64,000 bases of DNA from a virus: IMG/VR virus record IMGVR_UViG_3300021478_000019, positions 53,511-117,510 of that record, one strand, 5' to 3'. Made by a program: the position numbers and the translations under genes. Under the pieces are notes generated by a model, which was not told where the DNA came from, searched no databases, and saw only the letters and a program-made list of their open reading frames with translations. Of this stretch, positions 1 through 64,000 are shown piece after piece (positions within the stretch are counted from its first letter, which is position 1; the number at the start of each line of letters is the position of its first letter).

Positions 1-35
1 GAGACGGCCAACAGGCCGCGCTTCATGATGTTCAT
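1..35 (-). CDS. 5' end of a gene with a signal-peptide-like start (partial)
   Basis: Only the first codons lie in the window, so the product cannot be named. Reading leftward, ATG at 35 follows a purine-rich stretch (AAGGGGAAAAAGC) that can act as ribosome binding site. The visible peptide is MNIMKRGLLAV: a basic pair followed by a hydrophobic run, the look of a signal peptide or membrane anchor. The gene continues past the left edge. The hairpin at 91-115 separates it from the next leftward gene, so it probably has its own promoter between 36 and 90. What it encodes beyond the signal is unknown. Confidence 0.55.
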   Translation of the reverse strand, partial: MNIMKRGLLAV

Positions 36-90
36 GCTTTTTCCCCTTGCTTGCTGGCTGTGTGCCGGCGTCGAAGTTAGCAGAACGACC

Positions 91-115
91 GAGGGCCCCC
101 ACAAGGGGGGCCCTC
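91..115 (-). terminator. Hairpin terminator after the 138-2795 operon
   Basis: GAGGGCCCCC (91-100) and GGGGGCCCTC (106-115) form a perfect 10-bp stem around the 5-nt loop ACAAG. It starts 23 bp beyond the stop codon of the leftward gene ending at 138. There is no long T-run, as is usual in GC-rich actinobacterial terminators. It could work in either direction. Confidence 0.7.
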
Positions 116-137
116 TGAACATTCGGTGTACGGGGGA

Positions 138-374
138 TTACTCCTCCAACTTCCAGCTGAAGTCCTCGGCGTACTTCTCCGGGGAGTAGTCGCAGGCGTC
201 GTCGGAGATGATGTGATAGGCCGAATAGCCGCCCTGGCCGCTTTCGGCGGCGTTGCCCATCCTGTACTTGGTGGCAAAGGCTTCGGCGGCGCCGGTGTCG
301 GGGAACGGCCCGATGACTGGCGGGGAGATGACACCGTCCTTGGTGTCATCTACCTCGATCAGGTAGGCGCTCAT
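138..374 (-). CDS. Small acidic protein of unknown function (78 aa)
   Basis: I do not recognise the family. The protein is acidic and soluble-looking, with a segment ending VIGPFPDTGAAEAFATKYR that resembles a strand-turn-helix, and no membrane segment, cysteine cluster or obvious catalytic motif. Its ATG overlaps the stop of the upstream gene (371-781) as ATGA, so it is the translationally coupled last gene of the leftward operon that starts near 2795 and ends at the hairpin 91-115. The rightward frame over the same bases (126-698) lacks a ribosome binding site and reads as a shadow. Confidence 0.65.
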   Translation of the reverse strand: MSAYLIEVDDTKDGVISPPVIGPFPDTGAAEAFATKYRMGNAAESGQGGYSAYHIISDDACDYSPEKYAEDFSWKLEE

Positions 375-781
375 GGCAGGGACGCGGCCAGCAGCTGCAG
401 ATTGGCCTGGGCCACGTTGATGATGGCGCCGACGACCTGGTTGGACCTGGGGTTGATGATGCCCATGCGGACCAGATCCGGCTCCCAGGCCCGGATCAGC
501 CGGGTCCCGAAGTCGTCCACCTGCTGGTGGCTCATGGTGCGGGCGTCAGCGGTGCTGGCGCCGACGTGCCACACGGCGTTGCGAGTGCGACCGGTGCGGT
601 GGATGACGTACAGCGTCTGGCTCCGGGGCAGGCGCTGCACCTCCTGGTACGCCTGGATCATGTTGCTGGCCTCCCAGGTCGACACCCCCAGGTCGTAGGC
701 CAGGGCGGCATTGTTGAAGGCCAACCCCACCCCTCCCTGGTTGCTCACATAGTTCTCCAATATTTCCCATCGTGCCGGCAT
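371..781 (-). CDS. Unknown 136-aa phage protein
   Basis: The ATG at 781 follows a very strong ribosome binding site (AAAGGAGGTGCCGCC), so the start is secure. The protein is a soluble alpha/beta-looking polypeptide; the segment DFGTRLIRAWEPDLVRMG looks like an amphipathic helix, and the C-terminal 40 residues (INVAQANLQLLAASL at the end) look helical too. No catalytic motif, cysteine cluster or membrane span is visible. It is coupled to the downstream gene by ATGA and lies in the same operon as two HTH-containing proteins next to the integrase, so a role in lysogeny control or early takeover is possible. That is inference from position only. Confidence 0.7.
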   Translation of the reverse strand: MPARWEILENYVSNQGGVGLAFNNAALAYDLGVSTWEASNMIQAYQEVQRLPRSQTLYVIHRTGRTRNAVWHVGASTADARTMSHQQVDDFGTRLIRAWEPDLVRMGIINPRSNQVVGAIINVAQANLQLLAASLP

Positions 782-799
782 GGCGGCACCTCCTTTTGG

Positions 800-1411
800 T
801 TATGAGACGGCGAAACGGGCTTCCGCCAAGGTGAACGAGAACGCCTCAAAGGCGGCGTTGACGGGGGCCATGGCTTCCTCGGTGGCGGCGCCCTCGGAGA
901 TGGCTTTCTGCAGATATTCCTGGGCCTCCGTCAGAGCCTGAACGCATAGGACCAGGCCGGTGCTGGCCAGGGCCCGTCGCACCGGCTCCAGGGCTTGATG
1001 CGTCCGGGCCACGCTGGCCTTGCGACCGGCTTCGGAGGTGTCGATGCCGGCCCGACGCAGCTTTAGTTCGTGATAGATGGCGTCCTGGGTCTTCGTGTCG
1101 GCAGCCATGATCCCGTCCACCACCGCGGTGGGCTCCGCGGTAGCGGTACGGGTGACGTCACGCTTCTGCCAGGAGATCGGACGTGGTTGGGGCGATCGCC
1201 CTTCGACCGAGTTCTTCAGCCAGTTCCTGAACACGCTTGGGTCGATCCCCATGTGGACGGCAAAGGAGCGCGCCGTGACCTTGACGGTGCGGCCCAGGGC
1301 ATCTCTCTCGTCGGTGGGCTGGTTTTCGTAGCGGCGGAACACGGCCACGAAGCCCTCCTTGTAGTCGCCACACTCGGTGATGATGTCGTTCCAGTTGATG
1401 ATGTTGTCCAT
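800..1411 (-). CDS. Unknown 203-aa protein with a possible helix-turn-helix
   Basis: ATG at 1411 sits behind AGGAGGACAT, a clear ribosome binding site. Residues about 46-66 (TARSFAVHMGIDPSVFRNWL) match the spacing of a helix-turn-helix: a first helix, a glycine turn, then a recognition-like helix. The rest is predicted helical, with a long helix near 105-150 and a helical C-terminus. This suggests a DNA-binding regulator, possibly a repressor, excisionase-like directionality factor or early-gene regulator, given the integrase and operator region 1.4 kb upstream. The DNA-binding assignment rests only on this one motif read by eye. Confidence 0.7.
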   Translation of the reverse strand: MDNIINWNDIITECGDYKEGFVAVFRRYENQPTDERDALGRTVKVTARSFAVHMGIDPSVFRNWLKNSVEGRSPQPRPISWQKRDVTRTATAEPTAVVDGIMAADTKTQDAIYHELKLRRAGIDTSEAGRKASVARTHQALEPVRRALASTGLVLCVQALTEAQEYLQKAISEGAATEEAMAPVNAAFEAFSFTLAEARFAVS

Positions 1412-1422
1412 ATGTCCTCCTG

Positions 1423-2199
1423 TTAGTTGATGGTGATATAGCTGCCCTGGCCGATATCCCCGACGCCTTCTTCTCGACCAGGGAACATCTTGCGCTGAAG
1501 GATCTTCAGGGTGCGGATGACCCGTTCGATGTCACGGTCAACGATCTTCAGCTGGGCCGGGATGGTGGCCGGCAGGTTGTCGAATTCGGCCACATAGGGG
1601 CCGACGATCCTGAGGAACGCCTCGATTTCCTTGTCCAACCGCTCCCAATACTGGTGCCGGCGCAGGGCATGCTCGCCGGCAGCCTTGCTGAGCTTGATGG
1701 CCTGCTTCTGGGCCTCCACGGCCCGACGTTCGTCCTCCTCCTCGTACATGCGGATGACGGCCAGGTTGCGGCGGGCGTTACGGCTGTCCTCCGCGGTGGC
1801 CTTGAGCCCTTCACGGACCTCGGGGTCGGATAGCTCCTCCCACAGGGCGTTGATCCGGGCTTCCAGCTTCTCTTGCCGGGTGGGCTGGGCGAAGGGCACG
1901 GGCTCGCCGGCTTCGGCGGCTTTCCGACCGGATTCGGTGATGTCCCAGACCATGTTGGCTTTGCCCGAGGCGCTCTGACGGCGCCCGGCCTGGACGACCA
2001 GGCCGGCTTTCCGTAGCTCGTTGCGCCGGGGGCGCAGCAAGTCGCCGGGGATACCGGTGGCTCGCTCTAGTTCGGCATCGAGGAGGGGCACGTCAGCGAT
2101 GGCCAGAATCTGAAGCACTCGGAGGCGCACCTCTGCCGCTGACCACGATGTGAAAGAGGAGGGGCCGGCGTCATCCGGCCCCTCCTTTTCTCCGATCAA
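1423..2199 (-). CDS. Winged-helix-like protein, possible transcriptional regulator
   Basis: The N-terminal half reads as a winged helix: RLRVLQILAIADVPLL, then a second helix and DLLRPRRNELRKAGLVVQAG (recognition helix and wing). The C-terminal half is highly charged and helical, probably coiled coil (about residues 105-200). The longest frame opens with TTG at 2199 overlapping the upstream stop (TTGA). However, a perfect 12-bp hairpin at 2157-2186 lies inside its first codons, so an internal GTG at 2130, just before the winged helix, is an equally good start. Likely role: DNA-binding regulator in the operon beside the integrase. Confidence 0.65.
   Translation of the reverse strand: MIGEKEGPDDAGPSSFTSWSAAEVRLRVLQILAIADVPLLDAELERATGIPGDLLRPRRNELRKAGLVVQAGRRQSASGKANMVWDITESGRKAAEAGEPVPFAQPTRQEKLEARINALWEELSDPEVREGLKATAEDSRNARRNLAVIRMYEEEDERRAVEAQKQAIKLSKAAGEHALRRHQYWERLDKEIEAFLRIVGPYVAEFDNLPATIPAQLKIVDRDIERVIRTLKILQRKMFPGREEGVGDIGQGSYITIN
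2157..2186. terminator. 12-bp hairpin between 2196-2795 gene and the winged-helix gene
   Basis: AGGAGGGGCCGG (2157-2168) pairs perfectly with CCGGCCCCTCCT (2175-2186) around CGTCAT. On the + strand it is followed by TTTTC, on the - strand by CTCTTTC. It may be an intrinsic terminator or attenuator lowering expression of the downstream leftward gene. It overlaps that gene's longest reading frame. Confidence 0.55.
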
Positions 2200-2795
2200 A
2201 CGGAGCCGGCAGCCAGGGCCAGCCGCTCGGCCACCTTGGCCGAGGCGTTGGTGGTGATCTCCTGGGCGTCGTTCTTGAACTCGTCCAGCAGTTCGGGGGC
2301 CAGCTGGCCGGCATAGCCGACATCGCGGACCACGGTCTTGGCGATCCGGGTGCCCACCTTGTCGGCGTCGCGCTCAGCCACCTCGCCCCGCTCGGACATG
2401 ATGCCGCGGGCCGCATCCTGGCGGTCCACCACACTGATCACCCCGGTCACGAAGTCGCAGACGTAGACGTGACCGTTGGTCACGAAGTTGCGGTTAAACC
2501 GCGACCTCGGGGTGAGATAGGTCTTGAGCCGGGTGATATACCAGACATCGTCCAGCCCGTAGACCTCGGGGGTGACCCCGGTGGCGTTGACCATGCCGGT
2601 CGCCAACTCGCCGCTCTCAACGAGCGGCTCCAGGTTGCTGAGGATGCGGCCCATCTCCGTGGGCACGTTGAACTCCAGTTCCGGCTCCCCCGGCTTGCCC
2701 ACCGGGCCACGGGTGACCTGGTAGACGAGATTCTCATCGGTGGCGACGAGAACCTCCACCTCCTCGGGGTGTTCCATCAAGCGAGTGGATTTCAC
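2196..2795 (-). CDS. Unknown 199-aa early protein, first gene of the leftward operon
   Basis: The frame is open from 2825, but the best start is GTG at 2795: AGAGAGGAG ends 5 bases before it. The protein begins MKSTRLMEHPEEVEVLVA, has a beta-rich centre with several Tyr/Val/Trp residues (VYGLDDVWYITRLKTYL) and a helical C-terminus rich in Ala, Lys and Asp. No known motif is visible. It is the first gene after promoter 2898-2926 and operator 2858-2878, so it is likely made early or under repressor control. I cannot name the family. Confidence 0.7.
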   Translation of the reverse strand: MKSTRLMEHPEEVEVLVATDENLVYQVTRGPVGKPGEPELEFNVPTEMGRILSNLEPLVESGELATGMVNATGVTPEVYGLDDVWYITRLKTYLTPRSRFNRNFVTNGHVYVCDFVTGVISVVDRQDAARGIMSERGEVAERDADKVGTRIAKTVVRDVGYAGQLAPELLDEFKNDAQEITTNASAKVAERLALAAGSV

Positions 2796-2857
2796 CACTG
2801 CTCCTCTCTGTTGGAAGCTCGCCACAGGCGGGCTTGTGGTCTGCCCCGGAGGTAAAT

Positions 2858-2878
2858 CAGATCACCACCGGTGATCTG
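2858..2878. promoter_or_regulatory. Inverted-repeat operator candidate
   Basis: CAGATCACC and GGTGATCTG are perfect inverted 9-mers separated by ACC, giving a 21-bp dyad. It lies about +13 to +33 from the predicted start site of the leftward promoter at 2898-2926, a position where a bound repressor would block transcription. A related 12-bp palindrome, GTCACCGGTGAC, lies at 3282-3293 and shares the TCACC half-site. Confidence 0.5.
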
Positions 2879-2897
2879 GGTTTCCGAGGCACCGCCA

Positions 2898-2926
2898 TGT
2901 CTACCATCTCTTATCCCCAGGTGCAA
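2898..2926 (-). promoter_or_regulatory. Leftward sigma70-like promoter
   Basis: Read on the - strand: TTGCAC (2926-2921), a 17-bp spacer, then TAGACA (2903-2898). Both boxes and the spacing fit a housekeeping sigma promoter. It would drive the 138-2795 operon. The inverted repeat 2858-2878 sits just downstream. Confidence 0.55.
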
Positions 2927-3418
2927 GCGTTTTCTTCCACATGCATGCGCGTTCCCAAGCATGCCGAGACCGCATACTCCCTGGTACTGGGCGGTTCTTG
3001 CTGGTACTCGGTGGTACTGGTGATGCCTGTAGTTGTCCACAGGTTCCTCTGGAGTCCACTGATTACCGGTATTGACCGCCCGTGACCTCTGGCGTCAGGA
3101 AAACCGGACGCCAGCGACTTCCAGCGACCTGCGGCGGAACGAGAAGGCCCCCCGCGTCCGGGGGGCTCCTCCCTGGGATGGTGTCAGGGGCCGTCGCCTA
3201 CCTGCCATGCCCTGCTGACGGATTCGCGGTGCCGTTGCCTCTGTGTGCCTCATTGGCTCTGCGCTGATGGCGGTGCGGGCCGTCACCGGTGACTATATCA
3301 TCTTCGGTTCTCGGGGGTAACGGGCCCTGACCAGGGCATTTACAGAAAAGGGGCACTATCCGCTCATTGAGGGGCATGACTGCTCATATGGTGCCCCATT
3401 TTCTGGTACCGTGTGGGC
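2927..3418. other. Non-coding control region upstream of the integrase, possible attP site
   Basis: I see no convincing gene here. It holds TGGTACT at 2982, 3002 and 3012 (spaced 20 and 10 bp), a hairpin GCCCCCCG/CGGGGGGC at 3147-3166, the palindrome GTCACCGGTGAC at 3282-3293, and a pair of inverted arms GGGGCAC (3350-3356) and GTGCCCC (3391-3397) flanking the bases before the integrase. A -10-like TACCGT (3407-3412) stands 6 bases before the integrase ATG, suggesting leaderless transcription. Serine-integrase attP sites are often beside the integrase gene, so attP may be within this stretch; I cannot pinpoint it. Confidence 0.45.
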
Positions 3419-4855
3419 ATGAAGTCGAGGGAACAACGCCAGGCCGAAAGCGCCTACGAACTGCTATTCGGTATCTACGCCAGACAGTCCCTGACCAGGG
3501 GCGAAACCGAATCTCTGCCCGACCAGGTGGAGCGGGGTCGCAGGGCGGTGGCGAGGGAGGGCACCGCGGTGGTGGAGTTCATCGAGCCCCCGTCCACATC
3601 CGGCTCCAAGCATCGTGGTCTGAAGCGCCAGGAGTTCCCCAAGCTCGTAGAGATGGTGAGATCGGGGGAGATAAATGCGGTCTGGGCCCTCACCACTGCT
3701 CGCATCAGCCGAGGCGGGGGGCCCGGCTGGGCTCCGCTCCTCCAGGCTGCCATCGACATGGGCCTGGACCTCAACCGCTTCGTGATGATCAGGGATAAGT
3801 TCTTGGATGAATCCGCGCTCAACCGTAAGGCTGACGCTGACCGGGAGTTCGCTGAGCAGATGAGCGAATACAGCATCGACAATAAGGAGCGTGAGGCTCG
3901 GGACGGCAAGCCCTCTCCTGGTGGTCTGCGCCCGTTCGGTCGCAACAAGGACGGCCTCACTGAGCATAGGACCGAGGGCCCCATGGTGCGACAGATGGGT
4001 CGGGAGGCTCTAGGCGGGCGCAAGCCTTACAGCTTCGCTGAGGAACTGAACAGGAAGGGGATCAAAAATACCGGTGGTGGCAAGTTCACACCGGAGTCGG
4101 TTCGTCGTATTCTCGTCTCGCCCCGCACCGCCGGGTATCGAGAGATCGGTAGCGATCTCATCCCAATAATCGGATGCGAACCGTTGATTGAGCGGGAAGC
4201 CTGGAAGAGATTACGGGACATGCTGGAGACCAACAAGGAGTGGGACACCAGGCCCCGCCATCCGAAGACCTTTGAGTTGCACGGCTTCGTCTTCTGCGCT
4301 CTCTGCGGAAAGGGGCTCCGGGGCCGCTACAAGAGCAACACCAGTGATGAAGATCGCCGCTACTGCTGTCCTTCGGTCGCGCAGGGCGGTTGCAACAAGA
4401 TCTCGGCCAGTGCGGCCCAGCTAGAACGAGAGATGGAGCGGAAGGTCATGGGTCAGCTGGCCGACCCCGCGTTTCGTCGAGGGCTGCTGGCCGGCCAGGA
4501 GGATCAGCCGAGTTCGGAACTGGAGGCCCTGAGCAAGGAGAAGGCAGCCCTCCAGACACAGCGCCTCGGGTTCATGGACCTGGCAGGCGTGTTCACCAAG
4601 GACGAGATCGCGGCCAAGGTGCGCCCGGTAGACCAGGCCATCAAGAAGATCGATCACCAGATGGGCACACTGCTGAGCGCCCGACATCAGTTGGCGATCA
4701 GCGTGGACCTCGACAACCTCCCTACCTGGGCAGAGGCGACCTTCGACCAGAAGCGTGACCTGATGCGTCTGGTGGTGAATCGGGTCGAGGTCGGTAAGTC
4801 GAAGACGAAGGGTCGCGCCTGGGACGCTTCCCGGTTGACTTGGCATCTTCGCTGA
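3419..4855 (+). CDS. int: Large serine recombinase (phage integrase)
   Basis: Site-specific recombinase that would integrate the phage at attB and, with a directionality factor, excise it. The resolvase catalytic domain begins GIYARQSLTRG with the nucleophile at Ser24 (family pattern Y-x-R-x-S). A conserved-looking recombinase domain follows, including TPESVRRILVSPRTAGYR. Next come a zinc ribbon with C293, C296, C316 or C317 and C325, a helical coiled-coil-like segment, and the C-terminal end. Its length of 478 aa fits the large serine integrase family. I chose ATG 3419 over GTG 3413 because TACCGT ends 6 bases before it and no ribosome binding site is present, as expected of a leaderless message. 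Confidence 0.95.
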   Translation: MKSREQRQAESAYELLFGIYARQSLTRGETESLPDQVERGRRAVAREGTAVVEFIEPPSTSGSKHRGLKRQEFPKLVEMVRSGEINAVWALTTARISRGGGPGWAPLLQAAIDMGLDLNRFVMIRDKFLDESALNRKADADREFAEQMSEYSIDNKEREARDGKPSPGGLRPFGRNKDGLTEHRTEGPMVRQMGREALGGRKPYSFAEELNRKGIKNTGGGKFTPESVRRILVSPRTAGYREIGSDLIPIIGCEPLIEREAWKRLRDMLETNKEWDTRPRHPKTFELHGFVFCALCGKGLRGRYKSNTSDEDRRYCCPSVAQGGCNKISASAAQLEREMERKVMGQLADPAFRRGLLAGQEDQPSSELEALSKEKAALQTQRLGFMDLAGVFTKDEIAAKVRPVDQAIKKIDHQMGTLLSARHQLAISVDLDNLPTWAEATFDQKRDLMRLVVNRVEVGKSKTKGRAWDASRLTWHLR

Positions 4856-4991
4856 TCCTGCTCAGCATGATCTGGGCCAGGACTCGACCGGCCTCATAGG
4901 CAAGCTCGTCGGACCACTCTGTCCCTTGCCGGGCTCTGATAGCTCTGACCTCGGCGGTCATCTCGTCCAGTTCTTCCCGGCTGTAGGGCAT
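4722..4991 (-). CDS. Small helical protein overlapping the integrase 3' end
   Basis: This 89-aa frame reads leftward and overlaps the last 134 bp of the integrase gene antisense. Residues 1-50 (starting MPYSREELDEMTAEVRAIR) look like a genuine charged helical protein. Residues 55-89 are Pro/Ser/Arg-rich, the composition expected where a frame runs antisense through another gene. No ribosome binding site is present, but TACCGT (4999-5004) ends 7 bases before the ATG, the same -10-like box as the integrase. The function is unknown; because its transcription opposes int it could affect int expression. Confidence 0.5.
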   Translation of the reverse strand: MPYSREELDEMTAEVRAIRARQGTEWSDELAYEAGRVLAQIMLSRISEDAKSTGKRPRRDPSSSTYRPRPDSPPDASGHASGRRSPLPR

Positions 4992-5064
4992 GGAGCCGAC
5001 GGTACGAGCCGGCCTGGCGGCGCACCCCCTTGGCGCTGAAGTTCACCTAAATGGTCGTCCTGAC

Positions 5065-5092
5065 TTGCACCCAACCTTCGGTGTGGTAGGGT
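5065..5092 (+). promoter_or_regulatory. Rightward promoter for a candidate small RNA
   Basis: TTGCAC (5065-5070), 16-bp spacer, TAGGGT (5087-5092). The -35 box is identical to that of the promoter at 2898-2926. No gene follows before the terminator at 5144-5169, so the transcript would be a short RNA. Confidence 0.4.
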
Positions 5093-5097
5093 TTTGT

Positions 5098-5170
5098 CAC
5101 CGGGGATTGGAACCCTTCGGTGGTTGGTTGGTTGTGTCATCGTGAAGAGCCCCCTTCGGGGGGCTCTTCT
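5098..5170 (+). ncRNA. Candidate small RNA ending in a strong hairpin
   Basis: Between promoter boxes 5065-5092 and the terminator hairpin 5144-5169 lie about 75 bases with no reading frame. A first stem can form from CACCG (5099-5103) and CGGTG (5118-5122), with GGG/CCC inside, and the transcript would end in the 11-bp hairpin. This is the layout of a phage small RNA. No homology was checked, and the segment could simply be an untranslated spacer. Confidence 0.35.
5144..5169. terminator. Strong hairpin terminator
   Basis: GAAGAGCCCCC (5144-5154) pairs with GGGGGCTCTTC (5159-5169) around TTCG, an 11-bp stem with a stable UUCG-type loop. It would end the candidate small RNA on the + strand and could also back up leftward termination after the LysM gene. 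Confidence 0.7.
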
Positions 5171-5176
5171 AGTTGT

Positions 5177-5214
5177 GGAGCCCCCTCCCCAGGGCGGGCG
5201 GGGAGGGAAGCTCC
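5177..5214 (-). terminator. Imperfect hairpin after the LysM gene
   Basis: GGAGC (5177-5181) with GCTCC (5210-5214), and CTCCCC with GGGGAG further in, form an interrupted GC-rich stem 34 bp beyond the stop of the leftward gene ending at 5248. It is a plausible terminator for that gene. Confidence 0.45.
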
Positions 5215-5247
5215 GAAGAGGGACGTGGTTGTTGTGACTACGTGCCC

Positions 5248-5943
5248 TCAGCAGCCATCGTAGGGTCTCCATGGCTGAGCGCCGTCCTTGGCGTACAGCT
5301 GCTGGAACGCCGCGTCCTGCTCCGACCGGGAGGCCGTCCAGGCGCTCCCAGACCGGCCCAGGCTGGCCCAGGTGCTGTTCAGGATCCCGTAAATGTTGCT
5401 GGACCCAGCACCGTTTGTCGACTCCCTGAAGGCCACACAGGACTGGAAGGAGCCCGGCGCCCCATATGACCGGGGCGCCGAGTACGACCTGCTCACCACA
5501 GGCGCCCGGACGGGTGTATAAGTCCTGGTAGGAGCCGTGTAGTAGTGGTGAACGGGAGGTGTACTGGCGGGGGCCGTGGGTAGAACAACAGGGGCCGGCA
5601 CATAGCTGACAGGTGGGAGGGTGATGACCTGGCCCACCAGGATCAAGTTCGGATTGGGAACGTGGTTGTAGGAGGCCAGTTGTTCCCAGGTCCGGGCTGG
5701 GCGGGCTCGGGTGCCGATCAGCCAGAGGGAGTCTCCCGATCGCACGGTGACCCTCGGCATCGGCGCCTGGACCCGCAGCGCCGTGAGGACGGCTCTCGGG
5801 GGCGAACCACTGGCCTGGGCCACATCTCCTACCGCTGGAAGGTGGCTACCGGGGCCTACCGGCGCCGCTGCTGCTGTCGCTGCGGATGCTGCAAAGGGAA
5901 GTGCGCCCGCTAGGGCGCACATGAGTAGGAACTTCTTCCTCAT
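5248..5943 (-). CDS. Secreted LysM and Rpf/transglycosylase-like muralytic enzyme
   Basis: The 231-aa protein likely cuts host peptidoglycan outside the membrane. ATG at 5943 follows AAGGAG with 4 bases spacing. Residues 1-25 (MRKKFLLMCALAGALPFAAS and on) are a classic signal peptide. About residues 75-120 are a LysM peptidoglycan-binding module (VRSGDSLWLIG at its start, NPNLILVGQVITLPP at its end). A Pro/Tyr-rich linker follows, and the C-terminus carries CVAFRESTNG with the expected catalytic Glu, then a YGILNSTWASLG segment, as in Rpf and other transglycosylase-like domains. A signal peptide is unusual for an endolysin released by a holin; this one would be exported by the Sec system. It stands alone, divergent from the 6121 operon. 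Confidence 0.85.
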   Translation of the reverse strand: MRKKFLLMCALAGALPFAASAATAAAAPVGPGSHLPAVGDVAQASGSPPRAVLTALRVQAPMPRVTVRSGDSLWLIGTRARPARTWEQLASYNHVPNPNLILVGQVITLPPVSYVPAPVVLPTAPASTPPVHHYYTAPTRTYTPVRAPVVSRSYSAPRSYGAPGSFQSCVAFRESTNGAGSSNIYGILNSTWASLGRSGSAWTASRSEQDAAFQQLYAKDGAQPWRPYDGC

Positions 5944-6120
5944 GGGTCTCCTTGGTCTCGGGGGACTTGCGAGGGCTCTGACTACGAACCCTGGTCTGTG
6001 TCGAGGGGCGCGCTCCTTCCTGGCTAGGTGAAACAGTGGATCTGGCAACCTTAGTCGATGTACAGTTCCGAAAACCGGTCTGGGGAAGAGCAGTCTCCGA
6101 GTCAGGAAAGGGCGATTTTT

Positions 6121-6501
6121 ATGGCGAGACGCAGCGCTGCCGACACCCTCATCGAGGAGGCTGCCATCTTCCTGCGCTGCCGGGCCTATGGCCACAGCTG
6201 GGACGAATTTTTCCCCGACGACATGGAGCAGCCCTGGTACGGCTGGCGGCTGAGCCTGCGCTGCGTCCGCTGCGGCACGGAGCGCCATGACAACATCGAC
6301 TTCAAGGGCGCCATGATGAGCCGACGCTACATCCACCCGCTGGGCTACCTGACCCGTAAAGGCGACGCCAAACCGACCAGGACTGAGTTCCGTGAGGAGC
6401 TATTTATCAGCCTGCGTGCCAGACTGGAGAAGATCAACGCGGTGGGCGAAGACGCTGAGATCACGCCCATCAAGTCGGCCCGGAAAGCCAGGAGCGCATG
6501 A
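6121..6501 (+). CDS. Small zinc-ribbon-like protein
   Basis: A 126-aa protein beginning MARRSAADTLIEEAAIFLRC. The centre has CRAYGHSW and LRCVRCGTERHD, a Cys/His arrangement typical of a small zinc site. The C-terminus is charged and helical. ATG at 6121 is preceded by AGGAAAGGG and chosen over the upstream in-frame codon at 6058, which has no ribosome binding site. The gene is coupled to the next by ATGA at 6498. It opens the rightward cassette ending at the RNA fold near 9361. Possible role: nucleic-acid-binding adaptor for the ParB-like protein next door (inference). Confidence 0.7.
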   Translation: MARRSAADTLIEEAAIFLRCRAYGHSWDEFFPDDMEQPWYGWRLSLRCVRCGTERHDNIDFKGAMMSRRYIHPLGYLTRKGDAKPTRTEFREELFISLRARLEKINAVGEDAEITPIKSARKARSA

Positions 6502-7376
6502 CCACCCGTACCCGCACCCGCACCTCGACCAACGGCAAGGTGACCCACCGGGAGACGGTGGGCATCGAGGAGATCGACCCGGAGACGGCGCAGCGGTGGT
6601 TGGAGGGTAACGTCGATAACAGAGTCCTGCGGGAGTCTCGGGTCGTAAAGCTGGGTGGAATTCTTCAGCGGGACGAGTGGGAACTGACTGGCGACGCCAT
6701 TGTTTTCGATGACCAGGACGTGCTGCTCAACGGCCAACACCGGCTGAGCGCCATCGTGGTCACCGGAATACCGGCCCGGCTCCTGGTCCTCCGGGGGGTC
6801 CCCTCCAAGGCACAGGAGGTCATGGATCAGGGGTTGAGCCGGAACTTGGGTGACCAGCTGCATCGCCGCGGCGTGTCCTACGCCTTCGTGATCTCGGGGG
6901 GCCTGCACTGGCTGCACCAGATGCGCTACAACGAGGCCACCGGGGGCGCCCACTACGTGGACTCCGCGGAGCATCCCACCCTGCGCCAGCTGCTGGCCAT
7001 CCATGAGGAGACCGCCCCCCACCTGGAGGAGTTGGCGCCCTCCATCAACAAGCTGCGCTACTACACCAAGGTCCGTCCGGGCCCCACCCTGGCCCTGCGC
7101 TACCGCCTGGGTCAGATCGACGAGACCGAGGCCCAGCTGTTCTTCGACTCCTGGCGGGAGGGCACCGGCCTGGCCAAGGATGACCCCATCTTCCGGCTAC
7201 GGGAGTGGTGCATGGCTGACGCTCGCTTTCGCTCGACCAAGGGTCGGACGCCGGCCTACCGCTACGTGGCCTACGTACTGGTGGCCTGGAACCGCTGGCG
7301 GGACCAGGTGCCCATGCGCCAGCTGACCTGGCACTTCACCCCCAGTCAGAAGGACCCATGGCCGACACCCCACTGA
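6498..7376 (+). CDS. ParB/Srx-like fold protein
   Basis: 292 aa. Residues about 20-100 match the ParB/sulfiredoxin-like fold of phage and mobile-element proteins, most clearly the segment DDQDVLLNGQHRLSAI with its N-G-Q-H-R signature at 78-82, followed by VTGIPARLLVLRG. In this superfamily that motif binds a nucleotide phosphate and may support nuclease or CTPase activity. The remainder is helical and unfamiliar. It overlaps the preceding gene by ATGA and the following gene by 19 bp, so the three are probably co-translated. There is no ParA gene nearby, so plasmid-type partitioning is unlikely. The exact biochemical activity is unknown. Confidence 0.75.
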   Translation: MTTRTRTRTSTNGKVTHRETVGIEEIDPETAQRWLEGNVDNRVLRESRVVKLGGILQRDEWELTGDAIVFDDQDVLLNGQHRLSAIVVTGIPARLLVLRGVPSKAQEVMDQGLSRNLGDQLHRRGVSYAFVISGGLHWLHQMRYNEATGGAHYVDSAEHPTLRQLLAIHEETAPHLEELAPSINKLRYYTKVRPGPTLALRYRLGQIDETEAQLFFDSWREGTGLAKDDPIFRLREWCMADARFRSTKGRTPAYRYVAYVLVAWNRWRDQVPMRQLTWHFTPSQKDPWPTPH

Positions 7377-8449
7377 CGTCTCGGCCCCGAGTGGGTAAGG
7401 CCCCTGGCGGGCGTCTGGCGAAAGGCACCGTCCCGCTCCCTGACGAAGTCGAGTCGCACCCGCGGGCCGGTAAGTGGAGTTGGGGTGGTGGTGACGGTGG
7501 TGACCCCTTCCTCCAGTCCCTGCGGCCCCAGGACGTGGCCCACCAGCGCCAGCAGCTGCTGCGCTGGTGGTCCCACCCCGGTGAGTGGCAGCACAAGTTC
7601 GCCCTCCATGGCCGGCGCAACATTCCCGGTTGGCTGGAGCATCCCGAACGGGAGGCCGAGGAGGTTCGCTGGTGGATGGAGGACACGTTCAGGAAGGCTG
7701 AGTTGTACTGGGTGAGCCCGGAGATGACCGACGTCATCACCACCCTGGCGCCCGGCATCCCCGACACCCTGCCCCAGCCTCCGGTGCCTCACGCCCTGGT
7801 CATGTTCGCCAAGTCCATCCCTGGCACCGACGCCGAGGACGGCAGCAACATCTACACCTCGGCGTTCCTGTGGAGCGACATCGACCTGTACAAGATCGGC
7901 CCTTGCATCGCTATGGAGAGCTACGCCTGGCGGGATTGGGTGGGCCTGTACCGGGGCCTCGACGACGAGGGCCAGCAGCTGTTCCGTGAGATCTACCCCA
8001 ACCGGCTCATGCCCACCGGGGGCTCGGAGTGGCCCATGGGTGCCCTGACCTCGGAGTTCGATACCGCCCCAGCTGAGGATGACCTGCAGAGGCAGTCCAT
8101 GGTGGAGGACCGCCGGCTGCTGTCGACCTTCTGGGCCCTGGCCTCTCAGAAGATTGTGATCGAGTCTCGTCACCAGCCCTCTCGGGCAGAGCGGCGTGCC
8201 GCCCAGCGGGAGGGTCGTCCCCTCGACGAGGTTCGTGTGATCCGGCTGCGGGAACCCGCCACCCGCAGCCGCGGTGATGCTGGTTCGGATGTGGAGTGGT
8301 CCCACCGGTGGATCGTCGGTAAACACTGGCGAAACCAGTGGTACCCCGCATCCGGCCAGCATCGCCCAAAGCTGATCGAGGCGTACCAGAAGGGCCCGGC
8401 TGACAAGCCTCTGGTGCTACGTGAGACAGTGCGAGCCTTGGTGCGGTAA
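7358..8449 (+). CDS. Unknown conserved-looking 363-aa protein
   Basis: Large soluble protein rich in Trp and His. Its C-terminal end, with SHRWIVGKHWRNQWYP and a following KGPADKPLVLRE, reminds me of uncharacterised actinobacterial and actinophage proteins, but I know no function for them. The N-terminal 40 residues are basic and Pro/Gly-rich. It overlaps the ParB-like gene by 19 bp. A cassette of zinc-ribbon, ParB-like and this protein could be a functional unit, for example in lysogeny control or defence, but the sequence shows no enzymatic signature. Transmembrane segments are absent. Confidence 0.75.
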   Translation: MADTPLTSRPRVGKAPGGRLAKGTVPLPDEVESHPRAGKWSWGGGDGGDPFLQSLRPQDVAHQRQQLLRWWSHPGEWQHKFALHGRRNIPGWLEHPEREAEEVRWWMEDTFRKAELYWVSPEMTDVITTLAPGIPDTLPQPPVPHALVMFAKSIPGTDAEDGSNIYTSAFLWSDIDLYKIGPCIAMESYAWRDWVGLYRGLDDEGQQLFREIYPNRLMPTGGSEWPMGALTSEFDTAPAEDDLQRQSMVEDRRLLSTFWALASQKIVIESRHQPSRAERRAAQREGRPLDEVRVIRLREPATRSRGDAGSDVEWSHRWIVGKHWRNQWYPASGQHRPKLIEAYQKGPADKPLVLRETVRALVR

Positions 8450-8466
8450 TCAAGAAAAGGAGAGAA

Positions 8467-8739
8467 ATGACACTCGTATCCGAAGCCCAGGTTGACAACA
8501 TCGAGGAAGGGAAGCTGCTGTTCGTAATTCTTGACAAGACTGGCGACACCAAGCACATCTGGGACCGCAGCAATCCCGACGAGGTGGCCGAGGCCCGTGC
8601 CCTGTTCACCCGCATGACCGGTGAGCGCAAGTTCCAGGCGTGGTCGGTCACCAGGAAGGGTGACAAGGATCAGCGCATCACCGAGTTCGACCCCCAAGCT
8701 GAGAAGGTGATCTTCGCCCCGGCCCTGGTGGGCGGCTGA
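8467..8739 (+). CDS. Small unknown protein (90 aa)
   Basis: ATG at 8467 follows AAAAGGAGAGAA, a strong ribosome binding site. The protein has a strand-rich start (LLFVILDKTGDTKHIWD) and a helix with EVAEARALFTRMTGE, and resembles a compact alpha/beta domain. No motif is recognised. The stop overlaps the next start as TGATG. It may be expressed more strongly than its neighbours because of the ribosome binding site. Confidence 0.7.
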   Translation: MTLVSEAQVDNIEEGKLLFVILDKTGDTKHIWDRSNPDEVAEARALFTRMTGERKFQAWSVTRKGDKDQRITEFDPQAEKVIFAPALVGG

Positions 8740-9359
8740 TGCCTCAGACCGGCTACTGGCCGCAGCAGTACTACAGCACCACCGCGGCCACCATCAACTA
8801 CACCCCGATCATCACCACCACAGCCATCAGCCCCAACACGATCTGGCAGAACTGGGTGAACACCTCGGCCACCACTATCACCTACGTTCCCACCTACTCC
8901 AACGAGGTGTGGCACAACTGGGCCAACCAGCTGAGCCAGTACGACTACCGGTACACGCTGCCGGCGCCGACGCCCGAAGCTATCCGTGAAGGCGAAGAGC
9001 GTTACGAGCGGCAGCGCCAGGAGCTACAGGCTGCCCGCACCCGTGCCCGTGTGCTGCTGGGCGAGTTCCTCAACGAGGGGCAGAAGACAGAGCTTGAGCG
9101 CCACGGTCGGTTCCATGTCACCGGGTCCAAGGGCCGGCGCTACTGCATCCGCACCAGCGGGCAGCAGGGCAACGTGGACCTGCTCACCGACAAGGGCGAC
9201 GTTCAGGCCACCTTGTGCGCCCACCCCCGTGGTGGCCTGCCTGACGGTGACGCCTGGCTGATGCAGCTGATTGAGATCCGTCATGACGAGGACCGTTTCC
9301 TGCACGTCGCCAACGTCCACCGTGGCCAGCTGCCTCGGGAGCTAGTCCGGGCGTACTGA
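8739..9359 (+). CDS. Unknown 206-aa protein with a Tyr/Thr/Trp-rich N-terminus
   Basis: Residues 1-75 are low complexity, rich in Thr, Tyr, Asn and Trp. A helix follows (EERYERQRQELQAARTRARV), then a folded beta-rich C-terminal domain with HGRFHVTGSKGRRYCIR and a run to the end. The C-terminal part resembles small phage domains of unknown role. ATG overlaps the preceding stop (TGATG). It is the last gene before the folded element at 9361-9452, so that element forms its 3' untranslated region. Confidence 0.7.
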   Translation: MPQTGYWPQQYYSTTAATINYTPIITTTAISPNTIWQNWVNTSATTITYVPTYSNEVWHNWANQLSQYDYRYTLPAPTPEAIREGEERYERQRQELQAARTRARVLLGEFLNEGQKTELERHGRFHVTGSKGRRYCIRTSGQQGNVDLLTDKGDVQATLCAHPRGGLPDGDAWLMQLIEIRHDEDRFLHVANVHRGQLPRELVRAY

Positions 9360-9360
9360 C

Positions 9361-9452
9361 CCATGGGAGGAATGCAGAGGGGTCGGCGTGTGGGATTGAT
9401 CACCCACCACTAGCCAGCGAGGAACGGCTGGCACCCTCTGCATCTCCTATGG
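9361..9452. ncRNA. Three-way-junction structured RNA or DNA element
   Basis: P1: CCATGGGAG (9361-9369) pairs with CTCCTATGG (9444-9452) with one G-U, and after a 2-base GA bulge ATGCAGAGGG (9372-9381) pairs with CCCTCTGCAT (9434-9443). This is a 19-bp stem. Inside it are P2, GTGGG (9390-9394) with CCCAC (9403-9407), and P3, GCCAGC (9413-9418) with GCTGGC (9427-9432). It fills the space between convergent genes and contains the stop codon of the leftward one. There is no T-run. It may be a terminator for both strands, a processed small RNA or a protein-binding site. Confidence 0.5.
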
Positions 9453-9665
9453 CTCGGTGGTACCGCCCAGCGCCGCTGCGATCTCGGACACCTTGGCCTC
9501 GACCGCGGCCACCAGTTCGTCCACCTTGGCCTCGATGGCGGGCCGCACCTCGGCAGCGGCAGCCTGTACCGCGGTCTTGATTTCGGCAGCCTTGGCCTGG
9601 ACGCTGTCGATCAGGGCCCGGAGATCTGCGGCGACGGGGTTATCAGCAGGGGGAGTATCAGTCAT
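9447..9665 (-). CDS. Small amphipathic-helix (coiled-coil) protein
   Basis: 72 aa beginning MTDTPPADNP, then one long Ala/Val/Lys/Glu helix with repeats such as IEAKVDELVAAVEAKVSEI, the pattern of a coiled coil or apolipoprotein-like surface helix. ATG at 9665 was chosen because TAGCAT ends 7 bases upstream and no ribosome binding site is visible (leaderless); ATG 9692 would add 9 residues. It is divergent from the 9695 gene, with only 29 bp between them. Function unknown; it could oligomerise or lie on a membrane. Confidence 0.6.
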   Translation of the reverse strand: MTDTPPADNPVAADLRALIDSVQAKAAEIKTAVQAAAAEVRPAIEAKVDELVAAVEAKVSEIAAALGGTTEP

Positions 9666-9694
9666 GATGTCGATGCTAATGCGGGAGGTCAACA

Positions 9695-9985
9695 GTGAAA
9701 GTCGAAGCCGTTCAATGCGACGCCAAGGGTTGCCCCAATATCGAGGTGCCCGAGGGGGCCGATCTGCCTTACGGCTGGTTGCTGGTGGATATCTACCAGG
9801 AGGGTGACGGCAACGTGGTGAACGGTGCCGTCTTTTGCTCCTGGGTCTGCTTGAGCGCCAACAGCCAGGCGCGCACCCCGGCGGCGCCGCTCAAGCGCAA
9901 GCGCCGCACCAGGGCCCAGATCGAGGCCGATGCGTTGGCTGCTACCCACGGCTCTGTCCCTGACCTGGAGATCCCCAGTGCCTGA
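9695..9985 (+). CDS. Small protein with a treble-clef-like Cys cluster
   Basis: 96 aa, GTG start at 9695 behind GGGAGGTCAACA. The N-terminal half has CDAKGC and later FCSWVC, a four-cysteine set that probably binds zinc. The C-terminal part is basic (LKRKRRTRAQIEAD), suggesting nucleic-acid contact. It opens the second part of the rightward cassette and overlaps the next gene by 8 bp. No family name is known to me. Confidence 0.65.
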   Translation: MKVEAVQCDAKGCPNIEVPEGADLPYGWLLVDIYQEGDGNVVNGAVFCSWVCLSANSQARTPAAPLKRKRRTRAQIEADALAATHGSVPDLEIPSA

Positions 9986-10151
9986 CGTACCGGACAGCCT
10001 GGAGGCGTTCCCTCCGGTGTCTGAGCTAGGCGGCGCCATCGGGCGCACGGCCTCTCCAGCCTGCAAGCAGGGCCAGCATGACCTGTGCCAGGACGACAGC
10101 TGCCAGTGCCGCCATCATGAGCGGCTCTGGTACGACCGCGTCATCTCCTGA
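9978..10151 (+). CDS. Small Cys/His-rich protein (57 aa)
   Basis: GTG at 9978 follows TGGAGATCCCCA and overlaps the previous stop. The C-terminal half contains CKQGQHDLCQDDSCQCRHH, a dense Cys/His group likely to bind one zinc ion. Its stop overlaps the next ATG as TGATG. The in-frame extension back to 9930 lies wholly inside the previous gene and is not needed. Function unknown. Confidence 0.55.
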   Translation: MPDVPDSLEAFPPVSELGGAIGRTASPACKQGQHDLCQDDSCQCRHHERLWYDRVIS

Positions 10152-10624
10152 TGCACCAGGAGACCTTCAACCTGGTCTGCGTGATCTTGGAGGACTCAGC
10201 CGGCAAGGACGTCGAGGAGATCGCCGCCACCATCCTGCGAGATCTGGGCTTCCAGGGGGAGGAGATCCTCGACCACCTGGACCCGCCCAAGGGGATTGGG
10301 CGCTGGCTGGAGTCACACGGGCTGTCCCTGGTGGCCACCCATGAGGTGGCCCCACCGCAGGAGTGGGATGAGCTAGAACAAGAGGCCCACCTGGAGGAGG
10401 CTCGACTTGAGGGGGGGACTCCCAAGGGAGAGATACCGTCACTCCAGGTGGGCGATTACGTAGAGTACAAGACCGCCCCACAGGGTCCGCGCAAGGTGTC
10501 TCAGCTGGGCTCGGGGGCGGTGGTGGAGGTCTCCGACCAGGGTGGGCTCATCGTGGTGCAGGGCAGCCCCCACGATGTGTACCTGCGCCCTGGTGACGGA
10601 GACACCATCAACGTGGTCCGCTAA
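10151..10624 (+). CDS. Unknown 157-aa protein with SH3-like C-terminus
   Basis: Residues 1-65 are helical and acidic. Residues about 97-155 start LQVGDYVEYKTAPQGPRKV and look like a small beta-barrel (SH3/KOW type). There is no catalytic signature. It is the last gene of the rightward cassette and its stop overlaps that of the convergent gene 10621-11607 by 4 bases, so no terminator separates the two strands here. Confidence 0.65.
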   Translation: MHQETFNLVCVILEDSAGKDVEEIAATILRDLGFQGEEILDHLDPPKGIGRWLESHGLSLVATHEVAPPQEWDELEQEAHLEEARLEGGTPKGEIPSLQVGDYVEYKTAPQGPRKVSQLGSGAVVEVSDQGGLIVVQGSPHDVYLRPGDGDTINVVR

Positions 10625-11607
10625 CCCCGCCGTAGCCGGCGCCGCGGCTCAGCTGGGGGCTCGGGCACCTCGACGACGGACGGAACGGGCTGCTCGGGAG
10701 TCATGTTGAAGGCCACGCCCTCGACGGTTTTCCCCAGGTCTGTGAGAAAGCTGTCGAAAACGTCGGACATGCGGGCCACGAAGGTGTTGCCGAACCGGTC
10801 GAGGATGTCCTCCAGGCCGGCCCAGTCCGGGGCCACGATCACGTCGGTCTCCTCGACCACGGTGACGACCTCGGGCTCAGCTGGCTCCTCCTCGGGCTCC
10901 TCTGCAGCTTCCTCCTCGACCCCGCTCTGAGCAGCCAGGATGTCACTGACCATCTGCTCCCGGCTCTTGCGAGGAGGCAGGTTCAGGGTGGCAGCCACCT
11001 CCTTGAGCCGCAGCATGGACATCTCCTTCAGGTCGGTGCGGGAGTAGATGTCGCCGGCTTCGGCCTCCTCGGTCGCTTCCTCGGTGGCCTCGGGCCGGAT
11101 GGCGGTGACGGTGGCCTCGACGGGCTCGGCGTCTTCGTCCCAGCCCATGGGGGTCAGGGCGTCGCTCAACTCGTAGACGGCGATCTCGTCGTCGAGGAAC
11201 TGGCTGGAGATCCGCTCCATCTCGTCGTTGCGCTCGTCGTCCCACAGGATGAACAGGGCTGACTCGCTGGCCTCCTTCAGGATCTGCTCCATCTGCAGTA
11301 GGGGGTTGTCGATGTTGTAGGTGCGGGAGGCGCTGTTGGCCACCTCGGTGAAGGTGCGCCGGGCCCGGTCGTCGGGCTTGGTGATCACCTCGTAGGGGAT
11401 CTCAAATTCCTTGGCCGAGGCGGCGTAGTCGGCCAGGGTCTGGGTGAACTCGTCGGCGGTCAGCACGAAGACCCAGCGGACCTTGTCGTCCTTGGACACC
11501 TTGCCATCGATGAACTCCTCGATGAGGGTGGTGCCGTGTTCAACGTCCATGGCTCCGGTGCCGAAGAAGCCGATGGTCAGGGCTGGGGTGGATGCTCGGG
11601 CAGGCAA
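10621..11607 (-). CDS. Acidic protein with Rossmann-like N-terminus and SAP-like motif
   Basis: 328 aa. The N-terminus (MPARASTPALTIGFFGTGAM) is a hydrophobic strand with a glycine turn, and the next 130 residues alternate strands and helices as in a nucleotide- or ligand-binding fold. The middle is very acidic. Residues about 190-220 (LKEMSMLRLKEVAATLNL) resemble a SAP or Rho-N type DNA/RNA-binding helix pair. The C-terminus ends in RRRLRR. TTG at 11607 is preferred because GAAGGGAG lies 7 bases upstream. The gene stands alone on its strand, so a role in regulation or virion assembly cannot be separated. Confidence 0.65.
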   Translation of the reverse strand: MPARASTPALTIGFFGTGAMDVEHGTTLIEEFIDGKVSKDDKVRWVFVLTADEFTQTLADYAASAKEFEIPYEVITKPDDRARRTFTEVANSASRTYNIDNPLLQMEQILKEASESALFILWDDERNDEMERISSQFLDDEIAVYELSDALTPMGWDEDAEPVEATVTAIRPEATEEATEEAEAGDIYSRTDLKEMSMLRLKEVAATLNLPPRKSREQMVSDILAAQSGVEEEAAEEPEEEPAEPEVVTVVEETDVIVAPDWAGLEDILDRFGNTFVARMSDVFDSFLTDLGKTVEGVAFNMTPEQPVPSVVEVPEPPAEPRRRLRRG

Positions 11608-11696
11608 TGGGGGGCTCCCTTCGTCAGTACCCCCCCATGCCAGCAAAAGTCAGGAGCCACCTTGAGCCCGGCGCAGAAATAATCAGGAAAAAAATA

Positions 11697-11724
11697 CGGT
11701 GCCCCTCTGGGGAAAGGGGCACCG
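11697..11724 (-). terminator. Rho-independent terminator of the baseplate operon
   Basis: CGGTGCCCC (11697-11705) pairs with GGGGCACCG (11716-11724). On the - strand the stem is followed by TATTTTTTTCC, the only long T-run terminator in the window. It ends leftward transcription from 22920 after the gene at 11789. Confidence 0.85.
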
Positions 11725-11788
11725 CTTAATATCCAACGTCAGGATGGACGAGGTGACTATAACCAAGGTACTGGCAACAAGCAAGCAC

Positions 11789-12100
11789 CTATCTGGACCG
11801 ACGACTTTGGGACCTGGTCATGACCGCGCTCACCATGTCGTCGCGGTGGGAGCGCAGCACGGTGTCGACGGCGTGGGCCAGGGCAGCCATGCCAGCTGCG
11901 CCCAGGGCGACAAACGTCCTGGTAGTGGCACTATAGTGCGGAATCAGTAGTACCAATACGGCACAAACGACCAGGTTCACAAAGGATTTCATCCAGGCCA
12001 CCTGGTGCAGACCCACCCGGCTGGCCACCTCCTTGTACAGCTGCGTCAGCTTCATCGACCCCAGGCCGATGATCAGTACATACCCCAGTACCGTCCCCAT
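11789..12100 (-). CDS. Small membrane protein at the end of the tail operon
   Basis: 103 aa with two or three hydrophobic segments: near residues 1-15 (GTVLGYVLIIGLG), 40-58 (FVNLVVCAVLVLLIPHY) and 66-84 (FVALGAAGMAALAHAV), and a basic C-terminal tail ending SQSRRSR. Size, membrane count and charged tail fit a holin or lysis-accessory protein, but it is far from the amidase (55492), so this is only a candidate. ATG at 12100 overlaps the preceding stop (TGATG), and the two GTG codons before it are less likely. It is the last gene before terminator 11697-11724. Confidence 0.65.
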   Translation of the reverse strand: MGTVLGYVLIIGLGSMKLTQLYKEVASRVGLHQVAWMKSFVNLVVCAVLVLLIPHYSATTRTFVALGAAGMAALAHAVDTVLRSHRDDMVSAVMTRSQSRRSR

Positions 12101-15100
12101 CACCACAAGGTGGGGTCGAGGGGGGGTGCGGTGTTGCCGCTGCCGAAGCTGACGGTGTAGGAGGAGCCCATGGGCACGAAGCGGTATAGCTCGGCCCGGA
12201 GGCGGGTGCTGCGGGCGTTCAGGCCCCGGTAGTAGTAGGTGGCGCCGCTGGAGCCCTGGGTGTAGTCCGGGTTGCCGGCGTACATCGAGAAGTCCATGTA
12301 GTCGGGCATGGTGGCGCCAGGGGCCAGCATGGCCGAGTTGAGCAGGAAGCTGGTGCCCGGCCCGGCCTGGGGGAAGCGAATGAAGGGGTACACCTGGTTG
12401 GCCGGCACGTTGGTACTCTGCTCGACCGGCGTCTCGCCCCGGATGGAGTTGTCCGGGGGGAACTGGTAGCGCACGAAGCCCTGGGTCAGCGGGAAGGTGT
12501 CGTAGTCCTCGTACCAGGTGCCATCGGGGAAGTACCAGCGCAGGCCGATCCGCATGGCTGCCATGGAGGGGTCGGGGGCGTTCATGTACCTGGCGTAGAT
12601 ACTGAAATTCAGCAGCTGGCCCGGTACCGCCGCGAATCCGTTGACATTATTGGTTTGCGGGGGCTGGGCCTGCACGAACCAGTTGCCGCCCACCATGGCC
12701 GTGCCCAGGTAGAAGTAGCCCTGGTTGATGAAGAACCAGTTGTTGGGGGAGGTGGTGCTGCTGGCGGGATCCATCCAGGGCCGGATGGCGCCTGGGCCCA
12801 GGGTGGCGCCGCCGAACCAGTCGTTGTTGGGATCGGCCCACCATCCTGCCGGCAAGGTAGGAGGAGGCTGGGTGAAGGTGAGGACTTCCCCGGCCCACAC
12901 CACAGCGCGCTGGTCGACCGGGTTGACCTGGAGGGATCCGATGCCATGCACCGTGAACGCTCCCGGTGGCTCATCCGGCGAGGTGTAGTGGATGTAGAGG
13001 GGGGTGGAGGCGATGCTGGTCGGAACCGGGGGCGGGGCTCCCAGGAAGACGCCGAGGTCGTCCCAGTAGTGGACTTCTCCCGCGGCATGCACGGTGACCA
13101 CGGTGGGCCACAAGGTCACGTAGGCGGCGTTGGCAGGCACGGTGCCGGTGACCGCTACCTCGGTCCACACCGAGGTGGCCGGGTTGCTGGTGGCGACTAC
13201 GTCGGTGACGGCGGTGCCGGTCACGCCCGACACGAAGCCCCCGGCGGCGTTGTAGAAGTTCATGGTCAGGCAGCACGGCTCGGCGGTGGCGCCGGCCAGG
13301 GCCCAGGCCGTGGCGGTGAGAACCTGGGCGGGGACGACCGAGTACTTGGTGACAGAGACGGGCCCGAAGTACGCAGCCCCGCTGGCCACCGTCGAGGTCA
13401 TCTGCACGCTGGAGTTCCCATTGTGGTACTGGTTGTGGCTCACGGCGATGGTGCAGCCGGCGGGGTTCCCCCAGTCTCCCCCGAGGCTGCCGGTCTCCAA
13501 CGTGGAGGCGTTGTAGGTCAGCATGTTGGTGGGATCGAGGGCGGCAGACCAGCCGTCGAAGCCGATCAGCTGGGTGGTTGGCACGTAGGTGCCGAAGCTG
13601 GTCAACGGGTTGGACAGCAGGTTGGTGCCCTGGGGCGACAGGATGATCTTGGTGTCGCGGGGGTAGTCGTAGACCGGGGTGTCGACGCCGATCTTGTTGG
13701 GCGGGCAGGGCCAGATCATGCCCAGGGTGATGTAGTGGGCCTCACCACCGGCTGCGGAGATGATCCGCAGCCGGGGGTAGATCCAGTAATACCCCGTGGT
13801 CACGGTAGTGGTGCCGTCCGAGTTGTAGACGGTGGTGTAGGGGTTGAGGGTGGCCGTGACCTGAAACTGCTTCCAGTCATGCAGCGTGCTGGTGACCGTC
13901 GTCGCGGCTCCGATAGCGATAGGACTGCCGTTGCCAACGTCGCCCCAGATCGATAGCTCGACGGAGCGAGCCACGCTCGACCACACCTGGATCTGGAAGG
14001 TGACGGTGCCGGGCCCGTCGATGCCCGACAGGAAGTCCAGCACCGGGATGGGGTCGGTGGTGATGTCGATGACACTGGTCAGAGTCACCTGGGCCCGCAT
14101 ACCGGTGTTGTTGTAGGGCGGCGGGTTCCCCCCCACCGGGGGCTGGAAGCCGATGATCTTGGTGGGGTTGGTCATGCTCGCCACCGTCAGCAGGTTGGGG
14201 ATCTGCGTCAGGGTGAGCCCGGAGTTGGTGCCGCTCGGGATGGGGAAGGTCTTGAGCCCCACGTCCGAGGGGGGCGGGGGCCAGGACTGCCAGGTGCCGA
14301 TGGAGGAGTCCATGACGCTGTCGTCCCGAGTCAGCATCAGGTTGTAGCCGTGATGCACGATCTGCGCCATCGGGTAGCTGGTCATGATGGAGGCGAACTC
14401 GGTGATGCCCCGCGGCGAGCCCTTCAGCTTGTAGAGGTGGATGGCGTTGGCGATCAGCTGGCGTTCCTGCTGCATGCCGATCTCGGGCTCGTTGGGCAGC
14501 CCCACTTGGAAGGCCAGCAGTGGCAGTAGGGCCCCGGAGCAGTTCAGGGCGTCGTTGACACTGGTGAGGGACTCAAGCTCGGTGCGGATGAAGTCCAACT
14601 CAAAGCCCAGCATGGCCAGGTAGCGCTGGAGTGGCGGCTGTGCATCGCTGCCGTCAACAGCCCAAGGATTGTAGGGGTCGACGAGTACGAAATCCTGGTC
14701 CCGGTAGGCGCCGGGCAGCAGTTCGTACATCCGGTTGCCGTAGCCCCAGTTGATGGGGAGCAGGGCGATCAGGTCGGTGCAGCGAACCCAGACCAGGTTC
14801 TTGGCATCCCAGCCCCACATGGTGTAGTAGTTGAAGCCCGGCGTGGGACCGACATCGGTATAGCTGGTGGCTTGGCCGACCGGCTGATTGAAAATGATCA
14901 GGCCATCGGTCTCGTCCTGAGGCAGGTTGTGACTATTTATGACCAGCTGCAGGATGGTGCATTGAGTGGACTGCGGCTTGCGCCAGGTCAGGTGCAGGGT
15001 GGTGTAGTTGAGGGGCGTGGAGACGAAGGGGGCGACTGAGAAGTCCGGTCGGGCCAGGTTGGGGTCGAGCCCGAAGCGAGCGGTCCCGTAGATGTTGGCG

Positions 15101-15114
15101 CCATAGACGGCCAC
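12100..15114 (-). CDS. Large tail/baseplate protein with tail protein I-like N-terminus
   Basis: 1004 aa. The N-terminal third has the sequence feel of P2 gpI-type baseplate proteins: RYLAMLGFELDFIRTELESL, later LPLLAFQVGLPNEPEIG and KLKGSPRGITEFASIM, the pattern that joins baseplate J to fibres. The remaining 700 residues are beta-rich, Gly/Thr/Pro/Trp-rich and likely form receptor- or carbohydrate-binding modules. GTG at 15114 follows the previous stop by one base. Its position after the J-like gene (16714) and two fibre genes fits the gp25-J-I order of contractile tails. The C-terminal modules could be the host-range determinant. Confidence 0.75.
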   Translation of the reverse strand: MAVYGANIYGTARFGLDPNLARPDFSVAPFVSTPLNYTTLHLTWRKPQSTQCTILQLVINSHNLPQDETDGLIIFNQPVGQATSYTDVGPTPGFNYYTMWGWDAKNLVWVRCTDLIALLPINWGYGNRMYELLPGAYRDQDFVLVDPYNPWAVDGSDAQPPLQRYLAMLGFELDFIRTELESLTSVNDALNCSGALLPLLAFQVGLPNEPEIGMQQERQLIANAIHLYKLKGSPRGITEFASIMTSYPMAQIVHHGYNLMLTRDDSVMDSSIGTWQSWPPPPSDVGLKTFPIPSGTNSGLTLTQIPNLLTVASMTNPTKIIGFQPPVGGNPPPYNNTGMRAQVTLTSVIDITTDPIPVLDFLSGIDGPGTVTFQIQVWSSVARSVELSIWGDVGNGSPIAIGAATTVTSTLHDWKQFQVTATLNPYTTVYNSDGTTTVTTGYYWIYPRLRIISAAGGEAHYITLGMIWPCPPNKIGVDTPVYDYPRDTKIILSPQGTNLLSNPLTSFGTYVPTTQLIGFDGWSAALDPTNMLTYNASTLETGSLGGDWGNPAGCTIAVSHNQYHNGNSSVQMTSTVASGAAYFGPVSVTKYSVVPAQVLTATAWALAGATAEPCCLTMNFYNAAGGFVSGVTGTAVTDVVATSNPATSVWTEVAVTGTVPANAAYVTLWPTVVTVHAAGEVHYWDDLGVFLGAPPPVPTSIASTPLYIHYTSPDEPPGAFTVHGIGSLQVNPVDQRAVVWAGEVLTFTQPPPTLPAGWWADPNNDWFGGATLGPGAIRPWMDPASSTTSPNNWFFINQGYFYLGTAMVGGNWFVQAQPPQTNNVNGFAAVPGQLLNFSIYARYMNAPDPSMAAMRIGLRWYFPDGTWYEDYDTFPLTQGFVRYQFPPDNSIRGETPVEQSTNVPANQVYPFIRFPQAGPGTSFLLNSAMLAPGATMPDYMDFSMYAGNPDYTQGSSGATYYYRGLNARSTRLRAELYRFVPMGSSYTVSFGSGNTAPPLDPTLW

Positions 15115-15115
15115 G

Positions 15116-15904
15116 TCAGATCCCTATCGCCATCCAGGCCAGGGCCACCAGAGCGCGGGCGTCCACCCGGATGTCCTCAATGAACTGGATGATGGCGTAT
15201 GAGTTGGTGAGCGCCTGGAGGATCAGCTGGTCCTCCATGTACTGGAAGGCGTACCAGCCCAGCATGGACCCACCGGGGAAGGGCAGCTTCATGTAGACGA
15301 AGCTCATCAGGGCGGTGAAGGGCGGATCGAAGTAGACGGTCAGGTTGCCGTTGTTGTCGCTGCCGCCCCAGGTCTGGCCTCCCTGGATCCGCAGAGCCTG
15401 GCCGGGCCTACCGCGAACGGTGTTCTGATCCAGTTCCGCGGTCACGTAGCCCTGCATCTGGGACGCGGTCACGCCCGTGCCCTGGACCTGGCCCAGGTTC
15501 ACCAGGTTGTGGGCGCCTCGGGCGGGCGGGGAGGTGACCGGTGCGCTGAAGCCTCGGGACCCGTCAGCCCGCGGATATTGGTGATGGTCATCCGCTCCCA
15601 GGTCCAGCAGGTAGCGGTGGTTGTGGCTGTGGGTCCTGGCAGCCTTGTTCTGGTACAACCACACCACCGAGGCGCCGATGGTGGTCTTGCTGGGGACGGT
15701 GAAAGGACGCACCCCAATGGTCTGCTCGATGGCGATGACCTCTTGGTGGATCTGATCGGTGATATGCGCCGAGTCGATGGTGAGGTCGGTAGTGACCGGC
15801 AGGCCGGTGTTGGGATCGAGCCCGGAGGTCAGCATGTGGTTGGCGTCGCCAGGCTGGTCCTGGTAGACGAGAAACTGGGCCAGGGAGGTGGGGTAGCTGG
15901 CCAT
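15116..15904 (-). CDS. Tail fibre-like protein with HxH motif (paralogue of 15904-16710)
   Basis: 262 aa from ATG 15904, which overlaps the previous stop (TGATG). The middle has HSHNHRYLLDLGADDHHQYP, followed by RADGSRGFSAPV, nearly the same block as in the gene just upstream. The H-x-H pattern occurs in trimeric phage fibres where it binds a metal ion, and the repeated module points to duplication. The N-terminal part has a helical region ending DQIHQEVIAIEQTIG, also matched in the paralogue. The C-terminal domain is beta-rich. Likely a trimeric fibre or baseplate spike attached through the large protein at 12100-15114. Confidence 0.7.
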   Translation of the reverse strand: MASYPTSLAQFLVYQDQPGDANHMLTSGLDPNTGLPVTTDLTIDSAHITDQIHQEVIAIEQTIGVRPFTVPSKTTIGASVVWLYQNKAARTHSHNHRYLLDLGADDHHQYPRADGSRGFSAPVTSPPARGAHNLVNLGQVQGTGVTASQMQGYVTAELDQNTVRGRPGQALRIQGGQTWGGSDNNGNLTVYFDPPFTALMSFVYMKLPFPGGSMLGWYAFQYMEDQLILQALTNSYAIIQFIEDIRVDARALVALAWMAIGI

Positions 15905-16710
15905 CAGCTGCCCAACGCGATCCACGAACAGGAGAAGTTCATGTACGGCTGCCAGCTGTAGTCATGGGAGACCTGCACCACCACGGCGTTTAGGGCGTAG
16001 GCCACCAGGGTCACCTGGGCCTCGATCCAGTTGTAGGGCCCGTTGGGGCAGCCGCCGCCACCCGGTGGAGGGAGCTTGGTGCAGGTGAATGCTTGCAGGC
16101 AAAAGGGGAAGGGCGACGAGAAGGGTATGGTGACCCGCCCATCGCCACCGGTGCAGGCGGTGGTGAGCCCGCCAATGATCTTCCAGGTGCCGGCGTGAGG
16201 AGTGCCCCACAGGGCCTGAGCGCCGGGCGCTCCCACTACCGCTTCCAGGGCGGCGTCGTCCGCGATCTGCTCGGCCTGGGCGGCGTTGATGTAGCCGAAG
16301 GACTGCACCTGGTGCAGGGTCACCAGGTTGGAGGCGCCGGTGCCGGCGACCCCGTTCACTGGCGCAGTGAAACCCCGCGAACCGTCTGCCCGAGGGTATT
16401 GCAGGTGATCATCACCAGCTGCGTCGCCCGTGAGCAGGTGATGGTCATGGCTGTGGTTGACCGGAGCCTTATTGGTGTAGAGGTCTTGCACGGCGCCCGA
16501 GAAGGTGACGTAGGGCGTGCCCGAGAACGGCGCTGACCCCAGGGTCTTCTCGATGGAGTACACCTCGTCATGGATCTCGTTGACGCTGTGGGCCCAGATG
16601 ACGTCGGTGTAATCGTGATAGGTGGTGAAGACCTTGAGGGCGTTGGGCCACACCGCATTGACGCCTGCTATGGGTGCGGGGCGTTCGCCAGGTGGGATTG
16701 AAACCGACAT
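15904..16710 (-). CDS. Tail fibre-like protein with HxH motif
   Basis: 268 aa; ATG 16710 lies behind AGGAATTTAAGCG. It shares with its downstream neighbour a helical stretch (HSVNEIHDEVYSIEKTLGS), the HSHDHHLLTGDAAGDDHLQY block and RADGSRGFTAPV. The C-terminal half diverges and contains a Gly/Pro-rich loop followed by aromatic beta strands. It is probably a trimeric fibre subunit. The gene sits 3 bases after the baseplate J-like gene in the same operon, the place where contractile phages keep tail protein I and fibre genes. Confidence 0.7.
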   Translation of the reverse strand: MSVSIPPGERPAPIAGVNAVWPNALKVFTTYHDYTDVIWAHSVNEIHDEVYSIEKTLGSAPFSGTPYVTFSGAVQDLYTNKAPVNHSHDHHLLTGDAAGDDHLQYPRADGSRGFTAPVNGVAGTGASNLVTLHQVQSFGYINAAQAEQIADDAALEAVVGAPGAQALWGTPHAGTWKIIGGLTTACTGGDGRVTIPFSSPFPFCLQAFTCTKLPPPGGGGCPNGPYNWIEAQVTLVAYALNAVVVQVSHDYSWQPYMNFSCSWIALGS

Positions 16711-16713
16711 CGC

Positions 16714-18597
16714 TTAAATTCCTCCCGTCGCAGTCACGGTGACGTTGTTGGCCTGGGGAATTTCGTAGACGTTGCAGACCACGTCACCGACGCTCAGGGG
16801 AGTGTTCTCATGCCGGCTCAGGACCGTGACCTGGCAGTAGTCCACGCCCTCGACGGCTTGCACGTTGTGGTACACGCTGGACACAGTGACCCGGTAGCCG
16901 AAGTCGACGACGGAGAACAGCATGAGGTTGTAGATGGCCGCGATGGTGTTGGCCCTGACGCTGGCCTGGTTGTACTGGGGCAACACCTGGATCGCTACCG
17001 TCACATCCACCGGCACATACCCGACCTGGATGGCACCCAGCTTGTTGTACTGCGGCGCCAGGATTTGGACCGAGGTGCCCACCATCTTCTTGTCATCCAG
17101 GTAGCCGGTGTAGGCCGAGTTGGTGATGGAGGGGGTGAGGTTGGCGACCGCAGTGTTCAAGGCTGAGGGCGGGTTGATGAAGTCCCCGGTGGGGTGGATA
17201 TAGATGTTGACGCTGCTGTAGGCCGTCGAGGTGGCGGCAGCCTTGGCCACGCTGGGGTTGTTGAGGACCAGGGCGGCGTAGTCGTCGAGGGTGACCGCCC
17301 GGTTGATGGCCGTGATCGACAGGGGAGCGTGGATGCGGATGTGATCGAGGGTCTCGGCGTCGGCGCCTCCCGACGCACCGGCGGGATTGGTGACGGCGAC
17401 GACGTTGGAGATATTGGGAAGAGCGGTGACCAGGTTGGTCAAGGTGTTGGCCGACACGTTCCCAGCGGCGCCCCCACCTATCGTATATGCCGCGGTGATG
17501 GTGGATCCAGGGATGGGTACTCGACCATTTATCCCGTCACCGAAGCTGACCGTGACCACCCCGTTGGCGTCGGTGTTGAGGGTGTAGGCCAACTCGGTGG
17601 ACATGGCGTCGACCAGGCGCTGAAAATAGTTCCAGGTGGCCGGCCCGCCCCCTTCATCGATGGTGATTATTACGCTGCCGTCCACCACCGGAGTCTGGAA
17701 CAGGGTGTAGCTCTGCGCCGGCAAGCCAGTGGACGTGCCAATGACCTCACCGGAGGTGCTGACGCCGTGCTGGGCCGGGACACCACCGCCGGGCTGGGGC
17801 GGCATGGTATTGGCGGTGTAGACGGCGCTGGGGACAGCTGGCTGGTAGGTGACCGTGATGGCCACCCCGTTGGCGGGCTTGGCCCCATGCACCCCGTCAC
17901 CGAACTGGATGGTGTTCGGTAGGGGCGAGCCCACCACCGTGAACATGGTGGCGGTGGCTACTTGGCCCGCCAGGTTGTTGCCGGGAGCCAAGGTCCAGGT
18001 GGCGCCGCCCACTGTGACGGTCTGGTTGGCGCCGCCACCGTTGAAGTAATACGGTCCCTGATTCAGCAGGATCTGCTGACCGGCCAGGTTGGTGCCCGTG
18101 GCGGTCTGGGTGGTCGGCGTGAAGTCGCCCCAGATGTAGGCGTCCTGGGTGGTCTCAAAGGTGGTGGCGCCGGTACTGGTCAGGTCTCCTTGCACCTGGG
18201 TGCCCGCCGGGATGAGGACCGTGGGGCAGGGCGCGGTGACACTGAACTGCAACATGACCAGAGCGGAGACGTTGCCGTAGGGGGTGTAGTCGAGCAGCGA
18301 GGCCAGGTTGAGGACCGACTGGCGCTGCTGGGCCGTGGCCAGGAAGGCTTCGTTGGCGATCCGGTCGCTGTAGAAGTTGATGATGTCGCCCATGTAGCTG
18401 AACAACTCGATCAACACGATGCCGAAGTCGCCGGGAGAACGGTCAGTCCACTCGGGCAGATAGGTCGGGATCAGGTTGATCAGGTCGTTGACCAGGCTGC
18501 CGTAATCCCGGCTGGTGTAGTCGACCTGGGGGATGGTGGACAGGCTCGGTATGACATCGGCCAAGGTTCCCGCGATGGCACTGGGCACCATGGTCAT
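16714..18597 (-). CDS. Baseplate J-like protein
   Basis: 627 aa, the structural wedge of a contractile-tail baseplate. The N-terminus (PQVDYTSRDYGSLVNDLINL, then GDFGIVLIELFSYMGDIINF and YSDRIANEAFL) is the typical opening of phage baseplate J proteins. The central part is beta-rich with FGDGVHGAKP and FGDGINGRVP, and the C-terminal part holds the conserved RAVTLDDYAALV region. Its ATG overlaps the stop of the gp25-like gene (ATGA), the usual gp25-J order. Together they show that the tail is contractile. Confidence 0.9.
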   Translation of the reverse strand: MTMVPSAIAGTLADVIPSLSTIPQVDYTSRDYGSLVNDLINLIPTYLPEWTDRSPGDFGIVLIELFSYMGDIINFYSDRIANEAFLATAQQRQSVLNLASLLDYTPYGNVSALVMLQFSVTAPCPTVLIPAGTQVQGDLTSTGATTFETTQDAYIWGDFTPTTQTATGTNLAGQQILLNQGPYYFNGGGANQTVTVGGATWTLAPGNNLAGQVATATMFTVVGSPLPNTIQFGDGVHGAKPANGVAITVTYQPAVPSAVYTANTMPPQPGGGVPAQHGVSTSGEVIGTSTGLPAQSYTLFQTPVVDGSVIITIDEGGGPATWNYFQRLVDAMSTELAYTLNTDANGVVTVSFGDGINGRVPIPGSTITAAYTIGGGAAGNVSANTLTNLVTALPNISNVVAVTNPAGASGGADAETLDHIRIHAPLSITAINRAVTLDDYAALVLNNPSVAKAAATSTAYSSVNIYIHPTGDFINPPSALNTAVANLTPSITNSAYTGYLDDKKMVGTSVQILAPQYNKLGAIQVGYVPVDVTVAIQVLPQYNQASVRANTIAAIYNLMLFSVVDFGYRVTVSSVYHNVQAVEGVDYCQVTVLSRHENTPLSVGDVVCNVYEIPQANNVTVTATGGI

Positions 18598-19469
18598 GAC
18601 ATGACCTCGACGCCGATGCCGCCCATCGAGAAGGCGATGGTATGGCGGGTGGGTGAGACTCCTACCGAGAAATGAACGGTCACGTTGGCGAGGCCGGCAT
18701 TGAAGAGATCCGGCGTCATGGAGATCTCGTTGATGGTGATGTTGGGCTCCCAGGCTTGGAGGCTCTGCTGCGTGGCCGAAATAATGGTCTGCTCGACGAA
18801 GGGGTCATTGCTCTCAAAGACGAAGCTTCGCAGGCCGGCTCCATACCCCGGTCGCATGACTCGTTCTCCGGGGCTGGTCAGCAGGAGAGCCAGGATGTGG
18901 TTCTGGGCCCACAGGACCGGGTCGGTGTCGTAGGCCACTCCTCCACCGGTCCCTAGCTTGAGCGGCAGCACGCTCCACGGGATGATGGGATTGCCATTGG
19001 TGTCCAGCATCGGGTTGCCGTTGTCGTCGAGGGGGCTGCTACCGGGTGGCACTCCGCTGCTGGCCACCGTGGCCATCCATGACTGGTTCATATACAGGAC
19101 GGCGTCGTTGACGTTGTACTGGGTGCTGGCGTTCCAGTTGACCACGTTGGCCCAGGGGTAGATTGGGTTGCCGTTGATGTCGGTGATGGGGTCACCGTTG
19201 TCGTCGAGCATGGGACTGAGCGGTGGCACGCCCGTGACCGCCTGGCTGGTCGTCCACACCATGTTGTTGTACATGACGGCGTCGTTGACGTTGTAGCTGG
19301 CGCCCGGATCGTAGAACCCAGGAGGACTAGCAGTGCCCGGCGCCCAGTTGAGGGCGGGCATTCCGACTTGTCCCTGAACAGCAACAGTGCTGCCGCCGAT
19401 ACGGAAGGGCTGGGCCATCTCCCAGGTCTGGGGCAGCTGGCGGAAATTGGAAGGGACCCAGAAGCTCAT
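18594..19469 (-). CDS. gp25-like baseplate wedge protein fused to two sugar-binding-like modules
   Basis: 291 aa. The C-terminal 120 residues contain LALLLTSPGERVMRPGYGAG and SFVFESNDPF, the core of the gp25/W baseplate family. Before it are two tandem copies of a 55-residue module (YNVNDAVMYNNMVWTTSQAV and YNVNDAVLYMNQSWMATVAS, each followed by DDNG and DxNGNPI), which look like chitin-binding or carbohydrate-binding type modules with conserved aromatic residues. gp25 proteins are usually near 130 aa, so the N-terminal half is an addition. ATG 19469 overlaps the preceding stop (ATGA); the longer frame to 19538 lies inside that gene. Confidence 0.85.
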   Translation of the reverse strand: MSFWVPSNFRQLPQTWEMAQPFRIGGSTVAVQGQVGMPALNWAPGTASPPGFYDPGASYNVNDAVMYNNMVWTTSQAVTGVPPLSPMLDDNGDPITDINGNPIYPWANVVNWNASTQYNVNDAVLYMNQSWMATVASSGVPPGSSPLDDNGNPMLDTNGNPIIPWSVLPLKLGTGGGVAYDTDPVLWAQNHILALLLTSPGERVMRPGYGAGLRSFVFESNDPFVEQTIISATQQSLQAWEPNITINEISMTPDLFNAGLANVTVHFSVGVSPTRHTIAFSMGGIGVEVMS

Positions 19470-20278
19470 ACCATTGCTCTGACGACGAAGTAGGCCCGGT
19501 CTGCTCCGACGTAGCCCTGGAGCCCAGTGACAGAACACTGATGCTGAACCTGGAGAGTGTCCCCAGCCTTGCAGGGAATGACGTCAGTCGCCTGGCATAC
19601 CTGGGCGGCACCGGCAATGGTGCTGTCAGGCGTGCCATTCCAGGCGGTCGAGACGTTATTGTGCATCAGATGGACGTTGTACCACTGGTTGGCGCCGGTG
19701 GTGGCAAAGCCCACCTGGGCATGGACGAGATAGTCGGCGGCGTAAGGGCAAACGAAGGTGGTCCCGCCACTCCAGTTGCTGCCGTATTCAATGGTGTCGA
19801 AGCCGTAGATGGTGGGGGTCGTAGAGGTGCCATAGCCCGCAACCCGGTGGGCCTTGCCTCGGGCTGCCTTACCTGGCACCGCGTTGGCGAACTGACGAAC
19901 ATCACCAAGACTGGTTCCGGTGATGACCCAGAGCGGGATCTCGTAGATGTCGGTGAGGTTCTGGGTGGGCTGCTGCGGGGTCGGCAGCAGGGTGAAGATC
20001 ATCTGCCGGCCCGTGGGATCCATGCGAGCCACTACCGTGCCGTTGGTCACGGCGAGGGCCTTGTTGCCCTGGGTCTCTCCATAGAAGCCGTCGATCCAGG
20101 CCCCACCGGACTGGATGGTCAGTACCCCCCCGGACAGGGTGGCGTTGAACTGATTGAGATAGCCGGGCACCACTCCGCTGCCATAGAACAGGCGGGCCAT
20201 GAGCCGCCACCGCGGTTGGCTGGCGTTGAGCCCCTGCCCTTGGTCGAAGGGGAAGAAGCTGTCGAGGGCGATACTCAT
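19466..20278 (-). CDS. Tail fibre or distal tail protein with C1q-like C-terminus
   Basis: 270 aa. The N-terminal half (FFPFDQGQGLNASQPRWRLM and so on) is homologous to the next upstream gene, so the two arose by duplication. The C-terminal half contains TFVCPYAADYLVHAQVGFA and a QVQHQCSVTG segment, typical of C1q/TNF-like jelly-roll domains that many fibres use for receptor binding. It begins with ATG overlapping the stop of the upstream gene (ATGA). It likely forms part of the baseplate periphery next to the gp25-like wedge. Confidence 0.7.
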   Translation of the reverse strand: MSIALDSFFPFDQGQGLNASQPRWRLMARLFYGSGVVPGYLNQFNATLSGGVLTIQSGGAWIDGFYGETQGNKALAVTNGTVVARMDPTGRQMIFTLLPTPQQPTQNLTDIYEIPLWVITGTSLGDVRQFANAVPGKAARGKAHRVAGYGTSTTPTIYGFDTIEYGSNWSGGTTFVCPYAADYLVHAQVGFATTGANQWYNVHLMHNNVSTAWNGTPDSTIAGAAQVCQATDVIPCKAGDTLQVQHQCSVTGLQGYVGADRAYFVVRAMV

Positions 20279-21174
20279 GAGGATGCTCCGAGGTCAATCA
20301 GGCGCATGGACAGGGTCATATTGGAGACCTGAATGCCGGGGCCCGGCCCCGCAACTACCAGCCATCCGGCGTTCTTGAGTCCCGTAGTCACCGGGATCAC
20401 ACCTGACAAAGTGATGGGCAGGGCGAGTGTCTGCAGGGACATGCCCGCCCCCCAGGCTGAGTTGCCCGGTTGCATAGCGGTGGTCGGTGCCAGCTGGGCT
20501 TGACCCGCGACACCTTGCTGATAGGTCAGCTGACAGGAAGCGGTCTGGGCCGCGGACAAGTCGGTGAGGGTGATCATGGCTGAGCCCTCGATCTTGGCCC
20601 AGCCGGCATAGGGCACTCGGGCCACCATGAACTGAGCCATGACCAGCGGACTGGTGCCTCCCGTGGCAATGGATATGGGGCCGTCAAGGCGACCGGCCCA
20701 GGTCACGCCTTGACCACCGATGATGAAGGTCCGTAGGTCGGTCAAGGTGGCGCCGCCGGTGACCAGCCATAGCGGGATCTCCCAGAGGCTGAGGGATTGC
20801 GTGTAGCCGGAATAGTCGGTGGCGCCGCTCTTGTAGTAGATGGAGCAGATCTCGTTGACGAGGTCCACCCCGGCCACGATGGTGCCGTTGCCGGTGACGC
20901 TGACGACGTTCTGGGGGGCCATCACTTCGGCGTAGTAGCCGTGAATGAACGCCGCACCGGGCTGGATGGTCACCGTGTTGCTGGCGATGGTGGCGAACAG
21001 CTGGGTTACGGTGGAGACACCGGTGGGATAGTTCTGGAGGACCCCGTCTGGGCACCACAGCTGAGCCATCTTGCGCCAGCGGGCGCTGTTGGCCGAGGCC
21101 CCGAATCCCTTGTCGAAGGGAAAATACTCATCGAAGTTCGGCACTACTGACCCTGCCCCGTCAGGTTTTGCCAC
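20275..21174 (-). CDS. Tail fibre or distal tail protein (paralogue of 19466-20278)
   Basis: 299 aa. Residues about 14-150 parallel the downstream gene: EYFPFDKGFGASANSARWRK, then QPGAAFIHGYYAEV and SLWEIPLWLVTGG. The C-terminal half is different and beta-rich, as expected of modular fibres that exchange tips. The start overlaps the end of 21144-21686 by 31 bp, so it is translated by coupling. Likely a virion protein of the baseplate or short fibres. No enzyme motif is visible. Confidence 0.7.
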   Translation of the reverse strand: MAKPDGAGSVVPNFDEYFPFDKGFGASANSARWRKMAQLWCPDGVLQNYPTGVSTVTQLFATIASNTVTIQPGAAFIHGYYAEVMAPQNVVSVTGNGTIVAGVDLVNEICSIYYKSGATDYSGYTQSLSLWEIPLWLVTGGATLTDLRTFIIGGQGVTWAGRLDGPISIATGGTSPLVMAQFMVARVPYAGWAKIEGSAMITLTDLSAAQTASCQLTYQQGVAGQAQLAPTTAMQPGNSAWGAGMSLQTLALPITLSGVIPVTTGLKNAGWLVVAGPGPGIQVSNMTLSMRLIDLGASS

Positions 21175-21686
21175 TTCTGGCGGTGCTGTTCCGACACTGA
21201 CGGCCCACTGCCGGGAACACCAGAGAAGGGCGCCCAGTAGCCAGGCTTTCCTGCTCCTTGCTCACCACCCGCACGCATTGCTTCGTCGATGCCCATGGGC
21301 TCGGTGACCGTGCTACCGCCGTGTTCCTCAGCTTCCAGGGCTCCTGGGTCGAGCCCGGTCTGGGGCCGGCGGGTCTGGGCCCGGAAGTAGTCGTTCAGGT
21401 GGGACGGGGTCTGGGGCAACCCCAGGGTGTGGCGCAGCGCCGCGCCCAGGCCGGCGTGGCGGAAGTAGTTGGCCTTCTGGTTCTGGTCGAGGACCCTGCC
21501 GACCTGCTTGCGGACATCGGGGGTCAGCAGCTGCCGCCTGTTGGTGTTGCGCCCCATCCCGGTGTTGGGCTCAAGCCCGCCAGTGCCAGGGATGATCTGG
21601 GCCTCACCGGTGAGAGGCGGCCTACCCGGCCTCCAGTTGACGTCGCCGGGACCCTCCGGGCCAGTGCGTGGAGCTATGTCGGACAT
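21144..21686 (-). CDS. Unknown virion-operon protein (180 aa)
   Basis: Gly/Pro/Arg-rich and polar, with a helical middle (RRQLLTPDVRKQVGRVLDQN). No family is recognised. It overlaps the following gene by 31 bp. Its place between unknown proteins and fibre genes suggests a minor structural or assembly protein. Rightward frames across this area (21258-21719, 21469-21810) are Arg/Pro/Ser-rich shadows without ribosome binding sites. Confidence 0.6.
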   Translation of the reverse strand: MSDIAPRTGPEGPGDVNWRPGRPPLTGEAQIIPGTGGLEPNTGMGRNTNRRQLLTPDVRKQVGRVLDQNQKANYFRHAGLGAALRHTLGLPQTPSHLNDYFRAQTRRPQTGLDPGALEAEEHGGSTVTEPMGIDEAMRAGGEQGAGKPGYWAPFSGVPGSGPSVSEQHRQKWQNLTGQGQ

Positions 21687-21689
21687 GGG

Positions 21690-22193
21690 TCATCTCCAGG
21701 GGGGTGCGAGCTTGCGTAGCTGGGTGGTGCGTCCTATGCCCGGATCGGCACCCCACAGAGACTGCTGGCGAGGAGAGAACATGGGCACCTTGTCGAAGTC
21801 GGGTACGTAGCGCTCCGACAGCACCATGGTGTCAACGGGGACCCCTCGGCTCTCCCGTACCAGCCCTCGGTCGGGCTGGAGGTCGGGTGGGAAGAGGTAA
21901 TCCGAGGGGTCGATCCGTTCCCCCTTGTGGACCCCCCGCACATAGGAGCGCTGGTTCTGACGGCTCTTCAGATTGTCGAGGAGGCGGTCTCCACGCCGGG
22001 AGTTGATCGTGCCGAGGTAGCCATCGGGATACATCGCCTCCGGGGTGCGGTTGTACATCGACCGCCGCGCATCCAAGGCGTCTCGGAAATACGGTCCCAT
22101 ACCCCCGCCCCCGCCAACCGTGTTGGCATTTCCGGGGGCCCCCATATTCATTGGGGGGAGGTACTGCCACGGCGTGAAGACCCCTCGGGGCAT
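21690..22193 (-). CDS. Unknown virion-operon protein (167 aa)
   Basis: Polar, Arg/Pro/Tyr-rich protein with a Gly-rich segment near residue 25 and a compact-looking middle (RGDRLLDNLKSRQNQRSY). Its ATG overlaps the stop of the upstream gene and it ends three bases before the next start, so it is one of a tightly packed group of four short unknown genes at the head of the tail operon. No motif allows a functional call. Confidence 0.6.
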   Translation of the reverse strand: MPRGVFTPWQYLPPMNMGAPGNANTVGGGGGMGPYFRDALDARRSMYNRTPEAMYPDGYLGTINSRRGDRLLDNLKSRQNQRSYVRGVHKGERIDPSDYLFPPDLQPDRGLVRESRGVPVDTMVLSERYVPDFDKVPMFSPRQQSLWGADPGIGRTTQLRKLAPPWR

Positions 22194-22435
22194 CAGTCCA
22201 TCACTGATGTCGCATCGAAGAACCCGCGCACTTCTTCATTGCGGGAGTGGGCCACCGGCATCAGCTGGCCCAGATAGTGGGGATCCTGGGCGTCTTCATT
22301 GCCGCTGAGCTTGTCGCTCATGACCATGTCGTAGGTGGGCCCGTGGGGCTCACCCTGGTGCTGCTGAGCCTGCTCGTAGCTGCCGCCTCCAGCGCTGGTG
22401 GGAGCATTCGTGGGGAACCCTCGGGCTGGGCTCAT
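22193..22435 (-). CDS. Small unknown protein (80 aa)
   Basis: Begins MSPARGFPTNAPTSAGGGS and is polar with many Gln, His and Asp. ATG 22435 overlaps the previous stop as ATGA, which fixes the start; the longer frame to 22819 is Arg-rich and out of frame with the real upstream gene. The stop touches the next ATG. Function unknown; expressed with the tail genes. Confidence 0.55.
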   Translation of the reverse strand: MSPARGFPTNAPTSAGGGSYEQAQQHQGEPHGPTYDMVMSDKLSGNEDAQDPHYLGQLMPVAHSRNEEVRGFFDATSVMD

Positions 22436-22920
22436 GGCTCGTTGCCCATCATCCCGGTCTGGAAGTTCGTGGTCCGACTGGGCGTCGAGGGCACGATGTG
22501 GCCCCCGCCCTGGGTCGGTACCGGCGACTCGGTGGGGATCTTCATGGACGGCGACACCGTCAGCCGGGCCGTCGCCGCCTCCCCTTGGGACATGGCTACC
22601 CGAGAGGGATGGGGCTCTTGGATCACCCCAGCTGAGACCCCGCTGGCGAAGGCGGCGTTGTCGCTGGCCAGGGGCGGGCCGGCACCGCGACCGTAGGTAT
22701 CGGAGCCCGTCTCGTAGGCATCGGGCACCCCCTTGAGCCGGCCCCCGGTGGCGCCGATCCCGCCAGCGAGATCGCCAGGCGTCCCTACCTGTCCAGGCTG
22801 GGGTCCGGGTGGGGTCCAAGATCCATTTTGCTTTGCTGCTTTTTCGGCCATACCCAGGTGACTACTTTCTGCTCCCATGCGACGACGAATCGCATGACCG
22901 ACACGTCTCTGATCAGCCAT
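22432..22920 (-). CDS. Unknown first protein of the tail operon (162 aa)
   Basis: A Gly/Pro/Ser-rich, mostly disordered-looking protein. ATG 22920 is chosen because TAACAT, a near-ideal actinobacterial -10 box, ends exactly 6 bases before it, and no ribosome binding site is present: a leaderless first gene. Later in-frame ATGs (MGAESS, MAEKAAK) also lack ribosome binding sites. It is the first gene of the leftward operon that runs to the terminator at 11697-11724. Function unknown, possibly a small virion or assembly protein. Confidence 0.6.
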   Translation of the reverse strand: MADQRRVGHAIRRRMGAESSHLGMAEKAAKQNGSWTPPGPQPGQVGTPGDLAGGIGATGGRLKGVPDAYETGSDTYGRGAGPPLASDNAAFASGVSAGVIQEPHPSRVAMSQGEAATARLTVSPSMKIPTESPVPTQGGGHIVPSTPSRTTNFQTGMMGNEP

Positions 22921-22926
22921 GGGTCG

Positions 22927-22932
22927 ATGTTA
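22927..22932 (-). promoter_or_regulatory. -10 box of the tail operon (leaderless)
   Basis: TAACAT on the - strand, followed by CGACCC and the ATG at 22920. The spacing would place transcription start at or next to the start codon. No clear -35 box was seen. Confidence 0.5.
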
Positions 22933-22966
22933 GGGCCGGGCGGGCCGAGGGCCCCGACCACAGGAG

Positions 22967-23689
22967 CTACTGGGCTCGCCGGATCAGTCGTCGAGGAGGG
23001 GAGGTGGTGATTTCCACCGGGGCCCATTCGGTGCGTCCCTGCAGGGCCTTTATGACGTCACGCTGGAAGTTGGTCATCTCGGGGTCGGTGGCGTAGGCGT
23101 GGGCCATGCGAGCCAGGATGTACGCCTCAGCCAGGTTGGTGTCGTTGAAGTCCTCGTTCCAGCGCTTCAGCACCTCCTTGGTCAGGAGTTCCTTCTTGGT
23201 GTTGCCATTGCCGGTGGCGAACTTCTTGATCTGCTGAGGGCTGGGCAGGACCGGGAAGGACCGCCGGTTGCCGTTGTAGACACCGTCGTCGAAGAAGGTC
23301 AGGATGGCCAGCTTGATGGCGCCACCGACCTCACCGGAGTTGTGCTGGCCGAACTTCTCCAGCATGCTGTAATGCTCCATGGCGATCTGGCAGATCTCGC
23401 CCTGCTCGGACAGCCGGCGTAGCTCCCGCCTGATATTCGTCATCAGATAGCGCAGCCGTAGCACTCCCTTGGGCAGGGTTTTCGCTACGGGTTTCCACTG
23501 CCCTACCAGCCCGCGGGTGGGACTCCAGGCCACCAGGGCGCAGTTGAGGACGCCGGGGTCGATACCTATATACAGGTCCACACTTGGCTTGGTCACCCGG
23601 CGATGCTCCTCTTTATGGTTGGGATGCTCCCAGTACTCGCCACAGGTGGCGCATCGGCTCTCGCTGGTGCCTCGGTACCCATGGCTCAC
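22967..23689 (-). CDS. RuvC-like Holliday junction resolvase with N-terminal zinc finger
   Basis: 240 aa. The RNase H-like fold begins VDLYIGIDPG with catalytic Asp44; the second acidic residue is Glu105 in IAMEHYS and the third probably Asp183 in NDTNLAEAYILA, in the place of the usual D-A-x-D-A-L helix. Residues 13-25 hold CATCGEYWEHPNH, an added zinc-finger-like site. It would cut four-way junctions made by replication and RecA-type recombination before packaging. The C-terminus ends PPRRLIRRAQ, the RR-L-IRR motif also seen in the Cas4-like, RecA and ssDNA-binding proteins. It is the last gene of the leftward replication block. Confidence 0.8.
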   Translation of the reverse strand: MSHGYRGTSESRCATCGEYWEHPNHKEEHRRVTKPSVDLYIGIDPGVLNCALVAWSPTRGLVGQWKPVAKTLPKGVLRLRYLMTNIRRELRRLSEQGEICQIAMEHYSMLEKFGQHNSGEVGGAIKLAILTFFDDGVYNGNRRSFPVLPSPQQIKKFATGNGNTKKELLTKEVLKRWNEDFNDTNLAEAYILARMAHAYATDPEMTNFQRDVIKALQGRTEWAPVEITTSPPRRLIRRAQ

Positions 23690-23907
23690 TCCTTGCGCCA
23701 GCGGGACCGCATCTCGGTGGTGGCCTTGGGCTCAGCTGGCGCCCGCCGTGGGGGCCTACGGTCCTTGGGTAGGTAGCCCTGGTACAGGCGATCGCCGCAG
23801 TCGGCGCAGTACACGCACCGGCCCACCTGCTTCCAGGTGTGGGCTTCGTGGATCTCCAGCCCCGCAGACCAGTCCTCCAGCGCCTTCCTGATCGTGGCCT
23901 CATCCAT
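23686..23907 (-). CDS. Small zinc-finger protein (73 aa)
   Basis: Contains GRCVYCADCGDRLYQG, a four-residue Cys pair group (C-x2-C-x2-C) probably binding zinc with a nearby His (TWKQ region). The C-terminal part is basic. It overlaps both neighbours by a few bases (ATGA with RuvC), so it is translationally coupled. Cys and His positions recall those of the RuvC N-terminus, which suggests a shared small metal site. A role with RuvC is inferred from position only. Confidence 0.65.
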   Translation of the reverse strand: MDEATIRKALEDWSAGLEIHEAHTWKQVGRCVYCADCGDRLYQGYLPKDRRPPRRAPAEPKATTEMRSRWRKE

Positions 23908-24112
23908 CGCTCAGCCTCTGGATCTCCCGGTTGACGTACCACGCCGCCTTCTTGAGATCCTCCACCGGGTCCACGCCCTCCTTGAGCCCGGCCCGCCACA
24001 GGTACTTGATGGCGTTGCCGACGTTGAAGTTGTAATGCTCAGCGATGCGGATGCACTCGATACCGGAGGGGTGGCTGCCGTAGTGGGGAGGATGGTTGAT
24101 CAGGTCACTCAT
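23900..24112 (-). CDS. DUF3310 family protein
   Basis: 70 aa with the full family pattern: PPHYGSHPSGIECIRIAEHY at the front, then GNAIKYLWRAGLKEGVDP and DLKKAAWYVNREI. DUF3310 proteins are short phage proteins often placed with nucleotide metabolism or replication genes; their biochemical role is not settled. ATG overlaps the previous stop as ATGA. It lies between the RuvC group and the 24109 gene, in agreement with an accessory replication role. Confidence 0.9.
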   Translation of the reverse strand: MSDLINHPPHYGSHPSGIECIRIAEHYNFNVGNAIKYLWRAGLKEGVDPVEDLKKAAWYVNREIQRLSDG

Positions 24113-24702
24113 GGGGCGTTCCGATCCGCTCGACGAAAGCCAGGGCTCTTGTCGTCGCCCCGCCGGGTTAGCTCCCGGCTCACCACGGCGGCGTCCCGCT
24201 CGGCCCCCTCAAAGAGCATGGACTTCAGCTTGCGCCGGGCGTAGGTGACCTTCAGGACGTCCCTGGCCTTGGCGATGTCGGGATCTGACTCCATGCCGGC
24301 CCGGACCCAGGTGACCGCCTCCGACACCCGCTCAGGCTTGTTGGCGATCATGTAGAGCCCCTCCAGCCGGCGCACCTCGGCGTCGGCGTAGCGTTCGTGG
24401 ATCTCCTCGATGGCCAGCTGGTTCTGCAAATAATCGGCCCAGCGGGTAAACATCACGAACAGATTCATGAGTTCTTTTCCGGTCAGGTCGTCAATATCTG
24501 GCTCCAGCTTGGGCAGCTTGAAGTCAGGAGCGTCGGGCTCCTCCAGCTGGAGATCCCGGTACACCGACTGGCGCCGCAGGGCCACGGTCTGGCGCACCTG
24601 CTCCCAGCCGTCGACTGGCTTGGGTCGGTTCAGGCGCCGGGCGGCGGATGAGTCGCCGTCTACCATGGACGGGCTCGTAGCGTGAACAATCGGCACAGCC
24701 AT
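24109..24702 (-). CDS. Unknown helical protein of the replication block (197 aa)
   Basis: Mostly helical and charged, with LTGKELMNLFVMFTRWADYL and a following LEGLYMIANKPERVSEAV segment, typical of actinophage proteins of unknown function that lie beside exonuclease and DUF3310 genes. The frame opens at ATG 24702, overlapping the Cas4-like gene by 179 bp; a later ATG at 24666 is also possible. Neither has a clear ribosome binding site. The function is unknown; the context suggests replication or recombination. Confidence 0.65.
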   Translation of the reverse strand: MAVPIVHATSPSMVDGDSSAARRLNRPKPVDGWEQVRQTVALRRQSVYRDLQLEEPDAPDFKLPKLEPDIDDLTGKELMNLFVMFTRWADYLQNQLAIEEIHERYADAEVRRLEGLYMIANKPERVSEAVTWVRAGMESDPDIAKARDVLKVTYARRKLKSMLFEGAERDAAVVSRELTRRGDDKSPGFRRADRNAP

Positions 24703-25576
24703 CGTAGGGGCACTTCGGGATGGTACCGCCGTTTAGTGCGTCCACCACCTCGGCGCACTGAGATAACCGGTCGAAAATTCGTTCCGGTCGATATTTAACG
24801 ACCATCTCTTTGACTTGCTGATTCCACTTGCACTCGTAGAGATAGATCATGTCGGTGAGCCCGCTCATGAAGCAGTAGAGGTGGCCCTGGCGGATGTGGG
24901 AGGGGAACGGTACCCGAATAGAGTTCCACAGGGCGTCGTAGTCGAGGAAGGTTCTCGATTTACCGTTCAGGTTCAGCTTGGTGGTGTGCTTGACCAACAG
25001 GTCCGGGGCTTCAAAGCGCAGGGTGCCGAGGCCGATGGACTTGATCTCGACGAGGTCTTGACCGTCCTGGCCATCGGCGTGGCCCACCATGTGCAGGGCC
25101 TCGTTGGTGAGGGGCACCTCGTCGTAGCGCAGGAACTTGCGCTGGGCCAGGCACTGCTCGCACTCGTCGGGAGCTTCAGCCCACCAGCTGTGATGACACG
25201 CCTGGCAGTAGAACATGCCCGAGAGGCGCCCGATGTCCCAGATCCGGTCCTGCCACTTGCGGTGGATGTCCTTGCCCTCGTCGAAGATCATCTGCATCCG
25301 CCAGTGGGTGACCGGTAGCGCGGTGTGGGGCTGGATGCCGGCCAGGCGGTAGTAGCTGGCCCGCGGGCACCACTCGTTGTGGGAGACCTCAGAGGGATGC
25401 AGTTCGTCCTGGCGCCGCTCGTCGTTGGCGCCAGGCCGCAATAAGTGTCTTTGCACGTCCCCAAGGAGCCGAGTCTCTCGCTTGGTCGTCTCCAGCAGGG
25501 CCTTGAGGTTGGGGTCGTTGTTGGGATGCCACAGCTGTGATCGTGATGATCGTTCCGGTGGTAAGCGCACCTTCAC
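24524..25576 (-). CDS. Cas4-like PD-(D/E)XK exonuclease
   Basis: 350 aa. Conserved pieces: LHPSEVSHNEWCPRASYY with Cys70, VGHADGQDGQDLVEIKSIG with the D...E-x-K catalytic group, and a C-terminal CPYDGCADC cluster, which with Cys70 would hold an iron-sulfur cluster as in Cas4/RecB-type nucleases. A separate Cys set, FYCQACHHSW and CEQCL, adds a zinc ribbon. After the cluster the frame reads GRRRLIRRPAP, a motif shared with RuvC, RecA and the ssDNA-binding protein; the last 40 residues are Pro/Gly/Arg-rich and overlap the next gene out of frame. GTG 25576 overlaps the preceding stop (GTGA). Probable role: end resection for recombination. Confidence 0.8.
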   Translation of the reverse strand: MKVRLPPERSSRSQLWHPNNDPNLKALLETTKRETRLLGDVQRHLLRPGANDERRQDELHPSEVSHNEWCPRASYYRLAGIQPHTALPVTHWRMQMIFDEGKDIHRKWQDRIWDIGRLSGMFYCQACHHSWWAEAPDECEQCLAQRKFLRYDEVPLTNEALHMVGHADGQDGQDLVEIKSIGLGTLRFEAPDLLVKHTTKLNLNGKSRTFLDYDALWNSIRVPFPSHIRQGHLYCFMSGLTDMIYLYECKWNQQVKEMVVKYRPERIFDRLSQCAEVVDALNGGTIPKCPYDGCADCSRYEPVHGRRRLIRRPAPEPTQASRRLGAGAPDRGPAAPVGVPGSPAGGARRS

Positions 25577-25877
25577 GATGGCGCTCCCGCTTCATCCGGC
25601 GGCGTTCGCGCTCGGAACACCCGCCCCAGACCCCCCACTTCTCGTTGTTGTCGAGGGCGTAGTCGAGACACTGGTCGAGGACCGGGCACCGACCGGGGTG
25701 GTCCGGGTGGGTCCCCAGGCACACGCTCTTGGCCTCCTGCACCTGACCGTTGTGCTGATGGTCCGCGAACCACAGGTTGGTGGGTCCGCTGGCGCAGCTT
25801 CCCCAGCACTTTGCTCGATCCAGCCAGTCGGGCTGCACCCGTTCGTGGACCGGGGGCAGGGCTCCGTTCACGTCCAC
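25389..25877 (-). CDS. whiB: WhiB-like iron-sulfur regulator, nested in neighbouring genes
   Basis: About 162 aa. Recognised by DWLDRAKCWG (Cys24), then KSVC (Cys53), RCPVLDQC (Cys64, Cys70), the helix LDYALDNNEKWGVWGG with the G-V-W-G-G turn at 82-86, and a basic C-terminal helix (RERRRMKRERH). Canonical Wbl proteins have C-x2-C between the second and third cysteine; here it is C-x10-C, an eight-residue insertion. The whole gene lies out of frame over the 3' half of the PD-(D/E)XK gene and the 5' end of the Cas4-like gene. The start (GTG 25877, 25871 or 25838) is uncertain. Probably an Fe-S-dependent transcription regulator acting on the host RNA polymerase sigma factor. Confidence 0.75.
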   Translation of the reverse strand: MDVNGALPPVHERVQPDWLDRAKCWGSCASGPTNLWFADHQHNGQVQEAKSVCLGTHPDHPGRCPVLDQCLDYALDNNEKWGVWGGCSERERRRMKRERHREGALTTGTIITITAVASQQRPQPQGPAGDDQARDSAPWGRAKTLIAAWRQRRAAPGRTASL

Positions 25878-26175
25878 CAGAAAGGTCGAGGTAGTCCCGC
25901 TCAGGGATGACGACAAAGTCGTCTCCTCCAAGCTCAAAGACCAGAACAGGGCGGCGACCTTCTGCCATTGCATGCTGACGTAGGTCGTAGAGGTCGATGT
26001 ACTTGAGAGTGATGCTGCTCCGGTTGTCAGTGCGCTTGAACTCAACCAGTTCGTCGGCAGTACGTCCGTCGTTCTTACGGTCCCAGCGTGCGCCTGATCT
26101 GGGGCTAGGTACCCCTCCAAACCGCTCCATCCCCTGTCGTTCTTGCCGCCTCGACCGGGTGAGGCGGTCGTTCAT
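25573..26175 (-). CDS. PD-(D/E)XK nuclease-like protein, Holliday-junction-resolvase type
   Basis: The first 105 residues form the domain: RSGARWDRKNDGRTADELVE with FKRTD (E-x-K motif), then a helix YDLRQHAMAEGRRPVLVFEL and GGDDFVVIPERDYLDL. This matches small phage endonuclease folds with a D...E-x-K active site. After residue 105 the frame continues as an Arg/Pro/Gly-rich tail to 25573, where it overlaps the out-of-frame WhiB gene, so the true C-terminus may be shorter or the tail may exist only as a coupling device: its stop overlaps the Cas4-like GTG (GTGA). ATG 26175 overlaps the RecA stop. Probable role: recombination. Confidence 0.7.
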   Translation of the reverse strand: MNDRLTRSRRQERQGMERFGGVPSPRSGARWDRKNDGRTADELVEFKRTDNRSSITLKYIDLYDLRQHAMAEGRRPVLVFELGGDDFVVIPERDYLDLSGGRERSPAPGPRTGAARLAGSSKVLGKLRQRTHQPVVRGPSAQRSGAGGQERVPGDPPGPPRSVPGPRPVSRLRPRQQREVGGLGRVFRARTPPDEAGAPS

Positions 26176-27278
26176 GACCGACGCCTGATCCGGCGCCCGG
26201 ATTTCGCCGCGGCTGCCGCAGGGTCTGGGCGCCGGCCCTTATTCACTACCGATAAGACAGAGTCCCTCAGGCTCTCCTGCAGAGTCAAGTCCCATCTGAC
26301 CTGTTCTTCCAGCGCAGCGCGCCCATGCCAGCGCTCTTCGCCCAGCTGGTAATAGGAGCCCTTGACGCTGAAGATGTCGTAGTAGAGGGCCAGGTTGATG
26401 ACCTCGGTGGCCGGGTCGTAGCCGCCGGGTGGGATGGCCAGGTCGTTGAAGTCGAAGAAGAAATTGAAGGCGGCGACGCGCTCGGGCGGGAACCCCTTGT
26501 TCTTCTTGATCAGGCACTTGATCGAGATGCCCACCTTCCGCTGGTTGCGCTTCTCACCTTCGGTGATCCATTCGTCCCGCTTCAACTCCACCCTGGTGAA
26601 GTACCAGTAGTTCTTGGCCCGGCCCCCTGGGGTGGTGCGGGGGTCCCCGAACATGATGCCGATCTTCTCTCGCCACTGGTTGACCATGAAGCAGGTCACG
26701 GGGCGATCGGCCTCAACCAGGGACCGCTTCATGGCCGTGTACGCCTTGCGGAAGAACTTGCCCAGGAGGCGGGCGGCGAGGCCCACCTGGTGGTCCTCGA
26801 TGGTCCCCTCGGACTCGCTTATCGGTGATAGCGCCGGCAGGGAGTCGACCACCAGGCAGTCCACGGTGCGGCTCTCCAGCACCCGGATAGCGGCGTTGGC
26901 AGCCTCCTCCAGCACGTTGGTCTGCATGACCACGATGCGGTTGGTGTCGCAGCCCAGAAGTCGGGCCCACTCCGGTACGAAGTCCTCGGCGGCGATCCAG
27001 AACACCGTGAAGTTGGGGTCCAGGCTCTGCTGGTGGGCGATGGTTTTCAGCAGGATGGTGGTCTTGCCCGAGGACTCGTCGCCGTAGATCTCATGCCAGC
27101 TGTTGACGGTCCAGCCGCCCCCCAGCGCTACGTCGAGCGCCAGAGAGCCGCTGGAGATGCGGGGCATGTCGGAGAACTTGATCTGGCTGCCCCAGACCAC
27201 GGTCTCGGGCCCGTACTCGGAGTTGATCTCCCCGATGACGGCGTCGATCTCGACGTGGGCCTTGGTCTTAGTGGCCAT
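26172..27278 (-). CDS. recA: RecA-like recombinase
   Basis: 368 aa. Walker A is GDESSGKTT at residues 66-74 (canonical RecA has GPESSGKTT), Walker B is CLVVDSL around 141-147, and MVNQWREKIGIMFGDP plus TPGGRAKNYW correspond to the L2 and following regions. It would promote strand exchange at resected ends made by the Cas4-like exonuclease. ATG 27278 sits behind GGAGGAACG; the frame extends to 27464 but only as an out-of-frame overlap of the upstream gene. The C-terminus is Ala-rich and ends SGRRIRRRS, a variant of the shared RR-IRR motif. Neighbouring nuclease and RuvC genes complete the recombination set. Confidence 0.9.
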   Translation of the reverse strand: MATKTKAHVEIDAVIGEINSEYGPETVVWGSQIKFSDMPRISSGSLALDVALGGGWTVNSWHEIYGDESSGKTTILLKTIAHQQSLDPNFTVFWIAAEDFVPEWARLLGCDTNRIVVMQTNVLEEAANAAIRVLESRTVDCLVVDSLPALSPISESEGTIEDHQVGLAARLLGKFFRKAYTAMKRSLVEADRPVTCFMVNQWREKIGIMFGDPRTTPGGRAKNYWYFTRVELKRDEWITEGEKRNQRKVGISIKCLIKKNKGFPPERVAAFNFFFDFNDLAIPPGGYDPATEVINLALYYDIFSVKGSYYQLGEERWHGRAALEEQVRWDLTLQESLRDSVLSVVNKGRRPDPAAAAAKSGRRIRRRS

Positions 27279-27606
27279 CGTTCCTCCAGGCTCTGAGCCC
27301 TGTCTCGGTGACTTCCCACTCATGCAGGATGCTGCCGTGGCGTACCGCTCGACGGGAGCGGGCTGCCCGTCCGGTGTCTGAGATCCAGCCCTTGCCCAGG
27401 GCCTTGCTGGTGAGCGAGCCCACCCGCTTCGGGTTGTCGGGCCGGCGCGCCCCGGTGTCCTCAAAGAAGTCGTCGGTGGTGAACGGCTTGCCGATGGTGG
27501 CGGCGTAGTCGAGGAACAGGGGCAGCACCTCCGACAGCCAGGGATCCTCTTCCTTGCGGGCCTTCTCCACCACCTTCCCGCTGGCCCGGATGTCGGAGTA
27601 GCGCAT
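27268..27606 (-). CDS. Small unknown DNA-associated protein (112 aa)
   Basis: Charged, with a helical first half (ASGKVVEKARKEEDPWL and a later LPLFLDYAATIGKPFTTDDFF) and a second half that looks like a winged-helix wing: GSLTSKALGKGWIS, then RSRRAVRHGSILHEWEVT. It overlaps recA by 11 bp. Phages often keep a short winged-helix protein of this kind near recombination genes, but no family name is assigned. The stop of the secreted protein gene lies 3 bp upstream. Confidence 0.6.
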   Translation of the reverse strand: MRYSDIRASGKVVEKARKEEDPWLSEVLPLFLDYAATIGKPFTTDDFFEDTGARRPDNPKRVGSLTSKALGKGWISDTGRAARSRRAVRHGSILHEWEVTETGLRAWRNDGH

Positions 27607-27609
27607 CAG

Positions 27610-28329
27610 TTACCCGAGTCCTATCCCACTACTGGGGCACTGGGGGTCTTGCCCAGGGCAGCCTGGTGCCGGCGTCGAGGGTGCCGTGATCCCTGGAGTG
27701 GACGGCGGGACGGTGATCAGCGTGGCCGGCGCCGTCGTCGAGGGCCCCCCTGGAGTGGTCTGACCAGGGACCGTGGTGGCGCTGGGGACCGTGGTAGCTC
27801 CTGGCACCGTGGTCGTTGCTCCTGGCAGCGTTGTGCTGCTCGGCAAAGTGGTGGTCGCTCCGGGGACGGTGGTGGTTGTCGCCGGCACCGTGGTGGTGGT
27901 CGGCGCCGCCGTGGTGGTGGTGGTCACCGGGGGACCGGTGGTAGTGATCGAGCAGGTGGCGATGTCGCCGTCACTCAGGGTCACCGAGTTGTCCGTGAAC
28001 GACGTTGCCCCTATGCACATCCATACGCTGGGGACGAAGCCCGCGGTGTCAGCGTTACCACTGGCGCTCAGCTGGTAGGTAGCTGACGGCACGGCGATCT
28101 CGGTCACGTTGGGTGACCCGCCGGCACCGGCGAAAGCGAAGACCGGGCTGGTGGCCATCAGGGTGTAGTCAGCCGGGGTGGTGGTTGACCCCCCATTGAC
28201 GATGTGGACGACCAGGGTCAGGGTCGGGTCGCCCGATGACCGTGTCGCAGCGTGCGATCCAGTCGCGCCCAGGCCCAGAAAAATGCCGAGGCCGGCTAGA
28301 CCGGCCAGGAGGATGGCCAGTCGCTTCAC
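27610..28329 (-). CDS. Secreted Thr/Pro-rich mucin-like protein
   Basis: 239 aa. Residues 1-28 form a signal peptide (MKRLAILLAGLAGLGIFLG, then an AxA-type site near GSHAA). Residues about 30-130 are a small beta-rich domain with two Cys. From 130 to 225 comes a low-complexity Thr/Pro/Val repeat (TTTTVPATTTTVPGATTT and similar), like the spacers of bacterial cell-wall proteins that are O-mannosylated in actinobacteria. No LPXTG anchor is seen; the last 15 residues contain two Cys. The gene is inserted between recombination genes and coupled to its neighbour (GTGA). Superinfection exclusion, or alteration of the host surface, are possible roles, both inferred. Confidence 0.75.
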   Translation of the reverse strand: MKRLAILLAGLAGLGIFLGLGATGSHAATRSSGDPTLTLVVHIVNGGSTTTPADYTLMATSPVFAFAGAGGSPNVTEIAVPSATYQLSASGNADTAGFVPSVWMCIGATSFTDNSVTLSDGDIATCSITTTGPPVTTTTTAAPTTTTVPATTTTVPGATTTLPSSTTLPGATTTVPGATTVPSATTVPGQTTPGGPSTTAPATLITVPPSTPGITAPSTPAPGCPGQDPQCPSSGIGLG

Positions 28330-28448
28330 TTCTTGGTGCCAGCCTTCTTGGCGGTGGGCTTCTTCTTGTCGTCCTTCTTGTCGTCATCCTTCTGCCCGAA
28401 GGGCTTGGCTTGCTTGCCCCCGAATGGTTCCTTCTTAGTGGCTGCCAT
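28326..28448 (-). CDS. Tiny lysine-rich protein (40 aa)
   Basis: MAATKKEPFGGKQAKPFGQK, then an Asp/Lys-alternating tail ending in KKAGTKK. ATG 28448 is preceded by AAAGGAA, six bases away; the longer frame to 28571 is not needed. It overlaps the previous gene by 14 bp and the next by GTGA. Its charge suggests nucleic-acid or acidic-protein binding. Function unknown. Confidence 0.5.
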   Translation of the reverse strand: MAATKKEPFGGKQAKPFGQKDDDKKDDKKKPTAKKAGTKK

Positions 28449-28854
28449 TACCATTTCCTTTCTGTCGCATGAATAGCTCCACGGTGGAGAGCTTGTTAGC
28501 TCCGAAGTTGAGGGACTTCCATTGCTGCAATTCTCGGTGGCGACGGGGAATTTTGGTGGGCCTCCAGTCACCTTTGATCTTTTCGATATAGCCGTCCTCG
28601 GCTAGCCATTGCATCACCCGCCCCATGGCAGAGGGTTGGTGCGTATGCACGCCGGGGTGGTTGTTCGCCAACTCCTTCCACATTTCATCGGTATTGAAGT
28701 TCCGGTAGTAGGAGGAACAGTCGATGCCTGAGTCGTAGGCGGCTTGCATCCAGTCAACGTCGGCATGCTCTTCAGCTGTGGCGATGCCGCTGTTGCGGGC
28801 GGCACGGGCAGCTGGTGGGTCGAACAGTGGCGGATGCCTCGGTATCCTCCTCAC
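28435..28854 (-). CDS. Small possible winged-helix protein (139 aa)
   Basis: The middle and C-terminal parts (QPSAMGRVMQWLAEDGYIEK and a following KGDWRPTKIPRRHRELQQW) look like a winged helix with its wing. A Tyr/Asn-rich stretch (SSYYRNFNTDEMWKELANNH) precedes it. The only upstream start is GTG 28854 just before AGGAGG, so the real start is uncertain and might be further downstream. The stop of the next gene lies immediately adjacent. Function: probably DNA-binding, unproven. Confidence 0.6.
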   Translation of the reverse strand: MRRIPRHPPLFDPPAARAARNSGIATAEEHADVDWMQAAYDSGIDCSSYYRNFNTDEMWKELANNHPGVHTHQPSAMGRVMQWLAEDGYIEKIKGDWRPTKIPRRHRELQQWKSLNFGANKLSTVELFMRQKGNGNGSH

Positions 28855-29103
28855 TTAGCCACGGTTCTCCTTCTTGTTGTAGCGGCTGCTGGTGGGCTTG
28901 GCTTCGCCGGTCTTACTGATGGGCTTGCGCCCGGACTCTCGGGTCTCAGCTGCCTTCTCCCCCATGGCGTGACGCCGGCCCTTACCCTGAGCCTGGGCGT
29001 TGGAGATGGCTGCCGCCTTGCTCTTGGAAAATCCCTCCTTCTTCAGTGCCTCGTAGCTATCTGGCTTCTTAATAGAGGGACCGGGATCTTTGCCACCTGG
29101 CAT
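28855..29103 (-). CDS. Small conserved-type protein beginning GKDPGPSIK
   Basis: 82 aa. The N-terminus MPGGKDPGPSIKKPDSYEAL, then KKEGFSKSKAAAISNAQAQG, resembles a short family of uncharacterised proteins in actinobacterial phages and bacteria that start K-x-P-S-V-K and carry a helix-loop-helix of Lys/Ser/Ala. The tail is Lys/Arg/Ser-rich. ATG 29103 is behind AGGAGGAGTC, so the extension to 29136 is rejected. Function unknown; the basic character suggests nucleic-acid association. Confidence 0.6.
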   Translation of the reverse strand: MPGGKDPGPSIKKPDSYEALKKEGFSKSKAAAISNAQAQGKGRRHAMGEKAAETRESGRKPISKTGEAKPTSSRYNKKENRG

Positions 29104-29111
29104 GACTCCTC

Positions 29112-29606
29112 CTATCTGAGTGCAGCTGGGTTCCAATTGCTGGCCGACAGGGTGTCGTCCATGCCGAAGCGGGACGCGGCATGGGGGTTGTCGGAGCGGG
29201 CCGACTGGGTGGGCCCGGAGCTAATCACCCCGGCGTTGCTGAGCATGGTGCCGGTCTGGGTGAAGTACTCGCCGTTGTAGCCGCAGTCCACGCAGAGGGG
29301 CGCGGCCTCGGCGTTGGCCCACCGGCGCCGGAAGAAGTTGCCGCCCCCGCACTCCGGGCAGCGCCCCGAGGCAGCACTCCCAGCTGGGGCCTTGGAGTTA
29401 AAGCCCTGCTGACGGACTCGAATGTAGACTTCGTCGCCCTCCGACTGGTCTGGTGGCAGTTGGCGCTGTTGGGGACTGGTCGGGGGGTACGAGTCCTCCC
29501 AGCGCACCGCCTTGCGAGGCAGGCCGGTAGGGGCAGCTGGTCTGGTCTCCTGGCGTGCCGGCGGGGCCATGCCCAGTCGGCGGGCCCACCAACCACCGTC
29601 ACTCAT
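29112..29606 (-). CDS. Zinc-ribbon protein (164 aa)
   Basis: ATG 29606 sits behind GAGGAGCGAAT. The first 80 residues are Pro/Arg/Gln-rich. Residues about 82-113 contain GRCPECGGGNFF and LCVDCGYNGEYF, a classical C-x2-C...C-x2-C zinc ribbon. The C-terminus is Ser/Asn-rich. Proteins like this occur near phage polymerase genes, but the role is unknown. It follows the polymerase gene by 9 bp. Confidence 0.65.
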   Translation of the reverse strand: MSDGGWWARRLGMAPPARQETRPAAPTGLPRKAVRWEDSYPPTSPQQRQLPPDQSEGDEVYIRVRQQGFNSKAPAGSAASGRCPECGGGNFFRRRWANAEAAPLCVDCGYNGEYFTQTGTMLSNAGVISSGPTQSARSDNPHAASRFGMDDTLSASNWNPAALR

Positions 29607-29615
29607 ATTCGCTCC

Positions 29616-31601
29616 TCATTTACACTCGGCCCAGTTCTGGCCGACGCTGATATTGGCTACCAGGGGTACATCGAGGACAGGCCGGTCGCCCAGGCGAATA
29701 TCCTCCATAGCTTCCCGCACCAACGGTAGGGCTCGGGGTACTACCCGCTCGTCGCACTCGATGATGAACTCATCGTGGATCTGGAGGACCAGGTGGGCGT
29801 CGAGGCCGCGCAGGGCCTCATGCACGGCCACGATGGCCAGCTTGGCGATGTCCGCAGCGGTGCCCTGGATGGGGTGGTTGACGGCCTGGCGCTCGGCGTA
29901 GTACCGCAGCTTGGGCACGTCGGAGGTGACGTCCTTGAGCCGGCGCTTCCGTCCGTAGAGAGTCTCGACGAAGCCCTGGACCCGGCAGAAGTCCTTCACC
30001 TTCTCGGCCCAGCGCTTCACGCCGGGGTAGGCCCGGTGCCACGCTTTATAGACCGCCTCGGCGTCGGACTCAGAGATCCCCGACATCTCCTCCACCCGGC
30101 CTGGGCCCCCCTCAAAGGCGAAGTTGAAGTTGCAGTTCTTGGCGATGGAGCGCTGGGCGGGGGTCACCTCGGTCTGAGGGATGCGCCAGATCAGAGCCGC
30201 GGTCTGGGTGTGCAGGTCCAGGTCATGGGTGTAGGCGTACATCAGCTTGGCATCACGGCACTGGTGAGCCAGGACCCGTAGCTCGATCTGGCTGTAGTCG
30301 GCCACGATGAGCTTGCGGCCCGAAGGGGCAACGAACAGGCGGCGCACCATGGTGGCCTCAAAGGTGTCCTTGTAGCGGGCCGGGATGTTCTGCAGGTTGG
30401 GGGTCGAGCAGCTGAGTCGACCGGTGCGGGCGATGGCCTGGTTGAAGCTGGCCCGGATCCTGTTGTCGTCCTCGATGGTGGGGATATATCCAGCGACGTA
30501 AGTGGAGAGCAGCTTTTGAAGATCCTTGTATTCCAGCACCGCTCCAGCCGCGGGGCTGCGCCGGGCCAGGTACCGCAGGGTCTGGGCGTCGGTGGAGCGG
30601 GCCCCCTTGTCGGTGAACTTGGGGCACTTGATCCGCAGGACGTCATAGAAGTAGTGACCCAGCTGCTGGGTGGAGTTGAGGTTGATCTCGTCGGGCCGGT
30701 CCCAGCGGTCGGTGATGATGGCGATCGCCTGGCGCTGGGCCGCGGTGCGGCGGGTCTCCAGTTCGGGCCGCAGCCGGCGGAACTCCTCCACGTCCACGTA
30801 GGCGCCGTACTGGCGCATGTGGATCAGGACCCGCAGCACCTCCATCTCCAGGTCGAGGAGGGCCCGCAGCTTGGCCAGGCCCCTCTTGGAGAGCTTGCGG
30901 GTCAGCTTCCACCACAACAGCCAGGCCATCTTGGCGTCGACCAGGGAGTAGCGGATGGCCCGCTCAAACTCGACCCGGTACGCCTCCTCGCCCAGCTTCT
31001 CCGCATAGATATAGCCCACGTACAGCTTGGACAAGGCCCCCAGCTTGTAGACGCCCAGGTTCTCGTTGAGCAGGAACGCGGCCACCAACGTGTCGCCGTA
31101 GGGGGGGTCGGGGATCTCCCCGTCGTAGTACTTGCTCACGGACAGCAGGTCGAAGCCCACGTTCTGATTGACCTTGCGCCGGTCGCTGAACATGAGGGGC
31201 TCCAGGGCGTCGAAGACCTGCTCAGGGCGCAGCTGGGGCCGGGGGTCGGGGTGGCCGCAGGGGATGACGTCAGAGCGCCCCGGCCCGGCCAGGCTGATTG
31301 ACCACACCACGTTGGTCATGGGGTCGAGGGCGGGCTTGTCCTTGCCGGCGGCATCGCGGCACTCGTCGGTGCAAAACTTCCGATTGTGCCGTGGTGGGAA
31401 CGGTCGCTGGCAGGAAGGGCAGATCTTCATCTGCTCCGCATCACGGGACGTGCCCTTGGGTATCTCCCCGGCCAGGGCCAGGCCCCGAACCTTGCGGTTG
31501 GTCCGGGTCTCGACGTCGAAGGCGAACTCGTCGAAGTCGAGGTAATCCTCGACGACCTGCTTCAGGTCTTCGGTGGTCCGAACGGTTTTGGTAGCGAGCA
31601 T
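29616..31601 (-). CDS. polA: Family A DNA polymerase (PolA-type) with an inserted zinc finger
   Basis: 661 aa replicative polymerase with a 3'-5' exonuclease. Exonuclease motif I is FAFDVETRT (Asp29, Glu31), motif II NQNVGFDLLS, motif III RYSLVDAKMA. Polymerase motif A is ADYSQIELR near residue 434, motif B KNCNFNFAF near 485, and motif C QIHDEF near 606. Two odd features: residues 61-81 are a Cys4 finger (CPSC...CTDEC) inserted directly after exonuclease motif I, and motif B reads F-E where most relatives have Y-G. No 5'-3' exonuclease domain is present. ATG 31601 follows GAGGGGA. A hairpin at 31620-31661 lies in the leader. Confidence 0.92.
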   Translation of the reverse strand: MLATKTVRTTEDLKQVVEDYLDFDEFAFDVETRTNRKVRGLALAGEIPKGTSRDAEQMKICPSCQRPFPPRHNRKFCTDECRDAAGKDKPALDPMTNVVWSISLAGPGRSDVIPCGHPDPRPQLRPEQVFDALEPLMFSDRRKVNQNVGFDLLSVSKYYDGEIPDPPYGDTLVAAFLLNENLGVYKLGALSKLYVGYIYAEKLGEEAYRVEFERAIRYSLVDAKMAWLLWWKLTRKLSKRGLAKLRALLDLEMEVLRVLIHMRQYGAYVDVEEFRRLRPELETRRTAAQRQAIAIITDRWDRPDEINLNSTQQLGHYFYDVLRIKCPKFTDKGARSTDAQTLRYLARRSPAAGAVLEYKDLQKLLSTYVAGYIPTIEDDNRIRASFNQAIARTGRLSCSTPNLQNIPARYKDTFEATMVRRLFVAPSGRKLIVADYSQIELRVLAHQCRDAKLMYAYTHDLDLHTQTAALIWRIPQTEVTPAQRSIAKNCNFNFAFEGGPGRVEEMSGISESDAEAVYKAWHRAYPGVKRWAEKVKDFCRVQGFVETLYGRKRRLKDVTSDVPKLRYYAERQAVNHPIQGTAADIAKLAIVAVHEALRGLDAHLVLQIHDEFIIECDERVVPRALPLVREAMEDIRLGDRPVLDVPLVANISVGQNWAECK

Positions 31602-31619
31602 TCATTCCCCTCGGGTTGG

Positions 31620-31661
31620 CGAGGGGGAGAGCCAGCGGTCAAGATCCGACTCTCCCCCTCG
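31620..31661. promoter_or_regulatory. Hairpin upstream of polA
   Basis: CGAGGGGGAGAG (31620-31631) and CTCTCCCCCTCG (31650-31661) pair perfectly (12 bp, 18-nt loop) between the ssDNA-binding-protein gene and the polymerase start. It may be an attenuator, or an RNA hairpin that lowers PolA relative to the ssDNA-binding protein. There is no T-run. Confidence 0.45.
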
Positions 31662-31698
31662 GGCGCAGGTGACGGCTCCCGCAGCATCACCTGGCCAT

Positions 31699-32397
31699 TC
31701 AGGTCGTAGCCGCGTCGGCCACTCCCTGAAGTTCGGCCTTGGTCGAGCGCTCCACCGAGGAGGCGTCCCACAGCTTCTTGGCGTAGGTCTGGATCTGGGC
31801 GTCGGTCAGGGGCTTGGTGTCCCAGTCCTCCTCCAGGTCACGGGCCTTGATGGGGCGGATCTGGGTGCGCCGGCCCTTCTTGTTCTTGCCCCCGCTCATG
31901 GAGATGGCGAAGTACTGGTTCTCGATGGGCTGGTACTTGGCGATGGTCTCGGCCACGGTGATGCCGGTCTGCAGGGTGGTGTGGATGGGCTCGTCGGCAT
32001 GCAGGTCCAAGATGTTGAACCGGATCTGGCTGTTGGGGTCGTCGACCTCGCAGATCGGGCACTCGTCGGGCCGCATGCACACGTAGCCCAGCTTCTGGCC
32101 GTTGGGCAGCCAGTCACACCAGTGCTGGTTGAACGATGCGTAGGGCCCGTCCTCCAAGAACATGATCAGCTGCTCCTCGTCGGGAACCTTGAAGAGCTTG
32201 GCGTACTTGGTGGGGGCGTTGGCCTTGGTGCGGGCGTAGCCGCCCCAGCCGGCGGCGACGGCGCCGACCGTCAGGTCGCCGTCATCGCTCCCATTGTCAC
32301 GCTGCGGGCGGCGGCGTCGAGGAGCCTCCTCCTCCTCGTCGTACTCTTCTGCTGGTCGGGGTCGGCGGATGATCCTTCTGGTCGCGGTCTCGGGCAT
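31699..32397 (-). CDS. Candidate phage single-stranded DNA-binding protein
   Basis: 232 aa. The core has KLFKVPDEEQLIMFLEDGP and a Cys pair (CPICE) around residue 127, similar to phage ssDNA-binding proteins that hold a zinc site in their OB-like core, then FNILDLHADEPI and NQYFAISMSGGK. The N-terminus is acidic and basic in turn, starting TRRIIRRPRP, the shared RR-I-IRR motif. ATG 32397 follows AAAGGAACCAGC. Position just before the polymerase supports replication. This is a family-level inference; a search against gp2.5/gp32-type proteins would settle it. Confidence 0.6.
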   Translation of the reverse strand: MPETATRRIIRRPRPAEEYDEEEEAPRRRRPQRDNGSDDGDLTVGAVAAGWGGYARTKANAPTKYAKLFKVPDEEQLIMFLEDGPYASFNQHWCDWLPNGQKLGYVCMRPDECPICEVDDPNSQIRFNILDLHADEPIHTTLQTGITVAETIAKYQPIENQYFAISMSGGKNKKGRRTQIRPIKARDLEEDWDTKPLTDAQIQTYAKKLWDASSVERSTKAELQGVADAATT

Positions 32398-32686
32398 GCT
32401 GGTTCCTTTGTAGGGTGGTTGATAGGTAATCCTCGGCCAGGTTCGGGCTGAACTCCGAGAACTCGGAGAGGGTTTCCAGTTCCTGGTGGGCGAGCTTGCT
32501 CACCTCGTCGATGACTTTGATTTCCAGGTGATCGGTGAAGGTGGCCCGGTGCTGGGGATCCAGTTCCGCCCAGCCCTGGTCGGTGAAGCCAAGATCATGG
32601 TGATCAGCCTCGGCGCCGACCTCTACTTGAGCGGTCTCGTATTCTCGGATTCTCATCGTGAGACGGATCTGCTTACTGAGCTTCAT
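32297..32686 (-). CDS. Unknown replication-block protein (129 aa)
   Basis: ATG 32686 follows CGGAGTTGGCT. The first half (MKLSKQIRLTMRIREYETAQ) is beta-strand-rich and acidic; a helical part follows (LEIKVIDEVSKLAHQELETL). The last 33 residues overlap the next gene by 101 bp out of frame and are Arg/Pro/Gly/Ser-rich. This is the third long same-strand overlap in the block. The gene is coupled to the 32683 gene by ATGA. No family is recognised. Confidence 0.6.
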   Translation of the reverse strand: MKLSKQIRLTMRIREYETAQVEVGAEADHHDLGFTDQGWAELDPQHRATFTDHLEIKVIDEVSKLAHQELETLSEFSEFSPNLAEDYLSTTLQRNQHARDRDQKDHPPTPTSRRVRRGGGGSSTPPPAA

Positions 32687-33150
32687 AGCCAACTCCGGTA
32701 CTCAGCGACGATGCGCTCGGTGAACCTGGTCTCGGTGATGGGGGGTGGCTTGGGGTTGAGCAGTCCCTCCTCTCTGGCGATGCGTTGCATGCCCTCGATC
32801 ATCTTGCGGTTCCACAGTCGGCGCCCGGCGTTGCCGCGGCTGCCGACGATGTCGTTGGTGCGGTAGCGGGCCTTGGGGATCCAGGCTTTGGTGATCCACG
32901 ATCGGATGGTGACGGGCCGGCGCCCCAGAGCCTTGGCCAGGGCGCCGATGTGGAACATCTCCATCTCCCTGCCGTCAGGCAGGTGCTTGATCACCGGATG
33001 GGCGTCCCAGCCCTCTTCCTCCTTGGCCTCGGCCCGCTCTCGGGCCAGGCGCAGGGCTTTGTCCTCCCTGGACTCCCGGCGCCGCTGCTTGGAGGCCGGG
33101 TAGAACTCGCTCTGGAGGTCCCCGAAGGCTTCGCTGATCAGGTCGCTCAT
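32683..33150 (-). CDS. MerR-like helix-turn-helix protein (155 aa)
   Basis: Residues about 69-95 (FHIGALAKALGRRPVTIRSW, then ITKAWIPKARYR) match the excisionase/MerR-type helix-turn-helix that reads a small DNA site. A basic helix precedes it (KQRRRESREDKALRLARERA). The C-terminus is rich in Arg and helices. It may be an excisionase-like regulator or a replication regulator. ATG 33150 overlaps the previous stop (ATGA); the frame's longer version to 33321 is Arg-rich shadow. Confidence 0.65.
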   Translation of the reverse strand: MSDLISEAFGDLQSEFYPASKQRRRESREDKALRLARERAEAKEEEGWDAHPVIKHLPDGREMEMFHIGALAKALGRRPVTIRSWITKAWIPKARYRTNDIVGSRGNAGRRLWNRKMIEGMQRIAREEGLLNPKPPPITETRFTERIVAEYRSWL

Positions 33151-33614
33151 GACACCGGCTTCTCGTTCTCGTCGAGGAGCCAGAACGAGAAGCTGATGGT
33201 CTTCGGGAACATCTGATCCAACTCGGCCTCGGTGATCTTGCCGTCGTAGAAGCCGGCGTAGATGGCGTCGGGGTCCAGGCTGGTCTCCACCACCGTCCTG
33301 GTCACGGTCATGGCGTCCCACAGACCCTTCTTCCGCAGGATCTCTTCCGCCCGCTCATAGTTGGTGGAGTCGCTGACGCTGCGCTGGTTCTTGAGGGTCA
33401 GGATCCGGCGGTCTCCGACCGGCTCCTTCAATCGCAGGAAAATAGAGCCGGTGGTGGGGTCCGTCTCCCCGTATTGCTGCACCATTTCCTTGAGGGCCTT
33501 CTTGCCCTCGTTGAGCTTGGCACCGATCAGAGTGGACTGCCGTTTGAGGGCATACCAGGACTCCACCACCCCCTGGACTTTGCTCAGGTCCACTGTGGCA
33601 CGCTTCGTAGGCAT
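33147..33614 (-). CDS. Unknown helical protein (155 aa)
   Basis: Helical N-terminus with SKVQGVVESWYALKRQST and LNEGKKALKEMVQQYGETD, then a strand-rich LKEPVGDRRILTLK and a C-terminal YAGFYDGKITEAELDQMF (EF-hand-like in look only). No clear function. ATG 33614 lacks a ribosome binding site, but TACCCT ends 6 bases upstream, so it is probably leaderless and the head of a small operon running to the polymerase. Confidence 0.65.
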   Translation of the reverse strand: MPTKRATVDLSKVQGVVESWYALKRQSTLIGAKLNEGKKALKEMVQQYGETDPTTGSIFLRLKEPVGDRRILTLKNQRSVSDSTNYERAEEILRKKGLWDAMTVTRTVVETSLDPDAIYAGFYDGKITEAELDQMFPKTISFSFWLLDENEKPVS

Positions 33615-33648
33615 GCCCCAAGGGTACTTAGGGGGTGTGACGGTCTCG

Positions 33649-33999
33649 CTACCCCGGCCCTGAAATAGCCAGGGCGTAAGTCTGGACGAGGTAGGCCATC
33701 ACGCCCTCCTCCTGGGCCCGGTCCAGCCATATCTGGTTCTCTCGGGCATGCCGTAAAGAGTCCATGAAACACAGGACGATGTTGCACTTCGTCCATGATT
33801 TAACGCGGCGCCACTCCAGATGCCGGAAGCTCTCGACCTCATGCTCCAGAAAGGGCAGGGTGCCGTTGTCGAGGATGATGATGGTCTCGGACCACTCTCG
33901 GGCCATGGCGTTGAGCCCGGTCAGGCACAGGCGCAACACGTAGGTGTCCTCATCCAGGCAGGAGCCCAGGAACAGATAACGGGGCCCGTAATTGGTCAT
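33649..33999 (-). CDS. Unknown small alpha/beta protein (116 aa)
   Basis: Begins MTNYGPRYLFLGSCLDEDTY, with an alternating strand/helix pattern (LRLCLTGLNAMAREWSETII, then ILDNGTLPFLEHEVESFR and KCNIVLCFMDSLRHA). This looks like a small Rossmann-type domain, but no glycine loop or catalytic set is visible. ATG 33999 overlaps the zinc-ribbon gene's stop (ATGA). It is the last gene of the helicase operon before the 33614 gene. Confidence 0.6.
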   Translation of the reverse strand: MTNYGPRYLFLGSCLDEDTYVLRLCLTGLNAMAREWSETIIILDNGTLPFLEHEVESFRHLEWRRVKSWTKCNIVLCFMDSLRHARENQIWLDRAQEEGVMAYLVQTYALAISGPG

Positions 34000-34151
34000 C
34001 CCTCATCCGAACCAGGCACGAAACGCCACACTATTCCGAACGGCGGGGCTGTCCAGGTATGACAGTTCCCGCAGTAGCCCTCCTCCAGGTCATGGGGGTT
34101 GTGGCTAACCATGCTGCAGCGGGGACAGGTGAATGTTGTCTCGGTGGTCAT
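33996..34151 (-). CDS. Tiny zinc-ribbon protein (51 aa)
   Basis: Sequence opens MTTETTFTCPRCSMVSHNP and continues with GYCGNCHTWTAPP, giving C-x2-C...C-x2-C plus histidines: one zinc site. This S-H-N-P-H-D pattern occurs in a family of short actinobacterial and phage proteins of unknown role. ATG 34151 overlaps the helicase stop (ATGA), and its own stop overlaps the next ATG (ATGA). Confidence 0.8.
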   Translation of the reverse strand: MTTETTFTCPRCSMVSHNPHDLEEGYCGNCHTWTAPPFGIVWRFVPGSDEG

Positions 34152-35707
34152 AGCTCCCGCTCGGATAGGAATTTGGTCAGCGATTGCAGGTCCAGGGTCA
34201 GCCGACCCTTGGTGCCTATGCCCCGCCCATCGACGACGGCGTCCGCGATCTTCTGCTTCTGGGCCAGGAGAGCGGCCTGGTACTCGTCGAGGGAGTCCTT
34301 GACCTGCATGCTGATGAGCGTCACCTGGGGGAACTGGGACGACAGGCGGATGATGCGGGCCTGGCGCTGGGCGTAGGCGCCGGCACTCCAGGGCAGGTCC
34401 AGGGAGATCAGGTAGTTGCCCTGGGGCAGGTCGAGCCCTACGCCCCCGGCGTCAGAGGACAGGAACAGGCGCACATCGGCGTCGAGGGCGAAGCGCTGCT
34501 TGGCCACCTCTCGGTTCTTGGCGTTGACGTCCCCGGTGAATAGCACCGACTGGGTCAGGCCCTTGGTGGCCGTGGCCAGCAGGTCCAGGCTGTCCTTAAA
34601 GTTGGAGAAGACGACGCATTTGTTGACCGGGTTGGCGTCGAGGATGTCGGTGATCAACTCCACCGTGGCCTTGATCTTGGGGGCCTCGGTGACCTTCTCC
34701 AGGGCCCCGGCCAGGTGTAGCTCCTCGGCGTAGACCGACCCGGTGCGGTTGCCACCGGGGATCTCCCCCCGGTAGTGGGCAGCAGAGCGTCGCAGCAGGT
34801 CAGGGCTATCGAGCAGCATCCGTAGGCAGGTCAGCTTGGACATGATGTCGCCCCGCGCTTGACTTAGATCCGGGTCTCCGGTATAGAAGCCGGTCAGGCT
34901 GAAATTCCCGAACTCGTCGAAGGCTTGCTGGAGGGCCCGCTCCAGGTCACGCACGATGCGGCGGTACAGCCGGGCCCCGGCCTCGTCCATCTCCACGTAG
35001 ATGGACTGCTCGGTGATGGCCGGCAGCTGGTCCTTCACCTGGTCGCGGGTGTGGCGCACCATGTGGTCGGAGACCAGCTTGTGCAGGGTGGCCAGGTTGC
35101 GGTAGGCCCGCGGCCTGCCGAAGTGGTCCCGGCTGATGAAAGATCGGTCGAAGATGTCGAAGCGGCCCAGCACGGTGGGGTCGATCCACTGGAAGATCGA
35201 GAAGATTTCCTCGGGCCGGTTCTCGACCGGCTGACCGGTCAGCCCCCATTGGTAGGTGGCCTCCAGGCGCTTGAGCCGTTTGCTCCGCTTGGGGGCGAAG
35301 TTCTTCGCCCACTGGCACTCGTCGGCCACGATGAAGTCCCGCGGCAGCCGGCGCACGATGTCCCAGTCGCCCACCATCTGCTCGGGATTGATAATCAGGT
35401 ACTCAACCCGGCCACAGCGGTAGTCGCTGTACCAATCCAGTCGCTTCCTGGGCACCCCGTCGACCACGGCCACCTTGGCCGTCCCTTCCGTGAACTGATC
35501 GATCATGCGGGCCCACTGGTACTTGATGGAGGCCGGGGCGATGATGATGCCGCCGCCCACCAGGCCGTCGTCGATCAGCTGCTCCACCGCGGCGATGACC
35601 ACCACCGTCTTGCCCAGGCCCATCTCCATGGCCAGGAGCAGGTGCTTGGCCTCGATCATGCGGTCGACGGCCAGCTTCTGGAACGGGAAGAGTTCGCCCT
35701 TAAACAT
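34148..35707 (-). CDS. SNF2-family DEAD/DEAH helicase
   Basis: 519 aa ATP-dependent DNA translocase. Walker A is MEMGLGKT at 27-34, the DExx box is DECQ near 134 (IVADECQWAKN), GLTGQPVENR is motif III, and the second RecA lobe includes LFLSSDAGGVGLDL and the arginine motif AYAQRQARIIRL. ATG 35707 has no ribosome binding site; a 41-codon frame ending at 35700 overlaps it, so re-initiation could supply translation. The hairpin at 35715-35755 is just upstream. Probable role: replication-fork remodelling or chromatin-like clearing of DNA. Confidence 0.88.
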   Translation of the reverse strand: MFKGELFPFQKLAVDRMIEAKHLLLAMEMGLGKTVVVIAAVEQLIDDGLVGGGIIIAPASIKYQWARMIDQFTEGTAKVAVVDGVPRKRLDWYSDYRCGRVEYLIINPEQMVGDWDIVRRLPRDFIVADECQWAKNFAPKRSKRLKRLEATYQWGLTGQPVENRPEEIFSIFQWIDPTVLGRFDIFDRSFISRDHFGRPRAYRNLATLHKLVSDHMVRHTRDQVKDQLPAITEQSIYVEMDEAGARLYRRIVRDLERALQQAFDEFGNFSLTGFYTGDPDLSQARGDIMSKLTCLRMLLDSPDLLRRSAAHYRGEIPGGNRTGSVYAEELHLAGALEKVTEAPKIKATVELITDILDANPVNKCVVFSNFKDSLDLLATATKGLTQSVLFTGDVNAKNREVAKQRFALDADVRLFLSSDAGGVGLDLPQGNYLISLDLPWSAGAYAQRQARIIRLSSQFPQVTLISMQVKDSLDEYQAALLAQKQKIADAVVDGRGIGTKGRLTLDLQSLTKFLSEREL

Positions 35708-35825
35708 GCTGGATGCCGGGCGGCGCACCGATCGGGTTTGGTTTTGCCGCCCGGCGGGGTTGATCGTACAAGCCCTCGATTACTCTCACCGCATAGGCAT
35801 CACCCCTATCCACATAAGTTGCCAT
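35700..35825 (-). CDS. Small leader-like ORF upstream of the SNF2 gene (41 aa)
   Basis: Starts MATYVDRGDAYAVRVIEG and ends in a basic Pro-rich tail (PRRAAKPNPIGAPPGIQHV), its TAA falling 8 bases into the helicase gene. The ATG lies 6 bases beyond the stop of the membrane protein gene at 35831. A ribosome binding site is not clear, so it may be real or may only couple translation to the helicase. The hairpin 35715-35755 is inside it. Confidence 0.4.
   Translation of the reverse strand: MATYVDRGDAYAVRVIEGLYDQPRRAAKPNPIGAPPGIQHV
35715..35755. promoter_or_regulatory. Inverted repeat just before the SNF2 start
   Basis: GCCGGGCGGC (35715-35724) and GCCGCCCGGC (35746-35755) form a 10-bp hairpin with a 21-nt loop, 8 bases from the helicase ATG. 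A TANNNT-type box (TACGAT, 35763-35768 on the - strand) lies upstream. It may regulate translation or transcription of the helicase. Confidence 0.4.
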
Positions 35826-35830
35826 CGAGG

Positions 35831-35959
35831 TCATGTGAAGGCCAACGCGGCCAGGTAGAACGCCACCACGAAGGTGGCCACCCCCACGATGGTGACGGCG
35901 ACGACGAAGAACACCCGGTCGGAGGGCTTGGGCTCCCTCGGCGGGTCGTCCATCCGCAT
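35831..35959 (-). CDS. Small single-span membrane protein (42 aa)
   Basis: MRMDDPPREPKPSDR, then a single hydrophobic helix (VFFVVAVTIVGVATFVVAFY) and a short end. ATG 35959 overlaps the primase stop (TGATG). No family is recognised. Small membrane proteins of this kind are common between phage replication genes and may modify host membrane functions or exclude other phages. Confidence 0.6.
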   Translation of the reverse strand: MRMDDPPREPKPSDRVFFVVAVTIVGVATFVVAFYLAALAFT

Positions 35960-36846
35960 CACCAGTACGCCGCCAGGATCGCCGTCTGCACGCCCTCGTA
36001 GACCTCTTCAGCGGAACACTCGCCGGGATCCTTGCCGCTGGCGTGCTGGTAGTTGAACACCGTCATGGGCAGCCGGTGGTGCCACTTCTCGGCCAGGATG
36101 CGCCGGGTGGCGGCGATGCCGGTCTTGTCGTTGTCCAGGGCGAGGACCACCTTGTCGGCATGCTCGACCAGGAGGCGCAGTTGCTGGTCGGAGACGGCGG
36201 CGCCGTAGCTGGCCACCGCCGGCACGTTGAGCCCATTCAGGTACACGCAGTCGAGGGGGCTCTCCACCAGCAGCAGGCCGAAGTGCCGGGGGGCCTTGTC
36301 GACGGTGAGCCCGAACAGGGTCTTCGACTTCTTGATGCCGGGCGGGAAGTTGCGGGTGAACTCGGGCCCTTTGCGCTGGTAGCCCCACAGGGCGCCGGCA
36401 GGGCTGTGAATGGGCAGGATCCAGGCGTAGTCCTCGGGGTCGAAGCGCACCCCATAGCGCCGCGCTGCGTACGACCGGAGCTTGCGATGCTCCAGCGCGG
36501 TGCGGGGCGGGAACCCGAAGCGCTCCAGCTGGTCGTCGAAGTTCAGCGGCGGGGGCTCCCACTCCTCCTCATCGTCTTTGTCCAGCTGCACGTCATGCTG
36601 GACGAGCAGCTTGGAGATGCTCCAGGGGTCCAGCCCGGTCAGGTCGCTGACCAGGCGGGCCAGGCTGCCCTTGTACTCGCAGCTGAAGCAATAGTGCAGC
36701 CCGGTGCGCCGGCTGATCGACCAGTGGTCGGTCTTGCCCTCTCGCTCGCCGGTGCGCTTCTCATGGGCCGGGCAGCGGCCCTGGATCTCGTCACCGAGGG
36801 GTCGGATGTCCTCGATGCCGATGTAGTGGAGGAGGTCTTCCAGCAT
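35959..36846 (-). CDS. DNA primase
   Basis: 295 aa. The N-terminal zinc site is CPAH (C25, H28) with CFSC (C53, C56). The TOPRIM domain carries LLLVESPLDCVYLNG (catalytic Glu) and LALDNDKTGIA (D-x-D type). The protein is shorter than bacterial DnaG and lacks the long C-terminal helicase-binding domain, as usual in phages. It overlaps the DnaB gene by TGATG and would make RNA primers for the DnaB-PolA fork. Confidence 0.88.
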   Translation of the reverse strand: MLEDLLHYIGIEDIRPLGDEIQGRCPAHEKRTGEREGKTDHWSISRRTGLHYCFSCEYKGSLARLVSDLTGLDPWSISKLLVQHDVQLDKDDEEEWEPPPLNFDDQLERFGFPPRTALEHRKLRSYAARRYGVRFDPEDYAWILPIHSPAGALWGYQRKGPEFTRNFPPGIKKSKTLFGLTVDKAPRHFGLLLVESPLDCVYLNGLNVPAVASYGAAVSDQQLRLLVEHADKVVLALDNDKTGIAATRRILAEKWHHRLPMTVFNYQHASGKDPGECSAEEVYEGVQTAILAAYW

Positions 36847-38087
36847 CAGCTGTCGTCGGTCTCGTCGTCGTCGGCCTCGTACTCCACCTCGCCCATCTCC
36901 AAGATGGCGCCCATGTCCCAGTCGAAGCGCAGCCGGATCTCCTTCTGGGTGGTGTTGCGGGCGGCGATGATCTTGAGGACGCGTTCGGCCTTATCGTCGG
37001 TCTCTTCCAGCCCGAAGACCACGTCGGAGTCCTGGCCGAAGCTGGAGGAGTAGCCGATGCTGTCCAGCTTGAGGCCCCGCTTGGACTTCCAGGTCAGGGC
37101 CTGGGTGGAGATGACGATCGGGATGCCAGCCCGCTGGGCCAGGCGCTTGAGGGAGCGGGTGACCGAGGTCAGGGCCTGGGCCGAGTTGGGCTCGACGCCC
37201 TGCACCTCGGCGTCGATCATGTAGGCGCCATCGACGAACAGGATGTCGGGCCGGTGCTGGCTGACCTTGGAGCCCAGAGCGCTGACGGTGGTGGTGGAGG
37301 AGGGGTCATGCACGAACAGCATCGGGTGCAGGTCTTCCATCTCGGCCATCATCTGACCCAGCTTGCGCTGCTCATGGGGCCACAGGCTGCCATTGGCCAG
37401 CCGGTTGTAGCTGACACCGGCCCGGAAGGTGTCATGGCGCATGGACTGCTCCTGGGTGGACATCTCAAAGGTAATGAACATGGGCTTATGGCCGCTGGCG
37501 TGCGCCGCGATGCACATGGCCAGGATGATCACTGACTTGCCCACCTTGGACGTGCCCACGATGGAGATCAGCTGCTCGGGTTGGAGCCCGGCGGTGGCCC
37601 GGTCCATGCCGGGGAAGCCGGTGGGGATGCCCCGCATCCCTTCCTGGTTGCTCAGGCTGGCGTAGAAAGCCAATCGGGCCTCCGTGGTCTTGCACAGGTC
37701 GATGTCATGGAGGTCGGAGACCTCCGAGTGGGTGGCCTCCAGCCCGTGGGCCAAGATCTTGATGGCGCTGGCGGCGTCGCCGGCCTTGAGGGGCTCCTGG
37801 GTCCGGTCCAGCATGTCGAGGACCAGGGCATAGCGGTGCCGCTCCCGCATCTGCTCTACGTAGTAGGACAGGGGCTCCTGGGTGGGGACCAGGGTGTAGC
37901 GGGGGAAGGCGTGGTGGAGCGCATCGGTGCCGGGGGAGGCACCGTGGTTGTTCCAGTGGTCGACCATCCAGCTGAAGACGGTGCCGTTGTCGGGGTCCGC
38001 GAAGTAGTCCCGAGTGATGCGGGCGTCCAGCACGGGACGAATATCCGACTCGACGACTTTGCACAGGAGGGCCCATTCAATGTCCAT
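36846..38087 (-). CDS. dnaB: Replicative DNA helicase (DnaB-type)
   Basis: 413 aa, hexameric helicase that unwinds the fork. The N-terminal part is the helical DnaB-type domain; the RecA-like core has Walker A GTSKVGKS (178-185), an ITFEMSTQEQ segment, Walker B near LFVDGAYMID and SSFGQDSDVVFGL. The C-terminus is acidic (EYEADDDETDDS). ATG 38087 follows AGGGG. It is adjacent to primase and close to a DnaC-like loader, as in the usual phage replication set. Confidence 0.92.
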   Translation of the reverse strand: MDIEWALLCKVVESDIRPVLDARITRDYFADPDNGTVFSWMVDHWNNHGASPGTDALHHAFPRYTLVPTQEPLSYYVEQMRERHRYALVLDMLDRTQEPLKAGDAASAIKILAHGLEATHSEVSDLHDIDLCKTTEARLAFYASLSNQEGMRGIPTGFPGMDRATAGLQPEQLISIVGTSKVGKSVIILAMCIAAHASGHKPMFITFEMSTQEQSMRHDTFRAGVSYNRLANGSLWPHEQRKLGQMMAEMEDLHPMLFVHDPSSTTTVSALGSKVSQHRPDILFVDGAYMIDAEVQGVEPNSAQALTSVTRSLKRLAQRAGIPIVISTQALTWKSKRGLKLDSIGYSSSFGQDSDVVFGLEETDDKAERVLKIIAARNTTQKEIRLRFDWDMGAILEMGEVEYEADDDETDDS

Positions 38088-38119
38088 TTTGTACCCCTAG
38101 AGCTCGGAAGTTAGCATTG

Positions 38120-38578
38120 CTAAGGGCTCGAGTGTGTCGCCACACCGACCCCGTGGGGACCGAAGGCCCAGCGCTGCTCCTCCAGCCCGTAGTAGACCCG
38201 CCAGACGTCGGGCATGGTGGGGAGCTTGCGGCCCAGGCCAGCTGCGGTCTCGGAGAAGACGTAGCGGGCCGGCAGGTTCTGCCGCTCCATCAGCCGGGCC
38301 ACAGCCATGGCGAACTCGGGCTGCCGGCTGGTGACGCAGACGTCGATTCGCATCCCGGTGGTGGCCAGCATCGACCACATCTGGTTAATGGTGGGCCCGT
38401 TCAGCTGCCAGTACCGCACCGCCTGATCGAAGAGGCCCATGCGCCGTTTGATCCACTCCAGGTCACGGATGACCCGGCCCCCTGGGAGGGTGGCCACCGC
38501 ACCCTCCCAGATGAAGATGGACCGGAGCGGGACCTCAGTCCCCAGCTGACCGTTCTTCACGGGTCCGATAGTCCTCAC
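38120..38578 (-). CDS. Unknown protein next to the helicase loader (152 aa)
   Basis: Contains RVIRDLEWIKRRMGLFDQA and GMRIDVCVTSRQPEF followed by AVARLMERQNLPARYVF, an alternating helix/strand pattern that could be a Rossmann-like fold. No active-site residues can be named. It overlaps the loader gene by 44 bp at its 5' end; a later GTG (MKNGQLG) is possible. It lies 33 bp upstream of the DnaB gene. Function unknown, likely replication-associated by position. Confidence 0.6.
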   Translation of the reverse strand: MRTIGPVKNGQLGTEVPLRSIFIWEGAVATLPGGRVIRDLEWIKRRMGLFDQAVRYWQLNGPTINQMWSMLATTGMRIDVCVTSRQPEFAMAVARLMERQNLPARYVFSETAAGLGRKLPTMPDVWRVYYGLEEQRWAFGPHGVGVATHSSP

Positions 38579-39170
38579 TACCGATGTAGATCACCTCGGT
38601 GGCTTCGTGGAGGAAGGAGACCAGCCCCTCGGTGTAGCGTTGGTCAAGCTGGTCTTCGCCGCAGTTGGAGGTCAGCAGGAACGGCAGTCCCCGGTTGTAG
38701 CGGAAACGAGTCAGGTCGAAGAGTTGGTTGGCAGACCAACCCGAACCTGACTCGTATTCGCGTCCGATGTCATCCAAGAGGACCCAGTCGGCGGCAGTCC
38801 GCTTGGCGCCCCCCTTGATGCGGCGAACGTGTTCCTCGATCCGGTACCACTCGTCCTGGGCCTCCTCGTTCCCGTTTTTGCCGAAGCTCGCCAGGGTGTA
38901 CTGCTTCTTGACCAGTTCCACCAGGGCGGTGAACTCGATGGCCTCGATGCGGTAGTTCCTGGCCTTGGCCTCCTTCAGTACCAGGCAGGACAGCATGGTC
39001 TTACCTACCCCCGCCGGGCCCAGGAGCGTCAGGCCGTGACCCTTGGCCCGGTTGTCGTCCAGGTTGGCGATATAGGTCGTCACCTGGTCGAGCGCATCCT
39101 GCATGTAGTCGTCGGTAACCCGGATGTCCTCCAGGGTCATGTCGCGGTATGGACCGAATATGTCACGCAT
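38535..39170 (-). CDS. DnaC-like helicase loader ATPase
   Basis: 211 aa AAA+ ATPase. Walker A is GPAGVGKT (51-58), Walker B VLLDDIG (130-136), a sensor I Asn occurs in LTSN, and the length and layout match phage DnaC-type loaders (about 200 aa, short N-terminal arm). It would load DnaB at the origin. ATG overlaps the WhiB stop (TAATG). The preceding WhiB and initiator-like genes make an O/P-type initiation cluster. Confidence 0.88.
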   Translation of the reverse strand: MRDIFGPYRDMTLEDIRVTDDYMQDALDQVTTYIANLDDNRAKGHGLTLLGPAGVGKTMLSCLVLKEAKARNYRIEAIEFTALVELVKKQYTLASFGKNGNEEAQDEWYRIEEHVRRIKGGAKRTAADWVLLDDIGREYESGSGWSANQLFDLTRFRYNRGLPFLLTSNCGEDQLDQRYTEGLVSFLHEATEVIYIGSEDYRTREERSAGD

Positions 39171-39577
39171 TACTGCTCCTTTCTGGTTGTGCCCCTACGC
39201 TTTTTGAACCCCGCCACTCGTTGCTTGTGGGCGATCGCCCTCGCCACCATCTGGGTCTGGAGGGAACGGCTCCAGCCGCGGGCCCAGTCATAGAATTGCT
39301 TCCGCCCTTCGTAGATCTTTCGCCGTTCGGCGGCACTATATCCCGACCAGATCCCGTACGGCACCTCTGGGAAGTGACGGATCGACCAGCGGGCGCACGG
39401 CTTGCGTACCGGGCAGCCGATGCAGGTGGCTCGGCACAGGGCCAGGGCCTCCAGCCCGGACACCGGGCCCTCCTCAAAGTACAGGTCTCGCATGTCGCGG
39501 CACTTCCGACCGGGGTGGTCGAGGAAGTCGTAGCTGTCGGGGTCGCCGCCGTACCACCAGATGGGGATGCTGGTCAT
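39170..39577 (-). CDS. whiB: WhiB-like iron-sulfur protein
   Basis: 135 aa. Conserved cysteines are Cys26 (RKCRDM), Cys52, Cys55 and Cys61 (TCIGCPVRKPC), with one extra Cys48. The turn is YGIWSGYSAAER, a variant of G-V-W-G-G. The C-terminal 50 residues are basic and helical (AIAHKQRVAGFKKRRG). ATG 39577 overlaps the initiator stop (ATGA). Wbl proteins hold a 4Fe-4S cluster and bind host sigma factor; this one probably switches host or phage transcription. It lies in the replication operon, so it is made early. Confidence 0.88.
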   Translation of the reverse strand: MTSIPIWWYGGDPDSYDFLDHPGRKCRDMRDLYFEEGPVSGLEALALCRATCIGCPVRKPCARWSIRHFPEVPYGIWSGYSAAERRKIYEGRKQFYDWARGWSRSLQTQMVARAIAHKQRVAGFKKRRGTTRKEQ

Positions 39578-40338
39578 GTTGCTGCGGCCCGGACCTTGGA
39601 GGGGTAGGTGATCCATGCCGACCGATTGTCCCGTACCCGTGAGACACCCACCTTGGCCTGGGCCGATAGCACCAGGCTCACCAATTCGGGCCTGTAGCTC
39701 AGGAACACCCGCCAGGCCGGGCGCCTGGACCTACCGGCCCACTGCGAGTGCTTCCCGAACTCCCACATCATGGCTTCAATAAATGTGGGCCCGAACTGCT
39801 TGTCTTTCTCCCACCACAGCCTGAGATTCCGGGCCAGGGCCGGGGTGTTGATCTCTGAAGGGACCACACGAATTCCACAGCTTGTACACACCTTGGGGAA
39901 AACCTCGCCGGCCAGCTGGTACCAGGGACCCCTCCTGAGTTGCTTGAAAGAACTCGCCCGAGTAAATACAAGGTGCCCTTCGGGCACACTCATGTCGCTT
40001 CGGCTTCGCCTTCGCGACATGACGAGGGTCGGGGGCTCACTCAGCCGCTGCGCGGCTAAGCTATCCCCCTCTGCTGCCGGGGGCAGCGAGGTCACAGAAA
40101 TAGTGCAAAGAATTTTCTGGGCCAGAGGGAGGACCCTGGTCCCCGCCTCGGTGCGGTCGAGGTAGCCAGCGTCCTCAAGCTCCTGGTACCGGGTCCTGCC
40201 GTCTGATTCCCCGGTCAGGTTGTTGACGATTTCCACAACCTCTTCGATGGGCTTCTTGATCAGCCCCCGGCGAGAAGACAGCTGGTAGAGGGTGGGAAGT
40301 ACCTGAAGGGCGCGTTCATCCAGGCTGATGTTGTCCAT
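39574..40338 (-). CDS. Replication initiator-like protein carrying a hairpin cluster in its linker
   Basis: 254 aa. Residues 1-75 look like a winged helix (LPTLYQLSSRRGLIKKPIEE, then RYQELEDAGYLDRTEAG). Residues about 123-254 are a second domain with CTSCGIRV and WWEKDKQFGPTFIEAMMWEF. Between them, residues about 74-122 are low complexity and are encoded by DNA that folds into four hairpins (39973-40087). ATG 40338 is behind GGGGATAACTT. The gene is immediately upstream of the WhiB, DnaC-like and DnaB genes, the order of lambda-type initiators, whose origin is also inside the initiator gene. The initiator role is inferred from this order and the fold. Confidence 0.55.
   Translation of the reverse strand: MDNISLDERALQVLPTLYQLSSRRGLIKKPIEEVVEIVNNLTGESDGRTRYQELEDAGYLDRTEAGTRVLPLAQKILCTISVTSLPPAAEGDSLAAQRLSEPPTLVMSRRRSRSDMSVPEGHLVFTRASSFKQLRRGPWYQLAGEVFPKVCTSCGIRVVPSEINTPALARNLRLWWEKDKQFGPTFIEAMMWEFGKHSQWAGRSRRPAWRVFLSYRPELVSLVLSAQAKVGVSRVRDNRSAWITYPSKVRAAAT
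39973..40119. other. Candidate replication origin: hairpin cluster with A+T-rich patch
   Basis: Four consecutive hairpins with short loops: GTGCCC/GGGCAC (39973-39987), CATGTCGC/GCGACATG (39991-40021), AGCCGC/GCGGCT (40043-40057, itself inside GGGGG 40031-40035 and CCCCC 40065-40069), and GCTGCC/GGCAGC (40073-40087). An A+T-rich piece with CAGAAA/TTTCTG (40095-40119) follows. It lies in the coding linker of a gene whose product looks like an initiator. This layout of structured repeats plus an easily melted patch fits an origin. A mobile hairpin element inserted in frame is the alternative. Confidence 0.45.
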
Positions 40339-40466
40339 AAGTTATCCCCAATAAGGTCCGACGTTGGATGGAACACCCCGCCACCGAGGTGGCGAGTGGA
40401 GTCGTTTTACACCCCGGCCCTGGCCCGGTCAAGGGGAGAAATACGCCCGGAACTAAGGTGCTGGTA

Positions 40467-42098
40467 GTGACCTATGTGGACGATCCGCGCCTGGATGAGG
40501 TGCCCGAGGAGGAGGAGTTCCTCTCCGAGGATCTGGCCGGCCTGGCGCCGGCTGCCCTCGACCCGGCTGATGCTCGCTTCGTGCAGATGCTGGTGGACCG
40601 GGTGTGGGAGTTCACGGTCATGTTCAGTGGCGTCGAGATGTTCCCGTACCAGGCTGCCCTGGGCCGGCGCATCATCGAGTCGGTCATCAGCTGCGACGGC
40701 GCCACCATCACCGGCGAGCTATCCCGCCAGAGCGGAAAAACCGAGGTGGTGGCCAACGTAGCCAGCAGTCTCATGATCCTTTTACCGCGCCTGGCGGAAA
40801 TGTTCCCCGAGTTTGAGCCCCTTCAGAAATTCGCCAGGGGGGTTATGATCGGGTGCTTCGCTCCGGTCGAGCAGCAGGTGGAGACCCTCTTCGGGCGGGT
40901 GGTTGACCGGCTCACCAGTGAGCGGGCCCTGGAGATCCTTGAGGACCCCGACATCGACGACAGCGTGCGGCCCGGCTCCCGCAAGGTGCGGTTACGTAAA
41001 TGCCAGAGCTTTTGCGCCATGCAAACGGCAAACCCCAGGGCAAAAATAGAATCCAAGAGCTACCACGTCATATTTGTGGACGAAAGTCAGAGCGTAGACG
41101 AATATGTTTTGAACAAATCCATCACCCCCATGGGAGCCTTCTATTTAGCTACCATGGTCATGACCGGGACCCCTGATATCGTTAAAGGTGTCTTCTACAA
41201 GACGATTCAGTTCAACAAGCGCCAGGAATTACGGCGCGGGGGCAAGAAGAACCACTTCCGCTTCGACTGGAAGTTCTGCGCCCGGTACAACCGCAACTAC
41301 GCCGCCTACATCCGGGGCGAGGCCAGTCGCATCGGGGAGGACTCCGACGAGTTCCGGCTCAACTACCGCCTGGAGTGGCTGCTGGAGCGGGGCATGCTCA
41401 TCACCGAGAGCCGCCTCGACGAACTGGGCGACCCCTCCATGCCCATCGTGCCGGCCTACTGGAAGAGCCCCCTCATCGCCGGCATCGACTTCGCCCGGCG
41501 CATGGACTCCACGGTCTGCACGGTGGTGTGGGTGGACTGGGACCGGCCCGACGAACTGGGGCTGTACGACCACCGCATCCTCAACTGGCTGGAAATCCAT
41601 GGCGAAGAGTGGGAGGAGCAGTACTTCCGCATCATCGATTTCCTGTCCAACTACTCTGTGATGGCGGTCGGTGTCGACGCCCAAGGGGTTGGAGACGTCG
41701 CTGCCGACCGCTTAAAGCGCCTGCTGCCCAAGATCCAGGTTGAGCCCCTGTCGTCGAACATCGGGGACCAGAGCCTGCGCTGGAAGCACCTCCAGCAGCT
41801 GCTACAGCGGGGCCTGCTGTCCTGGCCGGCCCACCCCAAGGCCAAGAAGACGAAAACCTGGCGGCGTTTTCGCCAGCAGATGATGGATGTCGAGAAGAAA
41901 TATACGGGCCCCCACATGGTGGTGGAGGCGCCCGACGAGGCCGGTGTCCACGATGACTACGTCGACAGCCTGGCCTGCGCCACCATCATGTCGCAGGCTC
42001 TGATGGTGCCCGAGGTGGAGGTCCAGACCACGCCCTGGTCGGCCCCCATCCGTAGAGCTACCGGCGTGCCTCGCCAGATGCAGCGGGCCCGCCGTTAG
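40467..42098 (+). CDS. terL: Terminase large subunit
   Basis: 543 aa motor that packages DNA. The ATPase motif is ELSRQSGKTEV (Walker A about 86-92), Walker B HVIFVDESQS near 204, and the nuclease part shows GIDFARRMDSTV, VGVDAQGVGD and HDDYVDSLA, the acidic residues of the RNase H-like fold. GTG 40467 is preferred (CTAAGG lies upstream); ATG 40368 and GTG 40458 are possible. The leader between 40339 and 40466 has a hairpin CGCCACC/GGTGGCG at 40379-40394. No small terminase gene was recognised near it. It begins the rightward head operon. Confidence 0.9.
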   Translation: MTYVDDPRLDEVPEEEEFLSEDLAGLAPAALDPADARFVQMLVDRVWEFTVMFSGVEMFPYQAALGRRIIESVISCDGATITGELSRQSGKTEVVANVASSLMILLPRLAEMFPEFEPLQKFARGVMIGCFAPVEQQVETLFGRVVDRLTSERALEILEDPDIDDSVRPGSRKVRLRKCQSFCAMQTANPRAKIESKSYHVIFVDESQSVDEYVLNKSITPMGAFYLATMVMTGTPDIVKGVFYKTIQFNKRQELRRGGKKNHFRFDWKFCARYNRNYAAYIRGEASRIGEDSDEFRLNYRLEWLLERGMLITESRLDELGDPSMPIVPAYWKSPLIAGIDFARRMDSTVCTVVWVDWDRPDELGLYDHRILNWLEIHGEEWEEQYFRIIDFLSNYSVMAVGVDAQGVGDVAADRLKRLLPKIQVEPLSSNIGDQSLRWKHLQQLLQRGLLSWPAHPKAKKTKTWRRFRQQMMDVEKKYTGPHMVVEAPDEAGVHDDYVDSLACATIMSQALMVPEVEVQTTPWSAPIRRATGVPRQMQRARR

Positions 42099-42331
42099 GG
42101 GCGGTCGAGAAACCAGCCTTCTCGCTGGCGCATGATGAGCCGGTCTATCTCGGCGTTGGAGTGCTGCTCCCGTAACCGGCCTCGGGCTTCGCCCTTCTTC
42201 CAGCCGGCGTTCTTCTCGGCCTGGCGCACATCGGCATCAGCTGGGCTCTTGGCGTAGCGGCGGGGCAGAGTGTTGGTGGCGCGCTGCATGCTGGTGTCCG
42301 CAGCCCAGTCGGATCCCTCCACGATCCTCAT
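42095..42331 (-). CDS. Small antisense-located protein of unknown function (78 aa)
   Basis: Reads leftward between terL and the next head gene, with its stop overlapping the terL stop. MRIVEGSDWAADTSMQRATN opens it, followed by a helical, charged part (RQAEKNAGWKKGEARGRLRE) and a C-terminal RQREGWFLDRP. The composition is that of a real protein, and the gap on the + strand is otherwise empty. No ribosome binding site or good -10 box is visible. Function unknown. Confidence 0.5.
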   Translation of the reverse strand: MRIVEGSDWAADTSMQRATNTLPRRYAKSPADADVRQAEKNAGWKKGEARGRLREQHSNAEIDRLIMRQREGWFLDRP

Positions 42332-42412
42332 GGTACTTCGGGTGGCTCAGGTGGGGGGTACTGGCGTAACTAGCGTTTGTGGGAACGAGCTATCAGCTAC
42401 CAAGGAGCCGCC

Positions 42413-42814
42413 ATGACTTTGGCCCCAGACCCGATGTTCCCTGAGAAGCCCAACTACCAGTACGACATGGCGCCTGGGCCCAACCGGGCCGGGCAGCGCG
42501 GGCCGCTCCGGTTTGAGGAAGGCGTCGCCACCGACACGGACGTCCCCTCGGACTTCTCCAGGGGGATGATGGAGTTCATGGTTCCGGCCCCAGGCCGGCT
42601 GAACCATATCGATCCCTCGACCCAGTTCAAGATGCCCGAGGAGACCATGCGGGAGCGGGCCCATGTCGGCTCCGCGGCGTGGATCGACGCCCCCACCATG
42701 TTGGGGGAATTTGCTCATGGTTCTTTCACGGACGCGGCGGAGGTGACCTACGAACAGGTGGTCCGCAACGGTCGCATCCAGAAGCGGCGGTCCCCCGAGG
42801 TCGTCTCCGACTGA
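42413..42814 (+). CDS. Unknown head-operon protein (133 aa)
   Basis: ATG 42413 follows AAGGAGCCGCC. Polar, with Pro/Met-rich start (MTLAPDPMFPEKPNYQYDMA) and a helical part (MPEETMRERAHVGSAAW). No family is recognised. It lies between terL and small unknown genes, in the usual place of minor head or packaging proteins. The stop is followed by the next ATG one base later. Confidence 0.6.
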   Translation: MTLAPDPMFPEKPNYQYDMAPGPNRAGQRGPLRFEEGVATDTDVPSDFSRGMMEFMVPAPGRLNHIDPSTQFKMPEETMRERAHVGSAAWIDAPTMLGEFAHGSFTDAAEVTYEQVVRNGRIQKRRSPEVVSD

Positions 42815-42815
42815 G

Positions 42816-42977
42816 ATGGCTGAGCAGGAACGTCACCCCTCCAAGACGCCGGCCCAGGACTACTGGCCCGACAACCCCAAGGGTCATGAGTGGACCGACC
42901 CGGAGGTATTGCAGCGCCTGCGCCCAGACCTCTTCCATGACCGGCGGGAAGAGGGTCGCCGGGATAGGCCCAACTGA
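42816..42977 (+). CDS. Tiny unknown protein of the head operon (53 aa)
   Basis: MAEQERHPSKTPAQDYWPDN, then KGHEWTDPEVLQRLRPDLF and a basic end. Its stop overlaps the next ATG as TGATG and it begins one base after the previous stop, so it is well placed in the gene series. No motif allows a role. Confidence 0.6.
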   Translation: MAEQERHPSKTPAQDYWPDNPKGHEWTDPEVLQRLRPDLFHDRREEGRRDRPN

Positions 42978-44296
42978 TGGCTGACGATGTTGCTGGTGGT
43001 CGCCAGTTCCCTACGGGCTCGCAGCAGCGGGTGGCTGCCAACCGCGCCAGCCAGCGGCGGTCGTCGAGGCGTGCCGTGGAGGGGCTATGGGATCCGACCC
43101 AGCGGCCCACCAGCCAGCGGCGTCGGATGCGGGAGACGAAGCAGGCGGCTTACCAGCGGCAGGGGTTCGCCTCGGTCGGCAGCGGGGGCTCTACCCAGGG
43201 GGCCGGCGGGTTGCGCCCCCTGTCCTCCTGGCGCACCATGGACCCGGCGAAGCGCCAGAAGGTGGAGGGCAACTTCCAAGAGCAGTACGGCGTCACCATG
43301 CGCCAGGCCAGCAGGACGGTAGGCCGCAACATCGACATTGGCTTCAGTCAGACCCGCAAGGCAGCCAAGGCGGCGGGCTGGAAGCGCCCCAAGGGGGGTA
43401 CCTACGAGGCTGAGGGTCAGCGCTTCTACCACGGCGACGATCCTGACGTCGCCACCCCGCAGCGAACCAAGGAGGAGGGCACCTTCTCCATGGACCGTGA
43501 CGTACACGGGCGTGACCCCGCCGCCAACCGCGCTGAGTTGCACGAACTGGGGCAACAGCATGGAGTGGACTTCAACGCCGCCACCGCGGTGCGAGCCACC
43601 GTGTCGCCTCGGGTCAAGCTGCCTGGTGAGCGGCGGAACGCCCAGTCGGTCTTCGCCCACGTCGAGGCCGGGAAGAAGGTCGACACCTCGTCATCGCAGC
43701 AGTTCAGCCCTGGTGAGGAGATCGAGGGTGTGGCGCTCCAGGGCAACGCTCAGAAGGCCGCTCGCATCGTGTCGGAGGCCAAGAAGGGCGTGGACCCGCT
43801 GGATGTGCAGTTCCCCAGGATGGCTCGGGGCGAGAACACCGGCCAGCCGGTTCGCAACAAGAAGACGGGAGAGGTCGAGATGGGGAAGGCCCTGTCGGGC
43901 CCCAAGGTTGAGGGCTACCACCAGAGCTACGTCCACCCCAACGACCCCCGCATCCGGGGGGCCATGGATGTCCACGCCTTCTCCCAGGCCAAGCCCGACT
44001 TCCAGGTCAACCAACAAGGTGCGACCAAGGAGGTTGTCAACCCCAAGTTCAACCCGGAGAAGGAGGCCAGCCGTAAGCGGGGCAAGCCTCAGACGCCGAA
44101 GATCAAGAACCCGGCTTGGCAGCCGAACGCCGAAGATCTAGCCAAGGAGGCCAGTTCCCATGAGTTCATGGACGAGGCCCACCGGCTGGCGGCGAAGAAG
44201 CGGGGGCTAGTCAAGACCGAGGCCCAAAGCACAGCCTGGCATGTCCAGCGGCGGTCCCGTGGCATCACCGACCCTGAGGATCGGGGTGGGGACTAG
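42977..44296 (+). CDS. Large unknown head-operon protein (439 aa)
   Basis: The N-terminal 60 residues are very basic and Arg/Gln/Ser-rich (RASQRRSSRRAVEGLWD), then a soluble body with RKAAKAAGWKRPKGGTY, a KLPGERRNAQSVFAHVEAGK region, and a basic C-terminal part rich in Lys and Pro. No conserved enzyme motif is visible. Its size and position between terL and portal suggest a virion or assembly protein, perhaps packaged with DNA, given the basic ends. The stop overlaps that of the convergent small gene by 4 bases. Confidence 0.65.
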   Translation: MADDVAGGRQFPTGSQQRVAANRASQRRSSRRAVEGLWDPTQRPTSQRRRMRETKQAAYQRQGFASVGSGGSTQGAGGLRPLSSWRTMDPAKRQKVEGNFQEQYGVTMRQASRTVGRNIDIGFSQTRKAAKAAGWKRPKGGTYEAEGQRFYHGDDPDVATPQRTKEEGTFSMDRDVHGRDPAANRAELHELGQQHGVDFNAATAVRATVSPRVKLPGERRNAQSVFAHVEAGKKVDTSSSQQFSPGEEIEGVALQGNAQKAARIVSEAKKGVDPLDVQFPRMARGENTGQPVRNKKTGEVEMGKALSGPKVEGYHQSYVHPNDPRIRGAMDVHAFSQAKPDFQVNQQGATKEVVNPKFNPEKEASRKRGKPQTPKIKNPAWQPNAEDLAKEASSHEFMDEAHRLAAKKRGLVKTEAQSTAWHVQRRSRGITDPEDRGGD

Positions 44297-44517
44297 TGGA
44301 CGACCTTGCGGACCTTGCCTCGACGCTCGTCGAGGAACCCGTCCTCCAGGTAGACGCCGAGGCCGTCATGGTCCTCTTCGTCGATGAACTGGATCAGGTC
44401 GTAGACCTCCCGGTTATGGGTCGGGTCGATAGCCAGGTCGTCGTATTCGATCCCAGGGTTGCTCTGAGCCAGTCGGACACCGATGTCGTAGGCGTCTTGG
44501 TTGGTGTAGTCGGTCAT
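44293..44517 (-). CDS. Small acidic protein with a leaderless promoter (74 aa)
   Basis: Begins MTDYTNQDAYDIGVRLAQSN and ends LDERRGKVRKVVH; Asp/Glu-rich. On its strand TACAAT, an excellent -10 box, ends exactly 6 bases before the ATG at 44517, so it is transcribed against the head operon from its own promoter. The + strand frame 44296-44562 is a shadow. Function unknown; it is a candidate accessory or regulatory gene inserted among the head genes. Confidence 0.65.
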   Translation of the reverse strand: MTDYTNQDAYDIGVRLAQSNPGIEYDDLAIDPTHNREVYDLIQFIDEEDHDGLGVYLEDGFLDERRGKVRKVVH

Positions 44518-44563
44518 GCCCCCATTGTACTGAAAATACCTACCGTTATGGGAGCAGTGTGAG

Positions 44564-44821
44564 ATGTCGAAGCCCTATATACAGAACGTGCCCGTCCCCT
44601 ACATGGACGTCCAGACCCTCTGGAACGACCGGCGCCACCCCCATGACAACCCCCTGGGCTCGTCGCCTCGACGAGAGGATGGTCGGGCCCCGGCGCCATC
44701 GGGCCTGGGCACCACCATCGACGCCATCTACCGGCCCCAGCTGGGCCCTGACCCCGAGAGCGGGCCCAGCCGGGACGAGATCGTCAACCAGCGGCTGTAC
44801 ACCTCAGGGCGCCCCCGATAA
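44564..44821 (+). CDS. Small unknown protein (85 aa)
   Basis: MSKPYIQNVPVPYMDVQTLW, then a Pro/Arg-rich middle and GTTIDAIYRPQLGPDPESGP. GGGAGCAG upstream of the ATG can serve as ribosome binding site. The stop overlaps the next ATG (TAATG). Located just before the portal gene. Function unknown. Confidence 0.6.
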   Translation: MSKPYIQNVPVPYMDVQTLWNDRRHPHDNPLGSSPRREDGRAPAPSGLGTTIDAIYRPQLGPDPESGPSRDEIVNQRLYTSGRPR

Positions 44822-45009
44822 TGGCGCTGCTGACGTCGAACCTGTCACGGTTCCAGCCCAAATATGCGGCCCAGGCATCTGGCACTCCGCTGCGGCGCTA
44901 CCAACGTCAGCTGGCCCACGCCGCCACCATCGTCACCGTCCAGCGCCGGCTACCCCTGACTCAGGCCAAGTCCCAGGCCATCCGGGTCGCGAAAAAGGGA
45001 AGGTCGTAG
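44821..45009 (+). CDS. Small basic protein before portal (62 aa)
   Basis: MALLTSNLSRFQPKYAAQAS, a basic helix (RRYQRQLAHAATIVTVQRR), and a lysine-rich end (AKKGRS). Its TAATG overlap and 6-bp gap to the portal show it belongs to the head operon. The basic charge and size suggest DNA or RNA contact, but no family is recognised. Confidence 0.55.
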   Translation: MALLTSNLSRFQPKYAAQASGTPLRRYQRQLAHAATIVTVQRRLPLTQAKSQAIRVAKKGRS

Positions 45010-45015
45010 CCCCGG

Positions 45016-46791
45016 TTGTCCATCCAGTTCCAGAGCCCTAGCTATCGAGCCGCCTCCAGCGACCTCACCATTCAGATCAGTCCCCTGGGACTGGTGGAAC
45101 TGGCCGACGAGGAATTTGAGGTACACGGGCCGCGGCTGAATCGGTACGCCATGAATTGGGCGTTCTATTTGGGCTACCACTGGGCCCAGCGTCCTGATTT
45201 AGGTGAGCCCCAGCTGACCTTCAACTACACCAGGGCTCTGTCGGACTTCACCACCAACTTCGTGTTCGGCAAGGGTGTCGGCTTCCGCTCACCAGACGCC
45301 ACCTCGGCCATCATTCCCACCCGGCTGCAGCGCATCTGGGAGATCGATAACAAGAAGGAGTCCCTCCTGTGGGAGGCCGGCTCCATGGGCTCGGTCACCG
45401 GCGACTGCTTTATCAAGGTGGCCTATGAGGAAGCCTGGGAGGATCCCTCGGGCATGCCCCATCCCGGTCGGGTGCGGATCCTGCCGCTCAACGCCGCCTT
45501 CTGCTTCCCTGAGTGGCACCCCCATGACCGCAAGCGGCTCATCCGGTTCAAACTGAAATATCGGTTCTGGGGCACCACTATGGAGGGAACCAGGCAGGTA
45601 TTTACCTACACCGAGTTGCTGACCGAGAACCAGATCGAGGAGTACGTCAACGACGAACTCATCGACAGCCGGGAGAACCCGCTGGGCGAGATCCCTGTCG
45701 TCCATATCAGCAACTTGCCGATCGCATCATCACCGTGGGGCATGCCTGACATCCAAGACGTGACGGTCCTCAACCGGACCTACAACGAGGTGGCCACCGA
45801 TGTCGTCGACATCATCAACTACCACGCCGCCCCGGTAACGGTGATCGTCGGGGCCCGCGCCTCCAACTTGGAGAAGGGCACCCACCAGACCTGGTCGATC
45901 CCCAACAAGGAGGCCAAGGTCACCAACCTGCTGTTCGACCCCCAGGGCATCGAGATGTCGATCAAGTACCTGGAGGTGCTGAAGCGGGCCATGCATGAGA
46001 TGACCGGGGTCCCGGTCACGGCCCTGGGTGAGGAGCAGGCCATCAGCAACACCAGTGGCGTGGCCCTGGCCATCCAGTACCAGCCTCTGATGAACAGGTT
46101 CCATCTCAAGGAGACCCAGTACGGCGAAGGCTTTGCCGAGGTCAACCGGCTGGCCCTGAAGACGCTGTTCATGAAGGAACCCGAGACCCTGGTCTACAAC
46201 CCCGAGGTCGACCCGCCGCTGCGTGATGACCAGCTGCCCATGCTCGACCCCATGGACCCGGTGACCTACGTCAACACCGTGCAGTTCCAGCCCCCGCTGC
46301 CCGTCGACCAGCTGGTCAAGCTCAACGAGCTTCAGGTCAAGATGGCGCTCGGGCTGGAGTCCAAGCGCGGCGCCCTGGAGGAACTGGGCGAGGAGTTCCC
46401 CGACGAGAAGCTGCAGGAACTCTTCAAAGAACTTGTCGACGACGCAGAGCAGCAGGCGGCGTTGGAGTTGCTGCGGGCTCAGATCGCCGGCTTCACGGTC
46501 ATGCAGACCGGCATGGTGCCGCAAGAGGGCCCCCAGCCCATGCCCCCACCCCCGGCCAATGGCGGCAACGGCAACGGCAACGGGAATGGCAATGGTGGTG
46601 GGGTCAAGTCTGCCGGCGGGCCCGACGTCAGCGTGGCGCCGGGCGCCAAGCCGCCCACCGGGGTGCTGCCTGGCATCGACGTCACCAGTTCCGCCGACAT
46701 CAAGAAGATGTTCGACCGGGTCGTAGCTCTATCCCATGGCACGGTGATCCCTCAACGCCGGGCCCCCGAAGAAGACACGCCGTCCACCTAA
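45016..46791 (+). CDS. Portal protein
   Basis: 591 aa dodecameric ring through which DNA enters. Recognised by the family pattern of SPP1 gp6-type portals: AMNWAFYLGYHWAQRP, FTTNFVFGKGVGFR, MTGVPVTALGEEQAISNTSG, and QYGEGFAEVNRLALKTLF. A Gly/Asn repeat (NGGNGNGNGNGNGGG) and a disordered tail follow the folded core after about residue 515. The start is TTG 45016 after GGAAGG. Gene order TerL-portal-scaffold-capsid supports the call. Confidence 0.9.
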   Translation: MSIQFQSPSYRAASSDLTIQISPLGLVELADEEFEVHGPRLNRYAMNWAFYLGYHWAQRPDLGEPQLTFNYTRALSDFTTNFVFGKGVGFRSPDATSAIIPTRLQRIWEIDNKKESLLWEAGSMGSVTGDCFIKVAYEEAWEDPSGMPHPGRVRILPLNAAFCFPEWHPHDRKRLIRFKLKYRFWGTTMEGTRQVFTYTELLTENQIEEYVNDELIDSRENPLGEIPVVHISNLPIASSPWGMPDIQDVTVLNRTYNEVATDVVDIINYHAAPVTVIVGARASNLEKGTHQTWSIPNKEAKVTNLLFDPQGIEMSIKYLEVLKRAMHEMTGVPVTALGEEQAISNTSGVALAIQYQPLMNRFHLKETQYGEGFAEVNRLALKTLFMKEPETLVYNPEVDPPLRDDQLPMLDPMDPVTYVNTVQFQPPLPVDQLVKLNELQVKMALGLESKRGALEELGEEFPDEKLQELFKELVDDAEQQAALELLRAQIAGFTVMQTGMVPQEGPQPMPPPPANGGNGNGNGNGNGGGVKSAGGPDVSVAPGAKPPTGVLPGIDVTSSADIKKMFDRVVALSHGTVIPQRRAPEEDTPST

Positions 46792-46800
46792 GGAGCGAAG

Positions 46801-47595
46801 TTGACCGTCGTACCTGACCCCGTAACGCCCGACCCCGCAGCTGATCCGCCGGATCCCAACGCGGTCACTATCACCGTTCCAGCTGAGCCCCCGGCGCCGC
46901 CGCGTCAGGCTCGTAGTGGCGGCGACGTCACCGTGTTCACGCCCGAGGACGTCGAGCGCATGCGCCAGGAGGAGCGGGCTCGCTTCGCCGCCGAACTGAA
47001 ACGGGCCGATGACCTGGAGGCCGAGTTGACCCGGTACCGCCAGAGCGAGGACGAGCGGGTCAAGGCCGAGGCCAAGGCCCAGAAGGATGCGGAGCGGGCC
47101 GAGAAGAAGAAGCGCGAAGACGAGATGGAGATGCGGGACCTCCTGGCTCAGAAGGAGCAGGAGTGGGAGCAGAAGCTGGCCGACGAGCGGGCTGAGCGGG
47201 AGAAGGCCCTGGCCATCCTCGACCAGGAGCGCAAGTACGCCGGGCTCCAGAACTACCTGGCGCAGCGCATGATGGCCGAGGGGGAGCGCATCGCCCCTCA
47301 GCTGCGGCGCCTGGTGGCTGGTAACAGCGAAGAGGAGATCGACGCCTCCATCGCTCAGCTGGCTGCCATCACCGATGAGATTGCCGGTGAGACCCAGCAG
47401 CTGGTCTCGGCTCAGAACGCTTCTCGTAGGACCGCCGGGGTGACCTCCCCACCAATCGGTCCAGCAGATGTCTCCGCGACGACAAAGTCGTATACGGCGG
47501 ATGAACTCAAGGACATGAGCATGGAAGAGTACGGTAGAAGAGAAGTCAGGGAGCAGTTACTCGCTGAAGCTGGGCGAGCGTATCGTAATAGGTAA
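46801..47595 (+). CDS. Capsid scaffolding protein
   Basis: 264 aa, the core a long charged coiled coil (about residues 55-150, RADDLEAELTRYRQSEDERV and on) with Pro-rich N-terminus and a C-terminal YTADELKDMSMEEYGRRE segment, typical of capsid scaffolds ending in a helix that binds the capsid protein. TTG start at 46801 after AGGAGCGAAG. It directly precedes the major capsid gene. Confidence 0.85.
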   Translation: MTVVPDPVTPDPAADPPDPNAVTITVPAEPPAPPRQARSGGDVTVFTPEDVERMRQEERARFAAELKRADDLEAELTRYRQSEDERVKAEAKAQKDAERAEKKKREDEMEMRDLLAQKEQEWEQKLADERAEREKALAILDQERKYAGLQNYLAQRMMAEGERIAPQLRRLVAGNSEEEIDASIAQLAAITDEIAGETQQLVSAQNASRRTAGVTSPPIGPADVSATTKSYTADELKDMSMEEYGRREVREQLLAEAGRAYRNR

Positions 47596-47638
47596 ATGGA
47601 AGGCCGGAACTGGCCCCTAAAAACAGGAGGTAGGCAAT

Positions 47639-48670
47639 ATGCCTTCCGCAATCACCGGCACTCCAGTACTGAGCGCCAGCCCCACTGGATATCCCGGCAC
47701 CAATACCAACCTGGCTCCTGCCATCCAGGTAATTTGGAGCAAGGAAATTTTGTTCCAATCAATGCCCGTGTTGCGCTTTGAACAGTTCGCGGTGAAGAAG
47801 ACTGAGCTTGGCATCCAGCCCGGTCTGCAAATCAACTTCATGCGTTACAACAACCTGGGCGACGCCACGCAGCTGGTTGAAGGTGTCCGCATGCAGACCG
47901 CTGCTCTCACTGCCTCGCAGTACGCCATCACTGTGGCTGAGCAGGGCTATGCGGTAGCGGTGTCGGAGTTGCTGCTCAACTCCTCCTTCGACGACGTGAT
48001 GGCTTCGTCGAGCCGGCTGCTCGGCCGCAACATGGCCAAGTACCTGGACGGCGCCGCCCGCGACACCATCTATGCGGCCTCCTCGGCCATCTTCGGCTAC
48101 GTCCTGCCGGCGCCCGCGGCCACCCGGACCCCACTGTCGCCGTACGACGCTGGCGCCGTGGCTGCCAACTACGCCGCCCTGGCCGGCACCGCTTTCATGT
48201 CGGTCACGGTGACCAAGGATGCCGTCGAGACCCTGGCCACCAAGAACGTCCCGCGTCTGGGCGAGACCTACGTCTGCTTCCTCGACCCGCACCAGTCCCG
48301 CCGGCTGCGTGACAACCCCGAGTTTATCGAAGTGACTAAGTATGCAGCCGCAGGAAACTTTATGCTAGGCGAGATCGGGCGTTTGAACGACACCGTGTAC
48401 ATCGAGACAACCCAGATTCGCCAGTACGCCCCGACCTTCGGGCCCGCCACTGGGGCCAACCCCACCGGTAGCGGCTACGGCAATGCCGGCGTGGTGCATG
48501 GGGCCATCTACCTGGGCGACAATGCCTTTGGTCATGCCATCGCCCTCCCGGTCGAGCTTCGTGACGGTGGCGTCCTCGACTTCGGACGTGAGCATGCATT
48601 GGCGTGGTACGCGATCTGGGGATTCGGACTGATCACCGACCAGGCTGTGGTCATCGCCTGGACTAACTGA
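47639..48670 (+). CDS. Major capsid protein (HK97-fold, N4 gp56-like)
   Basis: 343 aa. ATG 47639 follows AGGAGG, the best ribosome binding site of the operon, in keeping with high expression. Features of the N4gp56-like family include IWSKEILFQSMPVLRFEQF, the linker EGVRMQTAALTASQYAITVA, EQGYAVAVSELLLNSSFDDV, then RNMAKYLDGAARDTIYAA and the late YVCFLDPHQSRRLRDNPEF. No pro-domain is obvious. The size is normal for the family. Confidence 0.88.
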   Translation: MPSAITGTPVLSASPTGYPGTNTNLAPAIQVIWSKEILFQSMPVLRFEQFAVKKTELGIQPGLQINFMRYNNLGDATQLVEGVRMQTAALTASQYAITVAEQGYAVAVSELLLNSSFDDVMASSSRLLGRNMAKYLDGAARDTIYAASSAIFGYVLPAPAATRTPLSPYDAGAVAANYAALAGTAFMSVTVTKDAVETLATKNVPRLGETYVCFLDPHQSRRLRDNPEFIEVTKYAAAGNFMLGEIGRLNDTVYIETTQIRQYAPTFGPATGANPTGSGYGNAGVVHGAIYLGDNAFGHAIALPVELRDGGVLDFGREHALAWYAIWGFGLITDQAVVIAWTN

Positions 48671-49209
48671 TGGCAGGCAGAGGAGGCCCCCAACGGGGTG
48701 ACTTCACGGGCTCGGAGCGTCAGCGGCTGACTGAGGAGAAAGCCGCTGAGCTTGCTGAGCGTCAGAAGGAGATCGGACTGGTGAACCAGGTGGACATCGT
48801 GGTGGAGGAGGAGGGCATCTTCGACCCGGCCACGGGAACACTGACGCAGCCCTTGTCAGCTGAGACCCAGGCCAAGGTGGACCGGCTGCAGGAGCCCGTG
48901 GTGGTCGAGGACGATCCCATCCTCGACCCCAGCCAGCCCACGCCGGTCTACGACCCCATGAAGGATCTGCGTGACCTGGAGGTCAAGCAGCGGGCCAAGC
49001 CCATGCCCACCAACACCATGGAAGTCGTAGACCTGGGCGAGGATCCCATCGTGGTGGAGGACGAGTACCGGGTCATCCGGGTCAACACCGACATCGAGGA
49101 GATGACCTACGGGATCGGCAACACCCTCACCTTCCTGCGTGGGCGGCGGTACCGGGTTCCGCAGCATCTCTACGTCTGGTTGGAGTCAAGAGGAGTCGTA
49201 TACCACTGA
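48670..49209 (+). CDS. Unknown protein after the capsid gene (179 aa)
   Basis: Acidic. N-terminal helix with charged residues (SERQRLTEEKAAELAERQKE), a beta-rich middle with repeats of VVVED, and a C-terminal part ending GRRYRVPQHLYVWLESRGVV, similar to the end of some head proteins. It is coupled to the capsid gene by an ATG overlapping the stop. Likely capsid decoration or head completion protein, inferred from position. Confidence 0.65.
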   Translation: MAGRGGPQRGDFTGSERQRLTEEKAAELAERQKEIGLVNQVDIVVEEEGIFDPATGTLTQPLSAETQAKVDRLQEPVVVEDDPILDPSQPTPVYDPMKDLRDLEVKQRAKPMPTNTMEVVDLGEDPIVVEDEYRVIRVNTDIEEMTYGIGNTLTFLRGRRYRVPQHLYVWLESRGVVYH

Positions 49210-49532
49210 TGTCATCGCCCCCCGAACCAGAAGACAGAAAATGTGCCGTTTGTGGCTTGGTAACAGATGAGCCGATGCATATTCAGTACGTCGCCTTCGC
49301 TCACCCGGTCACAGGAATGGGCGTTGACCTATCAGTGGCCAAGCACATCCACTGCTGTGGTGACGACGGAGATCCGATCTGCGCTCATGACGTGTTGCGG
49401 GCTGCTCAGGACGGGGTCTCCATCACCGAGTTCGTCACCAGGCCGCGTCCCAAAGACCACATGCAGTTTCTCTTTGAGCAGTACGGCGTGGAGTCGCCCG
49501 ACTTCCAGATCCCAGGCACCCAGGAGGCGTAA
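49209..49532 (+). CDS. Small zinc-binding head-region protein (107 aa)
   Basis: CAVCGLVTDEPMHIQYV and a later IHCCGDDGDPICAHDVL give two Cys pairs and His residues, a probable zinc site. The C-terminus has a helical FVTRPRPKDHMQFLFEQYG. ATG overlaps the previous stop (TGATG). The role is unknown; position suggests a virion or assembly factor. Confidence 0.65.
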   Translation: MSSPPEPEDRKCAVCGLVTDEPMHIQYVAFAHPVTGMGVDLSVAKHIHCCGDDGDPICAHDVLRAAQDGVSITEFVTRPRPKDHMQFLFEQYGVESPDFQIPGTQEA

Positions 49533-49921
49533 TGGCGAACCTAGTAACTGTTGAGGCCAATGCCCTTCTGGCCGCTTCGTCAGGGCAGACGGCGTATACC
49601 GCCCCGGTCGGGCCCATCAAGGTGGCTCTGGTAAGCGTCATCGGTACTGCTAGTGCCCCCGGCACAGAGATCTCTGGCGGGCCGGGCCCCTATTCCCGGC
49701 AGACCATCACCTTCGCGGCGGCATCCGCAGGTTCGATCTCCAGCAATGCGGCGGTTACCTTCACCGGGATGCCGGCGGTCACGGTCGTCGGTGTCGATGA
49801 GTGGGACTCCACTGGTACTCCGATACGGCGCTGGTTCGGCCTCCTGTCGGCGTCCAAGACCGTCAACTCAGGAGATACTTTTTCGATTGCCTCGGGGTCG
49901 TACACCAAGACGCTGAGCTAG
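49532..49921 (+). CDS. Beta-rich virion protein (129 aa)
   Basis: Thr/Ala/Ser-rich with IKVALVSVIGTASAPGTEIS and YSRQTITFAAASAGSIS, then VDEWDSTGTPIRRWFGLL. This is the look of phage decoration or minor tail proteins (immunoglobulin-like or jelly roll), and the sequence TG-PIRRW-GLL is common at such sites. ATG overlaps the preceding stop (TAATG). No enzyme motif is visible. Confidence 0.65.
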   Translation: MANLVTVEANALLAASSGQTAYTAPVGPIKVALVSVIGTASAPGTEISGGPGPYSRQTITFAAASAGSISSNAAVTFTGMPAVTVVGVDEWDSTGTPIRRWFGLLSASKTVNSGDTFSIASGSYTKTLS

Positions 49922-49929
49922 TACGACTA

Positions 49930-50139
49930 GTGGCCACGTTCTATCTTCGTCCGCATGACGGCGCGCTGGCGATAGGACCGTTCACCACGTCAGACGACGC
50001 TGCGACCTTCTACCACACCAACATGGATCTCTCTGGCTGTGACCTGGTTGAGGCCATCGACCAATCCGCATGGCCGACACCAGGCAACTCACTGTTCTAC
50101 CGCTTTGAGTTTCAAGAGCCACCGGGGACGGTGCCGTAA
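49930..50139 (+). CDS. Small unknown virion-region protein (69 aa)
   Basis: GTG 49930 opens MATFYLRPHDGALAIGPFTT, followed by an Asp-rich helix and a C-terminal SLFYRFEFQEPPG. The start is 9 bp after the previous stop and no strong ribosome binding site is visible; the longer frame from 49801 runs inside the previous gene. Function unknown. Confidence 0.55.
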   Translation: MATFYLRPHDGALAIGPFTTSDDAATFYHTNMDLSGCDLVEAIDQSAWPTPGNSLFYRFEFQEPPGTVP

Positions 50140-50574
50140 GTGGCTAGGTACGACTACGCCTGGAACGTGGTCGGGGTATCCAACTCGGCTATGTCTTGGA
50201 TGCGCTCGACCACGGCCAAGGACATGCGGATCTGGGAAGTGGCCGTGTATATGTCGGGCGGCACGGCGGCGGCTACTGACGTGGGCCTGGGCCGACCCGC
50301 CGCTATCTCGGCCACGCCTACCACAGTGGTGCCTCAGGCCGAAGATCTCTCCTTCAATGCGGCGGCTTGCACCGGGTCGGTAGCGGCCACCACCAAGCCC
50401 ACGTCGCCCACTCTCTTCCTCAGACGGTTCGGTATTCCGGCCACCATCGGGGCCGGTATCATCTGGACCTTTCCCTTCGGTCTGATCGTGCCCACCGGCC
50501 CAGCCGAGATCGTGGTCTGGAACATCGGCGCATCCACCTCGACCTTCTCGGGGTATTTCGTCTACGACGAATAG
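50140..50574 (+). CDS. Beta-rich virion protein (144 aa)
   Basis: GTG 50140 follows the previous stop directly. The protein (MARYDYAWNVVGVSNSAMSW, then a Thr/Ala-rich body with LRRFGIPATIGAGIIWTFPF and VPTGPAEIVVWNIG) is beta-rich and resembles virion surface proteins with a jelly-roll core. It precedes the giant fibre gene by 8 bp. Function inferred from position and composition only. Confidence 0.6.
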   Translation: MARYDYAWNVVGVSNSAMSWMRSTTAKDMRIWEVAVYMSGGTAAATDVGLGRPAAISATPTTVVPQAEDLSFNAAACTGSVAATTKPTSPTLFLRRFGIPATIGAGIIWTFPFGLIVPTGPAEIVVWNIGASTSTFSGYFVYDE

Positions 50575-50582
50575 GGGCAACC

Positions 50583-53500
50583 ATGCCCAGCTATAACTGG
50601 CTCGGTTACCCGCAGTACCCCAACTCGGTGGCCTGGGGTACTGGCCGTGTTGTCTCCAACCCCACTGAGCAGGAGACATGGGGCCTTCCCGATGGCGGTC
50701 TTTCAAGGATCGTCAACCCCAACCTGCAGGGGCCTGTTACTGGTCCTCGTCTGGTGGCGGCGGGACCGATAACTCAGGCTGTTGGTGGAGTCATTTCCCC
50801 TACCTTCGGGGCACCCACCACAGTGGGCAACCTGCTGGTGTGCCTCCTGATCGGCTCGTCCAACAACTCCATTGCCACCAACCCCAACAGTGCCTGGGCG
50901 CTGACGGCCAGCCGCCAATCCCCCACTATCTGCTCTATGTACTCCCGCTTCAACTGTTTGGCTGGCGAATCACCTCCGACCTTCACGGACGGGTCCGGTG
51001 GCTCCAACTTTGGGTCGGGCATATTGCTGGAGTTCGCCGGGGTGTTGACCACTAGCCCCATCGACCAGCAGGGCAGCGTGGCTAATACCACCAATCCCTT
51101 TACCTTCACCATGGGGGGCGTTGACTCGGCGGCTGGGGATCTACTGGTGGCGGTATCCGGTAACGCCAATACCACCCCGCCCACCGGGGCCACCATGTCG
51201 TTCAGCAACGCCTCGGCCAACGTCATTGGCTCACTGGTCAGCCACCAGGTCAGCGGGGTGTTCGCCTGGGGCGTCACCACCACTAATGCCTCGGCGAATG
51301 CGGCCACCACCACTTGGACGGGTGGGTCGGGCACCAATCAGTTCAACTGCACCATGGCCTCGTTTAAGGCTGCGGGGCCGCCGCTTGTTACCGGGGCGAT
51401 AACCCTGGCCGCGACCGCCGGCCTGACCACCGCCAACGAGAGCGTCACCGAGGTCGCCTCAGTGACCCTGGCGGGCACTGCTGGTTTGACCGTAGCGGCG
51501 ACGACGGCCCCCGGTGGTGTTCAGAAGTTCGACACCCTGGTCGACACCTTCACCGGCTCATCTCTCAACGCCAGTGTGTGGAACTTCAGTGGCACCAACG
51601 TGGCTGTCGTAGCCAACCAGTTGCAGATCTCCAGCAGTCTCAGCGCCGCCACGTACCAATGCTTCACCCAGAACTTCTACGACCTCACCAACTCCCAGCT
51701 GGCCATCCAGCTGGCCAATGGTGGGACTCAGACCATCAACTCCTGGCAGGACTTCCCGATCCTCTTGCAGGATTCGGGAGGCACGAACCAGTTGTACTGG
51801 TACACCCTCCAGGGCGCTATTGCGGCCTACAAGGTAGTGGCAGGAACTTCAACGCAGGTCTTCTTTGCCACTTACAGCAGCACCACGCACCAGTGGTTGC
51901 GGATCAGGGAGGCCAGCGGCACCACCTACTGGGAGTACTCGGCTGACGGCATCACCTGGGTGACTGCTCACAGCGAGGCCGACCCCATCACCGAGACCTC
52001 CCTGCGGCTGATCATCCAGGCCGGTCAGTACAACGTCGAGACCTCGACCACCGCCGCTCTCTACGACAACGTCAACAACCTGCCGGTCGCAGTAACCATG
52101 GCGGGCACCGCCGGCATGACTGTTGGCGCGGTGGTCACCGAAGTAGCTGCAGTCCCTATGGCTGCGACCACAAGTCTGACGGTCACCCCGGTTCAGAAGT
52201 TCAACACTCTGGTGGACGACTTCAGTAGTGGATCCTTGAGCCCCACCCTGTGGAACCACAGCGCTTCCAACACGGCGGTGGTCTCTCAGCAGTTGCAGAT
52301 CTCCAGCAGTCTCACTGCGACTGAATATCAGGTCTTCTCCCAGAACTACTACGACCTCACCAACTCGCAGGTGGTCATCCAGCTGGTCAACGCTGGGAAC
52401 GAGTCGATCAACTCCTGGCAGAACAACCCGATTCTTTTGATGGATCCGACCGGTACCAATCAGTTGTACTGGTACGTCCTCCAGGGGACCATCGCCGCCT
52501 ACAAGATGGTGGCGAATACCACCACTCAGGTCTTCGCTGCCGCCTATAGCTCGACCACCCATCAGTGGCTACGGATCCGAGAAGCCAGCGGCACCACGTA
52601 TTGGGACTACTCAGCTGATGGTGCGAACTGGACGACCGCCCACAGCGAGGCCGATCCTATCGCTGAGTATTTCCTGCGGCTGATCATTCAGGCTGGCCAG
52701 TACAACGTAGAAGCCTCGACTACCACAGCCACCTACGACAACGTCAACAACCCGCCCGTATTCGTAACGCTGGCGGGTAGCGCCGGCCTGACGGTGGCCG
52801 CTGCGGTCACTGAAATAGCTGGGGCTGCCCTAACAGCCACCGCGGCCCTGACCGTCGCCGCCACGGTCACAGAGCAGGCTGCGGTACCCCTGGCGGCGAG
52901 CGCCGGCATGACCGTGGCTGCCTCGGTCACCCAGCTGGCCAGTGTCGTTTTGGCTGGTGGTGCTGCACTGAACGTCTCCGCGCTGGTCACCGAGGTGGCT
53001 GCGGTCACTGAGACCGCCACTGCGGGAATGACTGTTGGGGCCCTCGTCACCGAGGTGGCCTCGGTTGCTCTCGCCGGCACAGCTGGCATGACCGTGGCCG
53101 CTACTCGGACTCAATTCGCCACGGTGCCCCTCGCTGGTACAGCCGGAATGACGGTGGCTGCGTCGGTCACCGAACTGACTGCCGTGAGCCTGGCTGGTAC
53201 TGCCGGCATGACGGTGGTGGCTTCGGTGACAGAGGTCGCTTCCGTCGCTCTCTCTGGTACCGCAGGGATGACGGTCGCTGCCTCAGTGACCGAGGTGGCA
53301 TCCGTACCCTTGGCGGCTACCGCCGGGATGACCGTGGCTGGCACTTGGGTCCAGCAGGCCAGCGTCCCTCTCGCCGCTAGTACCACCCTCACCATGACTG
53401 CTTTGGTCACCGAGGTCGCAGCGGTAGCTCTGGCCGGTTCGGCCTCCCTCACCGTGGCCGGCATCAGGACCCAGTTGGCCAGTGTTGCTCTCTCGGGTAC

Positions 53501-55295
53501 GGCTGGCCTGACTATCACCCCGTTGGCAACCGAGGTGGCTTCGGTTGTCCTCTCGGGTAGCACCATCCTGACCGTCTCGGCGGGGGGAACCCAGGCCGGC
53601 ATCGTCGTTCTGGGACCAGCGGTTGCTGGTCTGACCGTCACTGGCTTGGTCACTGAAGTCGCATCGGCAGCCCTGGCGGCTACCGCCGGCATGACCGTGG
53701 GTGCCACGGTTCAGCAGGTTGCCGGCGTCACATTGGCGGGCGCAGCGCAGCTGACCATTACGCCTCTGGTGACCGAACTGGCGTCGGTTGCTCTGGCCGT
53801 TAGTACCACTCTCACGGTCGCGGCAGGAGGCACTCAAGCCGCCAGCGTGGCTCTGGCAGGTTCCACCGGGATGACGGTGCTGGGCCTGGTCACCCAGGTG
53901 GCCACGGTGGCCCTGGCCGCGACTGCTGGCATGACGGTCACGTCGGTTGTCACCGTGATCGCTGGTGGTGCCGCCCAACCAGCGTCCCTGAGAGCGACCT
54001 CGACCGGTAGTACCGGTGCTGCGGCAGCGACCTCCTTCACTGTCGCCCAGCCCGCTGGCCTGGCAACTGGTGACACCTGCCTGCTGTACGTCGCCACCAA
54101 CGCCTTGGCCCGTACCGCCACGGCGACCGGGTTCACCGCTGTCACGCCCACCTCGGGCAATAGCCAGTCCCTGAACCTGTTGTACCGGACTATCACCGGG
54201 GCTGAGTCCTGGCCTCTGACGGTGACCGTCAGCGGTGCAGCTGCTGAGTCTGTCGGCGTCATCTATGCGGCCCAGGGCGCGGTTGGGTTTGATCCGCTCC
54301 CGGCAAGCTCAGGGCAGACCAACGCCTCCAGCACCACCATCACTACCGCCGGGATCACCACCACCCTCAACAACGACCTGGTGGTGTGGTTCGGGAACTG
54401 CTCCAGCGCCTCGGGTGGGGCCCCGAACCTCATCACCGCTCCCGCCGGCACCACGGCTCGCTCGGCCCAGATCAATACCTCCAACGGGAGTACGACCAAC
54501 CTGGGTGCCCTGGTTGCGGACACGGTTCAGGCCACAGCAGGCGCCAACACTCTGAACGGCACCATCGCCAGCCCGTCCCGAGTAACTGGCGGGGTAGCGG
54601 TGGCACTGCAGGGCACTCCTGCTGCCGGCATTAGCTTTGGCGCCTCTGCGGGGCTGACGGTATCGGCTGGTGGTATTCAGAGCGCCGCGGTCTCTCAGTC
54701 GGCCACCGCAGGACTGAATGTCTCGCCCTTGGTCACCGAACTGGCTGCGGTGTCCATGGCGGCGTCGACAACATGGACCGGGATATCCCTGCCGTCCACC
54801 GTCCAGGGTCAGGTCAGCATGGCCCCGGTCTCTTCTCTGGTGGTGGCCGGCCAGGTGCTGGGGAACGATGCGGTGGTAATGGTGGCCACCGCAGCCCTAA
54901 CCAGCCAATCTCTGCCGCAGGTTGTCACTGGCCAGGTCAGCATGGCCTCTCAGGCGGCGTTGAGTATTTCCGCCAAGCCCATCGAGGTCGCCACGTTCTT
55001 GGCCACAGCGGTAGCATCGCTCATGGTCTTCGTGGTGCCTCGGATAGCGGGCTCGACGGTATTCACGGCCACGTCGGGCATGATCGTGGTGGCTGACACC
55101 TCTCCTGGCGTGCGGGTCCACATGAGCGCCACCGCCTCCATGATGGTGACCGCTGAGGTGCATCACATCAGCCCGGTGTTCCCAACCTTGGCTGAGCAGA
55201 TTGCCGCCGTAGCCGGCGAGGATCCCATCCTGCTGGGCGCCACCGGCTATGGCGACGACGTCTTCACGTCCCGGTTGGTGGGTGACACGAACTAG
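50583..55295 (+). CDS. Giant repetitive fibre protein (1570 aa)
   Basis: ATG 50583 behind GGGGCAACC. Residues 1-270 are beta-rich. Two homologous domains (about 51519-52085 and 52190-52745; FDTLVDTFTGSSLNASVWNF and FNTLVDDFSSGSLSPTLWNH) look like lectin-type jelly rolls. Then about twenty tandem copies of a 20-residue repeat (VTEVASVALAGTAGMTVAAS type) run from about 52766 to 53965, followed by further beta-rich domains and a final repeat set. The DNA repeats differ mostly at third positions, so the repeat is conserved at protein level. Encoded with head genes, it may be a head fibre or a long tail fibre. The frame upstream of 50583 is not coding. Confidence 0.85.
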   Translation: MPSYNWLGYPQYPNSVAWGTGRVVSNPTEQETWGLPDGGLSRIVNPNLQGPVTGPRLVAAGPITQAVGGVISPTFGAPTTVGNLLVCLLIGSSNNSIATNPNSAWALTASRQSPTICSMYSRFNCLAGESPPTFTDGSGGSNFGSGILLEFAGVLTTSPIDQQGSVANTTNPFTFTMGGVDSAAGDLLVAVSGNANTTPPTGATMSFSNASANVIGSLVSHQVSGVFAWGVTTTNASANAATTTWTGGSGTNQFNCTMASFKAAGPPLVTGAITLAATAGLTTANESVTEVASVTLAGTAGLTVAATTAPGGVQKFDTLVDTFTGSSLNASVWNFSGTNVAVVANQLQISSSLSAATYQCFTQNFYDLTNSQLAIQLANGGTQTINSWQDFPILLQDSGGTNQLYWYTLQGAIAAYKVVAGTSTQVFFATYSSTTHQWLRIREASGTTYWEYSADGITWVTAHSEADPITETSLRLIIQAGQYNVETSTTAALYDNVNNLPVAVTMAGTAGMTVGAVVTEVAAVPMAATTSLTVTPVQKFNTLVDDFSSGSLSPTLWNHSASNTAVVSQQLQISSSLTATEYQVFSQNYYDLTNSQVVIQLVNAGNESINSWQNNPILLMDPTGTNQLYWYVLQGTIAAYKMVANTTTQVFAAAYSSTTHQWLRIREASGTTYWDYSADGANWTTAHSEADPIAEYFLRLIIQAGQYNVEASTTTATYDNVNNPPVFVTLAGSAGLTVAAAVTEIAGAALTATAALTVAATVTEQAAVPLAASAGMTVAASVTQLASVVLAGGAALNVSALVTEVAAVTETATAGMTVGALVTEVASVALAGTAGMTVAATRTQFATVPLAGTAGMTVAASVTELTAVSLAGTAGMTVVASVTEVASVALSGTAGMTVAASVTEVASVPLAATAGMTVAGTWVQQASVPLAASTTLTMTALVTEVAAVALAGSASLTVAGIRTQLASVALSGTAGLTITPLATEVASVVLSGSTILTVSAGGTQAGIVVLGPAVAGLTVTGLVTEVASAALAATAGMTVGATVQQVAGVTLAGAAQLTITPLVTELASVALAVSTTLTVAAGGTQAASVALAGSTGMTVLGLVTQVATVALAATAGMTVTSVVTVIAGGAAQPASLRATSTGSTGAAAATSFTVAQPAGLATGDTCLLYVATNALARTATATGFTAVTPTSGNSQSLNLLYRTITGAESWPLTVTVSGAAAESVGVIYAAQGAVGFDPLPASSGQTNASSTTITTAGITTTLNNDLVVWFGNCSSASGGAPNLITAPAGTTARSAQINTSNGSTTNLGALVADTVQATAGANTLNGTIASPSRVTGGVAVALQGTPAAGISFGASAGLTVSAGGIQSAAVSQSATAGLNVSPLVTELAAVSMAASTTWTGISLPSTVQGQVSMAPVSSLVVAGQVLGNDAVVMVATAALTSQSLPQVVTGQVSMASQAALSISAKPIEVATFLATAVASLMVFVVPRIAGSTVFTATSGMIVVADTSPGVRVHMSATASMMVTAEVHHISPVFPTLAEQIAAVAGEDPILLGATGYGDDVFTSRLVGDTN
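51519..52745 (+). repeat. Two homologous lectin-like domains in the fibre gene
   Basis: The segments about 51519-52085 and 52190-52745 encode near-copies of one domain (shared strings include YDLTNSQ, NQLYWY, STTHQWLRIREASGTTYW and AHSEADPI). They are separated by a short linker built from two copies of the 20-residue repeat. Confidence 0.85.
52766..53965 (+). repeat. About 20 tandem 60-bp protein-coding repeats
   Basis: Each unit encodes VTEVASVALAGTAGMTVAAS-like 20 residues. The units vary by synonymous and conservative changes, so no exact DNA repeat is kept. Extra copies occur near 51390-51505, 52085-52190 and 54640-54770. Confidence 0.85.
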
Positions 55296-55491
55296 TCGGC
55301 TCCTTCGATTTCCCTCTTCCGAGTCGTTCCAGCAGCGAGTCCAGGGGAACTACGCCCACCATGAGCAACCCCGCGATGATCTCGGTGACATGAGTGCCAG
55401 ACGTAACAACGGCGTCGATGATGACCCATACGCCTAGCACGAAGAGGATGGCCTGTCGAGCTAGGGCGAAGACCTCCCGAACCGTCTTCGT
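55264..55491 (-). CDS. Membrane-protein module directly after the amidase stop (no normal start)
   Basis: The frame opens immediately after the amidase TGA, in the same frame, and encodes a hydrophobic helix pair: RQAILFVLGVWVIIDAVV, then EIIAGLLMVGVVPLDSLL. This matches the 85-aa gene at 61482-61739 (FALGVAIMIDALW and IIGMIMVGVLPIDE). No ATG, GTG or TTG precedes the first helix; the first usable start is GTG 55440 inside it. It could be made by TGA readthrough as an amidase-anchor fusion, start at a rare codon, or be a decayed holin-like gene. The end overlaps the fibre gene by 32 bp. Confidence 0.45.
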   Translation of the reverse strand, partial: TKTVREVFALARQAILFVLGVWVIIDAVVTSGTHVTEIIAGLLMVGVVPLDSLLERLGRGKSKEPTSSCHPPTGT

Positions 55492-56304
55492 TCAAGTCAC
55501 CGCTGAGGTCCAGCTAGTACTCCAAGTGGTTGGGCCCACCAGGCCGTCCACCGAGAGCCCCTTCTCGGATTGGAATTGACGACACACACTCTCACTGGCT
55601 GGACCGTACATTCCGTCCGCGGGGCCTATCCCTGACCAACCACGGGCCAGCATCTGCCGTTGCCACGTCGCCACGTTCGTATTATCCACGCCGCCGTAGT
55701 AGCCGGAATGACAGTGTGGGTCGGAGGAGGGCTGTCCGAGATAGTCACTGGATGGGTAGGGAAAGGCCGGCGCTTTCCCAGCCGGCGGTGGCGTGGGCGT
55801 AGGAGATGGCGCAGGAGCAGGCTTTCCACCGGCGGCGGTGAGGATGGCCTGGCGACGGTTCTTGCGGAGGTCACCGGGACAACCAGTATGGCCACCCCAT
55901 GAAGATCCACCCATGCCGTGCCAGGCGAAGCCTCTCTGGCCGGGAGTCTCGGCTAGTACCAGGGGCCAACCGTAGGTCTGGGCCCCCCATTGGTACAGCC
56001 TGGCCAGCATGGCCTCAGCTGCTGGAGTGAATGCCTCGGTGTCGTAGCCTTCGGTCTCGACCGAGTTGTAGGTGGAGTTGCCATTGGCTTGCGCCCAGGC
56101 GCAGACGTTGGCGTCAACGTACTGCTCTAGCGCCCCGGACTTTGACACCCACCATGTCGACGAGGCACCGGCCTGGGGATTGTTAAACCATCCGGCCAGC
56201 GAGTTGTTGCCTTGCTGCACATGCAGCACCAGGCCCAGATGGGAGGACATGACCCCACCGTGACCAGAGACCGGCTTCCATACCGCGAAGGGGCAGACGG
56301 TCAT
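55492..56304 (-). CDS. Endolysin: N-acetylmuramoyl-L-alanine amidase with peptidoglycan-binding domain
   Basis: 270 aa. Amidase_2-type catalytic domain (about 1-150): zinc ligands likely His28 (SHLGLVLHVQQGNN), His129 (FAWHGMGG) and Cys142 or His139 (GGHTGCPGDLRKNR). A Pro-rich hinge (155-175) follows, then a C-terminal peptidoglycan-binding domain (about 205-262, VATWQRQMLARGW and VCRQFQSEKGLSVDGLVGP). There is no signal peptide, so a holin is needed for release. ATG 56304 overlaps the 38-aa gene's stop (ATGA). Confidence 0.88.
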   Translation of the reverse strand: MTVCPFAVWKPVSGHGGVMSSHLGLVLHVQQGNNSLAGWFNNPQAGASSTWWVSKSGALEQYVDANVCAWAQANGNSTYNSVETEGYDTEAFTPAAEAMLARLYQWGAQTYGWPLVLAETPGQRGFAWHGMGGSSWGGHTGCPGDLRKNRRQAILTAAGGKPAPAPSPTPTPPPAGKAPAFPYPSSDYLGQPSSDPHCHSGYYGGVDNTNVATWQRQMLARGWSGIGPADGMYGPASESVCRQFQSEKGLSVDGLVGPTTWSTSWTSAVT

Positions 56305-56417
56305 GACTTCTCCTCGCCTGGCAGTGGTTGCGGCTGAGGCGGCACATCGGGCTCGTCGGGATGCTCTCCCGAGAACTCGGTACCGCCCTTGTCGTCGATG
56401 GGTTCGGTATTGCTCAT
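56301..56417 (-). CDS. Tiny acidic protein before the endolysin (38 aa)
   Basis: MSNTEPIDDKGGTEFSGEHP, then a Pro/Gln-rich tail ending PLPGEEKS. ATG 56417 lies behind AAGGAGGAACC, a strong ribosome binding site, and the stop overlaps the amidase ATG, so it probably drives efficient amidase translation by coupling. Function unknown. Confidence 0.6.
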   Translation of the reverse strand: MSNTEPIDDKGGTEFSGEHPDEPDVPPQPQPLPGEEKS

Positions 56418-56430
56418 GGTTCCTCCTTGG

Positions 56431-57576
56431 TCACGGGAAAGCTGTCCAAGAGACCGCTATCTGCACGCCGTTGGCTGGCGCGGCGGCGTAGTTGATCCCC
56501 AGGAAGGTGGCGTCCTTGGTGTACCAGCAGCCCAGGCTGGCCTGGTTCATCGGTGTCAGGGTGGCCCGGCTGGGTAGGTGCCCAATGGTGTGGGGCACGG
56601 TGAAGGAGGTCAGGGTGCCGTTACCGGTGAAGAAAGCCTCCCCACCTTTGGCCGCTCCGATCCCTGCCGCGGCGGCGTCCACGTACTGCTTGGTGGCTAC
56701 GCCCAGAGCGGCAGCGGGATCCTGCGTCACCGTCACCGCACCGGTCTTGCTGACGCTCAGCCACTCATTCCAGACGTTGGTGCCGGGGACGGTGTTGGGT
56801 GGCTGGAAGGCCACGGCCCAGTGGCTGGATCCGATGATCTGGGGATAGGGCGGGCCCCCGACCGGGTTGTAGCTCTGGACATAGCCCCAGTACCAGGACT
56901 CCTGGGTGGGGTCGTCGTAGCCACCGAAGTCGGTGTAGGCGTTCTGCATCATGCCCACCAGGCGCTTGGCCAGGGCGGTGCCGGTGGTGTTGTTGACGAC
57001 GCGCCCGTAGGGGAGCGTGCCGTAGCCGTCGATCTCGATACCGCCGCCGCCCACGGTGAACTGGCGCTGTTGAGTGATGGTGACGCCCAGTTCCCATCCG
57101 CCCACGGTGCCGAAGCGCAGGTTGGCCGGGTTGCCGCCGCCCCGGATGAGGGTGTAGCTCTCGGGCTGAGCCACCCAGAAGGTGCAGCCCGACACGTAGT
57201 AGCCGAGGTCGGGCTCGCCGGGGATGTAGCCCTGACCTTGCATCTGGAGTCCAAAGGCAGCCTTGGTGATGTCCTGGCGGTAGAACTCGCTCCTGACCGG
57301 GTCCCAGTAGGCGTTGGTCAGGAACCAGACGTCACCGGAGATGGAGTACACCTGGGCTCGGATGACATTGCCGGTGTCGGTGAAGTTGAGCGGCAACTGC
57401 ATGCCGGCAATCCCGTTGACCTGGGGGTTGGGGTAAGTGCCCTTCAGGTCGCCACCAGCTGTGCCCGAAGTCTGTGCGCTCTGGAGGGAAATGACCGCTC
57501 CGTTGACCTGGTTGTGCTGATCGGCGTGAAGGTTGGCTTGAGCGATCTGATCGTTGAGGTCAGTACGTAGCACCAT
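56431..57576 (-). CDS. Tail fibre protein (381 aa)
   Basis: N-terminal helix (DLNDQIAQANLHADQHNQVN), then GGDLKGTYPNPQVNGI, a motif frequent in phage fibres, and a beta-rich Gly/Trp/Tyr-rich body with a PYPQIIGSSHWAVAF segment. The C-terminal part (GNGTLTSFTVPHTIG) resembles an N-x-T-rich tip domain. ATG 57576 is behind CGGAGGAGCATAA. It is downstream of a collagen-like fibre gene, so the two probably assemble together. The name is a family-level call. Confidence 0.7.
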   Translation of the reverse strand: MVLRTDLNDQIAQANLHADQHNQVNGAVISLQSAQTSGTAGGDLKGTYPNPQVNGIAGMQLPLNFTDTGNVIRAQVYSISGDVWFLTNAYWDPVRSEFYRQDITKAAFGLQMQGQGYIPGEPDLGYYVSGCTFWVAQPESYTLIRGGGNPANLRFGTVGGWELGVTITQQRQFTVGGGGIEIDGYGTLPYGRVVNNTTGTALAKRLVGMMQNAYTDFGGYDDPTQESWYWGYVQSYNPVGGPPYPQIIGSSHWAVAFQPPNTVPGTNVWNEWLSVSKTGAVTVTQDPAAALGVATKQYVDAAAAGIGAAKGGEAFFTGNGTLTSFTVPHTIGHLPSRATLTPMNQASLGCWYTKDATFLGINYAAAPANGVQIAVSWTAFP

Positions 57577-58365
57577 TTATGCTCCTCCGATCCAAGAGAT
57601 TGCGTCGAGGAAAACCTGACCCGACGAGGTGCGTGGCGGGAACCGCAGCCGGATATTCCCATCGGTGCTGACGTCGACGCGGTAGAACTGGGCCGGGACA
57701 ACATCTTCGACCGCGGTCACCGTGGTGGTGAGGGCGGGGACGGTCCCCGGTGGGCACTGGGCCATGATGGAGCCATCAGGCGGGCTGCCACCGGGGAAGT
57801 AGACCTCCCCCAGGAGTTGGCAGCGACCCCAGGCGTCGACCATGAAGTGAGCCTGGGAGCCCGGCACTATTTTCCACGGTGCGGTGATGAGGACGCTGAA
57901 GTCCTGCCACTGGGGAGGCACCAGCTGACCCATGCTGCCAGGGGCGCCAGTCGGCCCGACCGGGCCCTGGGCTCCTCTGGGACCTACCGCACCTTGGAGA
58001 CCTTGCTGGCCTGTTGGCCCCGGAATCCCGTTGGGCCCCTGGGGTCCAGTTGCGATGTTCAGGGCTAGCCAACCTGCCACCGGATCGTGGTAGTAGACGA
58101 CATAGCTGTTGGTTCCGACCAGCCACACCAGGCCGGCTTGAGATGGTAGGGGGGTGGCGGGGAGATGGCTGATGTCAGGGACCACGGCGGCGATGACGAA
58201 GCCCCCTGGGGGTCCCACCGGACCAGGGGGACCGGGTATCCCTGCTGGTCCGGTAGGCCCTTGCACCCCACTTGCTCCTACCGGCCCCGGAGGACCCGGC
58301 GGGCCAGGCAGGCCCGGAGTGAGGATCTCGATGACGTTGTCGAGGGGAGTGGTGACGACGCTCAT
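57577..58365 (-). CDS. Collagen-like fibre protein (262 aa)
   Basis: Two collagen-like G-x-y blocks: residues about 18-53 ([20 protein letters not shown]) and about 108-146 ([20 protein letters not shown]), separated and followed by beta-rich parts ([18 protein letters not shown] at the end). Such triple helices serve as stiff fibre shafts. ATG 58365 follows GGAGGTCAC. Adjacent fibre genes on both sides support a tail or baseplate fibre role. Confidence 0.75.
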
Positions 58366-60101
58366 GTGACCTCCAGGTCAACCCAGTAGTTCTGGAAGAG
58401 GGATCCAGCAGCGCTGTTGACCCCGACGTACAGGTTCGGGAAAGAGTTGGGTGGGCCGACCTGGAATGGTGCCTGACCGGGTTCAGGGATGGCTGGTGTC
58501 GGAATACCGGGGACAGCCCCCTGGTACGCATAACAGTTTTTGGCGTGGCTGGTAGTAGGAGCCATGAGTGGGCCTTGCACGATGTCGTTGCTGGCGATGA
58601 CAGCTTGGGCGGTATAGCCACCCGGCGCGATTCCCCAGTAGCTGAGGCGTTTTGCTCCCCAACCGTCAGCCCCGCCATTGGCGTCGTAAACTGACACTCG
58701 ATATAGCCCTGCCGGTAGTGTCCCTGACATCACGCAGTACAGCCAGCCTGCTCCTGCTGACCCGGCGTTGCCATTAGGCAGCTTCCAGGCTGGCGCACCG
58801 TTGGTGGCCACATTCGTCCCGGTGAGACCGCTGGCATCTACGCTCCAGATGTCCGCAGAAGTGCAAAGAGTGGTGGCACCACTGGGGCTGTAGTACCAGA
58901 TCTTGTTCAGGGTGCAGGTCCGAGACAGGTGAACCTCGGTGCCGATGATGTAGGCGACATGGTCGTCGGGTGCGGTTACCGAATCGGCCCCAGACCGATT
59001 GGGCCACAGTCGGTAGCTGCCTGCGTACCCTCCAGGGGCCCACGTTGCAATCTGAACGTCCACCCAGAAGTTGTCTGTTCCTGACGGGGTGATAGGCATC
59101 ACCAGCGAGGGATCATTGCCGCCCACACTGAAGCAACCCTGTGCCCCCCAAGGACTTGCTTGCCCGCCGGCATAATAGGACGTCCCTTGGGGTCCCCAGG
59201 CATGTAGTGGCCCGTTGGTGACCCCATTGACTCCGGTGGTCCCCCAGTAGTTAACGCTGTCGGGGAAGGGGCCATTACAACCGATGGCGGCAATGAAGCT
59301 GTCACCGATGGAGATAGGGACCGGTGCAGCTAGTGGGATGTAGTTCCAGCCGGGAGTAAGTGGGCCGGAAGTAACAACGCTGCCGGGTACCACCGTGCCG
59401 GTCGTCGCCCCTGACTGACTCCAGAGCGCGCACTTGGTCGGACCTGTTGGTTGCCCGCCACTGGAACAGAGCCACCACCAGTAACCCTGGAGCCAACATC
59501 CACTTTGCTGAACTGTGAACGCCGTACCTGAGATGAAGCTGGTGGGGGTACCGGTGGCTGCCGCTGGGCCGTTGGTCGCGGGCCAGAGCCGATAGACCGG
59601 CCCAGCACCGGCAACGATGTTCATTCCGGTCGTAGCAGACATGGCCACCGTGCCCTGCTCGGTCGGTGGGCCTGGTGGGGTCACAGGAATGGGTGGTGCG
59701 AGGTCGTTCTGCTGGCTGATGTTCGGGTCGACGTAGAAGAAGCCCCGCATGATCCGGTCCTGCGCCCCGCTGGCATAGAGGGCGAATAGGTCGTAGACAT
59801 AGGACCGCCCGATGCCCCAGATGCCCACCGCCTGGTTGGCGCCTGGGTAGTTCCCGGTGGCGAAGGCGGCTTCGCTGTCCTCTGCGCTGATATGCAGCTG
59901 TATGGAGGCTCCATCGCTCAGGATGGCGCAGCGCCCACTGATGGAGTCCAGCCGCAGGGATAGGTTGCCGTTGGAGTTGCGGATCTCCATGACGGCATCG
60001 CTCATGGCGACGAGTTGGTTGGTGGCGGGATCCCGCAGCCGGATGACCTTCTGCCAGTCGGCCCCGGCGTCGAGCGTGAAGTTGTACTGGACGAGGGGCA
60101 T
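58362..60101 (-). CDS. Large beta-rich virion protein, probable fibre (579 aa)
   Basis: N-terminal module [20 protein letters not shown], with [20 protein letters not shown], resembles the phage BppU-like N-terminal domain that attaches fibres. Two similar beta-sandwich parts follow ([20 protein letters not shown] and [20 protein letters not shown]), repeats of a carbohydrate-binding type. ATG 60101 lies just after the previous stop. The C-terminus overlaps the collagen-like gene by ATGA. Probably a tail fibre with duplicated lectin-like domains. Confidence 0.7.
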
Positions 60102-60102
60102 G

Positions 60103-60606
60103 TCACCACACCAGGGTCTGTGAGAAGAAGTCGGCTTGCTGGGTGTCGTTGACCTGCTCTTCACCCTTGACCTGCTCGCCCAGCGCCGAGATGGTCAGGT
60201 AGGTGCCATGAACCAGCCCTTGCTTTTCGTACTTCGTCACCCGGTAAATGTTGTTGTCATACTGGAAGCGGTCACGGAAATGGCTGGCGGTATTAAGGGC
60301 CGTCACCCGGAACCGGTCGGTAGCTGCGGTGACTTGGAAGACCACGCTGGCGGTGGACAGGACGTAGAAGCCATCGGCGGTGTCGAGGGGGTCATCCTGG
60401 CGGAAGTCGAGGAACATCACCGGCAGGATGGTCGGCGGGTACCAGATTCGGCTGGGCCCCTCGTCGTAGACGGTGTTCTTCGACGACGACATGGCGTCGT
60501 ACTCAAACCAGAGGACGCTTTCGCCCCAGACGCGCTGATAGGTCCGCATTATTTCGTTCATGCGGAGGATGCGGTCTTTGCCGTACCAGGCAGATGTGTA
60601 GGGCAT
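60103..60606 (-). CDS. Unknown virion-operon protein (167 aa)
   Basis: Starts MPYTSAWYGKDRILRMNEIM; a soluble alpha/beta protein with RTYQRVWGESVLWFEYDAMS, then VFQVTAATDRFRVTALNTAS. No signature is visible. It is followed at once by the fibre gene. It could be a head-tail or fibre-assembly protein. No ribosome binding site of note is present. Confidence 0.6.
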   Translation of the reverse strand: MPYTSAWYGKDRILRMNEIMRTYQRVWGESVLWFEYDAMSSSKNTVYDEGPSRIWYPPTILPVMFLDFRQDDPLDTADGFYVLSTASVVFQVTAATDRFRVTALNTASHFRDRFQYDNNIYRVTKYEKQGLVHGTYLTISALGEQVKGEEQVNDTQQADFFSQTLVW

Positions 60607-60633
60607 CGCAACCAGCGTATTCGCTGGGCTCAG

Positions 60634-61269
60634 CTAGCCGAATACACAGGCGAACAGGGTGACATTCTGGAAGCCTTGACCTTTGACCGTCAGCGCCTCC
60701 GGTGTGAAGCCGGTGGGACAGGTCATGCCGGGTGGTCCCTGTTGGCCTTGTGGTCCTGGTAGGCCCCGAGGTCCCCGTGCCCCGGCGGCTCCCGTCTTTC
60801 CGGTGGCACCTGTCTCTCCTGGCGCGCCGGTTGCTCCCGGCGCTCCGGTGGCTCCGTTCTCTCCTCTCGCTCCTGCTGCTCCGGTCGCACCAGTAGCTCC
60901 CACAGATCCAGTTGCGCCTGGGGGTCCTGCTGGCCCAGGAGGGCCAACTGCTCCATTCGTTCCAGCAGATCCGGTCGAGCCAGTAGAACCTGTGCTACCC
61001 GTTGAGCCAGTAGATCCACCAGAACTTGGTGACGATCCATTCGTTCCGTTCTTTCCTGGCGGGCCTCGTTCGCCGTTGTGACCAGCTGGGCCCTGTGGTC
61101 CGGTGGCCCCGGTTGATCCTGGTGGCCCGGTCTTTCCAGGGGGCCCCGCTGGCCCTATACCTGGCTCGCTCTGACTTCCAGCTACGCCGAAGCTCACTGC
61201 CATGACAACAAAAATGACAGAGGCAATCAGTAGCAAGGTGGAGGAAACTGCGCCCTTATCCGTCCTCAT
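60634..61269 (-). CDS. Membrane-anchored collagen-like protein (211 aa)
   Basis: Residues 10-32 (STLLLIASVIFVVMAVSFGV) are a transmembrane or signal-anchor helix. Residues about 38-190 are almost pure G-x-y repeats, including GSTGSTGSTGSTGSAG and GATGATGAAGARGENG, and the last 20 residues have two Cys. It would form a triple-helical rod outside the membrane. It overlaps the preceding membrane protein gene by 14 bp. Role unknown: possibly a phage-encoded surface rod, anti-receptor shield or virion part. Confidence 0.7.
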   Translation of the reverse strand: MRTDKGAVSSTLLLIASVIFVVMAVSFGVAGSQSEPGIGPAGPPGKTGPPGSTGATGPQGPAGHNGERGPPGKNGTNGSSPSSGGSTGSTGSTGSTGSTGSAGTNGAVGPPGPAGPPGATGSVGATGATGAAGARGENGATGAPGATGAPGETGATGKTGAAGARGPRGLPGPQGQQGPPGMTCPTGFTPEALTVKGQGFQNVTLFACVFG

Positions 61270-61489
61270 TTTTGACTTCTTTAGTCGGCTCTTCTTCGAT
61301 TTCCTCGGGATGTCTCATTCGTAGTCGATGGATCTCGGCTGCCTTGGCCTCGGCTTCCTTGCGAGTCTCCTCCAAGGTCTCTTCGCACTCCCTGGTGCCG
61401 GTGTTCTTGGCCCTGGTCACTGCCGCCACGGCGGTGATGACGGCGGCAGTGCCGGTGAGGATGGCGGCGATGGTTGTTCCCTCAGCCAC
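61256..61489 (-). CDS. Small membrane protein with charged tail (77 aa), holin-like
   Basis: Residues 5-28 (TTIAAILTGTAAVITAVAAV) form one hydrophobic helix, followed by a highly charged helical tail (ETLEETRKEAEAKAAEIHRL). One membrane helix plus a charged tail is the layout of class III holins or of spanin-like proteins. GTG 61489 overlaps the previous stop. It belongs to the same operon as the amidase, 5 kb upstream of it. Confidence 0.65.
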   Translation of the reverse strand: MAEGTTIAAILTGTAAVITAVAAVTRAKNTGTRECEETLEETRKEAEAKAAEIHRLRMRHPEEIEEEPTKEVKNEDG

Positions 61490-61739
61490 CTCTGCGTCTT
61501 CTGGATGCCGTCATCGATTTGATGGCCTCATCGATAGGCAGCACGCCGACCATGATCATGCCGATGATGAGTTCCGGTACCACGTACTGTCGGTCCCAGA
61601 GGGCATCGATCATGATGGCCACCCCCAGGGCGAACACAATGATGCGCCGGATGACGTTGAAGCGTTCCCTGGGTGAAATCTTGGGGGGTCGGTAGGTAGG
61701 TAGCTCGTCTGGGGTGTACTCGGGCTCCTCTTCGATCAC
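61482..61739 (-). CDS. Small two-helix membrane protein (85 aa), holin-like
   Basis: Acidic start (MIEEEPEYTPDELPTYRPPK), then RRIIVFALGVAIMIDALW and PELIIGMIMVGVLPIDE, two hydrophobic helices, and a basic end (SMTASRRRRGG). It is related to the module at 55264-55491. Two membrane helices with a charged C-terminus suit a class II holin. GTG 61739 follows the previous stop directly. It and 61256-61489 together could be the holin/antiholin pair. Confidence 0.65.
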   Translation of the reverse strand: MIEEEPEYTPDELPTYRPPKISPRERFNVIRRIIVFALGVAIMIDALWDRQYVVPELIIGMIMVGVLPIDEAIKSMTASRRRRGG

Positions 61740-62852
61740 TCACCACCACCCCACCCAACCGGTGTTGATGGTGCTGTAGGCCCAGTAGTAGCCGCTGCCC
61801 ACGTTGGGGTCGACGTCGCGGGTGGGATCGATGTTGGTGTTGGGCTGGAGGCAGACGTAGCGACGGTTCTCCCAGTCGACGAGATCCTGGGCGGCGTAGG
61901 GCCTCGTCGAGGTCCACAGCCCCTGGTAGGTGTACATCTTCTGGGTGACATCGATGGCCGGCATCTCTCGCTGCGGCCAGGTCAAGTCGTCGTACTCCTT
62001 GCTCCGATATATGGGCACCAGCCGCTTGGTGGTGCGGCTCATGCGGCGCAGCCGGCTCTGGGTGATGCGGTAGAGCCCGACGCCCAGGGCCGAGGACAGG
62101 GCCAGGTACTGGGCCTGGAGCCGGTCGATCATCTCGGTGATCTGCTGGAAGGTCTGGCTGATGGGGATGGTCACGCCGTCCGGAGTGTGGACATCATGTT
62201 GCTGGGCGGCGCCCACGGCCAGGTCCCACAGGGCCATGATCGTGACCAGGATCGAGATGGGGTACTCCTCGACCTCGGCTATCTGCATGGGCGCGGTGGT
62301 GCCGTAGGTGATGGGCTGCCCGGCGCTGTTCAGCTGAGGCGGCATGACCGGTGGGTAGCCGGTGTCGATCTCGCCGGTCGGCTCCATGCCGTAGGTGTGC
62401 TGCACCATGGCGGTGCGGACGTAGAGGTCAAGCTCGGCGGGCAGGAAGTCCCTGAAGTAGGTGCCCTGCGCCACCATGAGCAGGCCCGAGGTGGGCGCTG
62501 CGTTGAAGGTGACGATCCCGCCGTGGTCGTCGAGCATGTAGTCGGTCCCAAGGGTCAGCCCGGTAGTACCCCCGGCGGTGGTGTCGGTGAGGACCACCTG
62601 GAGGGAGTCGCGCTGGATGTTCTCCACCGGTAGCTCAAAGCGCCAGGCCACGCCGCTACAGATCTGGCGGGCCAAGAAGGGTCGGGGCAGGTCTCGCAGT
62701 CGTAGCCTGGCCATCTGGGCGATGCGCTGGGTGGACTGCTGGTTGACCGGCGGGTACAGCTGCGCCTGATCGGTGTCGGGGTACTGGCCCGGCTGACCGG
62801 CAGTGATGTCATAGGGGTTCGGCAGCCCTGAGGGCCCCGTGACAAGGCTCAC
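61740..62852 (-). CDS. Unknown virion protein, first gene of the lysis and fibre operon (370 aa)
   Basis: An internal ELDLYVRTAMVQHTYGM and a ILVTIMALWDLAVGAAQQHD helix look structural; the C-terminal 90 residues (AQDLVDWENRRYVCLQPN and SGYYWAYSTINTG) look like a small carbohydrate-binding module. GTG 62852 has a weak GGGGGC upstream. Position opposite the connector genes suggests a virion part such as a neck fibre. No family is named. Confidence 0.6.
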   Translation of the reverse strand: MSLVTGPSGLPNPYDITAGQPGQYPDTDQAQLYPPVNQQSTQRIAQMARLRLRDLPRPFLARQICSGVAWRFELPVENIQRDSLQVVLTDTTAGGTTGLTLGTDYMLDDHGGIVTFNAAPTSGLLMVAQGTYFRDFLPAELDLYVRTAMVQHTYGMEPTGEIDTGYPPVMPPQLNSAGQPITYGTTAPMQIAEVEEYPISILVTIMALWDLAVGAAQQHDVHTPDGVTIPISQTFQQITEMIDRLQAQYLALSSALGVGLYRITQSRLRRMSRTTKRLVPIYRSKEYDDLTWPQREMPAIDVTQKMYTYQGLWTSTRPYAAQDLVDWENRRYVCLQPNTNIDPTRDVDPNVGSGYYWAYSTINTGWVGWW

Positions 62853-62911
62853 GCCCCCAGGCTAGGTCTGGGTGGTCGCGGTGCCGGCGCCACCCGGAGT
62901 TACGCTTTTCT

Positions 62912-62935
62912 TGACCGGCCTGCTATCGCCGGTCA
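62912..62935. promoter_or_regulatory. Inverted repeat in the divergent promoter region 62853-62977
   Basis: TGACCGGC (62912-62919) and GCCGGTCA (62928-62935) are perfect inverted 8-mers with an 8-bp spacer. TTGACC sits at its left edge and TGTAAA follows (62938-62943), so it overlaps a possible promoter. A repressor or activator site is plausible. Confidence 0.4.
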
Positions 62936-62977
62936 GCTGTAAAACGCAACGACAATGCCTAGATATGGACTGCCTGC

Positions 62978-63403
62978 ATGGCTTACACATCGCGTCCGTG
63001 GATAAATAGATCAGCGGTCAAGCGGCTGTCCGATCTGCAACAGCGCTATAGCGCCATGGCCTCGCCCGGCGTGATCGAGCAGGCAGCCCAGGCGGCGGGT
63101 GGCACCATGGCCAACAGCATGCGGGTCATGATGCGATCGCAGCCTGACCTCTCTGGTTACACCGACGTGGCCAAGGGGCTGACCAGCTGGAAGGGCTACC
63201 AGGGCATCTTCGTGGGCTTGCCGCCGGGGCATGAACTGGTGGACCGGGCCAACGAGATGGAGCAGAAGTTCCCCCTCAAGCAGGTCACCGCGGACATGGA
63301 GCGCCAGACCGGAGAGACCCAGCGTTCCTTCTATGACGCCCTGGCCGATCTGGTGGGCCTCGGCCCAGGCATCGGGCCCGTGAGCCCCAGGCAGGTGACC
63401 TGA
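62978..63403 (+). CDS. Candidate head-tail connector protein (141 aa)
   Basis: MAYTSRPWINRSAVKRLSDL, helical parts (QAAGGTMANSMRVMMRSQPD), and a GLPPGHELVDRANEMEQKFP region. The C-terminus ends with GPGIGPVSPRQVT. It resembles short neck or tail-completion proteins by size and position only. ATG 62978 has no clear ribosome binding site. Its stop overlaps the next ATG (TGATG). Confidence 0.6.
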   Translation: MAYTSRPWINRSAVKRLSDLQQRYSAMASPGVIEQAAQAAGGTMANSMRVMMRSQPDLSGYTDVAKGLTSWKGYQGIFVGLPPGHELVDRANEMEQKFPLKQVTADMERQTGETQRSFYDALADLVGLGPGIGPVSPRQVT

Positions 63404-64000
63404 TGTCGATGACTCCGACGACGCCGGTGGCCTTCGACACTCAGCCCAACCCGGCCACGGGGTTCCTCGGGCTCTACACCGAGGAGGACATGGGCCTCAA
63501 GGCCCTGCTGTCCGGGGTGACGGTCACCGACCTCAACGCCACCTGGGAGGCCCCTCGCCCGGTACCGGTGTGGTTCCACAACCCGGAGAGGGAAGAGCGG
63601 CGCATCACCTATCCCTCCATCATCATCGCCTTCGACGGTGAGCGGGTGGCCCATGAGAGAGAGCATCGGGGCTACGTGCAGCTGGGCTACCGGTACCTGC
63701 AGAACGTCCCCTTCGATAATGCCCACCCGGTGTTCCAGCAGTTCCCGATCCCCATGGATTTCGACTACACCGTCACCGTCCAGGCCCGGATCAACCAGCA
63801 CATCTCCCAGATGAGTTCCTTCCTGGCCCTGGGCCCTCTCCATCCTCGCTTCGCCGGGGTGGTCTGCCCTGGTGGGACGGTGCGCCGGCTGGAGGTACTC
63901 GGCACCACCCGGACCACCACTGTGGAGGCTGACAAGCGGCTGTTCCGGCAGATCTACCGGGTGCGGATTCCCACCGAGATTGAGGACCCGGTCGGCATCT
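63403..64000 (+). CDS. Candidate neck/tail-completion protein (3' end missing)
   Basis: 199 codons are visible and no stop occurs before the right edge. It starts MSMTPTTPVAFDTQPNPATG, followed by LGLYTEEDMGLKALLSGVTV, and later ITYPSIIIAFDGERVAHERE, YRYLQNVPFDNAHPVFQQFP and QARINQHISQMSSFLALGPL. The fold looks alpha/beta. The gene overlaps the previous one by TGATG. Contractile phages keep a neck or tail-terminator protein at this place, so that role is proposed, weakly. Confidence 0.6.
   Translation, partial: MSMTPTTPVAFDTQPNPATGFLGLYTEEDMGLKALLSGVTVTDLNATWEAPRPVPVWFHNPEREERRITYPSIIIAFDGERVAHEREHRGYVQLGYRYLQNVPFDNAHPVFQQFPIPMDFDYTVTVQARINQHISQMSSFLALGPLHPRFAGVVCPGGTVRRLEVLGTTRTTTVEADKRLFRQIYRVRIPTEIEDPVGI

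Follow-up and report, generated by a model that had tools for sequence, protein, structure and literature searches.

A conserved coding-strand hairpin in the linker-coding part of an initiator-like phage gene as a candidate replication origin

We identified a coding-strand hairpin, usually with a C(GNA)G triloop, inside an initiator-like gene (g254) of a family of phages. Comparison of the relatives showed that it is kept by selection at the level of the nucleic acid, at the same position of the gene throughout the family. The stretch of hairpins in the linker-coding part of g254 is our best candidate for the start of genome copying, and we lean towards the view that this part of the gene forms the core of a phage replication origin, which would then lie within the gene for its initiator. 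The first-pass annotation of the same DNA had proposed a lambda-like origin at a hairpin cluster within an initiator-like gene. The comparison supports selection on the nucleic acid and an initiator-like gene; support from lambda-type iterons and from GC skew was not obtained.

Organization of the replication block and the g254 protein

The window (the whole 64,000-nt stretch of DNA that was analysed, bases 53,511-117,510 of a 117.5-kb virus record) contains the following features around g254.

39574..40338, minus strand: g254, initiator-like gene, 254 amino acids, with a predicted winged helix, disordered linker and helical C-terminal domain
39170..39616, minus strand: WhiB-like regulator, overlapping the 3' end of g254
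38535..39170, minus strand: DnaC-like helicase loader
38120-38578: gene of 152 amino acids (g152), between loader and DnaB
36846..38087, minus strand: DnaB-like replicative helicase
35959..36846, minus strand: DNA primase (phrog_47, E=9.8e-26)
40339..40466, no strand: divergent intergenic region between g254 and terL, with TTATCCCCA at 40342-40350, one mismatch from a DnaA box

The genes 3' of g254 on the same strand encode WhiB, the DnaC-like loader, the 152-amino-acid protein of unknown function, DnaB, primase, an SNF2-like helicase and DNA polymerase I, and terL is the divergent upstream neighbour (likely start GTG 40467, ~130 bp away). The earlier assignments of g254, WhiB, loader, DnaB and primase hold, the last by its match to phrog_47. 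The order g254-WhiB-loader-g152-DnaB is conserved among relatives. In these, g152 shows 46-62% identity and has no Pfam or PHROG match, and WhiB invariably separates the initiator-like gene from the helicase loader; a WhiB gene is an unusual member of a replication operon.

No Pfam or PHROG match was found for the g254 protein. An AlphaFold model of the g254 member of relative L007 predicts with confidence a winged helix (approximately residues 7-78) and a helical domain (residues 145-245). The stretch between them (residues 88-140) is predicted to be disordered (pLDDT below 50) and coincides with the hairpin region, in agreement with the earlier placing of the hairpins in linker-coding DNA. 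Searches of viral predicted structures matched g254 to a putative replication protein of Ralstonia phage RSK1 (E=1.6e-4), to several annotated replisome organizers and to proteins with a lambda gpO N-terminal or a DnaD annotation; E-values ranged from 1e-4 to 3e-2 and global TM was low because of the linker. Matches in the PDB were to single winged helices only, with weak E-values. The conserved synteny and the structure matches to phage replication proteins suggest that g254 is likely an initiator, as the term initiator-like had implied.

Relatives and extent of the lineage

Viral contigs and phage records gave no match when they were searched directly with g254. Since g254 is too divergent for such a search, relatives were fetched via TerL, which yielded 46 contigs, with later additions by alignment query. 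The g254 gene is present in all 38 relatives that reach the spot (39 including the window), and the eight contigs without it end within or just before terL. Linkers of the relatives were delimited by alignment, giving 31 non-redundant linkers for the hairpin census.

Bacterial and archaeal genome contigs contained no g254-type match, and a protein search of named phages found no trace of g254. In BRock, LuckySocke, GiJojo, pSt2308, Alice, Phrappuccino and LE2-3, which are relatives by TerL, DnaB or loader, no such cluster was found in the regions examined; with the Streptomyces BRock-type phages TerL is ~50% shared, and their layout is different. Because of this absence from bacterial genomes, named phages and the BRock-type regions examined, the element appears to belong to an uncultured phage lineage (soil phages). 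The WhiB gene and the BRock-type relatives point to an actinobacterial host.

Hairpins in the window

The hairpin cluster of the window consists of the following elements.

40073..40087, minus strand: hairpin A, GCTGCC[CCC]GGCAGC, 6 bp, 3-nt loop
40031..40069, minus strand: main hairpin B, the conserved, covarying element of the family
40043-40057, minus strand: core of hairpin B, AGCCGC[GCA]GCGGCT, 6 bp, 3-nt loop, extendable to about 40031-40069
40039-40048/40052-40061, minus strand: inner stem arms of hairpin B
40031-40035/40065-40069, minus strand: outer GGGGG/CCCCC arms of hairpin B
39990..40022, minus strand: hairpin C, TCATGTCGC / GCGACATGA, 9-bp outer stem, GAA/GAA internal loop and inner GGC[GAA]GCC
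39973..39987, minus strand: hairpin D, GTGCCC[GAA]GGGCAC, 6 bp, 3-nt loop
40095-40100 and 40114-40119, no strand: arms of the A+T-rich inverted repeat CAGAAA/TTTCTG, 13 nt between arms

The four hairpins (39973-40087) and the inverted repeat (40095-40119) that had been noted from the sequence are present. The description of four tight hairpins is correct in number, but it understated the one at 39990-40022, whose loop region is itself a second small hairpin. A GC-rich triloop hairpin at the position of hairpin A is frequent in relatives (e.g., CCGCC[GCA]GGCGG); the A+T-rich repeat shows no clear conservation. This G+C-rich DNA has many short perfect hairpins (208 over the 64 kb of the window), and comparable clusters within 150 bp occur elsewhere in it (four hairpins at 22.1 kb; three each at 31.5, 35.2 and 60.5 kb), so that the hairpin count by itself is unremarkable. 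Folded as DNA, the minus (coding) strand of the cluster ranks first in stability of 3,192 GC-corrected windows of 166 nt, and the plus strand eleventh. The decisive evidence for the hairpins is comparative, drawn from the aligned linkers, and is far stronger than that from the single sequence.

Selection acts on the nucleic acid

The typical hairpin has a 3-nt G-N-A loop, a C:G closing pair and a GC-rich stem, in agreement with the C(GNA)G rule. A perfect coding-strand hairpin of this kind with a stem of at least 5 bp was found in 25 of the 31 linkers (31 hairpins in total), compared to a mean of 0.9 linkers and a maximum of 5 in 500 synonymous-codon shuffles. Its density is 4.86/kb in linkers and 0.034/kb elsewhere in the same loci (~140-fold), and within linkers 31 such hairpins lie on the coding strand and 3 on the other. 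Triloops make up 26 of the 44 stem-6 hairpins in linkers versus 115 of 685 elsewhere. Stems of the main hairpin reach 14 bp and include T.G wobbles, and many have basal tandem G.A mismatches (GGGAG / CGACC). The main hairpin or an equivalent of it also appeared on DNA folding in the remaining members: the triloop is TTC, TCC or TGC in L003, L005, L008 and L012 (as well as L063), L023 has a 13-bp stem, and L044 and L043 have tetraloops, the latter alongside a GNA hairpin. In the held-out contigs with usable sequence, a GNA hairpin was present in two of three (L060, L065), and the third (L063) has the TCC triloop.

A gap-free alignment of 22 main hairpins showed 80.6% paired cells, compared to 61.3% after shuffling. 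The covariation score was 0.555 versus 0.197 (sd 0.029) for shuffled alignments, none of 500 shuffles reached it, and sliding the partner lowered it to 0.09-0.20. As these 22 rows were preselected for having the hairpin, the codon-shuffle census of the 31 linkers is the unbiased test. Non-Watson-Crick cells comprise 40 G.T and 2 A.C, indicating that the strand which folds has the polarity of the coding strand. In 5, 9 and 12 members the first base of the loop falls on codon position 1, 2 and 3, respectively, and the peptides encoded there are unrelated (VAKRL, LARSAG, MREAH). This use of all three codon phases argues that the nucleic acid and not the peptide is selected. The earlier suggestion that DNA rather than protein is under selection is thus strongly supported by compensatory stems, codon phases and the shuffle census, together with the disorder of the linker. 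Alignment of the gene from relatives showed that the peptide varies and the hairpin stays, the opposite of the outcome that had been named as refuting the suggestion. The hairpin is retained, with TCTAG...CTGGG flanks, even in L021, where the C-domain of g254 is lost.

A similar peptide (SLxAKRL/SLAAQRL) is encoded in about one third of the members, as would be expected if the hairpin followed as a by-product from peptide conservation or from G+C palindromes arising by chance. Other members, however, encode the hairpin in the other two codon phases, and it almost never arises in synonymous shuffles. Together with the covariation, these observations refute the by-product reading, to which we give practically no credence. 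Two other candidates were rejected: a start codon internal to the gene, within the GGRATG of the 3' arm, as the ATG is in frame in some members only, and palindromic inserts of the Rickettsia RPE kind, as there is a single locus per genome and a common sequence is absent.

Two further observations were made on the linkers. The L021 relative of g254 (minus strand of its locus, near 5340-5890) has also retained the GTCTGCCC element and the C-terminal tail. In the linkers of L010, L019, L042, L016, L014 and L004, extra hairpin-like repeats (GGCGAGCGCAGCGAGCC, CCCCGGAGCGAAGCGGAGGGG) lie 3' of the main hairpin. Their GC-GNA-GC core is flanked by paired GA/GA internal mismatches, a form which suits sheared G.A pairs.

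DNA or RNA as the folded molecule

The loops in the linkers consist of three bases, mostly GAA or GCA. GNRA and UUCG tetraloops, which are usual in RNA, were absent from the linker loop census. The whole-linker RNA folding energy is only mildly below that of synonymous shuffles in most members. In the clade of L003, L005, L008, L012 and L063 the coding-strand loop is TNC, so that the GNA loop lies on the opposite DNA strand. The N4 promoter hairpins follow the C(GNA)G rule in order to extrude at physiological supercoiling (PMC4496689), and for the d(GCGAAGC) mini-hairpin a Tm of 78 C and nuclease resistance are reported (PMC4686876). The loop rule, the missing RNA tetraloops, the mild RNA stability and the clade with the complemented loop favour DNA as the molecule that folds.

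RNA stays a live rival because the wobble polarity fits mRNA and single-stranded coding DNA alike. In that case the hairpins would act in the mRNA of g254 and the replication operon, as a structured RNA within the coding region that controls translation, decay or the binding of a regulator, by which the initiator would regulate itself. G.U being kept and A.C not is what an mRNA structure predicts, and RNA folding of the cluster in the window gave z values of -5.3 (minus strand) and -3.2 (plus strand). Against an mRNA structure, the C(GNA)G triloop is hugely enriched in linkers whose overall RNA energy is only mildly low, three-base loops take the place of the tetraloops expected of RNA, and one clade carries the loop in complemented form. 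In Rfam the window has no match above the gathering score, with only chance-level matches near the cluster, and a tRNA search was empty. Taken together, we regard a role in mRNA as rather unlikely.

The preferred reading, a DNA fold, has two known relatives in loop structure. The promoter hairpins of the N4 virion RNA polymerase share the three-base loop with 5' G and 3' A and the C:G closing pair (PMC4496689). However, the N4 hairpins are several short promoters, whereas the g254 hairpin occurs at a single site in each genome, within a replication gene, and its stem can reach 14 bp. The identical loop rule could suggest an extruded-hairpin promoter for a phage RNA polymerase, but a single locus is not a set of early promoters, a second conserved cluster was not found in three records, and an open frame of the length of the N4 virion polymerase was not found in the record pieces examined, which makes such a promoter highly improbable. 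Mini-hairpins of the d(GCGAAGC) type (GNA triloops) have the same loop and closing G-C pairs (PMC4686876); they are known mainly as oligonucleotides, whereas the g254 hairpin has a fixed place in the genome, where compensatory evolution has conserved it. Covariation in a structure is the standard way to prove a functional RNA, and a case pointing to DNA would be rare.

Accessory elements near the hairpin

The motif GTCTGYCC occurs once per linker in 19 of the 31 linkers, compared to 1.0 by codon shuffle (maximum 4), mostly some 70-115 nt 3' of the main hairpin; it was not found in the window. GTCTGYCC may be a second DNA-level element; as its codon phase is identical in every case, the peptide may also contribute. 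DnaA boxes (TTRTCCACA) number 12 in 8.4 kb of g254-terL intergenic regions versus 23 in 240 kb, with true boxes in this intergenic region in only 6 of 28 relatives. Across relatives, AT content is mildly raised on either side of hairpin B, averaging 0.50 ~60 nt away on the 5' side and reaching 0.48 at +80 to +120, versus about 0.38-0.40. A direct repeat search for iterons in the window region gave only two-copy repeats of 8-11 nt.

A candidate origin inside the gene of its probable initiator

In lambdoid phages the origin lies inside the initiator gene (PMC7466680). Like ori-lambda, the candidate origin lies in the linker-coding middle of an initiator-like gene next to the helicase-loader gene, and like the lambda initiator, the g254 protein is predicted to have an N-domain of the winged-helix type and a separate C-domain (PMC7466680). 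Unlike ori-lambda, which is recognised through repeated iterons plus an A+T-rich tract, the g254 linker is without iterons, and what is conserved in it is a folded hairpin with compensating changes in its sequence. Because iterons are lacking, we do not claim membership of the lambda O family. In phage SPP1, oriL is described within gene 38, which encodes the replisome organizer G38P; similarly, the g254 candidate lies inside a replisome-organizer-like gene followed by helicase loader and DnaB (PMC6316719). SPP1 differs in its use of direct repeats and an A+T-rich unwinding element, and the parts of its account consulted describe no conserved DNA hairpin (PMC6316719).

Cumulative GC skew, which had been proposed as a check, showed no minimum at the cluster in its own record or in two relatives. 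In its own record the skew instead has a broad local maximum there, whereas a simple bidirectional origin would give the reverse. An origin within the gene is what we infer, with a GC skew that gives it no support and with iterons absent.

Two other roles in DNA were considered. The hairpins could mark a packaging start (pac/cos) for the terminase, since terL is the divergent neighbour and starts ~130 bp from g254 in the window. Sites for pac are often near terminase genes, as in SPP1. The element, however, lies in the first gene of the replication block, terL reads the opposite way, the predicted-structure matches are replication proteins and not small terminases, and we know of no pac site that features strand-specific hairpins; a packaging start is thus quite unlikely. 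Folding specific to the coding strand, with primase and DnaC/DnaB genes nearby, would also suit a single-strand initiation or primosome site (a PAS-like or primase-binding hairpin) for lagging-strand or restart priming. As there is one locus per genome, and the nearby GTCTGYCC and DnaA boxes suggest parts of a double-strand origin, we consider such a site very unlikely.

For the favoured in-gene origin, a mechanism can be proposed in which the g254 product would bind the linker region through its winged helix. Leftward transcription of the replication operon, or negative supercoiling, would expose the coding strand, which would fold into an extremely stable DNA mini-hairpin. The mini-hairpin would hold the duplex open and mark the site, and the adjacent single strand would take the DnaC-like loader and DnaB, possibly with primase. 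The amino acids of the linker would serve as spacer only, so that the coding sequence there could accommodate the origin. More tentatively, and with somewhat less than even confidence, we suggest that the origin is recognised by the shape of the folded single-stranded C(GNA)G hairpin, which would persist through compensatory change while sequence and codon phase drift within the code for the disordered linker of the initiator. If so, one phage gene would carry two messages, a linker peptide of little import and a DNA fold, and an origin would evolve like a structured RNA. The element provides a precise candidate origin for a widespread uncultured phage group without an annotated initiator.

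Other strongly folding stretches in the window

The 5' end of the DNA polymerase gene (31460-31770) folds unusually well on both strands, and its minus strand ranks next after the hairpin cluster. Strongly folding stretches were also found at 8200-8390, 5080-5310 and 2040-2330, with perfect hairpins of 10-12 bp (e.g., 8243-8271, 5144-5169 and 2157-2186); these are probably terminators or intergenic elements.
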